From positions 1 to 39,403 of the forward strand of contig NZ_VAVZ01000035.1 in NCBI RefSeq assembly GCF_005771525.1: 39,403 bases of DNA. Reading direction: 5' to 3'. The notes under the pieces are model-generated. The model searched no databases. It saw only the letters and a program-made list of their open reading frames with translations, and was not told the origin of the DNA. Of the stretch, positions 1 through 39,403 are shown one piece after another. A program made the translations under genes and the position numbers. Within the stretch, counting starts at the first letter, position 1. Each line of letters starts with the position of its first letter. This stretch comes from Nesterenkonia salmonea (lineage in GTDB: Bacteria > Actinomycetota > Actinomycetes > Actinomycetales > Micrococcaceae).

Positions 1-90
1 GCCAGGAAAGGCTGGGCCGGCAGCCCCTGACACGCCCGGGCCATACACACATTTCTGCCTATAACCCAGGTTTAGCACTTCTAGGCAAAC

Positions 91-135
91 CAAAAAGGCC
101 CCCTGATCTAAAATTTTCTTAGATCAGGGGGCCTT
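91..135 (-). terminator. Rho-independent terminator of tRNA-fMet
   Basis: A perfect 17-bp inverted repeat (arms 95-111 and 119-135, 7-nt loop) lies directly 3' of the tRNA on the minus strand. It is followed on that strand by a run of five T residues (complement of 92-96). This is a textbook intrinsic terminator. The run of T is on the minus side only, so it serves the tRNA and not transcription entering from the left. Bases 1-90, further left, show nothing I can assign. Confidence 0.9.
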
Positions 136-140
136 ACTAG

Positions 141-214
141 TTGCGGGGGCAAGATTTGAACTTGCGACCTCCGGGTTATGAGCCCGGCGAGCTACCGAAC
201 TGCTCCACCCCGCG
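141..214 (-). tRNA. Initiator tRNA-fMet (CAT anticodon)
   Basis: The minus strand reads as a complete 74-nt cloverleaf without encoded CCA. The anticodon is CAT within the GGGCTCATAACCC arm. Two initiator hallmarks are visible: the first base C faces A at position 72 (unpaired acceptor end), and three G-C pairs stack on the anticodon loop. The T-arm GTTCAAATC is intact. It is therefore the formyl-methionyl initiator tRNA that charges the P site of the 30S subunit, not elongator Met-tRNA. It has its own promoter and terminator and appears to be a single-gene transcript. Confidence 0.97.
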
Positions 215-242
215 TTGGGTTTCCCGTTTCCGGGACTTGTTT

Positions 243-271
243 ATCTTACATGCAGGCAATCCTGCGACCAA
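243..271 (-). promoter_or_regulatory. Promoter of tRNA-fMet
   Basis: On the minus strand, TTGGTC (266-271) and TAAGAT (243-248) are separated by exactly 17 nt, matching the housekeeping -35/-10 arrangement. Transcription would begin near 236, about 22 nt before the mature tRNA end. The -35 box touches the outer edge of the hairpin that follows the UPF0182 gene. Confidence 0.65.
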
Positions 272-317
272 ATCGGCGGCGGGGCCAGGATGTACATCCT
301 GACTCCGCCGCCGATTT
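270..317 (-). terminator. Two-tier hairpin after the UPF0182 gene
   Basis: A perfect 13-bp outer inverted repeat (270-282 with 305-317) encloses an inner perfect 8-bp palindrome (286-301, CAGGATGT/ACATCCTG). It starts 20 nt after the UPF0182 stop codon. There is no long T-run, which is common for actinobacterial 3' hairpins. I read it as the terminator or 3'-end stabiliser of the UPF0182 transcript, insulating tRNA-fMet. Confidence 0.65.
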
Positions 318-337
318 ACCGGTCTAAGTTGTCGACC

Positions 338-3300
338 CTAGTCAGCCAACTGCGATTCCAGCTCGAAGAGCTCGTCGAGGGTGTCCTCGAAATCGACCTC
401 AAGCTGACGGTAGGTGGAGAGGTCACCCTCAGCGAAGGCTTCATTCCGGTCAGCCCAAATTTCGGCTGCCTGCTGACGAAGCTCCTCCAGACGCTCCTCA
501 TCACCCTCGGCGGCAGGAGTCTCTTCCTGCTCATCCTCGTCCTCATCTTCGGGAGCGGTCGCCTCTTCGGTTTCGGCTGGGGCTTCCTCTTCTTCCTCGA
601 CCATGCCCTCAGCCCCTTCGACGGCATCCGCGTCGACGAGTTCCTCGACCTCGTCGGCGTCGACGCCGGCACCCTCAGCGGCCTCAACTCCGGCGTCGCC
701 ACCGAATACCATGTCAAGAGCGTCCTGCAGGGTGTCACCGTAGCCGACGTTCTCACCGAAGGCGACAAGCACCATCCGCAGCGCAGGGTAGGCGGCACCA
801 GTCCCTGTAGCCTGAACGTAAACGGGTTGGATATTCAGAATGCCTTCCGCGGCAGGCATCGAGATCATATTGCCGCGAAGCACCTGCGACCCACCAAGCT
901 CCAGGACGTTCAGCTGAGAGGCGATAGTGGAGTTTGAGTCGAAGTTCGCCTGGGTCTGTCCTGGCCCGGGCACTGCGGTGTCTCGTGGAAGCTCCAGCAT
1001 CCGCAGCGTCCCGTAGTCCTCATTCTTGACGCCGGCTTCACCGGTGCCGGCGTCACCTGATGCTGCGAGGAAGCCATAGAGCACGTTGCGCTGCTGACCG
1101 TCTGTCTCCGTCGCAGGGATGAAGGTAGACGTCAGCGAGAAGCTGGGCTCCTCCTGCTCCGGCATCTGCAGTGTCATGTAGTAGGGAGGCTGGGAATCTC
1201 CGCCCTCCCGCGTGGGGTCCTCCGGAACTGACCAGGCGTCGTTACCCTCGTAGAAATCGTTCGGAGCGTCAACGTGATACTCCGTGAGCAGCTGACGCTG
1301 GATCCGGAACATGTCCTCCGGGTAGCGAACGTGGTCCATCAACTCCGCGCTCATTTCCGAGTACGGCTCCAACGATGACGGGAAAATCTGCTGCCATGCC
1401 TGCAGAATCGGGTCTTCATCATCCCAAGCGTAGAGAGTGACGGATCCGTCATAGGCGTCAACGGTTGCCTTCACCGAATTCCGAATGTAGTTCACCTGAC
1501 CGGTCAACTGTGGGGCGCCCTGCGTCAGTGCGTCCTGAGTCGCGGACTCCAATTGCTGCTCAGCTGAGTACGGGAAATCGTTAGATGTGGTGTAACCCTC
1601 CACAATCCATTTGATTCTTCCGTCGACGATCGCTGGATAGATGTTCTGGTCAACTTCCAGGTACGGAGCCACCTTTTCCACTCGCTCGCGAGGGTGGCGA
1701 TCATAAAGAATCTGAGATTCTTCGTTCACGTCGCCGGCCAAGAAGATCTCCGGAGACTGGAAGTTCAGCGAGTAGATCAACCTGTTGAACAGGTTACCCA
1801 CGGACGGCCCACCGTCACCGGTGAACGTGTACTGAGTGTCCTGACCCTCATCGCCCGTATCTGCGGCTCCTTCACCTTCCTCGTCATCGGTGAGTTCGAC
1901 TGCAGGACGGTCGAGTTCACGGGGGGCCGCACCCTCTGGGGCCCCAACGATCGAGTATTGCGGAGTGGATTCGCCGAAGTAAATGCGCGGCTCGTAGTCC
2001 TCATCGCTCGCCAGATCACCCGTGGTAGGAATGCCCTGCAGACTGAAGTCCGGACGTCCCTCCGGGGTCACTGTGTTCGAGTTGGCCGCAACGAGTCCAT
2101 ACCCGTGGGTGTAGACCAGGTGCTGGTTGACCCAGGATCCCTCAGGAGCATTGACCTCACGAGCAGCGATCACGGTGTCGAACGTTTCACCGTCAATCTC
2201 ATAACGGTCAAAACTCAGCGTGTCCGGGAAGGTGTAGTACTGGCGGAACTGCTGGAACTGCCGGAAGGCGGCAGAGACCAGGTTCGGGTCCAGGAGACGG
2301 ATGTTCTGAATATTGGGAGCGTCCCCAGACAGGGCGCCCTCCTCGGCCTCCTGGGTGGCCCGGTAGTTGATCTTGTTCAGATCATCCAGGCCGTAGGCGT
2401 AGCGCGTCATTTCCATATTGCGCTCGATGTATTCGGCTTCCAGTGACTGCTCAGTGGGCCGTACTTGGTATTCCTGAACCAGGAAGGGCAGCACGCCGGT
2501 ACCGATGATTGCCGTCACAATGAGCATCGCGGTACCGATGATCGAGAACCGCCAGCGGGCGGTGATCGCAGTGATGATGAAGACCAGGGCCACAAGAACT
2601 GCGGCGATGGCCAGAATAGTCTGAGCGGGGATCACAGCGTTGACGTCAGTGTAGAGCGCACCCGCCCACGTACCACCCTGGTCTTGCAGCGTCGCGTAGC
2701 GACCCAACCACCAGTTGACGCCCTGCAGAAGGACGAATACGGCGGCGACGATGGCCACGTGCCACCGTGCTGCCTTTTCCACGACAACCTTGCCGTTACC
2801 TTCGATCCGTATGGAACCGAACAGGTAGTGGCAGAGTATGCCTGCGATTCCAGCGACGAGAACGGCCGAGATGAGGAAGCCATTGACGAAACTGAGGAAG
2901 GGCAGGGTGAAAATGAAGAAGCTGAAGTCCAGACCGAATTCTGGGTCGGTCTGCCCGAATGATTCTTGGTTGAAGAACAGCATCACCTGCTGCCAGTTGG
3001 CCTGAGCTGCTGTACCAGCGAAAAGCCCCATAAGAGTCGGAAGACCGAAGATCAGCAGTCGGCGCATAGATGTCAGGGTCGACTGATACCGGTTGACGGC
3101 CTCACCTAGTTGGCCCTCAAGTCCCAGCGGACGGGTACGGAAAGCCATAAAGAGGCTCAACCACACCAGTGCAGCCATGACAACGAAAGCCACCGCGAAG
3201 AGTGAGGACCGGGCTAGCCACTCGGTCCAGAAGACCTCGGAGTAGCCCAGATGGGAGTACCAGATGACCTCCGCGTAGAACCCGGAGAATGCCACGAAGG

Positions 3301-3496
3301 CACCCAAGAGGGCCGCGATGATGATGATGGTGATAATCAGCGCGGAGGGACGACGCCGCCCCCCGGAACTGTTTTTCTGCGGACCATCGCCACTGGAGCC
3401 GTCGTCGCCTCCACGATTACCGCCATTACCCGCGCCGGAGCCGAAGATACCCCCGGAGAAGGGGTTCGAATTGCCGAATCCCTGTGAGAAGCTCAA
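338..3496 (-). CDS. UPF0182 family large membrane protein
   Basis: A 1052-residue integral membrane protein of the UPF0182 family (mycobacterial relatives Rv0064 and Rv3193c), whose biochemical role is not established. Residues 1-50 are a Gly/Asn/Ser-rich disordered cytoplasmic tail. Seven hydrophobic segments follow at about 51-75, 95-118, 145-165, 192-226, 244-266, 289-311 and 316-338. After these comes a large soluble region of roughly 600 residues, presumably extracytoplasmic. The end is an unusually acidic Glu/Asp-rich linker (about 940-1000) and a short predicted coiled coil. The start is a TTG codon: an AGGA motif lies 6 nt upstream and no better in-frame start precedes it. It lies 53 nt downstream of the PDZ/Lon-like protease gene on the same strand, an arrangement conserved in actinobacteria, which suggests a shared envelope function. 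Family assignment is confident; function is unknown. Confidence 0.93.
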   Translation of the reverse strand: MSFSQGFGNSNPFSGGIFGSGAGNGGNRGGDDGSSGDGPQKNSSGGRRRPSALIITIIIIAALLGAFVAFSGFYAEVIWYSHLGYSEVFWTEWLARSSLFAVAFVVMAALVWLSLFMAFRTRPLGLEGQLGEAVNRYQSTLTSMRRLLIFGLPTLMGLFAGTAAQANWQQVMLFFNQESFGQTDPEFGLDFSFFIFTLPFLSFVNGFLISAVLVAGIAGILCHYLFGSIRIEGNGKVVVEKAARWHVAIVAAVFVLLQGVNWWLGRYATLQDQGGTWAGALYTDVNAVIPAQTILAIAAVLVALVFIITAITARWRFSIIGTAMLIVTAIIGTGVLPFLVQEYQVRPTEQSLEAEYIERNMEMTRYAYGLDDLNKINYRATQEAEEGALSGDAPNIQNIRLLDPNLVSAAFRQFQQFRQYYTFPDTLSFDRYEIDGETFDTVIAAREVNAPEGSWVNQHLVYTHGYGLVAANSNTVTPEGRPDFSLQGIPTTGDLASDEDYEPRIYFGESTPQYSIVGAPEGAAPRELDRPAVELTDDEEGEGAADTGDEGQDTQYTFTGDGGPSVGNLFNRLIYSLNFQSPEIFLAGDVNEESQILYDRHPRERVEKVAPYLEVDQNIYPAIVDGRIKWIVEGYTTSNDFPYSAEQQLESATQDALTQGAPQLTGQVNYIRNSVKATVDAYDGSVTLYAWDDEDPILQAWQQIFPSSLEPYSEMSAELMDHVRYPEDMFRIQRQLLTEYHVDAPNDFYEGNDAWSVPEDPTREGGDSQPPYYMTLQMPEQEEPSFSLTSTFIPATETDGQQRNVLYGFLAASGDAGTGEAGVKNEDYGTLRMLELPRDTAVPGPGQTQANFDSNSTIASQLNVLELGGSQVLRGNMISMPAAEGILNIQPVYVQATGTGAAYPALRMVLVAFGENVGYGDTLQDALDMVFGGDAGVEAAEGAGVDADEVEELVDADAVEGAEGMVEEEEEAPAETEEATAPEDEDEDEQEETPAAEGDEERLEELRQQAAEIWADRNEAFAEGDLSTYRQLEVDFEDTLDELFELESQLAD

Positions 3497-3523
3497 CGTC
3501 TGTCCTCATCTCTATATGTACTC

Positions 3524-3529
3524 ATTTTA
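3524..3529 (-). promoter_or_regulatory. Candidate -10 box for the UPF0182 gene
   Basis: TAAAAT on the minus strand, in the 53-nt gap after the PDZ protease gene. It would give a leader of about 20 nt containing the GAGGA ribosome-binding site. No convincing -35 element is visible, so read-through from the upstream protease genes may be equally important. Confidence 0.4.
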
Positions 3530-3549
3530 GGTGCAAGTGTGCCGGATTC

Positions 3550-4611
3550 TCACCGGCCGCAGGGCGAAAGCCCTGCGAGAAAGTCCTCATCGCTGTCTCT
3601 GACGGCGGCAAGTATCTCGACGGCCTGATTAGCGTCTTCGACCCCATAAACTTCCAATCCGTTCGGAAGCCTGCCTTCCAGCTCATCACAGTTATCCCGT
3701 GGAGCCAAGAAATACTCGGCCCCCTGGCTGCGTGCACCGGCGACCTTCTGAGCAATGCCGCCGATTGCGCCAACAGTCCCGTCCGGGTCAACTGTCCCCG
3801 TACCGGCCCAATCTGCGCCTCCGGTGAGTGATTCCTCAGTCATGGTGTCAATGATCCCCAAAGTGAACATCAGTCCAGCGGAGGGTCCTCCAACGTCTTC
3901 GAGCTGGATATCCGCTTGGACCGGGAAATCGAACTCGCTGCCCAACAAGATGCCGACGTAATACTCACCATCAGCTTCCTGGTAGGTGGGGGCCTCCACT
4001 TCGACGTGTTCCCCGTCTCGAATTAAAGTCAATTCTATCGGTTCGCCGGCCGCATCATTGACTACCTGACGCAGTCCTTCTATGCCGGTGACTTCCTCGC
4101 CCCCGGCGTCGAGCAGGATATCCCCAGCAGAAAGGGATTCGTGGGTTCCCGCTGCGATGGCCTCTTCGGTGAAATCCATGACCGACAGCTCCACCGCGTA
4201 GTCCACCTGTAAGTAGTCCAGGGCAGCGGCGAGGGCAAGTTCCTGCGATGACGCCATGGCCGCGGTGTTCCGTTGGCGTACCTCTTCTTCAGTGGTCCCG
4301 GAAGGATAAATCAACTCATGGGGAGTCATATCTACGCTGGGTGAGAGCCAACCCCGGATTGCGTCAGGTACTCGAACGGTGGAAGTCGGGGCACCGTTGA
4401 CGTAGACCGTTGTCAGCGCGAGAGTGCCTTCGGTCTCGTAGCTCGACGCGCCCTCGACGGCGATGACCGGCTGATCGTCAATCTCTGCGATGGTGTCGAA
4501 GATTGGTCCGGGAGACTCCAGCAGATAGGCGCTGGGGAGAGCCAGCGCGACCAGGCTAGCTGCCAGGGCACCTCCACCCGAGACAATCTGAACCGTCTTG
4601 CGTAGGCTCAC
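3550..4611 (-). CDS. Membrane-anchored PDZ/Lon-like (S16) serine protease
   Basis: A 353-residue YlbL/Rv3194c-type protein. A single N-terminal hydrophobic helix (about residues 8-30) acts as signal anchor and places the rest outside the cytoplasm. A PDZ domain spans roughly 125-210 (SAGDILLDAGGEEV is its carboxylate-binding region). The C-terminal Lon proteolytic domain carries the Ser-Lys dyad: Ser244 in GGPSAGLMFTLGI and Lys289 in GGIAQKVAGA. The 45-residue spacing is normal for S16 enzymes. There is no ATPase domain, so it is predicted to cleave unfolded or PDZ-recruited substrates without ATP. The start is GTG, and its first bases overlap the stop of the upstream Zincin_2 gene as GTGA, indicating translational coupling. 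The natural substrate cannot be read from sequence. Confidence 0.93.
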   Translation of the reverse strand: MSLRKTVQIVSGGGALAASLVALALPSAYLLESPGPIFDTIAEIDDQPVIAVEGASSYETEGTLALTTVYVNGAPTSTVRVPDAIRGWLSPSVDMTPHELIYPSGTTEEEVRQRNTAAMASSQELALAAALDYLQVDYAVELSVMDFTEEAIAAGTHESLSAGDILLDAGGEEVTGIEGLRQVVNDAAGEPIELTLIRDGEHVEVEAPTYQEADGEYYVGILLGSEFDFPVQADIQLEDVGGPSAGLMFTLGIIDTMTEESLTGGADWAGTGTVDPDGTVGAIGGIAQKVAGARSQGAEYFLAPRDNCDELEGRLPNGLEVYGVEDANQAVEILAAVRDSDEDFLAGLSPCGR

Positions 4612-6134
4612 GCACGATCTCCGGAGTCGCCGCCCGGGCCGTCGTAGCCACCATCCAGCAGTTTCTTGAGCTCGTCATCAATTTTCTCGGTCTCGGCCTG
4701 ACGCTCCGCCCTTCGGTTGTGGAAACCGGAAGGATCGTCCAGATCGGCTTCATCTGGCTGGAGGTCGGGATGGGACCAGACTTCATCGCGGCCTGCGACA
4801 CCGTCCTGCTCGCGAAGGTGAGCCCACAGGGCGGCAGCGTCTCGGAGTCTGCGTGGACGAAGCTCGAGCCCTACCAAGGCGGCGAAGGCAGCTTCGGCCG
4901 GACCGCCAGTAGCACGTCGGCGGTTCATGGTCTCGCGGAGCTTCTCGATAGAGGGCAGGTGTGCACCGGCCTGGGCAACGACGTCGTCCACCCACCCCTC
5001 AACGAGCGCCAAAGTAGTTTCGATCCTCGTCAAAGCCGCTTCCTGCATGGGTGTTCGGTCGGCTTGGAAAAGCCCTTCGCCGAAGAGATCCTCCATCTCT
5101 TGAGGGTTCGACGGGTCGATCTGGCTTGCAGCCTCTTCCACACGCTCCATATTGATGTGAATGCCAGCTGCATATTGGGCTACGGCGTTGAAAAGGTCAT
5201 CCTCCAACCATGGGGCCCTCACGAACAGGCGCATACGCGCAGCTTCCCTCAGTGCCAGGTACAGGAGAACCTCTTCGTCTTCGACTTGCAGACCCTGGCC
5301 GAAGCTTTTGATGTTCGCCGGCACGAGCGCCATGGTCGATCCTGCAAGTGGCAGCCCGATGTCGGAACCGGAATGAACTTCACCAGCGAGCTCACCGATG
5401 GCCTGGCCGATTTGCGCTCCGAAGGCCACCCCGCCCATGCGCTCCATCATATTCGCTACCTGCCCGGCAGCGTCCGGGGGCAACATTGCTTTCATTTCTT
5501 CAGGGAGGTTAACGCCTTCACCATCCTCGAGCTGCTGGCGCACGACCTGCCCCATTGCTCGTCCCACAGATTCAGCGACAGGTTCGGTAAGCCGCTGCCA
5601 TGATTCAAAGGTTTGCTCGATCCACTGCTTGCGGCTCAGGCCCTGCCCGATGGCGCCGATGGCTTCGAAACTGGTGGCCTCGTTGAGCCACATCTCTGCG
5701 AGGCGGAGCGCATCATCGACTTGTTTGCCTTCGACCGGGGTGACAGCGGCGTCGTCGCTGCCCAGAGCTGAGACTGCAGCGTTTTTGGTGAGTTCCCAGT
5801 TGACGGTCTCATCGCCCTGGTTCTGCATGGCGGAGAACATTTGCTGAACTTGGCCCATGATCTGTTGCATCATCTGGGGGTCGCCAAAGCCGGGGGGCAG
5901 CTGAGAGGGGTCGAAGCCGGGGGGAAATCCGGGGAAACCACCGCTGGGCGCCCCGGAGTCTTGACCTCGCCCGCCGGGCGTCCCTGTGAATCCTATGGAG
6001 GGACCTGAGTCATCCTTAGAGGAATCATCGTCCCCGGTGCCGGACTTGTCGCCAAAAGCCTCACCGAAGAGTTTGCGCAGAAACTCTTCTTCATTCGGCT
6101 CGCGGCGCTCGTTGTCGTCGGGCTGATCAGACAT
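4608..6134 (-). CDS. Zincin_2 family (DUF2342) putative zinc-dependent metalloprotease
   Basis: A 508-residue protein of the actinobacterial Zincin_2/DUF2342 family (Rv3195-like). The N-terminus (about 1-85) is acidic and then Gly/Pro-rich, low-complexity and probably disordered. The all-helical core follows, with the family segment LREAARMRLFVRAPWLEDDL near residue 300. I find no canonical HExxH motif anywhere, so protease activity is family-level inference only. ATG 6134 is chosen because AGGAG lies 6 nt upstream; a TTG nine codons earlier has no such support. The gene sits 80 nt downstream of the E1-like gene and overlaps the PDZ/Lon-like protease by 4 nt, so the two putative proteases are co-translated. 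Confidence 0.88.
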   Translation of the reverse strand: MSDQPDDNERREPNEEEFLRKLFGEAFGDKSGTGDDDSSKDDSGPSIGFTGTPGGRGQDSGAPSGGFPGFPPGFDPSQLPPGFGDPQMMQQIMGQVQQMFSAMQNQGDETVNWELTKNAAVSALGSDDAAVTPVEGKQVDDALRLAEMWLNEATSFEAIGAIGQGLSRKQWIEQTFESWQRLTEPVAESVGRAMGQVVRQQLEDGEGVNLPEEMKAMLPPDAAGQVANMMERMGGVAFGAQIGQAIGELAGEVHSGSDIGLPLAGSTMALVPANIKSFGQGLQVEDEEVLLYLALREAARMRLFVRAPWLEDDLFNAVAQYAAGIHINMERVEEAASQIDPSNPQEMEDLFGEGLFQADRTPMQEAALTRIETTLALVEGWVDDVVAQAGAHLPSIEKLRETMNRRRATGGPAEAAFAALVGLELRPRRLRDAAALWAHLREQDGVAGRDEVWSHPDLQPDEADLDDPSGFHNRRAERQAETEKIDDELKKLLDGGYDGPGGDSGDRA

Positions 6135-6214
6135 CGCTGGCTCCTGCTCCAGTTGAGACAAAGCGTGAAACTAAAGGGTATCCCTGGAGCCTGGAGAATG
6201 GTGCCTCCGTTCGC

Positions 6215-6940
6215 TCACAGCCCGACCAGGCCATCTTCGGTGGATTCCTCAGCTTCATCACAACATGCGCAGCTACGTCTGCGACGTGTTCTGACACGGG
6301 AAACACGACCCGTGGCAGCATCGGCGATCAGCCCAGCGCCCAGTACGGCAGCTGTGGCCATGCCGTCGATCAACACCGAGATCTGATGAGCTGCCAGAGC
6401 TGCTGCAGCCTCATCCAGCGGACTAGCTGTCCCGAGATCCTGTGGGGGCGCTTCGGCAGCCAACCGGCCTATTCCCATGCAGTCGCTGCACACCAGAGAG
6501 TCCTGCAGCAGAAGCGGTCCGATCCGCCAACCGGATTCGGCGACCAGTAGTGTCAGCACCCCGGGCGATTCCTCTAGGGCGCGGTGGAGAACGGCAGCGG
6601 GCACCTTCCGTCGAAAGGCAAGAACATGAAGATCTGCTCCGCTGATGGATGATTCAGCTGGGGCTTCTACGACAGCGGTCTCCTCTGACCTCGAGGTCAG
6701 TAGCTCTGCGGCAGCCTCCGTCCGGGGCCTTCCGATGTCGAAGGTACGAAAACCTGCGTCCCGAGGACCCACGGGGTTGTCATCCCGCAGGACCAGCGTT
6801 CCAATCCTGCAGTCCACGATGTGCTCAGCGAGGCGAAAACCTGCGGTGCCGAGCCCCTCCACGATGACGGTCGCGAGTCTGCGCCTCGCTCGGCAGACCA
6901 CTACTGGATCGAGTGTGCTTGTGGCTCCAGCAACGGGCAT
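6215..6940 (-). CDS. E1/ThiF-like nucleotide-binding fold protein, divergent
   Basis: A 241-residue protein resembling the Rossmann core of ThiF/MoeB/E1 enzymes. Residues 25-52 hold a beta strand, the nucleotide loop GLGTAG (29-34) and an LRDDN acidic strand end; FDIGRPRTEAA (67-77) matches the E1 D-x-G-x-x-K/R segment. Two CxxC pairs (C151/C154 and C224/C227) would form the structural zinc site of this fold. It lacks the catalytic cysteine domain and the arginine motif of full adenylating enzymes is not clear, so it may bind without adenylating. ATG 6940 has AGGAAG upstream; a longer in-frame start at 6976 is possible. It heads the Zincin_2 and PDZ/Lon-like gene run. No ubiquitin-like or leader-peptide partner is visible in the window. 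Confidence 0.75.
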   Translation of the reverse strand: MPVAGATSTLDPVVVCRARRRLATVIVEGLGTAGFRLAEHIVDCRIGTLVLRDDNPVGPRDAGFRTFDIGRPRTEAAAELLTSRSEETAVVEAPAESSISGADLHVLAFRRKVPAAVLHRALEESPGVLTLLVAESGWRIGPLLLQDSLVCSDCMGIGRLAAEAPPQDLGTASPLDEAAAALAAHQISVLIDGMATAAVLGAGLIADAATGRVSRVRTRRRRSCACCDEAEESTEDGLVGL

Positions 6941-6978
6941 GTGATCTTCTTCCTGTTTGAATGTTTTTGGTCTCATTT

Positions 6979-7008
6979 ATTATCTACAGGTGAAGCTTTG
7001 GCGGTCGA
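6979..7008 (-). promoter_or_regulatory. Candidate promoter for the E1-like gene operon
   Basis: On the minus strand, GATAAT (6979-6984) lies 18 nt from TCGACC (7003-7008). The predicted start near 6972 leaves a leader of about 30 nt that includes the AGGAAG ribosome-binding site. It faces the leaderless promoter of the YgjP-like gene. Confidence 0.4.
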
Positions 7009-7039
7009 GTTTTCCACAGGTCTGAATGTCCGCTCGGCG

Positions 7040-7053
7040 TACACTGGCCACCG
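7040..7053 (+). promoter_or_regulatory. Leaderless promoter -10 of the YgjP-like gene
   Basis: TACACT (7040-7045) followed by 8 nt and the ATG. Transcription would begin at or next to the start codon, and no Shine-Dalgarno sequence is present. Confidence 0.55.
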
Positions 7054-7584
7054 ATGGCACAACAGCAGCACACAATTCAGGTGGACGGCGAAGACGTGAT
7101 CGTGATTCGCTCCGCCAAACGGCGACGCACGGTGAGTGCGGATCTTTCAGGTGGCGAGCTCCGGCTGCGCGTGCCGATGCGGCTTTCCCGCAGCGACATC
7201 GAAACGCACGCCCGTGCTTTCCGCAAGCGACTGGCGACCCGCGCCGCCCGCGCTGGAAGCAGCGACGAGGCCCTCATGGTCAGAGCACGGGAACTGGCTG
7301 TTCAGTATCTGGGCGCCTCAGCCATGCCTGCCTCGGTGTCCTGGTCGGATCGACAGCGGAAGCGCTGGGGCTCGACCACCTCCACGACGGGAGAAATTCG
7401 CCTCTCCTCCCGGTTGCGGAACATGCCGGGATGGGTTGTTGACTCTGTGCTGATCCACGAGTTGGCACATCTGATCGAGCCAGGACACGGACCCCAGTTT
7501 CAGGAGCTGGTGTCACGGTACCCGCGGACCAAGGAAGCAGACGCGTTCCTGGCGGGTGTTACCTGGACCGACCAGCACCGCTAG
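7054..7584 (+). CDS. YgjP-like (DUF45) zinc metallopeptidase
   Basis: A 176-residue cytoplasmic protein with the gluzincin signature HELAHLIEPGHGPQF: His135, Glu136 and His139 form HExxH, and His145 is in the position of a third ligand. An upstream RKRWGS segment is typical of the YgjP/WLM-like family. The N-terminal half is a basic strand-rich region (IRSAKRRRTVSAD). Some relatives are annotated as M48-family; substrates are not established. The gene is leaderless by its -10 position. It diverges from the E1-like gene and converges on uvrD2 across a 55-nt gap, a neighbourhood seen in other actinobacteria. Confidence 0.9.
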   Translation: MAQQQHTIQVDGEDVIVIRSAKRRRTVSADLSGGELRLRVPMRLSRSDIETHARAFRKRLATRAARAGSSDEALMVRARELAVQYLGASAMPASVSWSDRQRKRWGSTTSTTGEIRLSSRLRNMPGWVVDSVLIHELAHLIEPGHGPQFQELVSRYPRTKEADAFLAGVTWTDQHR

Positions 7585-7599
7585 AACTTCAGAAGTTCT
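7583..7599. terminator. Small palindrome between YgjP-like gene and uvrD2
   Basis: AGAACTT-CAG-AAGTTCT is a perfect 7-bp inverted repeat overlapping the TAG stop of the YgjP-like gene. It could act as a weak bidirectional terminator for the two convergent genes. There is no T-run on either side. Confidence 0.3.
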
Positions 7600-7639
7600 G
7601 CAAGGCGCTTGAGGACGAGAGCACCCGAAGAGCCCCGAG

Positions 7640-9772
7640 CTACGCGGCTCCGCTGAATTCCCGGAGGGCGGCTCTGAGGCGATCACCGTGTTGTTCCAGC
7701 TTGCGCTGACCAATGCCGGGGATGGCCAAGAGCTCCTCATCAGTTCGCGGCTTTTTCTCTGCGATCATCTCTAGCGTGGCGTCGCTGAAGACCATGAACG
7801 CGGGCAGCCCCAGTTCCTTGGAATAGCTCAAACGCCAGGCGCGCAGTGATTCAAAAGCTTCCTCATCGTAGCGGGGCGGACACTCCGCACACCTCCGACG
7901 TGAGATTTCGGCGCCGACCGTGAGCACTTCTCCGCAGCCGGCGCAGACGGCGGCTTTGCGCTTGCGCGCTGCTGCGTTGACGCTGAGCTTTCCGCTCCCC
8001 GGGGCGATCCGCCGCGTAGGTGCTTCCAGCCCGAGCTCCTTGCGCAGCGGGATGAGGAACCGGGAGCTCTTGCGCCGACCACGGCCACCCGGATGCCGCG
8101 CCGCGGCTGAGGACAGGTACAGGAGCGTCTTGGCCCTCGTGATCCCCACGTACAACAGGCGGCGCTCCTCGTCGAGCTCCCGCTGGGTTTGAGCAAACGT
8201 GATGGGCATCAGGCCTTCGCACAATCCCACCAGGAACACCGCTTCCCATTCCAGCCCTTTGGCTGAGTGCAACGATGCCAAGGTCACACCCTCGACCGTT
8301 GGCGCGTGTTGAGCGGCTGAACGTTCGTCCAGCTCGCCAATAAAGGTTTTCAGCGTCAGGCCTGCACGTTCAGCGTCCATCCGCTCCGCCAGGGACACCA
8401 ATGCGGCCAGTGATTCCCACCGTTCACGCCGGGCCCCAGCCGAAGAGGGCGCCTCACGAGACCAGCCGATAGAGGAAAGCACACCCCGGACAGCATCAGG
8501 CACCGAGTCGACAGAATCCTCGGCGATGAGCGAACTGGTGCGCAGCGCGGCAATCCCTTCCCGCACTTCAGGACGGGAGAAGAACCGTTCTGATCCACGA
8601 AGCTGGTATGAGATCCCGGCTGTAGCTAGGGCCTGCTCGAGAACCTGGGATTGCCCATTGGTGCGGTAGAGCACTGCGATCTCACTCAATGGCGTTCCTG
8701 CTTTGGTCGCCTCGGCGACTTTCTCGGCAACCCACGATGCTTCGGCGTCGTCGTCAGCGTGCTCGGTCACCTCAGCTGCGGGGCCCGCCGCGCGCTGAGA
8801 GATGAGCTGAAGGGGGGCCGGCCAGGGTGCCTCTCCCCCAGGACGACGGTCCGCCAGGAGCGTGTTGGCGAGCTTGACCACCTCAGGCGTGGAGCGATAG
8901 TCCCGCACCAGCTTCACCACATCAGCGTTCGGGTACCGGCGCCGGAAGGTCAGGAGGTAGTCGGGGGTCGCGCCGGTGAAGGAGTATATGGTCTGCGCGG
9001 CATCACCGACTACACAGAGCTCATCCCGCCCGCCGAGCCACAGGTCCAGCAGGCGCTGCTGCAGCGGGGAGACGTCCTGGTACTCATCGACGATGAAATG
9101 CCGGTATTGCTGTCTGACCTGGGCTGCTACCCGCTCGTCGGATTCGAGCATGCCGACGGTGAACAGCAGGACATCCTCGAAGTCCATCAGGTGACGGTCT
9201 TCTTTGATGTCCTCATATGCCTGGTAGAGCCGAGCGAACGCCTGATGGTCGACTCCGGCGGGGGCTTCCCGATCCTTCGCCTGGGTGAGATACCCTTCCG
9301 GGGTCAGAGTGGAAACCTTTGCCCATTCGATTTCGGAGGCAAAATCGCGCAGACCTGCACGATCAGTGGTCATGCGGAGCCGTTTGGCGGCCTCAGCCAG
9401 GAGCTTGATCTTGTAGTCCAGGATCTGCGGCAGCGTCCCGCCGATGGTCATGGGCCAGAAGTACTGCAACTGCCGCAGGGCAGCGGCGTGAAAGGTTCTG
9501 GCCTGAACCCCTGGGGCTCCCAGGGCGGCCAGCCGCGAGCGCATCTCGGCGGCCGCGCGGGCAGTGAAGGTCACCGCCAGCACACGGTGCGGATCATAGA
9601 CTCCGGCCCGCACCCCGTAGGCGATGCGGTGGGTGATGGCTCGAGTTTTGCCGGTTCCGGCGCCGGCGAGGATGCACAGCGGCCCGGTGAGTGTGGAGGC
9701 TGCTGCTCGCTGCTCGGCGTCCAACCCGTCGAGGACGGCTTCCGGAGGGGCCTCCTGCACTGCGTAGGTCAT
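7640..9772 (-). CDS. uvrD2: UvrD2-type superfamily 1A DNA helicase with HRDC domain
   Basis: A 710-residue ATP-dependent 3'-5' DNA helicase (Rv3198c type). Motifs in order: Walker A GAGTGKT (37-43), TFTARAAAEM, Walker B IVDEYQDVSP, GDAAQTIYSFTGA (motif III), HSAKGLEWEAVFLVGL (motif V) and LLYVGITRAK (motif VI). The C-terminus carries the UvrD2-specific tetracysteine element (CAGC then CAEC, a probable zinc or structural site) and an HRDC domain with the helix-hairpin-like IPGIGQRKLEQHG. This distinguishes it from UvrD1/PcrA. The likely role is DNA repair or replication restart. ATG 9772 is preceded by TACGGT and 7 nt, so the transcript is probably leaderless; an earlier in-frame start would lie upstream of that promoter. 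It diverges from the phosphotransferase-like gene. No whiB7 is adjacent, unlike in mycobacteria. Confidence 0.95.
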   Translation of the reverse strand: MTYAVQEAPPEAVLDGLDAEQRAAASTLTGPLCILAGAGTGKTRAITHRIAYGVRAGVYDPHRVLAVTFTARAAAEMRSRLAALGAPGVQARTFHAAALRQLQYFWPMTIGGTLPQILDYKIKLLAEAAKRLRMTTDRAGLRDFASEIEWAKVSTLTPEGYLTQAKDREAPAGVDHQAFARLYQAYEDIKEDRHLMDFEDVLLFTVGMLESDERVAAQVRQQYRHFIVDEYQDVSPLQQRLLDLWLGGRDELCVVGDAAQTIYSFTGATPDYLLTFRRRYPNADVVKLVRDYRSTPEVVKLANTLLADRRPGGEAPWPAPLQLISQRAAGPAAEVTEHADDDAEASWVAEKVAEATKAGTPLSEIAVLYRTNGQSQVLEQALATAGISYQLRGSERFFSRPEVREGIAALRTSSLIAEDSVDSVPDAVRGVLSSIGWSREAPSSAGARRERWESLAALVSLAERMDAERAGLTLKTFIGELDERSAAQHAPTVEGVTLASLHSAKGLEWEAVFLVGLCEGLMPITFAQTQRELDEERRLLYVGITRAKTLLYLSSAAARHPGGRGRRKSSRFLIPLRKELGLEAPTRRIAPGSGKLSVNAAARKRKAAVCAGCGEVLTVGAEISRRRCAECPPRYDEEAFESLRAWRLSYSKELGLPAFMVFSDATLEMIAEKKPRTDEELLAIPGIGQRKLEQHGDRLRAALREFSGAA

Positions 9773-9785
9773 GGGCTCTACCGTA
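9773..9785 (-). promoter_or_regulatory. Leaderless promoter -10 of uvrD2
   Basis: On the minus strand TACGGT (9780-9785) is followed by 7 nt and the ATG at 9772. There is no ribosome-binding site before this ATG, which fits leaderless translation. Confidence 0.5.
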
Positions 9786-9861
9786 CCGCCGGGACCGGAG
9801 CTGTCGACGTCGTTTTCCACAGTCTTCCGCGTTGCATGCCCGTTCTTGGCCCTGTGGTGGC

Positions 9862-9874
9862 TAGGCTGAGGTCC
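9862..9874 (+). promoter_or_regulatory. Leaderless promoter -10 of the phosphotransferase-like gene
   Basis: TAGGCT (9862-9867) then 7 nt then an in-frame GTG at 9875. The same spacing is seen at ligA and hemB. This decides for GTG 9875 over the ATG five codons later. Confidence 0.5.
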
Positions 9875-11452
9875 GTGCGATGGACTTCGATGGAATTGGC
9901 TGCCCTGGCGACCCGTGCGGTGCCGGGTCTCTCACCGACCGGTGTAGCCGATGCTCCCGATGATGCCCGGGACTTCATGTCCGCCGTGGTGGTGGACGGT
10001 TCGGGGAACCGCTGGCGAGTCCGTGGCCCCCAGCATCAGCAAGCGGCTATGCGCCTGGAGACTGAGGTGCAGGTACTGCGCGGGTTCTCCACCGCGATTC
10101 GCGCGGAGCTGCCGTTCCGTGTGCCGAGCGTAGCCGGCGCCACCCGCGTCGAGGACATGCGGGTGTTCGTGTACAACCACCTCCCCGGTGAGCCAGTGGA
10201 GTTGCCAGATTTAGTCCGTGCGAGCCCTGAACTCATTGAAGACTTGGGCCGAACAATGGCTGCGGTGCATGACCTCTCCGAAACTGTGGTGGACCATGCT
10301 GATCTTCCGGGATACAGCGCAGAGCGTGTTCGGCAACGCCGTCTCAATGAGCTCGACGCCGCCGCGTCCACCGGACAAGTGCCCCCGCTCCTGTTGCGGC
10401 GCTGGGAACGCGCTATGGAGGACAAAGCGTTGTGGGACTTTGCGCCCACCGTGGTCCATGGCGACCTTCACGAGGACAATCTGCTCATTGAGGGCGAACG
10501 AGTGATGGCTGTCACCGGCTGGACCGACCTGCATGTGGGAGATCCTGCCGATGACCTGGCCTGGCTCATCGCCTCACCTGAGCAGACTTTCAGCGACCGA
10601 GTGCTGGCTGCCTACACTGCTCAGCGCCGCACTGCGCCGGATGAGCATGTGCTGCGACGGGCTGCGCTCTCTGCAGAGTTCGCGCTCGCCCAGTGGATGA
10701 TCCGCGGGACCACTGGTGGTAACGAGCAGATGGTTGAGGAAGCTACTGGACTGCTCAAGCAGTTGGCGTCCGACATCGAAACCTACGGTGGGCGGCCCAT
10801 TGCGCTTGACCCACCCGAAGAAGACAAGCCTCAGGCGCCGGCCGACACTCAGGACTCTAAGCCGGTGAGGCGCGCCGGCGCGGCCGCGACAATCGCGGGT
10901 GCTGGGGCATGGGACGCCTCCGACGATGATGGTGAACCGGCCTTCATCACGGATGCTGACGTGGCAGAAGCGGACCCAAGCGATGGTGCCGCGGAACAGG
11001 AGACCGGTGTGGTGACCCCTGTTCCTGCACATGCAGCGCCGCGGCCTGTTGCCACGCAGCGAACCGCCTCCGACGACGATCCCCTCACCGAAGAAATCCC
11101 GGCCTATGTAGACGACGCTGGCGAGTTCGACCTGCCCGCCCCTGTGACGGGCTCGCTGCCGATTCAGCCCGATCACGACTCTGAGCGCAGAGCTAAACAG
11201 AAGAACTTCTTCCCGTCCTCTGCAGCCTCGGCCGCTAGCGCACGGTCGGCGAGCTCTTCAGCTTCGTCATCCTCAGCGTCGTCGGCCATCTCATCTGCCT
11301 CTGCGCAGTCGGCGCCATCGGCAGTTTCGGCCGCCTCGGGCGCTTCCGCTGAACCGGTGGGTTCAGCGGCCGAATCAGCTGCGAGCCCAGCTGAGGCGTC
11401 GTCGTCCTCAATTTATGAGCGTCACCCAGGACTGCGTCCACCGGGCTCCTGA
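9875..11452 (+). CDS. APH-fold phosphotransferase-like protein with Ser/Ala-rich tail
   Basis: A 525-residue protein. Residues 1-315 have the aminoglycoside/macrolide phosphotransferase kinase-like fold, with the catalytic loop VVHGDLHEDNLLI (residues 194-206, HGDLHxxN). The following metal-binding motif reads VTGWTDLHVGDPADDLAWL: Gly215 stands where most relatives have Asp (IDW). The function could thus be altered or lost. The C-terminal 210 residues are acidic and then extremely Ser/Ala-rich (last ~80 residues), so probably disordered. GTG 9875 follows a TAGGCT box by 7 nt. The same frame stays open far upstream, but that part is antisense to uvrD2 and is not coding. Location beside uvrD2 is conserved in actinobacteria; the substrate is unknown and antibiotic resistance should not be assumed. 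Confidence 0.85.
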   Translation: MRWTSMELAALATRAVPGLSPTGVADAPDDARDFMSAVVVDGSGNRWRVRGPQHQQAAMRLETEVQVLRGFSTAIRAELPFRVPSVAGATRVEDMRVFVYNHLPGEPVELPDLVRASPELIEDLGRTMAAVHDLSETVVDHADLPGYSAERVRQRRLNELDAAASTGQVPPLLLRRWERAMEDKALWDFAPTVVHGDLHEDNLLIEGERVMAVTGWTDLHVGDPADDLAWLIASPEQTFSDRVLAAYTAQRRTAPDEHVLRRAALSAEFALAQWMIRGTTGGNEQMVEEATGLLKQLASDIETYGGRPIALDPPEEDKPQAPADTQDSKPVRRAGAAATIAGAGAWDASDDDGEPAFITDADVAEADPSDGAAEQETGVVTPVPAHAAPRPVATQRTASDDDPLTEEIPAYVDDAGEFDLPAPVTGSLPIQPDHDSERRAKQKNFFPSSAASAASARSASSSASSSSASSAISSASAQSAPSAVSAASGASAEPVGSAAESAASPAEASSSSIYERHPGLRPPGS

Positions 11453-11516
11453 TCCGCTGGTCATTTTAACTTGATGATTCGGGAATGATCCTGCACGGAG
11501 CGCGGTTGGGTTTGCG

Positions 11517-12704
11517 GTGACTAAGAACCACATGACCCGTACCCAAATGGCCTGGGCGATTTTGGCGCTTGCCACAGGCGGTTTCGCGATCGGTGTCACC
11601 GAGTTCGCCATTATGGGGTTGCAGCGTGAGATCGTGCTGGATCTCGACGTCAGTTACGGCCAGGGCGGCCTGTTGGTCTCTGCCTACGCGGTCGGCGTGG
11701 TGGTGGGCGCGCCGGTTCTGGCTCTGATGGGCGCCAAACGGGAGCGGAAGGCCTACGCCTTATTTCTGCTGGTGCTGTTCATCATTGCGCACATACTGAG
11801 CTTCGTCGCCCCAAATTTTGAGACTCTGTTGGTGGGGCGTTTCCTCTCCGGGTTACCCCATGGCGCCTACTTCGCCACTGCGGCACTGATGAGCGCGCAG
11901 ATGGTGGGTCCTGCCAAGCGTGGGCGTGCGATCGCTGTGGTGCTGTCAGGGCTAGCAATCGCCAATGTCTCCGGGGTTCCCGCGGTGACTTGGATCGGGC
12001 AGTTGTTCGGGTGGCGTTGGATGTTCCTGATCGTGGCTGGTTTGGCCGGTCTGACGATGCTGGCGGTCGCCTTTCTTGCACCTCGCCAGGACGCCCCGGC
12101 GGGCGCGTCCGTGAAGGGCGAGCTGCGGGCATTGGCCAATCAGCGGCTGTGGGTAGGTATTGGCCTGGCAGTGATCGGGTTCTCAGGAATGTTCGCGATC
12201 TACACATACCTGTCCCATGTGGCTGTTGAGGTGACGGGCTTCAGCGACAGCGCTCTCCCTTGGGTCGTGTTCATTTTCGGTGCCGGTATGGTCATCGGCA
12301 CGTTCATGGGTGGCTGGGCCACTGATAAGTCGGTACTGGGCACGGTGCTGATCGCGATGATCATGGTCGCACTGTTTATGGCGTTGTTCGCGGCGTTGGC
12401 TCATATTCCGTGGGTGATGTTGATTCTGCTGTTCTGTGTGGGTGTCTCGTCATCGAACCTCAGCCCCGCGATGCAGACCCATCTCATTGATACCGCACCT
12501 AAGGCTCCGCAGCTTGCCGCAAGTTTCCACCATTCAGCTTTCAACGCTGCGAATGCTTTGGGCGCGATTGTTGGTGGTGTGACCATTGACATGGGGCTGG
12601 GGCTGCGGGCACCTGCCTACGCGGGGGCGATCGCGGCGAGTGTGGGCGTGCTGATCGCCTTGTACGCGATTTGGTTGACCAAGCGCGCTGGGCAGAAGGT
12701 GTGA
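11517..12704 (+). CDS. MFS transporter, DHA1 (AraJ/YdhP/Cml-like) family
   Basis: A 395-residue protein with about 12 hydrophobic segments, the size and pattern of drug:proton antiporter family-1 exporters. The first helix GGFAIGVTEFAIMGL and the TM4 region GRFLSGLPHGAYFATAALM match the AraJ/YdhP/chloramphenicol-exporter subgroup. It is likely a proton-driven exporter of small molecules in the cytoplasmic membrane; the substrate cannot be deduced. GTG 11517 is taken as the start, with an ATG five codons later as an alternative. Neither has a strong ribosome-binding site. It lies 64 nt after the phosphotransferase-like gene on the same strand but with no visible functional link. Confidence 0.88.
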   Translation: MTKNHMTRTQMAWAILALATGGFAIGVTEFAIMGLQREIVLDLDVSYGQGGLLVSAYAVGVVVGAPVLALMGAKRERKAYALFLLVLFIIAHILSFVAPNFETLLVGRFLSGLPHGAYFATAALMSAQMVGPAKRGRAIAVVLSGLAIANVSGVPAVTWIGQLFGWRWMFLIVAGLAGLTMLAVAFLAPRQDAPAGASVKGELRALANQRLWVGIGLAVIGFSGMFAIYTYLSHVAVEVTGFSDSALPWVVFIFGAGMVIGTFMGGWATDKSVLGTVLIAMIMVALFMALFAALAHIPWVMLILLFCVGVSSSNLSPAMQTHLIDTAPKAPQLAASFHHSAFNAANALGAIVGGVTIDMGLGLRAPAYAGAIAASVGVLIALYAIWLTKRAGQKV

Positions 12705-12744
12705 TGACGACGACGCGTCAGCGGCCCTGTTACTTCCGGACGCC

Positions 12745-12769
12745 GGTGAGAGCCGGCTTGCCGGTCACC
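12745..12769 (+). terminator. Hairpin after the MFS gene
   Basis: GGTGA (12745-12749) pairs with TCACC (12765-12769), enclosing CCGG-CTTG-CCGG. It lies 40 nt after the MFS stop and just before the promoter of the next gene. It is terminator-like but has no T-run. Confidence 0.3.
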
Positions 12770-12785
12770 TGAGAAGGCGGCGTCG

Positions 12786-12797
12786 TAGACTCCTGAT
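12786..12797 (+). promoter_or_regulatory. Leaderless promoter -10 of the PdxH-like gene
   Basis: TAGACT (12786-12791), 6 nt, then ATG 12798. There is no Shine-Dalgarno sequence. The identical hexamer is used at ligA and hemB. Confidence 0.55.
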
Positions 12798-13358
12798 ATG
12801 ACGGATACGACGAAGGCGCTGTTGCGGTCAATCCGCGCATTGACCGGTAGCTCCCAAGCACTTGATGGGTCGAATCTTCCGGATGACCCGGTGGAGTTGT
12901 TCTTGTGGTGGCTCCAAGAGGCGCTGGATGCTGGTGTTGAGGAGTCCCGCACTATGGCGTTGTCCACAGTTGACGCTGAGGGTGTTCCAGATTCGCGGAT
13001 GCTGATTCTCAAGGAAGTGGATGCGCAGGGGTGGGCATTCGCCAGCACCGCATCGAGCCGGAAGGGTCAGCAGCTGCGCGATTGTCCTGCAGCCGCGTTG
13101 ACGCTGTGGTGGCAACCGGTGATGCGGTCGGTGCGTGTGCGTGGCCGAGTGGTGGAGGCTGAGCGTGAAGAGAGCGTTGCCGATCTCCAGGCACGCAGTC
13201 CGGCGGCGCAGGCATTGGTTTCTGCCGATGATTGGACTCTGTGGCGCGTAGTGCCGGATCGTGTGGAATTTTGGCAGGGCTCTCCGGATCGTGCGCATAC
13301 TCGCGTCATCTATACGCCTGAGGGGTCATCGTGGCGCGCGGAGGTTGCTGAGGAGTAG
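12798..13358 (+). CDS. Pyridoxamine 5'-phosphate oxidase-like flavoprotein
   Basis: A 186-residue split-barrel FMN protein of the PNPOx family. SRMLILKEVDAQGWAFAS and SSRKGQQL carry the FMN-contact residues, RSVRVRGRV is the central strand pair, and the C-terminal RVEFWQGSPDRAHTRVIY matches the PdxH dimerisation and substrate region with the diagnostic W-Q-G-x-P-D-R. It is shorter than the usual ~215 residues, mainly in the middle and at the end, where the PdxH-typical C-terminal R-L-A/S-P is replaced by AEVAEE. The likely reaction is oxidation of pyridoxamine/pyridoxine 5'-phosphate to PLP; a divergent FMN oxidase (PhzG-like) is the alternative. It converges on adnB with a 12-nt gap. Confidence 0.82.
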   Translation: MTDTTKALLRSIRALTGSSQALDGSNLPDDPVELFLWWLQEALDAGVEESRTMALSTVDAEGVPDSRMLILKEVDAQGWAFASTASSRKGQQLRDCPAAALTLWWQPVMRSVRVRGRVVEAEREESVADLQARSPAAQALVSADDWTLWRVVPDRVEFWQGSPDRAHTRVIYTPEGSSWRAEVAEE

Positions 13359-13370
13359 TTCCGGCCTCTT

Positions 13371-16300
13371 TTAGCCGCCGCTGATGATCGCTTCTACTGC
13401 GCTGACCTCAGCGAGGTTGTCAGGCGAGTGGACGGTGTCCCGGTCGAGATAGACAAAGTGCCCCCAAATGTTTTCCATTGGCACGCTGTAGAGCCTGCTG
13501 AAGGCAATCCTGTACACCGCGAGCTGTAGTTCTTTTTCTTCCATTTCCGGCCCCTTGGGCACATCCCCGGTTTTCCAATCGACGAGATCGAATGTGCAGG
13601 CGGCCATTTTCTGGTCCCGCTCAGCTCGGGGAAGTCCGGTCCAGGTTTCGAAGATCTGGTGGCTCAGCGCTGTCCCATGGGAGTCTCTGGCGAAGACGGC
13701 GTCGATCCTGCCGCGCAGCGTAGTACCGGCCAGGGTGGTTTCCAGAGGGATTTCGACGGCGAATGCGGGGTGGGCTGCCCAGGGACTGTTTTGGTAGCTG
13801 GCTCGGACGCGTTCCAGTTCAAGACGTCCGTCGAGGTCTTCTTCGGCGTGGGTGGCGAAGAGCTCGTCGATATCGGGCAGTGATGCTTGGACCTCGAGGA
13901 CCTGCTCGATGATCGCGTGGATGGCTGTGCCGCGCCGGGCTGCAGAGGATGGTTTCTGCGGTATGGGGCGGCGTGCCTGTTCCAGGACGTGTGCACGGTC
14001 CTGCTGCAGTTGCACCACGGATGAGGCGGAGAGCTGCTTGGGCAGATGTAGTGAGCGGGTTGATGAGCGGCGCTGTTCAGCGCGTTGGATCACCAATCGT
14101 GCTTGCTCAGCCCAGGGGTTAGCTTCCTGGCCGGTGAGATCTGCCGGTTCTGCGAGGTTCTCTGCGAGGTTTTCTGCGACCAGCTCAGCGGCCTTCGTCA
14201 GGGCTGGACGCCGACTGGCCCGCGGTGGCGCTGGATCTGCGGGGTCTATGTCTTGGTATGTGTCGATTGAAGTGGGGTCTTGGAGATCTGCTTTGATCAG
14301 GCGCTGTTGCCGGATGGGGAGTTCTTCTAGCGGGTCGTAGGGCCATGTGGCGCTGAGGGTGATGTTGGCCAGTGGGTTCTGCTGTTCCGGATCGTACTCG
14401 TGCCAGCCAAGCTCAGTGAACCGCTCTGTGGCTGAGGTTTCTTGGGAGAGATCACGGATGTTCTGCAGGAAGGGTGAGGGCTCTTGGCCTCCAGAGGCGC
14501 CGTAGAAACATGCCCCGGTGCATAGGAGTCGTGTTTTGGCCCTGGTCATGGCGACGTAGGCCAGACGACGGTCTTCTTCTTCGCTGAACTCCACGCAGTC
14601 GTCTTTGTAGACGGGCCCCTCATAGTTCTTCAAGGAACTCGTGGCGCCTGCTGAGCGCGCCCAGACCTGGGCTGTGCGTTTATCGGTGTCTTCGATCTGG
14701 TCACTGACCCATTGGGGCAACGACTCGGAGTCTCCACGCAGGGGCCATGGGAGATCACCGTCTTTTTTGGTCCAGTTGGTGGCCATTCTGGCCATGCGTG
14801 GGAATCGATCCCGGCGCAGTCCGGCGACGGCTACGACGTCCCATTCCAGCCCTTTGGAGGCGTGGACTGTCAGGAGCTGCACTGCACCTGGTTGGGGATC
14901 GGCTGCCGCCTGTTCTAGGCCTCTTTCCTGGTGCGCCGCAGCGTTGAGCCATTCGAGGAAGCCTGTGAGGTCTTGACTTGCTGAGGAGGCGGCGAACGAT
15001 TCGGCATATTCGATGAGGGCATCGAGTTGCCTGGTGGGATGGCTTCCCACTTCCCAGGGGCGTGCTGAGACTTCGACTCCGAGGCCGGTTTCGTGAATGA
15101 TCCGCTGGATGAGACTGCCGAGGTCGAGGTGGAGGAGTTCTCGCAGTGTTCTGAATTGGTCCCTGGCTTGGGAGAGCCGGATCGTGCCCTCTGCGGAGAA
15201 TCCGCGCCGGACGGTCTCTTCAGCGGTCGGGTCAAAGTGGTCGAGGGCCTCAATCAGTGAGGGCATCTCATCGAGCTCCGGTTCCAGGGAGCTCTGTGTA
15301 TCGTCATCGTCTTTGGTGGGGCTCCCGTTGCGTTGATGAGCCCGTCCGGATGCGCTGCGGCCCAGCAGGTACAGGTCTTTGGGTCCTATTCGGAAACGGG
15401 ATCCTCCGAGGATCCGGATGAGTTCATCTGAGCGCTTAGGGTCCGAGAGCACCCGCAGGTATGAGAGCAGTTCGACTATTTCAGGCCGGTAGAGCAGCCC
15501 GGACAGGCCGGCGAGTTCGTGGGGGATGCCACTGCGGCGCAGGGCGTCGGCGATCTTCGCCAGTTGGCCGTGTGTTGTGGCGAGGACTGCACACTCAGGG
15601 GATTCTTCGCCTGCGGGTACCTCGAGTGCGGACCGCATTTCTTCAACGATCGCTGCGGTCTCTTCCTCCTCGGTGGGGAAGAATCCGAAGGAAACATGCC
15701 CGTCGGCTACGCTACTGGGCGGCACGATGCGTTGTGCCGGTGCTTGTTCGCCTTCGGTTCCTTCAGTGAGTGGTATTCCTTCCTGGCTTAGGATCCGCCC
15801 TTGAGTGTCCATGCGGTCAGCGGTAATGAGTTCTCTGAGTTGGCGGCGTAGATGGCCGGTGCCGCGATGCCACGTGGGCCCTGTGGTTTCGGTGTACAGG
15901 GTGAAGGGTTTGACGATCTCATTGGCGGCATCCAGGATGCTGCGGCCGTTACGCCATGCGATGGTCAGCTGTTTGAGTTCCGCGGAACGGGTGCGGCCTG
16001 TGCGTGTGTCTCGGGCGGGGAACATCTGGGGGAATTGAAAGAGCTGCCCGGCTGAAGCCCCCCTGAACCCGTAAATGGACTGGTTGGGGTCTCCGACGGC
16101 TGTGACCGCGTGGCCAGTACCTCTGCCGAAAAGATCAGCGAAGAGCTTCAGCTGTGCGTGGGAGGTGTCCTGAAACTCATCAAGCAGGACGACCTTGTAC
16201 TTTTCACGTTCCCGGGCTCGAACGGGTGAATCTTCTGTTGAGGCCAGTTGCGCCGCGTAACGGAGGAGGTCTCCGTGGTCAATGAAGGCTTCGGCTTGTT

Positions 16301-17078
16301 TGGCGTCTTGGTACTGGGCTGCGAGCTTGGCCGTCTCCCGGCGTAGCCTGAGCGTATTGAGCAGGTTTTGTCCTTGTTGGTTAAGGTGTTCTTCCCATTG
16401 CTCTGCCCGCGCAATTTCTATGTCCAACCAGCTGATGACCTCTGTGGGCGTTTTGAGGTGCTCTGCCATGTCTTGGGAGAGTTTCAGCACCTGCTCGGGG
16501 AGCGAGTTGGAGTTGGCATCAGCGCGGATGAGCGCTGCCCCGTCCTCATAGTTGGTGATGAGGTCGGTGATGATTTGCCAGGATTGTGCGCCCCCGATGA
16601 GCTCTGACTCGGGCTCCAGCCCAATGTGGAGTCCATATTCGCTGACCAAGGAGTGGGCGTAGGAGTGGTACGTGGAGATGGTGGGTTCGACCACGCTGGT
16701 GAGATCGAGGTCGGGGTGGTCCCCATTGCCGTATGCTGCGCTGCGCAGCTCAGGTGGTATGAGGTCTTCGGCCCGGATGAGTTCGGTGTCGACGAGTTTC
16801 TTGAGCTTCTCGGTGACGCGCTCGGCGAGCTCACCGGCAGCCTTGCGAGTGAAGGTGACTCCGAGAATCTCTGGTGGTGTGACGAGCCCGTTGGCGACGA
16901 GGTAGACCACTCGGTCAGCCATGGTGGCGGTCTTTCCGGAGCCTGCCCCAGCGACCACCAGCATGGGTTCTAGTCCAGATTCGATAACGGCGCATTGTTC
17001 GGGGGTCGGGGTGAACTCTCCGAGGGCTTCTGCGATGTCTGCGGGGGTGAATCTCAGTGAGTTTTGGTGCAATGTCAT
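13371..17078 (-). CDS. adnB: AdnB-type helicase-nuclease subunit
   Basis: A 1235-residue subunit of the AdnAB end-resection complex (mycobacterial Rv3201c type). The N-terminal UvrD-like motor is intact: Walker A VAGAGSGKT (42-50), TFTRKAAGEL, Walker B VLLDEFQDTSHAQ, GDPNQSIYGFRGA, VHASKGLEWDVVAVAGL and LAYVAMTRAK. The C-terminal RecB-family nuclease has RRGTAIHAIIEQVL, then LVDWKTG with QLAVYR about 15 residues later, the metal-binding Asp/Lys and Gln/Tyr residues. It should be the leading translocase and one nuclease of double-strand-break processing, analogous to RecBCD/AddAB. ATG 17078 overlaps the adnA stop as ATGA; the upstream in-frame residues lie inside adnA and are not expected to be translated here. 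Confidence 0.95.
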   Translation of the reverse strand: MTLHQNSLRFTPADIAEALGEFTPTPEQCAVIESGLEPMLVVAGAGSGKTATMADRVVYLVANGLVTPPEILGVTFTRKAAGELAERVTEKLKKLVDTELIRAEDLIPPELRSAAYGNGDHPDLDLTSVVEPTISTYHSYAHSLVSEYGLHIGLEPESELIGGAQSWQIITDLITNYEDGAALIRADANSNSLPEQVLKLSQDMAEHLKTPTEVISWLDIEIARAEQWEEHLNQQGQNLLNTLRLRRETAKLAAQYQDAKQAEAFIDHGDLLRYAAQLASTEDSPVRAREREKYKVVLLDEFQDTSHAQLKLFADLFGRGTGHAVTAVGDPNQSIYGFRGASAGQLFQFPQMFPARDTRTGRTRSAELKQLTIAWRNGRSILDAANEIVKPFTLYTETTGPTWHRGTGHLRRQLRELITADRMDTQGRILSQEGIPLTEGTEGEQAPAQRIVPPSSVADGHVSFGFFPTEEEETAAIVEEMRSALEVPAGEESPECAVLATTHGQLAKIADALRRSGIPHELAGLSGLLYRPEIVELLSYLRVLSDPKRSDELIRILGGSRFRIGPKDLYLLGRSASGRAHQRNGSPTKDDDDTQSSLEPELDEMPSLIEALDHFDPTAEETVRRGFSAEGTIRLSQARDQFRTLRELLHLDLGSLIQRIIHETGLGVEVSARPWEVGSHPTRQLDALIEYAESFAASSASQDLTGFLEWLNAAAHQERGLEQAAADPQPGAVQLLTVHASKGLEWDVVAVAGLRRDRFPRMARMATNWTKKDGDLPWPLRGDSESLPQWVSDQIEDTDKRTAQVWARSAGATSSLKNYEGPVYKDDCVEFSEEEDRRLAYVAMTRAKTRLLCTGACFYGASGGQEPSPFLQNIRDLSQETSATERFTELGWHEYDPEQQNPLANITLSATWPYDPLEELPIRQQRLIKADLQDPTSIDTYQDIDPADPAPPRASRRPALTKAAELVAENLAENLAEPADLTGQEANPWAEQARLVIQRAEQRRSSTRSLHLPKQLSASSVVQLQQDRAHVLEQARRPIPQKPSSAARRGTAIHAIIEQVLEVQASLPDIDELFATHAEEDLDGRLELERVRASYQNSPWAAHPAFAVEIPLETTLAGTTLRGRIDAVFARDSHGTALSHQIFETWTGLPRAERDQKMAACTFDLVDWKTGDVPKGPEMEEKELQLAVYRIAFSRLYSVPMENIWGHFVYLDRDTVHSPDNLAEVSAVEAIISGG

Positions 17079-20000
17079 GGCTGCGTCACCTGCTTTGCTT
17101 CCTCGCAGAGGGGACAGAGCGGTCCGACGCGGCAGGTGCTCCACCGTCCTGTTCCGGCATTGGCGTCCGCTCTTGCTTCAAAGGTCGGTTGAGTCATGGC
17201 GTGTACTGCTTGCTGGAGTTGTTTAAAGGGCCACGCTTGAGGCTCATGGAGAGGCACTGCTTCCTGCTCTCGGACGGCGGCGTGCTTGTTCGTTGCCACG
17301 TAGAGCAGTGCCGCCTTTTCCACTCCTCCGAGCGTTTTGAGGGTGGGGTCCCCTGCCGCTAGCAGCTGGTAGAGACCGAGTTGGGGGTGGCGTTGCGTTT
17401 CTTCCTGGCTTGGCGCTTTGCCGCCGGTCTTGAGGTCTACGATGTGTAATTTGCCGCCGTCACGCTCAATGCGGTCGATTTCTCCTTTGATGACTACTCT
17501 GCCGGTGCCTGTGGCACCTTCAACGTCAATGCTGGTGGAGGCACTTGTTTCGGTTCCGACGACTTCTCGGTTGCCTACTCGGACGTGATAGCCGGCTAGT
17601 TGCCGGAGCATGTCTCGGGCTTGGGCTTTCCTGGCTTCACCTTCCCAACCTTCTAGCCTCAGTTCCGGCCAGCGGCGCTCCAGGACGTGGTGCAGTTTCT
17701 GGATGTCGGTCTCTTCAGGGTGCGCTTCGGCGATGGAGTGGATGAGCGTTCCAAGCATGCGGTTGAAGTCGGTGGGCTCGGTACCGCCTGCCCGGGTCGT
17801 GAACCATTGCAGGGGCTGGGTGATGGCGGTTTGGACCGTTGAGGGTGACACGGTCAGTTCCTCATCTGCGCCGAAAATCGGTTCAGTGCTGGTCAGCTGG
17901 GGTAGGCCCCACCATGAGCTCGGGTTCGCACCGGCAATGTTGTGCGACGCGAGAGCGGCGAGCGCCTGGGCGGCATTCTGGTCCGTCGGGTCTGCTTCGA
18001 GAGTCCGGCGTAGATCGGCTATGAGGGACGCTTCGGTCAGGGGACGGATCTCGGTCTCCGTGGGGGATGGCCGGTGCTCAGCGACTGTGATCAGGTCGAG
18101 TAACGTGCTGGGTCGGTTTTCTTGGTTCTCCACCGCTACCGCGAAGAGTCGGTGTGTTGCCCGGGATATAGCCGATGCGAAGAGGCGGTATTCGTCCTGG
18201 AGCGTTTGCATCCGCTTGACCATGAGGCTTCGGCTTGCGGCACTGCTCTGTCCTTCAGCGACGTCGGCGAGTTCCCTGCTGCGAAGAAGCTCCCCACGGG
18301 GTTGGGCGTTGGGCCAGACACCTTGTTGGAGGTCTAGGACTATCACCGAGTTGAAGTGCCGACCTGCCGCTGTGGTGGGGGTCAGCACCTCCACGGCGTC
18401 GTCGTCCGCGACAGTCTGTGCCAGCGTATCCATGGGCAGCTCAAGTCTCTGCATGTGGTCAGCGAAACCGGCAGCGGTCCCTTGGGGGTTCTGTTGTTCG
18501 TATCTTTCGGCGGCGTGGAAGAGCGCCAGGACGGCGTCGAGGTCCCGGTCCGCCCTCTCTGCATCCCATCCTGGGTGTTTGGTGGCTTCCCGCCAGGCCT
18601 CGGCCAATCCGGCAGCGTCCCATATTTCCCACAGCAGTTCACCGGGCCGGGTTAGCCCGGTTTCTGCCGCGGCGCGTGCGGCCTGGAGCATGCGGGCAAG
18701 GCGTTTCAGCCCATTGGCCGGGGTTTCCGGACGGTCTCCTGTGGCGGGCAGAGCGATGGTGTTGAGGATGGTGTCCTGCGGGTTGTGAGCAGCGGCCAGA
18801 ATAAGCTCGTCAGAGCTTCGGGCATCCCGGTTCTCAGCTGTGGCGAGTCTGCGCTCATGCCGTCGCAGGTCCTGCCTCAACCGCCGGAAACTCAGGGCGT
18901 CACCGATCCCGTAGCGAGAATCGGCGAGTTCTAGAACCTCACCGAGGCTGAGTGCGGGCTCGGAAGTGTCACGTCCTTGGCTGGCCCATGCCAAGACTCT
19001 CAGAAGCGGCGCCACTGCTGGCTCCTGATTGAGCACGATGTCACGCATGGACTGACGGACCGGGATTCCGTGGGCAGCCAGCACCCTTCCTGTGCGCCGA
19101 GCTGTACTTCCGCTCCGCGCAATGACCGCAATCTGATGGAACGGAACCTTTCCGTGGTCGTACCGGCGGAGAATTTCGGCTAGAACCGCACGCTCAGCGG
19201 CATGATCGCTGACCACCGTGACTGCATCGGCAGAACCACCTGACGAGGTCTCTTCCAGATTTCCGTGGAGGTAGGTTTGCCACATGCGGCGAAGGGAAGT
19301 TTCCGCCGGCGCTGAGATCCGTTGAACGGTCCGGGAGTAGACCTGAGCGATCCGACCGGCCATACCGTGTGACTCCGCCAGCGTGTGTACCTGTGGGTCT
19401 TGGCCGTAGAGGCCCAGACGTGGGTCAGCTGCCATGAGTTCGCGCCAGCCCTTGAGCTTGTCCGGTCTGGCCCCCCGGAATCCCTGTGTCACAGCATCGG
19501 GATTGGCCAAAGCGAGTACCGGTCTGCCGGCGCCGATGAGTCTCAGCAAGCGGTAGACACTAGGGCTGGCTTCTTGGACGTCGTCAATGATGATGTGCAT
19601 CAGCCGGTTGCGCTCCGCGTCCAGCAGTTCAGGGTTGTTCTCCAGAAGGCGAGCTGCCTCGCTCATAAGGCCTGCCGGGTCGTAGGCATCTTCGAAATCT
19701 GCTGAGCTGAACCTCTCGAGGTAGCGTGAATAGACTTCGGCCGCAACCTGCCACTCAGGGACCTGCTGCTGGCGTGCCGTTGTTGCGAGCCAGGTGGGGG
19801 TGATGCCATGTTCCCGGGCGCGGTCGAGCAGTTCGCGAACTTCCTTACGGAATCCGTCTGCCTTGGTTGCCTCACGCAGGCCTGTGGGCCAACGGTTCAC
19901 AGCACCCTCGGTGATCATGTCCTGGAGGATGTCCCGGATGATGTGGTCTTGCTCTGCGCCTGAGAGCAGGCGGGGTGTCTGGGCGCTGAAGGTGAGCATC

Positions 20001-20299
20001 TTGCGGCGTCGTGCTTCCCCAAGCACCCAAAAGGCATACGAGGCAAATGAGCGTGAGGGCTGCTCGCTGAGAGCGGCCTCTGGAGCTTCTGCACCCCAAC
20101 GTGATTCGATCTCATCCCTCAGATAAGCAGAAGAATCGCGGGTCGGTGACAGGACCAGGAGGTTGCGGGAGTCTTCACCGCTGCGCAAGAAATCCAGCGC
20201 TGAGTCGACCGCCAGAGTGGTTTTGCCCGACCCAGGTGCACCATAGACGAGCGTGGGACGCTGGGGAGCCAACAACCCACCCATACTGTGCTCACTCAT
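17075..20299 (-). CDS. adnA: AdnA-type helicase-nuclease subunit
   Basis: A 1074-residue partner of AdnB (Rv3202c type). Walker A GAPGSGKT (20-27) is intact, but other motor motifs are weakened: Walker B reads IIIDDVQEASP (Asp240 in place of catalytic Glu), and motif III reads ANPDAVTQGFRGA instead of GDPDQS. This agrees with the mycobacterial complex, where AdnB is the main motor. The C-terminal RecB-like nuclease has LHIVDLKTGG and HPQLGLYQ. The protein ends with C-x5-C-x2-C (CRVGPLCPLC), which may belong to an iron-sulfur or zinc element. ATG 20299 has AAGGAG 5 nt upstream; an in-frame ATG seven codons earlier lacks a site. The gene is translationally coupled to adnB and diverges from the exonuclease gene across 160 nt. 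Confidence 0.94.
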   Translation of the reverse strand: MSEHSMGGLLAPQRPTLVYGAPGSGKTTLAVDSALDFLRSGEDSRNLLVLSPTRDSSAYLRDEIESRWGAEAPEAALSEQPSRSFASYAFWVLGEARRRKMLTFSAQTPRLLSGAEQDHIIRDILQDMITEGAVNRWPTGLREATKADGFRKEVRELLDRAREHGITPTWLATTARQQQVPEWQVAAEVYSRYLERFSSADFEDAYDPAGLMSEAARLLENNPELLDAERNRLMHIIIDDVQEASPSVYRLLRLIGAGRPVLALANPDAVTQGFRGARPDKLKGWRELMAADPRLGLYGQDPQVHTLAESHGMAGRIAQVYSRTVQRISAPAETSLRRMWQTYLHGNLEETSSGGSADAVTVVSDHAAERAVLAEILRRYDHGKVPFHQIAVIARSGSTARRTGRVLAAHGIPVRQSMRDIVLNQEPAVAPLLRVLAWASQGRDTSEPALSLGEVLELADSRYGIGDALSFRRLRQDLRRHERRLATAENRDARSSDELILAAAHNPQDTILNTIALPATGDRPETPANGLKRLARMLQAARAAAETGLTRPGELLWEIWDAAGLAEAWREATKHPGWDAERADRDLDAVLALFHAAERYEQQNPQGTAAGFADHMQRLELPMDTLAQTVADDDAVEVLTPTTAAGRHFNSVIVLDLQQGVWPNAQPRGELLRSRELADVAEGQSSAASRSLMVKRMQTLQDEYRLFASAISRATHRLFAVAVENQENRPSTLLDLITVAEHRPSPTETEIRPLTEASLIADLRRTLEADPTDQNAAQALAALASHNIAGANPSSWWGLPQLTSTEPIFGADEELTVSPSTVQTAITQPLQWFTTRAGGTEPTDFNRMLGTLIHSIAEAHPEETDIQKLHHVLERRWPELRLEGWEGEARKAQARDMLRQLAGYHVRVGNREVVGTETSASTSIDVEGATGTGRVVIKGEIDRIERDGGKLHIVDLKTGGKAPSQEETQRHPQLGLYQLLAAGDPTLKTLGGVEKAALLYVATNKHAAVREQEAVPLHEPQAWPFKQLQQAVHAMTQPTFEARADANAGTGRWSTCRVGPLCPLCEEAKQVTQP

Positions 20300-20446
20300 G
20301 CTCTCTCCTTGTGAGTTCATCTGCTCCGACTTGGGTCCTCTTCTGCGCGTTCCAGACTTTCATGGAGTGCTCATCACAGGCTACGTGCACTCACGGACAT
20401 TCTCTGGCTCCGGCCAGGTGCTCGCCGCCATATCCGGCCTCCCCGG

Positions 20447-20459
20447 TATGGTGACGAGC
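20447..20459 (+). promoter_or_regulatory. Leaderless promoter -10 of the DEDDh exonuclease gene
   Basis: TATGGT (20447-20452), 7 nt, ATG 20460. It fixes the start downstream of two other in-frame ATG codons. Confidence 0.5.
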
Positions 20460-21179
20460 ATGGAAAGTGAAGCTCTGTTTGATCTCCATCCCGCGAGTGG
20501 CTCCTGGCACCGTCAGCGCCGAGTGGGATTCGACCTCGAAACCACCTCACGGTTCCCCTCCGAGGCCCGGATCGTGTCGGCTGCGTTGGTGACCTGTGAT
20601 CCTGACGACTCTGCTTCTCCTCGAGTACGTGAATGGTTGGTGGATCCAGGTGTCGAGATCCCCCAGGAGACGGTCGAGATCCACGGCATCAGCACTGAGT
20701 ACGCTCGGGAGCACGGCCAGGATGCAGCTGAGGCTGTCGCGGAACTGCTAGCTGCCTTGACTCGCGAGTTCGTCTCCGGTGCCGCCGTGGTGGTGATGAA
20801 TGCCCCTTATGATCTGGCCGTGCTGCGCGGCGAGGCTGACCGATACGGCTTGGAATTCCCGACCCCGAAGCCAATCATTGACCCCCTGGTCATTGACAAG
20901 CAGGTGGACAAGTACCGCCGGGGTAAGCGTCGGCTGCCTGATCTCTGCGGTGTTCACGGTGTGCAGTTAGCTGAGGCTCACTCCGCAGCACCCGATGCCC
21001 TCGCAGCCGTGCAGGTCGCTGACTGCCAAGCAGAGAAGTACCCGGAACTTCAGATGCCCGCCCATGAGATCCACGCTCTTCAAATGGGGTGGAAAGCGGA
21101 CCAGGCTGAAGATTTTCAGGCTTACCTGCGTAAGCAGGGAAAGGCCGACGCCGTGATCGATGGGGCGTGGCCCCTCTAA
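20460..21179 (+). CDS. DnaQ-like DEDDh 3'-5' exonuclease
   Basis: A 239-residue stand-alone exonuclease. Exo I is VGFDLETTS (Asp25, Glu27), followed by VEIHGIST typical of the epsilon/PolC family. Exo II is the NAPYDLAVL segment with its Asp, and Exo III is HSAAPDALAA (His...Asp). All four acidic residues and the general-base His of DEDDh enzymes are visible. No polymerase or GIY-YIG domain is attached. It should degrade single-stranded DNA or RNA 3' ends with two metal ions. Its position divergent from adnA suggests a possible role in end processing, but that is inference. A short CCCCT/AGGGG hairpin (21171-21184) spans the stop codon. Confidence 0.9.
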   Translation: MESEALFDLHPASGSWHRQRRVGFDLETTSRFPSEARIVSAALVTCDPDDSASPRVREWLVDPGVEIPQETVEIHGISTEYAREHGQDAAEAVAELLAALTREFVSGAAVVVMNAPYDLAVLRGEADRYGLEFPTPKPIIDPLVIDKQVDKYRRGKRRLPDLCGVHGVQLAEAHSAAPDALAAVQVADCQAEKYPELQMPAHEIHALQMGWKADQAEDFQAYLRKQGKADAVIDGAWPL

Positions 21180-21219
21180 AGGGGACACACCGAGGCTTAA
21201 GTGCGCGACAATAGAGGCT

Positions 21220-21480
21220 ATGACTAAGACTCCAGAGGATTCGGAGAAAGACGACGAAGAGCGCCGCTTCGAAGAACGGTGGAGCCGTGATCATGCTAAT
21301 GACGTTCCACGGACTGCCTCGGGAGCCTTGCCGACCAGTGTGCTGGTGATCGCCGTCGGCATCTTCGCCTTGGGATTCTGGCTCTTTAGGCGCTGGCGCC
21401 AACAGTATGTTGACTACAGCAATATTGGTGGTTGGGCCGAGCCAATCCAGCCGATCCTCCTCATGTTGGGAATCACCTAG
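21220..21480 (+). CDS. Small single-pass membrane protein
   Basis: An 86-residue hypothetical protein. The N-terminal 35 residues are highly charged (EDSEKDDEERRFEERWSRD); one transmembrane helix (about 39-56, SVLVIAVGIFALGFWLF) is followed by a basic RRWRQQY and a short hydrophobic end (PIQPILLML). No family is recognised. ATG 21220 is preceded by GACAAT and 7 nt, a leaderless-like arrangement; the only GAGG is too close to the ATG to serve as a ribosome-binding site. The next gene starts 55 nt downstream, so the two may be co-transcribed. Confidence 0.65.
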   Translation: MTKTPEDSEKDDEERRFEERWSRDHANDVPRTASGALPTSVLVIAVGIFALGFWLFRRWRQQYVDYSNIGGWAEPIQPILLMLGIT

Positions 21481-21535
21481 TCCACGTCAACAGGTCAGAT
21501 ACGGCAAGACCTGCGAAATCTGGGAGAGGAGCACA

Positions 21536-21775
21536 ATGCCTGGAGCTGAACCTCAAAAGTCGCAGAAGCGTACCTTTTGGGCTACGTGGCAATCGGCCGT
21601 AGCGATTCCAGGAATCCTACTCATCGGGTGGATGATCTTCGCACCGGAAGATGCACGGCTGACAAGCGCTCAAGTCCTCATGGCTTGGCTCGCGATTTTC
21701 ACAGTAGCCGCGGTAGTGGCCCTGCTCCGGGTCAAAGTTCAACCGGGTACGCAGGCTAGGGCGCTTCGAGGCTGA
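21536..21775 (+). CDS. Small two-helix membrane protein
   Basis: A 79-residue hypothetical protein with two predicted transmembrane helices (about 18-35, AVAIPGILLIGWMIF, and 45-64, LMAWLAIFTVAAVVALL) separated by a short polar loop. The N-terminus is basic (QKSQKRTF). No family is recognised. ATG 21536 has a strong GAGAGGAG ribosome-binding site. Its last 20 nt overlap the end of the convergent methyltransferase gene. Hydrophobic pattern and clear translation signal support it as real despite the size. Confidence 0.65.
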   Translation: MPGAEPQKSQKRTFWATWQSAVAIPGILLIGWMIFAPEDARLTSAQVLMAWLAIFTVAAVVALLRVKVQPGTQARALRG

Positions 21776-22448
21776 AGAACAGAAAGCAGACGAAGGCGGT
21801 TCGCTCACCTGCACTGGCGGGCAGAAGTTCAGCGGGAGTGTCGGGCGACCATGGAGGTTCACTCACGGCACTCATGCGGAAACCTGCTTCATTGAATGCA
21901 TCACTCATGGCGTGGAGGGGGCGGTGCCAGTACGTGAGGACTGCACTCTGACCCTCGAACTCGAATTCCTCCGAGTATTGGGCCAGAGCGAAGTAGTCGC
22001 GGTCCTGATAGTTGAACATATATGCCGCCGGATGGGGTACGGACACGATGAGTCTCCCTCCGGGCCGCAGAACGCGCCGCAGCTCGGCCAGGGGCTGGAT
22101 CCAGTCCTTCACATAGTGCAAAGCCAGAGAGCAGACCACAACATCGAACGAGTGGTCACCGTAGGGAAGCGGTTGACCGAGGTCGGCGACGTCCACATCC
22201 GCGTCATCACCGAGACGCTCGCGAGCCAGCGCCACCATGGCAGGACTGAGGTCAAAGCCGCTCACTGCTGCGCCTCGATCCCGAAGCGCCGAGGTCAAAG
22301 CCCCAGACCCACACCCCGCATCAAGGACACGGCAGCCGTGAACGTCCCCGGCAAGCTCAACCATAGCCGGGCGTTCGTACCAGGCATTGAGCAGGTTGGT
22401 CTCGTTTGCGCGGGAATAGGCCCGCGCGAAGGCATCGTAGTCAGTCAT
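21756..22448 (-). CDS. Class I SAM-dependent methyltransferase
   Basis: A 230-residue soluble methyltransferase of the Methyltransf_11/UbiE-like type. Motif I is VLDAGCGSGALTSAL, the acidic loop is VSGFDLSPAMV, motif II-like VADLGQPLPYGDHSFDVVVCS, and LRRVLRPGGRLIVSVPHP is the typical post-motif. The C-terminal half (WHRPLHAMSDAFNEAGF) is the usual substrate lid of small-molecule methyltransferases; the acceptor cannot be predicted. ATG 22448 is preceded on the minus strand by TAGGCT and 7 nt. A GTG two codons earlier would overlap the upstream stop as GTGA, so translational coupling is a second possibility. Confidence 0.88.
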   Translation of the reverse strand: MTDYDAFARAYSRANETNLLNAWYERPAMVELAGDVHGCRVLDAGCGSGALTSALRDRGAAVSGFDLSPAMVALARERLGDDADVDVADLGQPLPYGDHSFDVVVCSLALHYVKDWIQPLAELRRVLRPGGRLIVSVPHPAAYMFNYQDRDYFALAQYSEEFEFEGQSAVLTYWHRPLHAMSDAFNEAGFRMSAVSEPPWSPDTPAELLPASAGERTAFVCFLFFSLEAP

Positions 22449-22450
22449 AC

Positions 22451-22957
22451 TCACGAGCCTACGGGGCCGGGAGACCCAGACTCAGTTTCATCAGGCCGCG
22501 GCGGGGCCTCAGCGGCACCCAATGCCGCACGGAGAATACCGACGCCGAACACTGCAAACCCCAGACAAACGATCACGTACTCGAAGAGTGAATCGTCATA
22601 GATCTGAGCGTAAAGGGCTGCCGGCACGAATTGAAAAACAATCATGAACCCGAGCATCGCTGCCAACCCGGCACCGGTCGTCGAGTTGCCCCATCCGGTA
22701 GAGGAGAAACCATAGGCCCGCTGGAAGTAAAGGACAATGGCTACTAATGCGGCACAACAGATGAGCATGCCCGTCCAACCCAAAGCGTCCCATTCCACAC
22801 GGGCTCGACCCGCGAAGAACAACATACCTGCACCAGCGAAGGTCAGGCCCACCGCAGCGTAGACATCATGCGGCGGACCAAGCGCAGGCTTACGCTGCGG
22901 CCCTTGAACTGCCTCCGAAAGGCTGCGCCTGTGTACCTTGTTTCCTTCCGCCACCAT
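22451..22957 (-). CDS. Four-helix membrane protein, unknown function
   Basis: A 168-residue protein with a polar N-terminal tail (about 35 residues), four hydrophobic segments (about 34-50, 59-77, 95-115, 121-144) and a Pro/Glu/Ser-rich end. I recognise no family. ATG 22957 is preferred because AAAGGA precedes it; a TTG 23 codons upstream would add a Ser-rich stretch. It lies upstream of the methyltransferase on the same strand with its stop adjoining or overlapping that start, so the two are probably one transcript. It is about 180 nt downstream of hemL, separated by a stretch (22958-23138) in which I see only a weak CCCGA/TCGGG stem. Confidence 0.6.
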   Translation of the reverse strand: MVAEGNKVHRRSLSEAVQGPQRKPALGPPHDVYAAVGLTFAGAGMLFFAGRARVEWDALGWTGMLICCAALVAIVLYFQRAYGFSSTGWGNSTTGAGLAAMLGFMIVFQFVPAALYAQIYDDSLFEYVIVCLGFAVFGVGILRAALGAAEAPPRPDETESGSPGPVGS

Positions 22958-23138
22958 CAAATCCTTTTGCAGTACCGGCAGTTGACCACTTCCTCCGGAT
23001 GCTACCGATGACGACGACGGCGGCAAAAGGGCTCTGTAGTTTTGGGCAGTAGTGGGAACGGCACCGGCCCTGCAGCGACCCGACTAACCAAACGTGGCAC
23101 CCGACTGAGCGTCACAATCGGGCCACAGCGAAGCCCGC

Positions 23139-24443
23139 TCAGCCGGCGTCGGCTGCCGCTTGGGCTGCCTGCGGGAGGGCCTGCAGGATTCGGTCCACGG
23201 CGGCGTCGTCGTGTGCTGCGGAGAGGAACCAGGCTTCGAAGACACTCGGGGGCAGGTAGACGCCCTGTTCCAGCATGGCGTGGAAGAACGGGCCGTAGCG
23301 GAAGGACTCCTGCGCCTGGGCCTCCGCATAGTTGTGCACTCCGGTGGCGGAGGTTCCGAACGCCAATGAGAACAGCGAGCCGACCTTCTGGATGGTGTGA
23401 TCGACGCCGGCGTCGGTCAGTGCCGCAGCGAGCCCATCCGCGACCACCTGAGCCTTCAGGTCAATGTGCTCATAGACCCCAGCAGTCGCGTTGTTCAACG
23501 TGGCAACACCAGCGGCCATAGCCACCGGATTCCCCGAGAGCGTCCCCGCGTGGTACACCGGCCCGGTGGGAGCAAGGTGCTCCATCACGTCGCGACGACC
23601 CGCCAAGGCCGCCGTGGGCAGACCGCCGCCGATCACTTTGCCGAAGGTGAACAGGTCTGGTGTCCAGCCCTCATTTCTGCCCGAGGCGCCCCAGTACCCG
23701 GCCTCGGTAATCCGGAATCCGGTCATCACCTCATCGAAGATCATCAACGCCCCGTGCGCAGCCGTGAGGTCGCGGATGAGCTGGTTGAAACCAGGTTCCG
23801 GTGCCACCACGCCCATATTCGCTGGGGTCGCCTCCGTGATCACCGCAGCGATGTTCCCACTGTGCTCAGCAAACACTGTCTCAAGGGCTTCACGGTCGTT
23901 GTACTCAATGACGATGGTCTCCCACGCCTGTGCCTCCGTGACACCAGCTGAGCCGGGCAGGCCCAGAGTCGCCACCCCGGACCCAGCGGCAGCCAACAGT
24001 CCATCAGAATGTCCGTGGTAGCAGCCTGCGAACTTCACCACCAGGTTCTTCCCCGTCGCGCCGCGGGCAAGCCGGATCGCAGTCATCGTGGCCTCAGTAC
24101 CAGTGGAGACCATGCGGATCATTTCCGCACCCGGCACTCGGGAGCGCACCAGCTCCGCGAGTTCGGATTCCAGCGGGTGGGAGGTCCCGAACCCGAGACC
24201 CTTCTCCACAGTGGCACGCACAGCGTCCATCACAGCTGGATGACTGTGTCCTAGCAGGGCAGGGCCCCAGGATCCGACGAGGTCCACGTACTCCTTACCC
24301 TCAACATCTGTCAGGTAGGGGCCATTGCCCTCCACCATGGACACCGGCGTCCCGCCCACGGAGCCGAATGCCCGCACTGGGGAGTTCACTCCCCCAGGCA
24401 TCAGCGTCTGCGCGGTGGTGAAAAGATCCTGGTTGGTGGTCAT
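23139..24443 (-). CDS. hemL: Glutamate-1-semialdehyde 2,1-aminomutase
   Basis: A 434-residue PLP enzyme that isomerises glutamate-1-semialdehyde to 5-aminolevulinate, the step after HemA. The internal-aldimine lysine is Lys269 in [11 protein letters not shown]; the cofactor-binding STGTEATM and [10 protein letters not shown] segments are intact, and the N-terminal [10 protein letters not shown] is family-typical. ATG 24443 overlaps the hemB stop as ATGA, with AGGAGG 4 nt upstream. A longer in-frame reading would run through hemB and is not supported. It is the last gene of the heme run. Confidence 0.97.
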
Positions 24444-25423
24444 CGGTCCTCCTGCAGCCAGCGGGCTGCCTCGGCGGCGTAATAGGTCAAAACATTGGTG
24501 GCTCCAGCACGGCGAATGGCGGTGAGGGTCTCCAGGACCACAGCTTTGCGGTCGACCCATCCATTGGCGGCGGCAGACTCGATCATCGCGTACTCACCGG
24601 AGACCTGATAGGCGGAGACCGGCACATCACTGATCTCGGCCACATCGGACAAGATATCCAGATAGGCGCTGGCGGGTTTGACCATCACCATATCGGCACC
24701 CTCCGCCAGGTCCAGCTGGACCTCTTTCAGCGCCTCAGTCCGGTTTCCGGCATCCATCTGATACTGCCGGCGGTCCCCCTGCAGCTGGGAGTCCACCGCC
24801 TCACGGAACGGTCCGTAGAACGCGGAGGCGTACTTGGCGGAGTAGGCCAGAATGGGCACATTGTGGTGGCCTGCGGCGTCGAGCGCGTCGCGAATCACAG
24901 CGACCTGACCATCCATCATTCCGGAGGGCGCGACGACGTCCGCACCAGCCTCAGCCTGGACCACACCCATTTGCGCATACAGCTCAAGAGTCTGGTCATT
25001 GTCGACCTCCCCGTGGGAATCGAGCACCCCGCAGTGGCCGTGGTCGGTGAACTCATCCAGGCAGAGATCACTCATCACCGGCAGAGCGTCGCCTACTGTG
25101 GCTTTCACCGACCGGATGCTTCGGTTGAGGATGCCATCCGGGTCAAGACCAGCAGTTCCTTGCGCATCCCGTTGAGCGGGGATTCCGAAGAGCATGATGC
25201 CGCCCAACCCCAGGTCTGCAGCCTCACCAGCAGCCTTCAGCAGGGACTCTTCAGTGTGCTGAACCACTCCGGTCATGGAACTGATGGACGCCGGTTCGGT
25301 GAGACCTTCCCGGACGAACACCGGAAGGATGAAATCTGCAGGATGAAGCCGAGTCTCAGCGACCAGTCTGCGCAGGGCGGGTGTGCGGCGGAGTCGTCGG
25401 GGTCGGTCAGCGGGGAAAGCCAT
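24440..25423 (-). CDS. hemB: Delta-aminolevulinic acid dehydratase (porphobilinogen synthase)
   Basis: A 327-residue enzyme condensing two 5-aminolevulinate molecules to porphobilinogen. Both Schiff-base lysines are present: Lys197 (YSAKYAS) and Lys249 (MVMVKPA). The metal region reads [14 protein letters not shown], with two of the three Cys of the classical zinc type (C121, C131) and Asp between, so its metal preference is uncertain. ATG 25423 follows TAGACT by 7 nt. This gives hemB a leaderless promoter of its own inside the gene run, in the 31-nt gap after hemD. It is coupled to hemL by a 4-nt overlap. Confidence 0.96.
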
Positions 25424-25436
25424 GGTCTTCAGTCTA
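25424..25436 (-). promoter_or_regulatory. Leaderless promoter -10 of hemB
   Basis: On the minus strand TAGACT (25431-25436), 7 nt, ATG 25423. It lies between hemD and hemB and could raise hemBL expression independently of the upstream heme genes. Confidence 0.55.
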
Positions 25437-25454
25437 GAGGTCCGTAGCTGCCGG

Positions 25455-26177
25455 TCACATGTCCAGCTGAGCCAGAGCTTGGAGGGCTCCATCAGCTGTG
25501 GGTGTGCTCAGAACAGCATCAGCGGGTTGGCCCAGTCGGCTCAGGGTCTCAGCGGTTGGCCCTCCGATGGCGAGAACTCTCACTCCGGAGACGTGGCGGG
25601 TGGCCCATACTTCTGCGGCGCTGGAACTGGTGACCAGGACGGCATCGTCGCCTGTCAGTTCCGGTGTGAGGTGGTCCACTGCGGGTGGGCTGAGCGGGAC
25701 CGTGGCATAGGCCGTCACCTGGGTGAGGTTCCAGCCCTTCGCGGTCAGGCCCTCCGCCAGAACCGGGCGGGCCTGGGCGGACTGGGGCAGCAGGAGCTCG
25801 GTTCCGGGATCTGGGGTGGGCAGTTCGGCGAGGATACCTGCGGCGCTGTGGTCCTGCGGCATCCACGGCACGTTCACTGAGCTGCGTTGTTCAAGTACCC
25901 GCGCGGTTCCGGGCCCGACGACGCCCACGCGGGTCTTCTCCGGCACTGCTCCGGACCATCCGCAGGACACCAGGGCCCGCACGGTGTTGGCACTGGTGAG
26001 CAGTAGCCAAGAGAAGTCACCTTGTTCCAAACGCTGAATCGCTGTGCTGAGTTCGTGGCGGTCCTCTGGCAGGACCTGCTGGGTCAGGGGCATGTGCACG
26101 CATATGTGGCCGGCCTGCCGCAGTCCTGCCTCAAGATCCCCGGTCTGGTCGGAGTGGCGGGTCAGTACGATGCGCAC
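25455..26177 (-). CDS. hemD: Uroporphyrinogen-III synthase
   Basis: A 240-residue protein of the low-conservation HemD family that closes hydroxymethylbilane with inversion of ring D. Supporting features are the two-domain layout, [12 protein letters not shown] early in the chain, [12 protein letters not shown] at the hinge, and [12 protein letters not shown] plus [12 protein letters not shown] in the C-terminal half, which are family signatures. Position between hemC and hemB supports the call. The start is GTG with a GGGGG-type purine tract upstream. The gap to hemC is 60 nt. Length is normal. Confidence 0.92.
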
Positions 26178-26237
26178 AGCGGCCCCCTGTGATGGTCCCG
26201 AGGCGAAGCGTTCACTGGGTCTTCCCTTTCGGGGGAT

Positions 26238-27257
26238 TCAGGAGTCGATGACGTGCTTCAGCAGGCCGCGGTCCTCGGCCAGGAGGGTCTCTGCCACGCG
26301 GGTTCCGAGTTCCGCGGCAGCTGTGATGCCAGCTTCACGGGTGACTCCGGGTTCGAGCGTCAGCTCCTGGCCGGCCCGTTGAACCTCTGAGCCATCAGGT
26401 GCGCAGACCATGGTGTCCAGGCGCAGCTTCACTCCCCCGTCGGGTTCATCCTCGCACCGGGCGAGCCCGCCGATGGGTGCGGAGCATCCGGCGTTGAGCC
26501 GAGCCAAAAGGGCCCGCTCGGCGGTGGCTTCCAACCGGCTCTCCAGATGATCCAGCTGGGCCAAGCTGACGGATAGAGACGTGCTCGGCGCCGACTGCGC
26601 GCTGCGGACTTCCACTGCGAGTGCACCCTGTCCGGGGGCGGGCAGCATCACGTCAGGATCCAGTAGCTCAGAGATGTGGTGATGAAGTTCCAACCGGGCC
26701 AGTCCTGCCCCGGCGAGCACTACGGCGTCCAAGTCTCCGCGGGCGGCATCGGGCGCTTGGCTGGATTTCTCAGCCGCGTCCTCACGCCCACGGACGCGCG
26801 CCAGCCGGGTGCCGACGTTGCCGCGGATGTCCACAATGTTCAGGTCTGGTCGTGCAGCCAGCAGTTGGGCCGCACGGCGAGGGGAGCCGGTGCCGACTTT
26901 GGCCCCCTCGGGGAGTTCCTCAAGAGTGAGGTCATCGGCGGCGCACAGGGCATCACGGACATCTGCCCTCTCGGGAACTGCTGCAATATTTAGTCCCTCA
27001 ACGTCTTTGGCCGGCAGGTCCTTCAGTGAATGGACGGCGACATCAATGTCCACATCGAACAGGGCTTTGCGCAGTGCGGTGGCGAAGACCCCGGTGCCTC
27101 CGAGCTGGCTCAGCGGCCCGGTCAGGACATCACCCTCTGACCGGATGGTGACCAGCTCGTAGTCCAGCCCACCCAAATCGGCGAGCGCCTCAGCCGCTGT
27201 GGTGCTCTGCCGCATGGCCAGCCTGCTGCCCCGTGTGCCGACGCGGAAGGACTCCAT
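26238..27257 (-). CDS. hemC: Hydroxymethylbilane synthase (porphobilinogen deaminase)
   Basis: A 339-residue enzyme polymerising four porphobilinogens. RVGTRGSRLAMRQ at the N-terminus, VHSLKDLP, GTGSPRRAAQL and the cofactor-attachment Cys258 in LNAGCSAPIGG are all intact. An extra segment (about 160-175, EDAAEKSSQAPDAARGDL) replaces the short loop of the E. coli enzyme, as is common in actinobacteria. ATG 27257 shares one base with the chdC stop (TGATG), so translation is probably coupled. Confidence 0.97.
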   Translation of the reverse strand: MESFRVGTRGSRLAMRQSTTAAEALADLGGLDYELVTIRSEGDVLTGPLSQLGGTGVFATALRKALFDVDIDVAVHSLKDLPAKDVEGLNIAAVPERADVRDALCAADDLTLEELPEGAKVGTGSPRRAAQLLAARPDLNIVDIRGNVGTRLARVRGREDAAEKSSQAPDAARGDLDAVVLAGAGLARLELHHHISELLDPDVMLPAPGQGALAVEVRSAQSAPSTSLSVSLAQLDHLESRLEATAERALLARLNAGCSAPIGGLARCEDEPDGGVKLRLDTMVCAPDGSEVQRAGQELTLEPGVTREAGITAAAELGTRVAETLLAEDRGLLKHVIDS

Positions 27258-28039
27258 CAGGCGAGCACTTCAACAACGTCGACTGTGTCGGGGAGCCGGC
27301 GTCCGGTATAGAAAGGGATTTCGTCACGCACGTGGTACCGGGTCTCGGATTCACGCAGTCGGCGCATCATATCCACCAGGTCCCGCAGGTCTGGGGCTTC
27401 CAGTGCTAGCAACCACTCCCAGTCATTGAGCGCGAACGCGGAGGTCGTGTTCGCCAGCACGGAGGGGAACTCCTGGCCGAGCTCGCCGTGCTCACGAAGC
27501 ATCTTGCCGCGCTTGGCGGGATCCAGCAGGTACCAGTCGTAACTGCGGTTGAACGGGTAGACGGTCAGCCATTCCTCAGGCTCTACTCCGCGGGCGAACG
27601 CCGGCACATGGCCACGGGCGAACTCTGCGGTGCGGTGGACGCCCATGGCGGAGAAGGCCATCTCCGTGCTGTTGAGCAGTTCTGTCCGGTGCAGGGCACG
27701 CAGGGCAGCCTGTAACTTCTCCGCCTTATGCCCGGTGACCCACAGCATGATGTCCGCATCGGCCCGCATCCCGGAGACGTCGTAGACTCCGCGTAGCTCC
27801 GCGGCGTCGTCGTCATGACCCAGCCCTCCGCCGGCCAGTGAGGTGACGACCTCGTCAAAAGCTGAGGCGATCTTTTCTGCTTTGCGCCCGGCCGGCACCT
27901 CTGAGCGGTGCTTAGGCTCCCACCAATCGACCGCCGACCGAGACTCGGTGCGGGTGAACACGGTGAAGACGGTGAACCAGTCTTTACCGGAGGAGTTGAC
28001 GTCCTCCGGGCTGCGCTGCGGATTGCGACCATAACTCAT
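27257..28039 (-). CDS. chdC: Coproheme decarboxylase ChdC (HemQ)
   Basis: A 260-residue chlorite-dismutase-fold enzyme that oxidatively decarboxylates coproheme III to heme b using peroxide, the last step of the monoderm pathway. Tyr161 in YPFNRSYDWYLL is the catalytic radical tyrosine, and His184 in LREHG is the proximal heme ligand; the 23-residue spacing equals that of the Corynebacterium enzyme. GVHRTAEFARGHVPAF is also family-typical. The N-terminal third carries about 20 additional residues (region 30-60, DWWEPKHRSEVPAG) relative to homologues I recall. ATG 28039 follows TAAGCT by 6 nt (leaderless). A perfect dyad lies 31 nt upstream. It is coupled to hemC by TGATG. Confidence 0.96.
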   Translation of the reverse strand: MSYGRNPQRSPEDVNSSGKDWFTVFTVFTRTESRSAVDWWEPKHRSEVPAGRKAEKIASAFDEVVTSLAGGGLGHDDDAAELRGVYDVSGMRADADIMLWVTGHKAEKLQAALRALHRTELLNSTEMAFSAMGVHRTAEFARGHVPAFARGVEPEEWLTVYPFNRSYDWYLLDPAKRGKMLREHGELGQEFPSVLANTTSAFALNDWEWLLALEAPDLRDLVDMMRRLRESETRYHVRDEIPFYTGRRLPDTVDVVEVLA

Positions 28040-28051
28040 GCAGCCAGCTTA
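28040..28051 (-). promoter_or_regulatory. Leaderless promoter -10 of chdC
   Basis: On the minus strand TAAGCT (28046-28051), 6 nt, ATG 28039. The expected -35 zone falls at the edge of the dyad 28070-28088, so a bound regulator would contact this promoter. Confidence 0.5.
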
Positions 28052-28069
28052 TCGCGCAGCGGCAACTCA

Positions 28070-28088
28070 CTTCTACAGGGTGTAGAAG
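28070..28088. promoter_or_regulatory. Perfect operator-like dyad upstream of chdC
   Basis: CTTCTACA-GGG-TGTAGAAG is a perfect 8-bp inverted repeat with 3-nt spacer, in the 109-nt gap between cgoX and chdC. It is AT-richer than its surroundings. A related copy overlaps the hemA -10 box (30712-30730), so it is probably a regulator site. The core TACA-N3-TGTA resembles dyads bound by BlaI/CopY-type repressors, but no such gene is in the window and the binder is unknown. Confidence 0.6.
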
Positions 28089-28148
28089 AATGACAGGCGA
28101 CGACGCCCGAGCCGCCTCACGTGCCCCAGCTCGGCTGGCGGAGGCGGA

Positions 28149-29543
28149 TCAGCGGCTCAGGATCTGCTGTGCGGTGCGGCGAGCATCGGGGATGACCTGG
28201 GCAAGCCCGGTGCCGGAGAACCACGCGCCCGCCACCGCAATCTGTGGCCCTCCGGCACTGTGCCGGGCGCTGAGCCGTTCTCTGATGCGTTGTGCGTCAC
28301 TGCGCTGCTGGGTTGATCCGCCGGGAAGTCCGGTCTGCCAGCGCACCACCGTGTGATCGAGCAGCTGCTCGCCGGTCACAGTCAGGCCCGTCAGCGCTGG
28401 GAGATCCGTCATCGCAGCGCTGAGCAGCGCCGTGTCTGAGGAGGCGAACCCTAGACTGCCGTCGGTGTCGGTGACGCGTCCGAACGAGAGCCGCAGCAAG
28501 TGGTGGCTTGGACCCAGCTGATCCTCCAGCGCGCGGGCCACCCATTCCCATTTGGCTGAGATATGGGTCATTGCTTTGGCCTGGATGTGGTCCGCCGTGG
28601 GCGCTACGAGCATTCCGGTCCCGCGCGGCCATCCGTCCAACGCCGGTGCGTGCACCAGAAGCGTCACTAGTGCCACTCCGGAGTTCCGGCTCATGCCATG
28701 ACGAGCCGCTGGCTGATGCGGCTGGCTGGGTTCATGGGGCTGGCCGATCAGCCTGTTGACTTGGCGGCCTTCGGTGGCCAGGATGACGGCATCTGCCTGC
28801 AGCGCGCCGACATCGTGAACCTCTGTATTGAGATGAATGGTGGTGCCGAGTTCGCGGAGCTGCGCTTCCAGGGTACTGATCAGAGTGTTCATACCGCCGT
28901 GCAGTGATTGGACTGCAGACCCTGCTGGGGCGGCTGCGCGCAGGGCAGTGACCGCTCGCGCCAGGGACCCTTCAGCGATCATGGTGCGGTACAGCTCAGG
29001 GTGTGCGGAGCTGATCGCCAGGTCATATGGATCTGCTGAGTGCACCCCTGAGGTAATGGGAGCGACGAGCCGCTCCACCACCGCTGGGCCCATCCGGTCG
29101 GCGACGACGTCCCCCAATGCCGGGCGCTGCTCCTGCGACCAGGTCATGGGCGCTTCAAGATCCTGGGTTGCGCGTGCGGCCTGTTCAGCACCGAGAATGG
29201 CCATCACGTCTTCAGCCCCGGGATCTCCCGGAACGCCTAACACCCCGGTGGAGGGCATCGGTGCTGCTTGATCTGGCAGTTGCAGCCAGGCCCCCAGCGG
29301 ATTGGGAGAGACGACCTGCTGATCCAGGCCCAGGTCGCGGAGGAAATCCCGCACTGCGGGGGTGCGTGTCGCGAAGGCTTCCGCCCCGGCGTCGACCTGC
29401 ACCTGCGCAAGCGATACGGGGGCAATCGCTCCCCCGAGCCGGCCGCTGGCCTCATAGAGTTCAACCTGGTGCCCGCTTCGGGCAAGCTCCCATGCGGCAG
29501 TCAGTCCGGCAATTCCGCCGCCGATGACTGCTGTGCGGTTCAT
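28149..29543 (-). CDS. hemY: Coproporphyrinogen III oxidase (CgoX/HemY type)
   Basis: A 464-residue FAD protein of the protoporphyrinogen/coproporphyrinogen oxidase family. The N-terminal dinucleotide fold is AVIGGGIAGLTAAWELARSG, with the acidic ribose-binding YEASGRLGG. ITSGVHSADPYDLAISSAHPELY and the C-terminal VAGAWFSGTGLAQVIPDA (second FAD contact) are intact. In a cluster with chdC and no coproporphyrinogen decarboxylating enzyme, the substrate should be coproporphyrinogen III, giving coproporphyrin III. ATG 29543 overlaps the hemE stop as ATGA. The name cgoX is also used for this gene. Confidence 0.95.
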   Translation of the reverse strand: MNRTAVIGGGIAGLTAAWELARSGHQVELYEASGRLGGAIAPVSLAQVQVDAGAEAFATRTPAVRDFLRDLGLDQQVVSPNPLGAWLQLPDQAAPMPSTGVLGVPGDPGAEDVMAILGAEQAARATQDLEAPMTWSQEQRPALGDVVADRMGPAVVERLVAPITSGVHSADPYDLAISSAHPELYRTMIAEGSLARAVTALRAAAPAGSAVQSLHGGMNTLISTLEAQLRELGTTIHLNTEVHDVGALQADAVILATEGRQVNRLIGQPHEPSQPHQPAARHGMSRNSGVALVTLLVHAPALDGWPRGTGMLVAPTADHIQAKAMTHISAKWEWVARALEDQLGPSHHLLRLSFGRVTDTDGSLGFASSDTALLSAAMTDLPALTGLTVTGEQLLDHTVVRWQTGLPGGSTQQRSDAQRIRERLSARHSAGGPQIAVAGAWFSGTGLAQVIPDARRTAQQILSR

Positions 29544-30661
29544 GGGTCGATCGAGTGGATGAGTTCCACCACTCGTGTCAGGACCGCAGGGTCAGTCTCA
29601 GGAGGTACACCATGACCGAGGTTGAGAACATGGCCGGCCGCGCCGGATCCGGCTGCGATCACCTCACGGACATGAGCTTCCAGAACAGACCAGTCCGCGG
29701 TAAGGAATGCGGGGTCAATATTGCCCTGCAGGGGTGTCTCGGGTCCAAGGCGGCGGGTGGCTTCACTGAGGTTCAGCCGGTAGTCGACACCGACCACATC
29801 GGCCCCTGCGGTTTTTAACAGGTCAAGAATCTCGCTGGTTCCGGTGCCAAAGTGCACCAGAGGGGCGCTCACGCCATCTGGCCCACTCAGTCCTGAAACA
29901 TGGGACAGGGCCGCAGTTGAATGCGGTAGAACGTGGCGCTGGTAGTCGGCCCGGCCGAGTGAACCGGCCCAGGAGTCGAACAGCTGCGCAGCGGATGCAC
30001 CGGCCATCAGTTGGGCGCGCATGAATCGGCCGGAGACATCGGCGGCCCATGCCGCCAGGGCGTTCCATGTCTGCGGGTCGGTGTGCATCATGGCTCGCGG
30101 GCCCAGGTGATCCCGTGAGGGCCGACCTTCCACCATATAGGCAGCCAAGGTGAAGGGTGCGCCTGCGAATCCGATCAGGGGGGTGCTGCCGAGTTCTGCT
30201 GTGGTGCGCTGGATCGCCTCGGTGATGGGCGCGAATGCGGCGTCGTCGAGCTCAGGTAGTGCGGCAACGTCTGCGGCGGTGCGCACTGGGGCGTCCAAGA
30301 CTGGACCGACTCCGGGCTTAATCTCCACACCCACACCGGCCAGGCGCAGCGGAATGACAATATCGGAGAAAAAGATCGCGGCGTCAACGTCATGGCGGCG
30401 CACCGGTTGCAGCGTAATCTCACTGGCCATGTCCGGGTTGAGGCAGGAGTCCAGCATGGAAGTGCCCTCACGCAGCTCCCGGTACTCCGGCAGTGACCGG
30501 CCGGCTTGGCGCATGAACCACACGGGCCGGCGCTCAGGCGAAGCAGGCGCCCCGGCGCTGGTGCGCGAACCGCGGTACTGGTTGAGCAGCGCGGACTCTG
30601 AGGTCAGTCCACTCGTCAAAGGGTGGTCTGCGGGCAGCTGGGACGTAGGCGTCGTCGTCAT
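29540..30661 (-). CDS. hemE: Uroporphyrinogen decarboxylase
   Basis: A 373-residue enzyme removing four acetate carboxyls from uroporphyrinogen III to give coproporphyrinogen III. RPVWFMRQAGRSLPEYR is the diagnostic N-terminal signature, FFSDIVIPLRLAGVGV contains the catalytic Asp, and LIGFAGAPFTLAAYMVEG and LQGNIDPAFL are further family blocks. ATG 30661 is preferred over a GTG nine codons upstream, because family members begin near this point. CAGAAT 6 nt before it may be a leaderless -10. It is the first gene of the minus-strand heme run and diverges from hemA. Confidence 0.96.
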   Translation of the reverse strand: MTTTPTSQLPADHPLTSGLTSESALLNQYRGSRTSAGAPASPERRPVWFMRQAGRSLPEYRELREGTSMLDSCLNPDMASEITLQPVRRHDVDAAIFFSDIVIPLRLAGVGVEIKPGVGPVLDAPVRTAADVAALPELDDAAFAPITEAIQRTTAELGSTPLIGFAGAPFTLAAYMVEGRPSRDHLGPRAMMHTDPQTWNALAAWAADVSGRFMRAQLMAGASAAQLFDSWAGSLGRADYQRHVLPHSTAALSHVSGLSGPDGVSAPLVHFGTGTSEILDLLKTAGADVVGVDYRLNLSEATRRLGPETPLQGNIDPAFLTADWSVLEAHVREVIAAGSGAAGHVLNLGHGVPPETDPAVLTRVVELIHSIDP

Positions 30662-30711
30662 ACTCCCATTCTGCCTTGTACGGACCACTTCCCGTCACGA
30701 ACAGCGAACTT

Positions 30712-30730
30712 CTTCTACACACGATAGAAT
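30712..30730. promoter_or_regulatory. Imperfect copy of the chdC dyad over the hemA promoter
   Basis: CTTCTACA-CAC-GATAGAAT shares its left half exactly with the chdC dyad and matches 5 of 8 positions in the right half. It covers the hemA -10 box TAGAAT (30725-30730), a position expected for repression of hemA. It lies in the 78-nt hemE-hemA divergent gap and may also affect hemE. Confidence 0.5.
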
Positions 30731-30739
30731 TGCTCTGCC
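30725..30739 (+). promoter_or_regulatory. Promoter -10 of hemA, near-leaderless
   Basis: TAGAAT (30725-30730), 9 nt, GTG 30740. No ribosome-binding site is present upstream of the GTG, so the transcript likely starts at or within two bases of it. Confidence 0.55.
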
Positions 30740-32206
30740 GTGGTTCTCTTTTCTCTTGTCGCAACCCACACCGATCTCGACCTCGAGACCGTCGGGACAC
30801 TTTCCGCAGGAGCGGCCGATGTTGCCGCTTCTGTAGATCTGCCTGCCGTGACACTGGCCACCTGCAACCGCCTCGAAATCTACGCCGAATCCGGCTCGAA
30901 CTCTCCTGAGGCGCTTGAGGAAAGCCGTAACAGGCTTATCGCCGCGGTCGCTGAGTCCTCCGGACTGGATGAGGCCACAGTCGCCCGGTCTTTCAAGACT
31001 TTGGTCGATGGCGACGCCGCCCATCACCTTTTCGAGGTCGGAGCCGGCTTGGATTCCGCCGTGGTGGGTGAACGTGAGATCGCCGGTCAGGTGAGGCGGT
31101 CGTTGGCTGAGGCTCAGGCCTCAGGCACCGCATCAGGGACTCTGACGAAGCTCTTCGAATCCGCTACGCGTGCGGCGAAGGACGTTGGCGCCAAGACCGC
31201 CCTTGGGTCTCGGGGCCGGTCGATCGTCTCCGTGGCTTTAGACATCGCTGGTGACATGCGCGGCCACGGACCGTCGTTCTACCAGAACGCCAAAGTGGTG
31301 CTGATTGGGACCGGCGCCTACGCCGGTGCTTCGCTTTCCCAGCTGGCCGAACGTGGCGTGACGGATATCGCCGTCTTCTCCGGATCCGGCCGCGCGGAGG
31401 ACTTCCTCACCGCACGCAAAGACGCCGTCCTAGCCCGCGGAAGCCAGGTCCGCTCACTGCGCATGGATGAGTTGGCCGCCGCCTTCCGTGAAGCTGATGT
31501 CATCATCGGCTGCTCAGGAGGGAACCGTCAGATCACGGCCGGAGAGATCCGCTCATTAGCCGCACTGCATGAGCGCGCTGAACCCCTGACGGTGATTGAC
31601 CTGGCGCTCTCTCATGACTTCACCCCCGAGGTCGCCGAACTCCCCGGAGTGGACCTGATCACACTGGAATCAGTGAAGATCGCCGCACCAGAAGAAACCT
31701 CAGCCTCAGTCGACGACGCTCGAGCAGTCGTCGCAGATTCCGTCCAGAACTACCTCTCCGAGCGTGCTGAGCGCACCGCAGATGACGCGATCGTCACGCT
31801 GCGCAAACACGTGCAGTCCCTCTTGGACGAGGAAATGGACAAGGTCCGCAAACACCACGGATGCAGCGCCGCTTCAGAAGAGGTGGAGTTCGGCCTGCGC
31901 CGCATTGTCCGCAAGCTGCTGCACACCCCCACTGTGCGTGCCCGGGAGCTGGCCGCAGAGGGCCGCGGTGACGAGTACGTTGCTGCCCTACAGACCATCT
32001 TTGGGGTCGAGGTGGCAGCCGCCGAAGATTCACAGCGACAGGCGGGGCCGCGGTGTCGTCCTGAAGATTTCTCCACTGCCGAGCTGGCACATATGGCAGC
32101 GTATCTCCAGCAAGTCCCCGACGGCGGATTCTGCCGTCACCACCGTGCCGGGGAGTTCAGCATCGCACGGTTCCAGGCCGTGGAAGCCGTCCGCAAGAGC
32201 GCCTAA
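30740..32206 (+). CDS. hemA: Glutamyl-tRNA reductase
   Basis: A 488-residue NADPH-dependent enzyme reducing Glu-tRNA(Glu) to glutamate-1-semialdehyde, the committed step of C5 heme synthesis. Cys42 in TLATCNRLEIYAES is the catalytic thiol. GAGLDSAVVGEREIAGQVR is the conserved tRNA/substrate region, KVVLIGTGAYAGASLSQL is the NADPH fold, and the C-terminus (residues ~330-400) forms the dimerisation helix. The last 50 residues (SQRQAGPRCRPEDF onward) extend beyond the E. coli enzyme length. The start is GTG with no ribosome-binding site. It is transcribed away from all other heme genes of the window. Confidence 0.96.
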   Translation: MVLFSLVATHTDLDLETVGTLSAGAADVAASVDLPAVTLATCNRLEIYAESGSNSPEALEESRNRLIAAVAESSGLDEATVARSFKTLVDGDAAHHLFEVGAGLDSAVVGEREIAGQVRRSLAEAQASGTASGTLTKLFESATRAAKDVGAKTALGSRGRSIVSVALDIAGDMRGHGPSFYQNAKVVLIGTGAYAGASLSQLAERGVTDIAVFSGSGRAEDFLTARKDAVLARGSQVRSLRMDELAAAFREADVIIGCSGGNRQITAGEIRSLAALHERAEPLTVIDLALSHDFTPEVAELPGVDLITLESVKIAAPEETSASVDDARAVVADSVQNYLSERAERTADDAIVTLRKHVQSLLDEEMDKVRKHHGCSAASEEVEFGLRRIVRKLLHTPTVRARELAAEGRGDEYVAALQTIFGVEVAAAEDSQRQAGPRCRPEDFSTAELAHMAAYLQQVPDGGFCRHHRAGEFSIARFQAVEAVRKSA

Positions 32207-32333
32207 GCGCCCCTCACTCCTCGCATCAAGCTGGTGTCCAGGCTCTATTGTGCCTGCGCTGACCTGGGGCTCTTAGCGTATTCGGTGTTGGTTCACTTGA
32301 CCGATAACCCGATTTTTGAGGAGGGCGAAGGCT

Positions 32334-33407
32334 GTGAAGCTCGCCGCCATTCGATCCATCTACGAGGCTGAGCCTCCGTTTGCCACCGTCTACCTACAGG
32401 CTCAGGCCGCCAGCCCCAATGCCGAACAGGAAGTCCGGCTGCGTTGGGACTCGCTGCGCAGCCAGCTGGCTGACGCTGGTGCCCATGATGAAACTCTCAC
32501 AGCACTCGACGACGCCGTGCTGGGCGAGGACATCACCGCCATTCAGACTGAAGGCCGAGTGCTGGTGGCCAACCGCACCGGGCTGCTGCTGGAGCAGGAC
32601 TTTGACGCCACTCGTGACGGAGGGGACAAGGCCGTTCTGGGTGAGCCGCCCGCACTAGGTGACTATCTGCGGCAGCGGGCCCGCTCCGTGCGCGGCCTGG
32701 TGGTCCTGGTGGACAAGGAGCGCGCAACCCTGCGCCGGGAAGTCTTCACCTCAGCGGCCGTCTTGGACTCCGGCAGCGAATCCGGAGTCGAGGGCTCCGC
32801 GACCGAAAGTGTGCACAAGCCGCGAGAGGGCGCAGAACACCACCGCCGCATGCAGCAGCGGGCTGAAGAGGCCGCGTGGCTCAATATCCGCGACATCACA
32901 GAAACTGTGCGCAAAACCGCAGAGAAGTGGGGTCCCGACGCTCTGGTGGTGGCCGGCGAGGTCCAAGGTCGCAAGATGCTGCTGGAAGAGCTACCCGTCC
33001 ACCTCCAGGAGATGTCATACGAGGTGGAGGCTGGTGGCGGAATTTCCAGTGACTCCGCTGATGACGGCACCGAGCAGGCGCTCACAGAGGCTCTGCTGAG
33101 TACGGCCCGTCAGATCACCATCGACCGAGCTAAGGCTGAGACCGAACGCTTCGGTACCGCTCGGGCTAACGGGTTGGCAGTAGAGGGTGCCGAGAACATC
33201 CGCCGGGCGGCCACACTGGGCGCCATTGAGACTCTCCTGCTCCGCTATGACGCTGAAGCAGAGGATGAGGACACATTGCTGCGCGACGCCGCCGGAGTCG
33301 ATGCCGCTGTGGGACTCGTCGGAACATCCGTTGAGGGTAACGCCGCAGCGATCTTGCGCTACGAGGCGCCTGTGGACCAGATGGACTCCCAACCGTCCTC
33401 CAACTGA
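32334..33407 (+). CDS. baeRF2-family (Rv2629-like) eRF1-related protein
   Basis: A 357-residue protein resembling mycobacterial Rv2629 and the bacterial archaeo-eukaryotic release-factor family 2. The opening IRSIYEAEPPFATVYLQ, a central VHKPREGAEHHRRMQ, LVVAGEVQGRKMLLEELP and the ending AAILRYEAPVD match that family. Members have the central eRF1/Vms1-like RNase H fold and are proposed to act on ribosomes or peptidyl-tRNA; a biochemical role for this one is inference. Unlike most neighbours it has a classical AGGAGG ribosome-binding site 9 nt before GTG 32334, which decides the start. No GGQ motif is visible. It is isolated between hemA and ligA. Confidence 0.78.
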   Translation: MKLAAIRSIYEAEPPFATVYLQAQAASPNAEQEVRLRWDSLRSQLADAGAHDETLTALDDAVLGEDITAIQTEGRVLVANRTGLLLEQDFDATRDGGDKAVLGEPPALGDYLRQRARSVRGLVVLVDKERATLRREVFTSAAVLDSGSESGVEGSATESVHKPREGAEHHRRMQQRAEEAAWLNIRDITETVRKTAEKWGPDALVVAGEVQGRKMLLEELPVHLQEMSYEVEAGGGISSDSADDGTEQALTEALLSTARQITIDRAKAETERFGTARANGLAVEGAENIRRAATLGAIETLLLRYDAEAEDEDTLLRDAAGVDAAVGLVGTSVEGNAAAILRYEAPVDQMDSQPSSN

Positions 33408-36651
<3,244 letters not shown>

Positions 36652-36664
36652 GTGACGTGCCGCC

Positions 36665-37480
36665 GTGCCGTACATCAAAGATGCCCGGTCACACCCCCAA
36701 GCGCCGGACGTTGAAGCAGCAGGTCTGCGGTGGCTGAAGTCAGCTGAAACCGCGGGCGGGCCCCACATCGTGGACGTCCTCCAAAGCCGCGCCGACGCCC
36801 TTCACCTCGAGCGCGTGACACCTCAGAAAGCGACCGCCTTAGCTGCCGCTGAATTCGGGGCCGCACTGGCCAGAATGCACCAGTCCGTGTGGCCTGGTGG
36901 CCCGTTGAACCTCCGCGGAGACTCCCTGACCCTCTTCGGCACTCTGGCACCAACACATCCAGCCGGTGTTCCGCACCTGTTCGGCCCGGCAGATCAACTA
37001 CTAGAGCTTGGTGCAGGCGAACACCAGTCCTGGGGATCCTTCCATGCCGCAGAACGATTGGACCCTGTGTTCCAACAGCTGGAGGCAGCGCTGACACCAG
37101 CAGAGAACCAGCTGCTCCGCAACGCGCAAGAACGGATCGCCGCTGGTGACTTCGACACCGAAGAACCTGCTTCCCTCCTACACGGTGACCTGTGGAGCGG
37201 CAATGTGCTCTGGAGTGATCACGGGGCTGTTCTCATTGATCCAGCCGCCCACACTGGTCACCGAGAAACCGACCTGGCAATGCTGCAGCTCTTTGGCCTG
37301 CCGCACCTGGATGAGGTACTCAGCGTCTACCAGCAAACCGCGCCACTCACCGAAGGGTGGCAGGATCGGGTCCCTGTCCACCAGCTGTTCTATCTAGCGG
37401 TTCACCTGCTGCTGTTCGGCACCACCTACCATGAGGCGACGATCGCAGCGGCCGGACGCGTCACCAGCATTCGCGGCTGA
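36665..37480 (+). CDS. Fructosamine kinase-family protein
   Basis: A 271-residue protein of the fructosamine/ketosamine-3-kinase family (APH fold). The catalytic loop LLHGDLWSGNVLW (His173, Asp175) and metal motif AVLIDPAAHTGHRETDLAML (Asp192) are intact. The N-lobe is short: it starts at YIKDARSHPQAPDVEAAGLRWL, with Lys5 and Glu18 possibly standing for the ATP-lobe salt bridge, and the Gly-rich strands seen in longer homologues are missing. A role in repair of glycated amines is expected from the family. GTG 36665 has an AGGTGA site upstream. It lies 13 nt after the phosphatase gene and ends before a strong bidirectional hairpin. Confidence 0.88.
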   Translation: MPYIKDARSHPQAPDVEAAGLRWLKSAETAGGPHIVDVLQSRADALHLERVTPQKATALAAAEFGAALARMHQSVWPGGPLNLRGDSLTLFGTLAPTHPAGVPHLFGPADQLLELGAGEHQSWGSFHAAERLDPVFQQLEAALTPAENQLLRNAQERIAAGDFDTEEPASLLHGDLWSGNVLWSDHGAVLIDPAAHTGHRETDLAMLQLFGLPHLDEVLSVYQQTAPLTEGWQDRVPVHQLFYLAVHLLLFGTTYHEATIAAAGRVTSIRG

Positions 37481-37493
37481 GCCGCACAGCAAA

Positions 37494-37537
37494 CGCCCCG
37501 GCCAGGAGCCTGCATGTGCAGGCACCTGGCCGGGGCG
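37494..37537. terminator. Bidirectional two-tier hairpin terminator
   Basis: CGCCCCGGCCAGG (37494-37506) pairs perfectly with 37525-37537. After one A/A mismatch, a second 7-bp stem GCCTGCA/TGCAGGC (37508-37514 with 37517-37523) continues, making a near-continuous 20-bp stem. It sits between the convergent fructosamine kinase and symporter genes and can serve both. No T-run follows on either strand. Confidence 0.7.
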
Positions 37538-37549
37538 CGCTCAGTGACT

Positions 37550-39196
37550 TTACTGGTGAGGCGCGATGTCGCGCTTCGGACCAGCCTTGGACTCGTCCAC
37601 CACAATCTTCATATCCTCTGGACCGGGGATGTACTCTGGGTCCTCCATAAGACGTCCAGCCTTGCGGTCGTTGAGGTACTGCTGCATCTCCTTCTTGACC
37701 ACCGGAGCCAGAATGACCAGCCCGATGACGTTGATGAAGATACAGAGGAACAACGCCGAGTCAGCGAAGTCGATGATGTTGGCGAAGGACACCAGGCAAC
37801 CGATGACGATGAAGACACAGACAATCACGCGGAAGATCGTGTCAGTGGCCTGGTTCGTACCAACCAGGTAACGCCAAGCCTGAAGACCGTAGTAGCTCCA
37901 CGTAATCAGTGTCGAGAACGCGAAGAGGAAGACTGCGATCGCCAACAGAACCGAGAAGTTATTGAAGAAGGTGTCGAAAGCGCCGAAGGTCAGACCGATC
38001 GGGTCTTCTGCGTTGGCTTCAACGGCTCCATCCCAGGTTGCCTGGTCTGGGTACCAAGCGAACACGATCACCAGTGCGGTCATGGTGCAGACCACCACAG
38101 TATCGATGAAGGGCTCCAACGCGGCGACAAAGCCCTCGGAGACCGGCCGGCGGGTCCTGACCGCAGAGTGCGCAATCGGTGCTGAACCAATGCCCGCCTC
38201 GTTGGAGAACGCTGCTCGCTGAACACCGATGATGATGACACCGATCATGCCGCCTGCCACACCTTCAGGGGAGAATGCTCCGCTGATGATAGCGCCGAAT
38301 GCTGCGCCGATATTGCCGAAGTTCGCAAAAATGACCAACAGACATGCTGCGACGTAAATGATGGCCATGGCTGGAACCAGCGTGGCGGTCACCTTAGCGA
38401 TCGACTTGATACCACCGATGATGACCAGTGCCACCAAACCAGCGAAGATGATGCCGAAGATCAGCGCACCGGCATCGCCGTGCAGGATGGTGTCCTCACT
38501 GCCGGTGACAGTGCCCAGTGCGTCACGAATACCTGCGAAGGCATTGTTGGCCTGGAACATGCCGCCACCGATAATGCCGAAGAGCATGATGGAGATGGCA
38601 AAGATACCGGTGATGATCGCCACCGGGATGCGGCCAAGACGCATGAAAGCGACCGGGAGGTACTTGAAGGGGCCGCCGTGGACCTCTCCATTCTCATCGA
38701 TCGTGCGGTACCGGACACCGAGGGTGCACTCGACGAACTTGGTACACATACCCAACAGACCGGCCAGAATCATCCAGAAGGTCGCACCAGGACCGCCCAA
38801 GGAGACCGCCGCGGCCACACCGGCGATATTGCCAAGACCCACAGTTCCCGAAACAGCTGCAGTCAGCGCCTGGAAGTGTGAGACCTCGCCCGGATCGTCA
38901 TCGCGCGACCACTTGCCGCGGACAGTCTCCAGGGATACGACGAAGCCAGTGAATTGGACGCCCTTGAAGTAGATGGTGAAGCCGATGGCGGCCACAATGG
39001 CCCACAGGACCAGCAGCGAACCGTCCCACAGCATGGTGTCTTCGGGGAAAGGATCACCGAGCGGGACCTGCACCGAGGTCCCGAAAATCAGATTGACGAA
39101 GAATTCGGTGATGCGACCGAACGCCTCGTCAATAGTGTCTGCAAAGTCCTGGATCGGCGAAGCCTCCGCCGCCAGGAGTTGTCCCTCAGGACTCAT
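37550..39196 (-). CDS. AGCS-family alanine/glycine:cation symporter
   Basis: A 548-residue membrane protein with about 10-11 transmembrane segments. ALTAAVSGTVGLGNIAGVAAAVSLGGPGATFWM is the family signature that forms the amino acid and Na+ site, followed by CTKFVECTLGVRYR; RAAFSNEAGIGSAPIAHSAVRT is the second family block. It should import alanine or glycine with Na+. Both ends are longer and more charged than in the smallest family members. ATG 39196 is preferred because GAGGGG lies 9 nt upstream; the ATG three codons earlier directly abuts that site. The leader carries hairpins and a palindromic operator candidate (39295-39313). No glycine riboswitch consensus is visible. Confidence 0.94.
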   Translation of the reverse strand: MSPEGQLLAAEASPIQDFADTIDEAFGRITEFFVNLIFGTSVQVPLGDPFPEDTMLWDGSLLVLWAIVAAIGFTIYFKGVQFTGFVVSLETVRGKWSRDDDPGEVSHFQALTAAVSGTVGLGNIAGVAAAVSLGGPGATFWMILAGLLGMCTKFVECTLGVRYRTIDENGEVHGGPFKYLPVAFMRLGRIPVAIITGIFAISIMLFGIIGGGMFQANNAFAGIRDALGTVTGSEDTILHGDAGALIFGIIFAGLVALVIIGGIKSIAKVTATLVPAMAIIYVAACLLVIFANFGNIGAAFGAIISGAFSPEGVAGGMIGVIIIGVQRAAFSNEAGIGSAPIAHSAVRTRRPVSEGFVAALEPFIDTVVVCTMTALVIVFAWYPDQATWDGAVEANAEDPIGLTFGAFDTFFNNFSVLLAIAVFLFAFSTLITWSYYGLQAWRYLVGTNQATDTIFRVIVCVFIVIGCLVSFANIIDFADSALFLCIFINVIGLVILAPVVKKEMQQYLNDRKAGRLMEDPEYIPGPEDMKIVVDESKAGPKRDIAPHQ

Positions 39197-39236
39197 GTCG
39201 TTCATCCCCTCATGTGGATGTCAAAAGCAGTTAACA

Positions 39237-39252
39237 GGTGCCTCGTGGCACC
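39237..39252 (-). repeat. Leader hairpin of the symporter transcript
   Basis: GGTGCC-TCGT-GGCACC is a perfect 6-bp stem with 4-nt loop, followed by a short CCCC/GGGG pairing. It lies about 40 nt before the symporter start, inside the predicted leader, and may influence translation or attenuation. Confidence 0.4.
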
Positions 39253-39277
39253 CCTGGGGTGGCCCAGAATGAGCTTC

Positions 39278-39283
39278 AATCTA
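39278..39283 (-). promoter_or_regulatory. Candidate -10 box of the symporter gene
   Basis: TAGATT on the minus strand, giving a leader of about 75 nt. The matching -35 region would fall at the edge of the palindrome 39295-39313. No strong -35 consensus is visible. Confidence 0.4.
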
Positions 39284-39294
39284 CTCGTCTACTG

Positions 39295-39313
39295 TTTCGC
39301 ACTGTTTGCGAAA
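39295..39313. promoter_or_regulatory. Palindromic operator candidate upstream of the symporter
   Basis: TTTCGCA-CTGTT-TGCGAAA is a perfect 7-bp inverted repeat with 5-nt spacer. It overlaps an imperfect 10-nt direct repeat (ACTGTTTCGC / ACTGTTTGCG). Its place upstream of the candidate -10 suggests a repressor or activator site for amino acid uptake. The binder is unknown. Confidence 0.5.
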
Positions 39314-39374
39314 TCCCACCCGAGTGTTAAAAGCACGTTTCAGGTTGCACTTACCTTACACCCAGGAAGTGATC

Positions 39375-39403
39375 ATGGTCACGCATTTTCGTCTCGACAT
39401 GCC
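39375..39403 (+). CDS. Possible 5' end of a divergent gene, cut by the window edge
   Basis: ATG 39375 has an AGGAAG ribosome-binding site 5 nt upstream (39364-39369), and the frame stays open for the remaining nine codons (MVTHFRLDM). This is too little to identify. If real, it would share the intergenic region and the palindrome with the symporter. Confidence 0.3.

Follow-up and report, generated by a model that had tools for sequence, protein, structure and literature searches.

A putative operator shared by chdC and hemA in Nesterenkonia salmonea and a candidate BlaI-family regulator for it

Two sites in the heme locus

The heme locus of Nesterenkonia salmonea raises the question of which regulator might act on a dyad shared by chdC and hemA, the last and first genes of the pathway. 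The window, by which is meant the whole analysed stretch of 39,403 nucleotides (contig NZ_VAVZ01000035.1), had been described in an initial annotation as carrying such a dyad at both genes, and this observation is confirmed. The features concerned, in window coordinates, are as follows.

27257..28039, minus strand: chdC, coproheme decarboxylase (Chlor_dismutase family, PF06778)
28046..28051, minus strand: putative chdC -10 box TAAGCT, 6 bp from the ATG, read by eye in aligned upstream sequences
28070..28088, minus strand: putative chdC operator, reading CTTCTACA-CCC-TGTAGAAG on this strand, right half over the expected -35 region
28149..29543, minus strand: FAD oxidoreductase (Amino_oxidase family, PF01593) between hemE and chdC, which from gene order we take to be hemY (protoporphyrinogen/coproporphyrinogen oxidase)
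29540..30661, minus strand: hemE, uroporphyrinogen decarboxylase (URO-D), divergent from hemA; start set by choice at the ATG at 30661, the longest frame running from 30688
30712..30730, plus strand: putative hemA operator, a weak copy within the hemE-hemA divergent region, overlapping the hemA -10 box
30725..30730, plus strand: putative hemA -10 box TAGAAT, lying 9 bp from the GTG and coinciding with the operator's right end
30740..32206, plus strand: hemA, glutamyl-tRNA reductase (GlutR_N and GlutR_dimer domains)

The chdC dyad (CTTCTACAGGGTGTAGAAG) reads CTTCTACA-GGG-TGTAGAAG on the plus strand and lies 30 bp ahead of chdC, and the hemA copy is CTTCTACACACGATAGAAT. These are the only two matches in the window to CTTCTACA-N3-TGTAGAAG with up to three mismatches; in 100 shuffles of the window the same pattern occurred 0.02 times on average and never twice, an expectation to be read with the fact that the pattern was derived from the very site it scores. 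Judged as a dyad only, the chdC site is unremarkable. Although no other perfect 8-3-8 dyad is present, perfect dyads with 8-bp arms and spacers of 0-10 number 23 in the window (about 0.9 are expected per spacer), so that symmetry alone is not significant and was rejected as proof. The chdC site stands above chance because of its conservation, its genome-wide count relative to control (19 versus 2) and its link to a regulator gene. The hemA copy of N. salmonea has a poor right half, doubling as the -10 box, and falls outside the 19 strict matches; being weak, it draws its support from conservation at the level of the genus. Of the 30 Nesterenkonia regions upstream of chdC, 14 contain GATAAGCT, and in all 29 hemA upstream regions compared (L250 left out) TAGAAT lies no more than 25 bp from the start; both transcripts are predicted to be leaderless, and the divergent hemE may share the hemA operator.

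Conservation and genome-wide distribution

The possibility that the dyad is not conserved ahead of orthologous genes is countered by its retention across the genus. The chdC site (up to two mismatches, within 260 bp upstream) is kept in 28 of 30 Nesterenkonia genomes and the hemA site, with its left half correctly spaced, in 24 (up to three mismatches), a hemA homologue being present in all 30. The corresponding site upstream of a blaI gene, considered below, is present at up to two mismatches in 28/28 Nesterenkonia orthologues, and a reversed-pattern control allowing three mismatches found nothing in 90 upstream regions (30 each for chdC, hemA and blaI). At up to three mismatches, chdC sites occur at 36 of 45 Micrococcaceae loci and at none of 35 loci beyond the family, the latter count covering sites alone and thus being no test of BlaI.

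Neither does the dyad occur at random across the N. salmonea genome, where TTCKAC-N5-GTMGAA has 19 matches and its reversed control two. Eleven of these lie by chdC, by blaI or by genes of respiration and cytochrome assembly, the candidate respiratory targets being sdhC, ctaE-qcrC, ctaA, ctaB, SURF1, ctaG and cytochrome c biogenesis; the remaining eight have no clear link to respiration. A looser scan (up to three mismatches in the 16 arm bases) gave 41 sites versus 32 in the control, and weak copies defined by mismatch count only were therefore rejected as evidence. The chdC and hemA dyads belong to a genome-wide set of about 20 places. That the two sites bracket the heme pathway holds insofar as they lie at its first and last genes; however, they are just two of the set, which would be that of a respiration regulator with a heme branch. 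In other genomes, 30 loci with an exact site were examined; 28 of them lie at known genes, 17 at cydA and/or blaI, 5 at chdC, 5 at flavohemoglobin and 1 at a redoxin. An order-wide search of 248 genomes found the pattern in 41: 16 of the 19 family members and 25 of the other 229, all of these 25 in three families (f6, f19 and f15).

A candidate BlaI-family regulator

The TACA/TGTA core of the dyad had been noted to recall BlaI-type operators and the window to hold no regulator gene. Both points are borne out, and a regulator then left unassigned can be proposed, encoded outside the window with an operator of its own.

Contig C48, 31477-31812: blaI, encoding a BlaI-family protein, own putative operator upstream

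This protein matches the Penicillinase_R domain (PF03965) at 84.8 bits against a cut-off of 22.6, and among solved structures the closest in sequence is 2g9w (E 4e-18), taken here to be M. tuberculosis BlaI. A frame containing HExxH lies directly downstream of blaI in 34 of 38 loci by gene caller, and in the other four it was found by plain reading frames; H191, E192, H195 and E232 are invariant in 22/22 aligned partners. The C48 partner has 325 aa and Peptidase_M48 as its sole domain match, and is therefore without a penicillin-sensor domain. Comparison of its model with known structures (Foldseek) returned S. aureus BlaR1 (8exq) as the best match, with probability 1.00 but weak (E 0.005, TM 0.35; none at E 0.001).

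Sites and BlaI go together across 197 genomes of the family: 167 have both, 27 neither, one (G090) BlaI only and two (G088 and G147) a site but no BlaI at the threshold used (Fisher p 9e-30, kinship ignored). Within genus g6, sites occur in 4/4 BlaI carriers versus 0/8 non-carriers, and in the four carriers the single site of the genome sits between blaI and a cydA-like gene (cydA family confirmed in L281 only). Loss of BlaI was considered as the reason for the missing chdC and hemA sites of G215 and proved wrong, as that genome has BlaI and neither site; G218 has a chdC site and no BlaI was found (genome 82% complete), and G201 has neither (65% complete). These associations suggest that the chdC and hemA dyads are very probably docking sites of a BlaI-family repressor, most likely the C48 protein encoded beside a BlaR1-like protease without penicillin sensor, and heme and respiration genes, rather than antibiotic resistance, seem to be under the control of this repressor.

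Alternatives, proposed mechanism and known systems

It is conceivable, although very improbable, that another regulator binds the sites, such as the second BlaI-type protein encoded on contig C69 or a member of another family, and that the C48 blaI is merely a target. The genome does contain this second BlaI with an M48/M56-type partner, and a site at a gene's own promoter is by itself no proof of self-binding. However, no site with up to two mismatches lies in the 8.5 kb surrounding the C69 gene, for which reason it was rejected as regulator; a C69-like second match occurs in 9/30 Nesterenkonia genomes versus chdC sites in 28; and the sites follow the C48-type BlaI family-wide and inside g6. 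It is also improbable, if somewhat less so, that chdC carries the sole operator, the hemA copy being simply a promoter in which the -10 box resembles a half site by chance. TAGAAT is found in every hemA promoter compared, including the five of 29 relatives that lack the left half, and the N. salmonea copy fails the strict pattern. Against this stand the left half at the right spacing in most of the genus, the genomes L229 and L233, where the operator lies 10-11 bp higher and so, at a distance of about one helical turn, clear of the -10 box, and Haematomicrobium (L089), where an exact copy is found at -65. The Arthrobacter hemA genes retain GTTCTAC-N6-CGAAA upstream, mostly at -38, which at 3 to 5 mismatches off is a doubtful candidate operator.

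A true feedback, in which heme or iron controls the repressor and plentiful heme shuts synthesis off, had been considered an ideal fit for the locus and is now judged unlikely, less strongly so than the preceding readings. In its favor are the sites at both ends of the pathway, the heme-responsive HrrA of Corynebacterium glutamicum, described in sections of PMC7337898 as controlling much the same genes, and M. tuberculosis blaI, reportedly in the iron-dependent IdeR regulon according to parts of PMC7924339. However, the operator is also present at cytochrome and oxidase-assembly genes, and in relatives at cydA and flavohemoglobin, so that heme synthesis and use would move together, unopposed, unlike under HrrA. 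A common operator at genes that make heme and genes that use it is explained more readily by control through cytochrome demand or respiratory stress than by simple heme feedback.

The preferred account, in which both dyads are predicted BlaI operators and a heme and respiration set is repressed until released by the protease, is given a probability of about 0.8. It rests on sequence for the sites, their conservation, neighboring genes, co-occurrence and gene pairing, from which we infer binding, repression, cleavage and signal. A BlaI dimer on TTC(T/G)AC-N5-GTAGAA would block RNA polymerase, lying over the -10 box at hemA and at the -35 region at chdC, and would also occupy its own gene and the respiratory genes listed above, with cydA as a further target in relatives. 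On detecting a signal, the protease would cleave BlaI and release the whole set at once, such that heme supply tracks cytochrome demand. As a guess, the signal would probably be a failure of respiration, a lack of cytochrome or heme, or nitric oxide.

The likeness to M. tuberculosis BlaI (Rv1846c) and BlaR (Rv1845c) lies in the best structural match of the C48 protein, 2g9w, with its presumed identity. Among scanned site neighbors, no match to a beta-lactamase family and no ATP synthase gene was found, the latter in contrast to M. tuberculosis BlaI. Where excerpts on that protein name targets, heme synthesis, succinate dehydrogenase and oxidase assembly are not among them, whereas Nesterenkonia has such candidates. 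Its BlaR is described in part of PMC5473688, citing Sala 2009, as being without an extracellular beta-lactam sensor, a feature in common with the C48 partner. Staphylococcal BlaI/MecI and BlaR1/MecR1 share the pairing of a PF03965 repressor with a membrane metalloprotease and, from portions of PMC7253601, the TACA/TGTA core, but differ in that the Nesterenkonia partner is without the penicillin-sensor domain, the candidate targets are respiration and heme genes, and the spacer is 3 bases. The CopY/CopR copper repressors have the Pfam family and core in common; however, the same portions give their operator as TACANNTGTA, with a spacer of 2 bases, and assign the proteins a CxC motif at the C-terminus, whereas TACA and TGTA are 3 bases apart at chdC and in the exact family sites, and the 112-aa C48 BlaI contains a single cysteine, hence no CxC, and scores 32.8 against the CopY profile (cut-off 121.95). 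HrrSA of C. glutamicum overlaps in targets, given in PMC7337898 as hemA, hemE, hemQ (which is chdC), ctaE-qcrCAB, ctaB, sdhCD and cydAB, but is a two-component system of another family that activates respiration and represses heme synthesis.

The mycobacterial link between BlaI and cytochrome bd is already known, and the heme branch would seem to be new; a search of titles largely outside the subscription journals yielded none that connects BlaI with heme synthesis in Micrococcaceae. It is possible, although tentative, that actinobacterial BlaI-BlaR is at root a respiratory-stress switch whose oldest common target is cytochrome bd, and which in Nesterenkonia would have come to act as a master repressor on a large part of the aerobic chain together with its heme supply. 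The protease would then sense heme, copper or redox conditions within the membrane, perhaps via its invariant cysteine 159. Given a named regulator gene, a consensus for the operator and some 20 candidate places, the matching of heme supply to cytochrome demand in these actinobacteria becomes directly testable in laboratory strains of Micrococcaceae. The same set may hint at the signal of BlaR proteases without a penicillin sensor, which are also reported in mycobacteria (PMC5473688, in part).

A dyad shared by chdC and hemA

The initial annotation proposed that chdC and hemA share a dyad, and both copies were recovered in the window, where family matches confirmed the identities of chdC (PF06778), hemE (URO-D) and hemA (GlutR_N).

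28039, minus strand: chdC start
28070-28088: chdC dyad CTTCTACA-GGG-TGTAGAAG, exact, 30 bp from the chdC start
30712-30730: hemA copy CTTCTACA-CAC-GATAGAAT, 9 bp before the hemA GTG
30740: hemA start, GTG

Between hemE and chdC sits a flavin oxidoreductase gene, which we take from its position to be hemY; the closest named chdC homologue is that of Nesterenkonia natronophila (91%). Judged only by its symmetry, the chdC dyad does not stand out, as the window contains 23 perfect 8-bp dyads with spacers of 0-10; the chdC and hemA copies are the only places in the window within 3 mismatches of the dyad pattern, shuffles giving 0.02. Among 30 Nesterenkonia genomes, the dyad is kept within 260 bp upstream of orthologous chdC in 28 (≤2 mismatches; absent at L207 and L208, in L220 the gene is broken and residue 148 served as the anchor) and upstream of hemA in 24 (≤3 mismatches; absent at L230, L231, L232, L236, L238 and L250, the last a broken gene with an unsure anchor). 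The arms are kept and the three spacer bases vary, and a control search with the reversed pattern never did better than 4 mismatches in the 30 chdC and 30 hemA regions. We regard the shared dyad as real.

Named chdC loci (n = 80) comprised 45 placed in Micrococcaceae by title and 35 others. At ≤3 mismatches the site was present in 36 of the 45, missing from one Nesterenkonia, Micrococcus, Galactobacter, three Kocuria, two Rothia and one unnamed locus (9/45), and found at none of the 35 chdC loci outside the family. The 45 loci hold 670 genes besides chdC, and 31 of these had such a site within 320 bp upstream (reversed control, 2). Sites with ≤2 mismatches in these loci lie at chdC and hemA/hemE, with four exceptions: three fall within the beginning of the chdC coding region or close to it, and one lies in another place. 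Many of the 31 therefore appear to be genes that have the chdC or hemA/hemE region in common. Arthrobacter loci (e.g., L093, L096, L103) carry a conserved GTTCTAC-N6-CGAAA before hemA, at -38, possibly a degenerate form of the operator.

Promoter elements were assigned by visual inspection. TAGAAT, with which the hemA operator ends on the right, reads as a -10 box and is present in 29/29 hemA upstream regions approximately 9 bases before the GTG, and thus the hemA transcript is probably leaderless. The left half of the operator is missing in 5 of the 29, and at L229 and L233 the whole operator lies 10-11 bp higher, with a separate TAGAAT below. The chdC operator precedes GATAAGCT by roughly a -35 distance, and 14/30 relatives have this GATAAGCT. 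Both placements would suit repressor action.

A probable BlaI-family repressor and its partner protease

The initial annotation left the heme-pathway regulator unassigned; a shared regulator still fits, and it can now be given a candidate name. Two PF03965 genes occur in the window genome, at C48:31486-31809 and C69:5540-5863 (C, contig). The former, blaI, has the operator 61 bp upstream, and none with ≤2 mismatches was found in the 8.5 kb around the latter. The closest solved structure to C48 BlaI is 2g9w (E 4e-18), presumably BlaI of M. tuberculosis, followed by MecI (E 2e-4) and staphylococcal BlaI (E 8e-4). All 28 Nesterenkonia blaI orthologues carry the operator within 260 bp upstream at ≤2 mismatches, the next best match upstream of each having at least 4, as do the best 30 homologues of a family-wide BlaI search at ≤3 mismatches (30/30); the reversed control never did better than 4 mismatches in 30 blaI upstream regions.

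A HExxH membrane protein lies directly downstream of blaI in 34/38 loci by gene caller, and beside blaI in the remaining four by reading frames. Across 22 aligned partners H191, E192, H195 and E232 never vary, and C159, H108 and H127 (L061:3854-4828, alignment A2), likewise invariant, are possible sensing residues. The partner model (mean pLDDT 82.7) is closest to S. aureus BlaR1 (8exq; probability 1.00, E 0.005, TM 0.35), with Ste24 as the second structural match; at only 325 aa, a penicillin-binding domain would not fit. We propose, with good confidence, that the chdC/hemA site is read by a BlaI-family repressor paired with a BlaR-like protease lacking the penicillin sensor.

Sites across the genome and the family

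The window genome holds four exact copies of TTCTACA-N3-TGTAGAA (reversed control, 0) and 19 matches to the relaxed TTCKAC-N5-GTMGAA (reversed control, 2), which leave out its hemA copy. Neighbours were identified with a custom gene caller followed by Pfam and NCBIfam scans, placing 11 of the 19 at genes of interest and 8 without clear link.

Table. Neighbours of the 19 relaxed-pattern sites in the window genome (contig and, where needed, position)
C70: chdC
C48:31399: blaI and protease
C48:34530: DUF3099 gene, SURF1 two genes on; opposite side, short-chain dehydrogenase
C48:45444: ABC ATPase, permease, ctaA (COX15-CtaA); opposite side, RibD_C gene
C50: small gene and CopD-CtaG
C56: ctaB (UbiA family)
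C86:7403: second SURF1 and glyoxalase-like gene
C86:73506: sdhC, then second Sdh_cyt gene, FAD-binding subunit; opposite side, manC-like gene
C97:58743: COX3 gene, then qcrC; opposite side, trpD-like gene
C93: second qcrC, ~425 bp away
C130:81836: redoxin and DsbD_TM gene; opposite side, ZnuA-like gene
Without clear link:
C122: ZnuA-like, BNR
C95: cation efflux and unnamed gene
C81: universal stress; CopC gene 735 bp away
C79: DUF6112; CopC gene 756 bp away
C58: CarD and unnamed gene
C54: unnamed gene
C67: phosphatase and unnamed gene
C130:44160: class II tRNA synthetase, M13 peptidase

Small contigs C93, C95 and C122 (L267, L272, L076) carry second copies of cytochrome-related genes, compared with the main copies 86% identical for qcrC, 74-78% for the redoxin-CcdA-ResB-like set and 61% for ZnuA-like, and C81 and C79 (L273, L276) carry two CopC genes. 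Each of the five has a BlaI-type site, and together they are possibly a mobile island, or possibly the assembly mixes strains. To the eye, L267 1704-2130, which precedes the second qcrC, resembles a COX3-type gene remnant.

Across 197 family genomes, a C48 BlaI homologue (E 1e-12 or better) occurs in 168, and 169 contain one or more copies of TTCTACR-N3-YGTAGAA (reversed control, 19); the stricter TTCTACA-N3-TGTAGAA is found in 97 (reversed control, 7). Both BlaI and site are present in 167, BlaI only in one (G090), site only in two (G088, G147) and neither in 27 (Fisher p 9e-30, uncorrected for kinship), nine BlaI-negative genomes being scored from absence in the BlaI match list. In genus g6 each of four BlaI carriers has one site, lying between blaI and a cydA-like gene (family confirmed for L281), and the eight non-carriers have none; in genus g14 the site is in 2/3 carriers and 0/8 non-carriers (p 0.05). 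Among the first 30 exact-palindrome loci listed, from the 97 genomes with matches, 17 adjoin cydA and/or blaI (cydA 16, blaI 14), five chdC, five flavohemoglobin and one a redoxin like that of C130, with two showing no clear link. The cydA gene itself scores above cut-off in 11/30 Nesterenkonia genomes, and the four of these 11 loci that were retrieved each have two operators 22-23 bp apart upstream; for cydA the window genome gives a match below cut-off only. Families f6, f19 and f15 of the order have the palindrome in some genomes; six f6 genomes have two copies side by side, 17 bp start to start.

Relation to known systems

BlaR of M. tuberculosis is described, after Sala 2009, as having no extracellular beta-lactam sensor (PMC5473688). 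A link between M. tuberculosis BlaI and ATP synthase is reported (PMC5874750; PMC7924339), and M. tuberculosis blaI is placed in the IdeR regulon (PMC7924339). The CopY operator is given as TACANNTGTA, with the caution that these ten bases are not sufficient by themselves (PMC7253601). HrrA of C. glutamicum controls a gene list similar to the BlaI-site genes, but sets heme synthesis, which it represses, against respiration, which it activates (PMC7337898). A BlaI-type repressor with a BlaR-like protease devoid of a penicillin sensor is a known kind of system; what is without prior account in the literature searched is its putative heme branch and the breadth of the candidate respiratory set in this Nesterenkonia.
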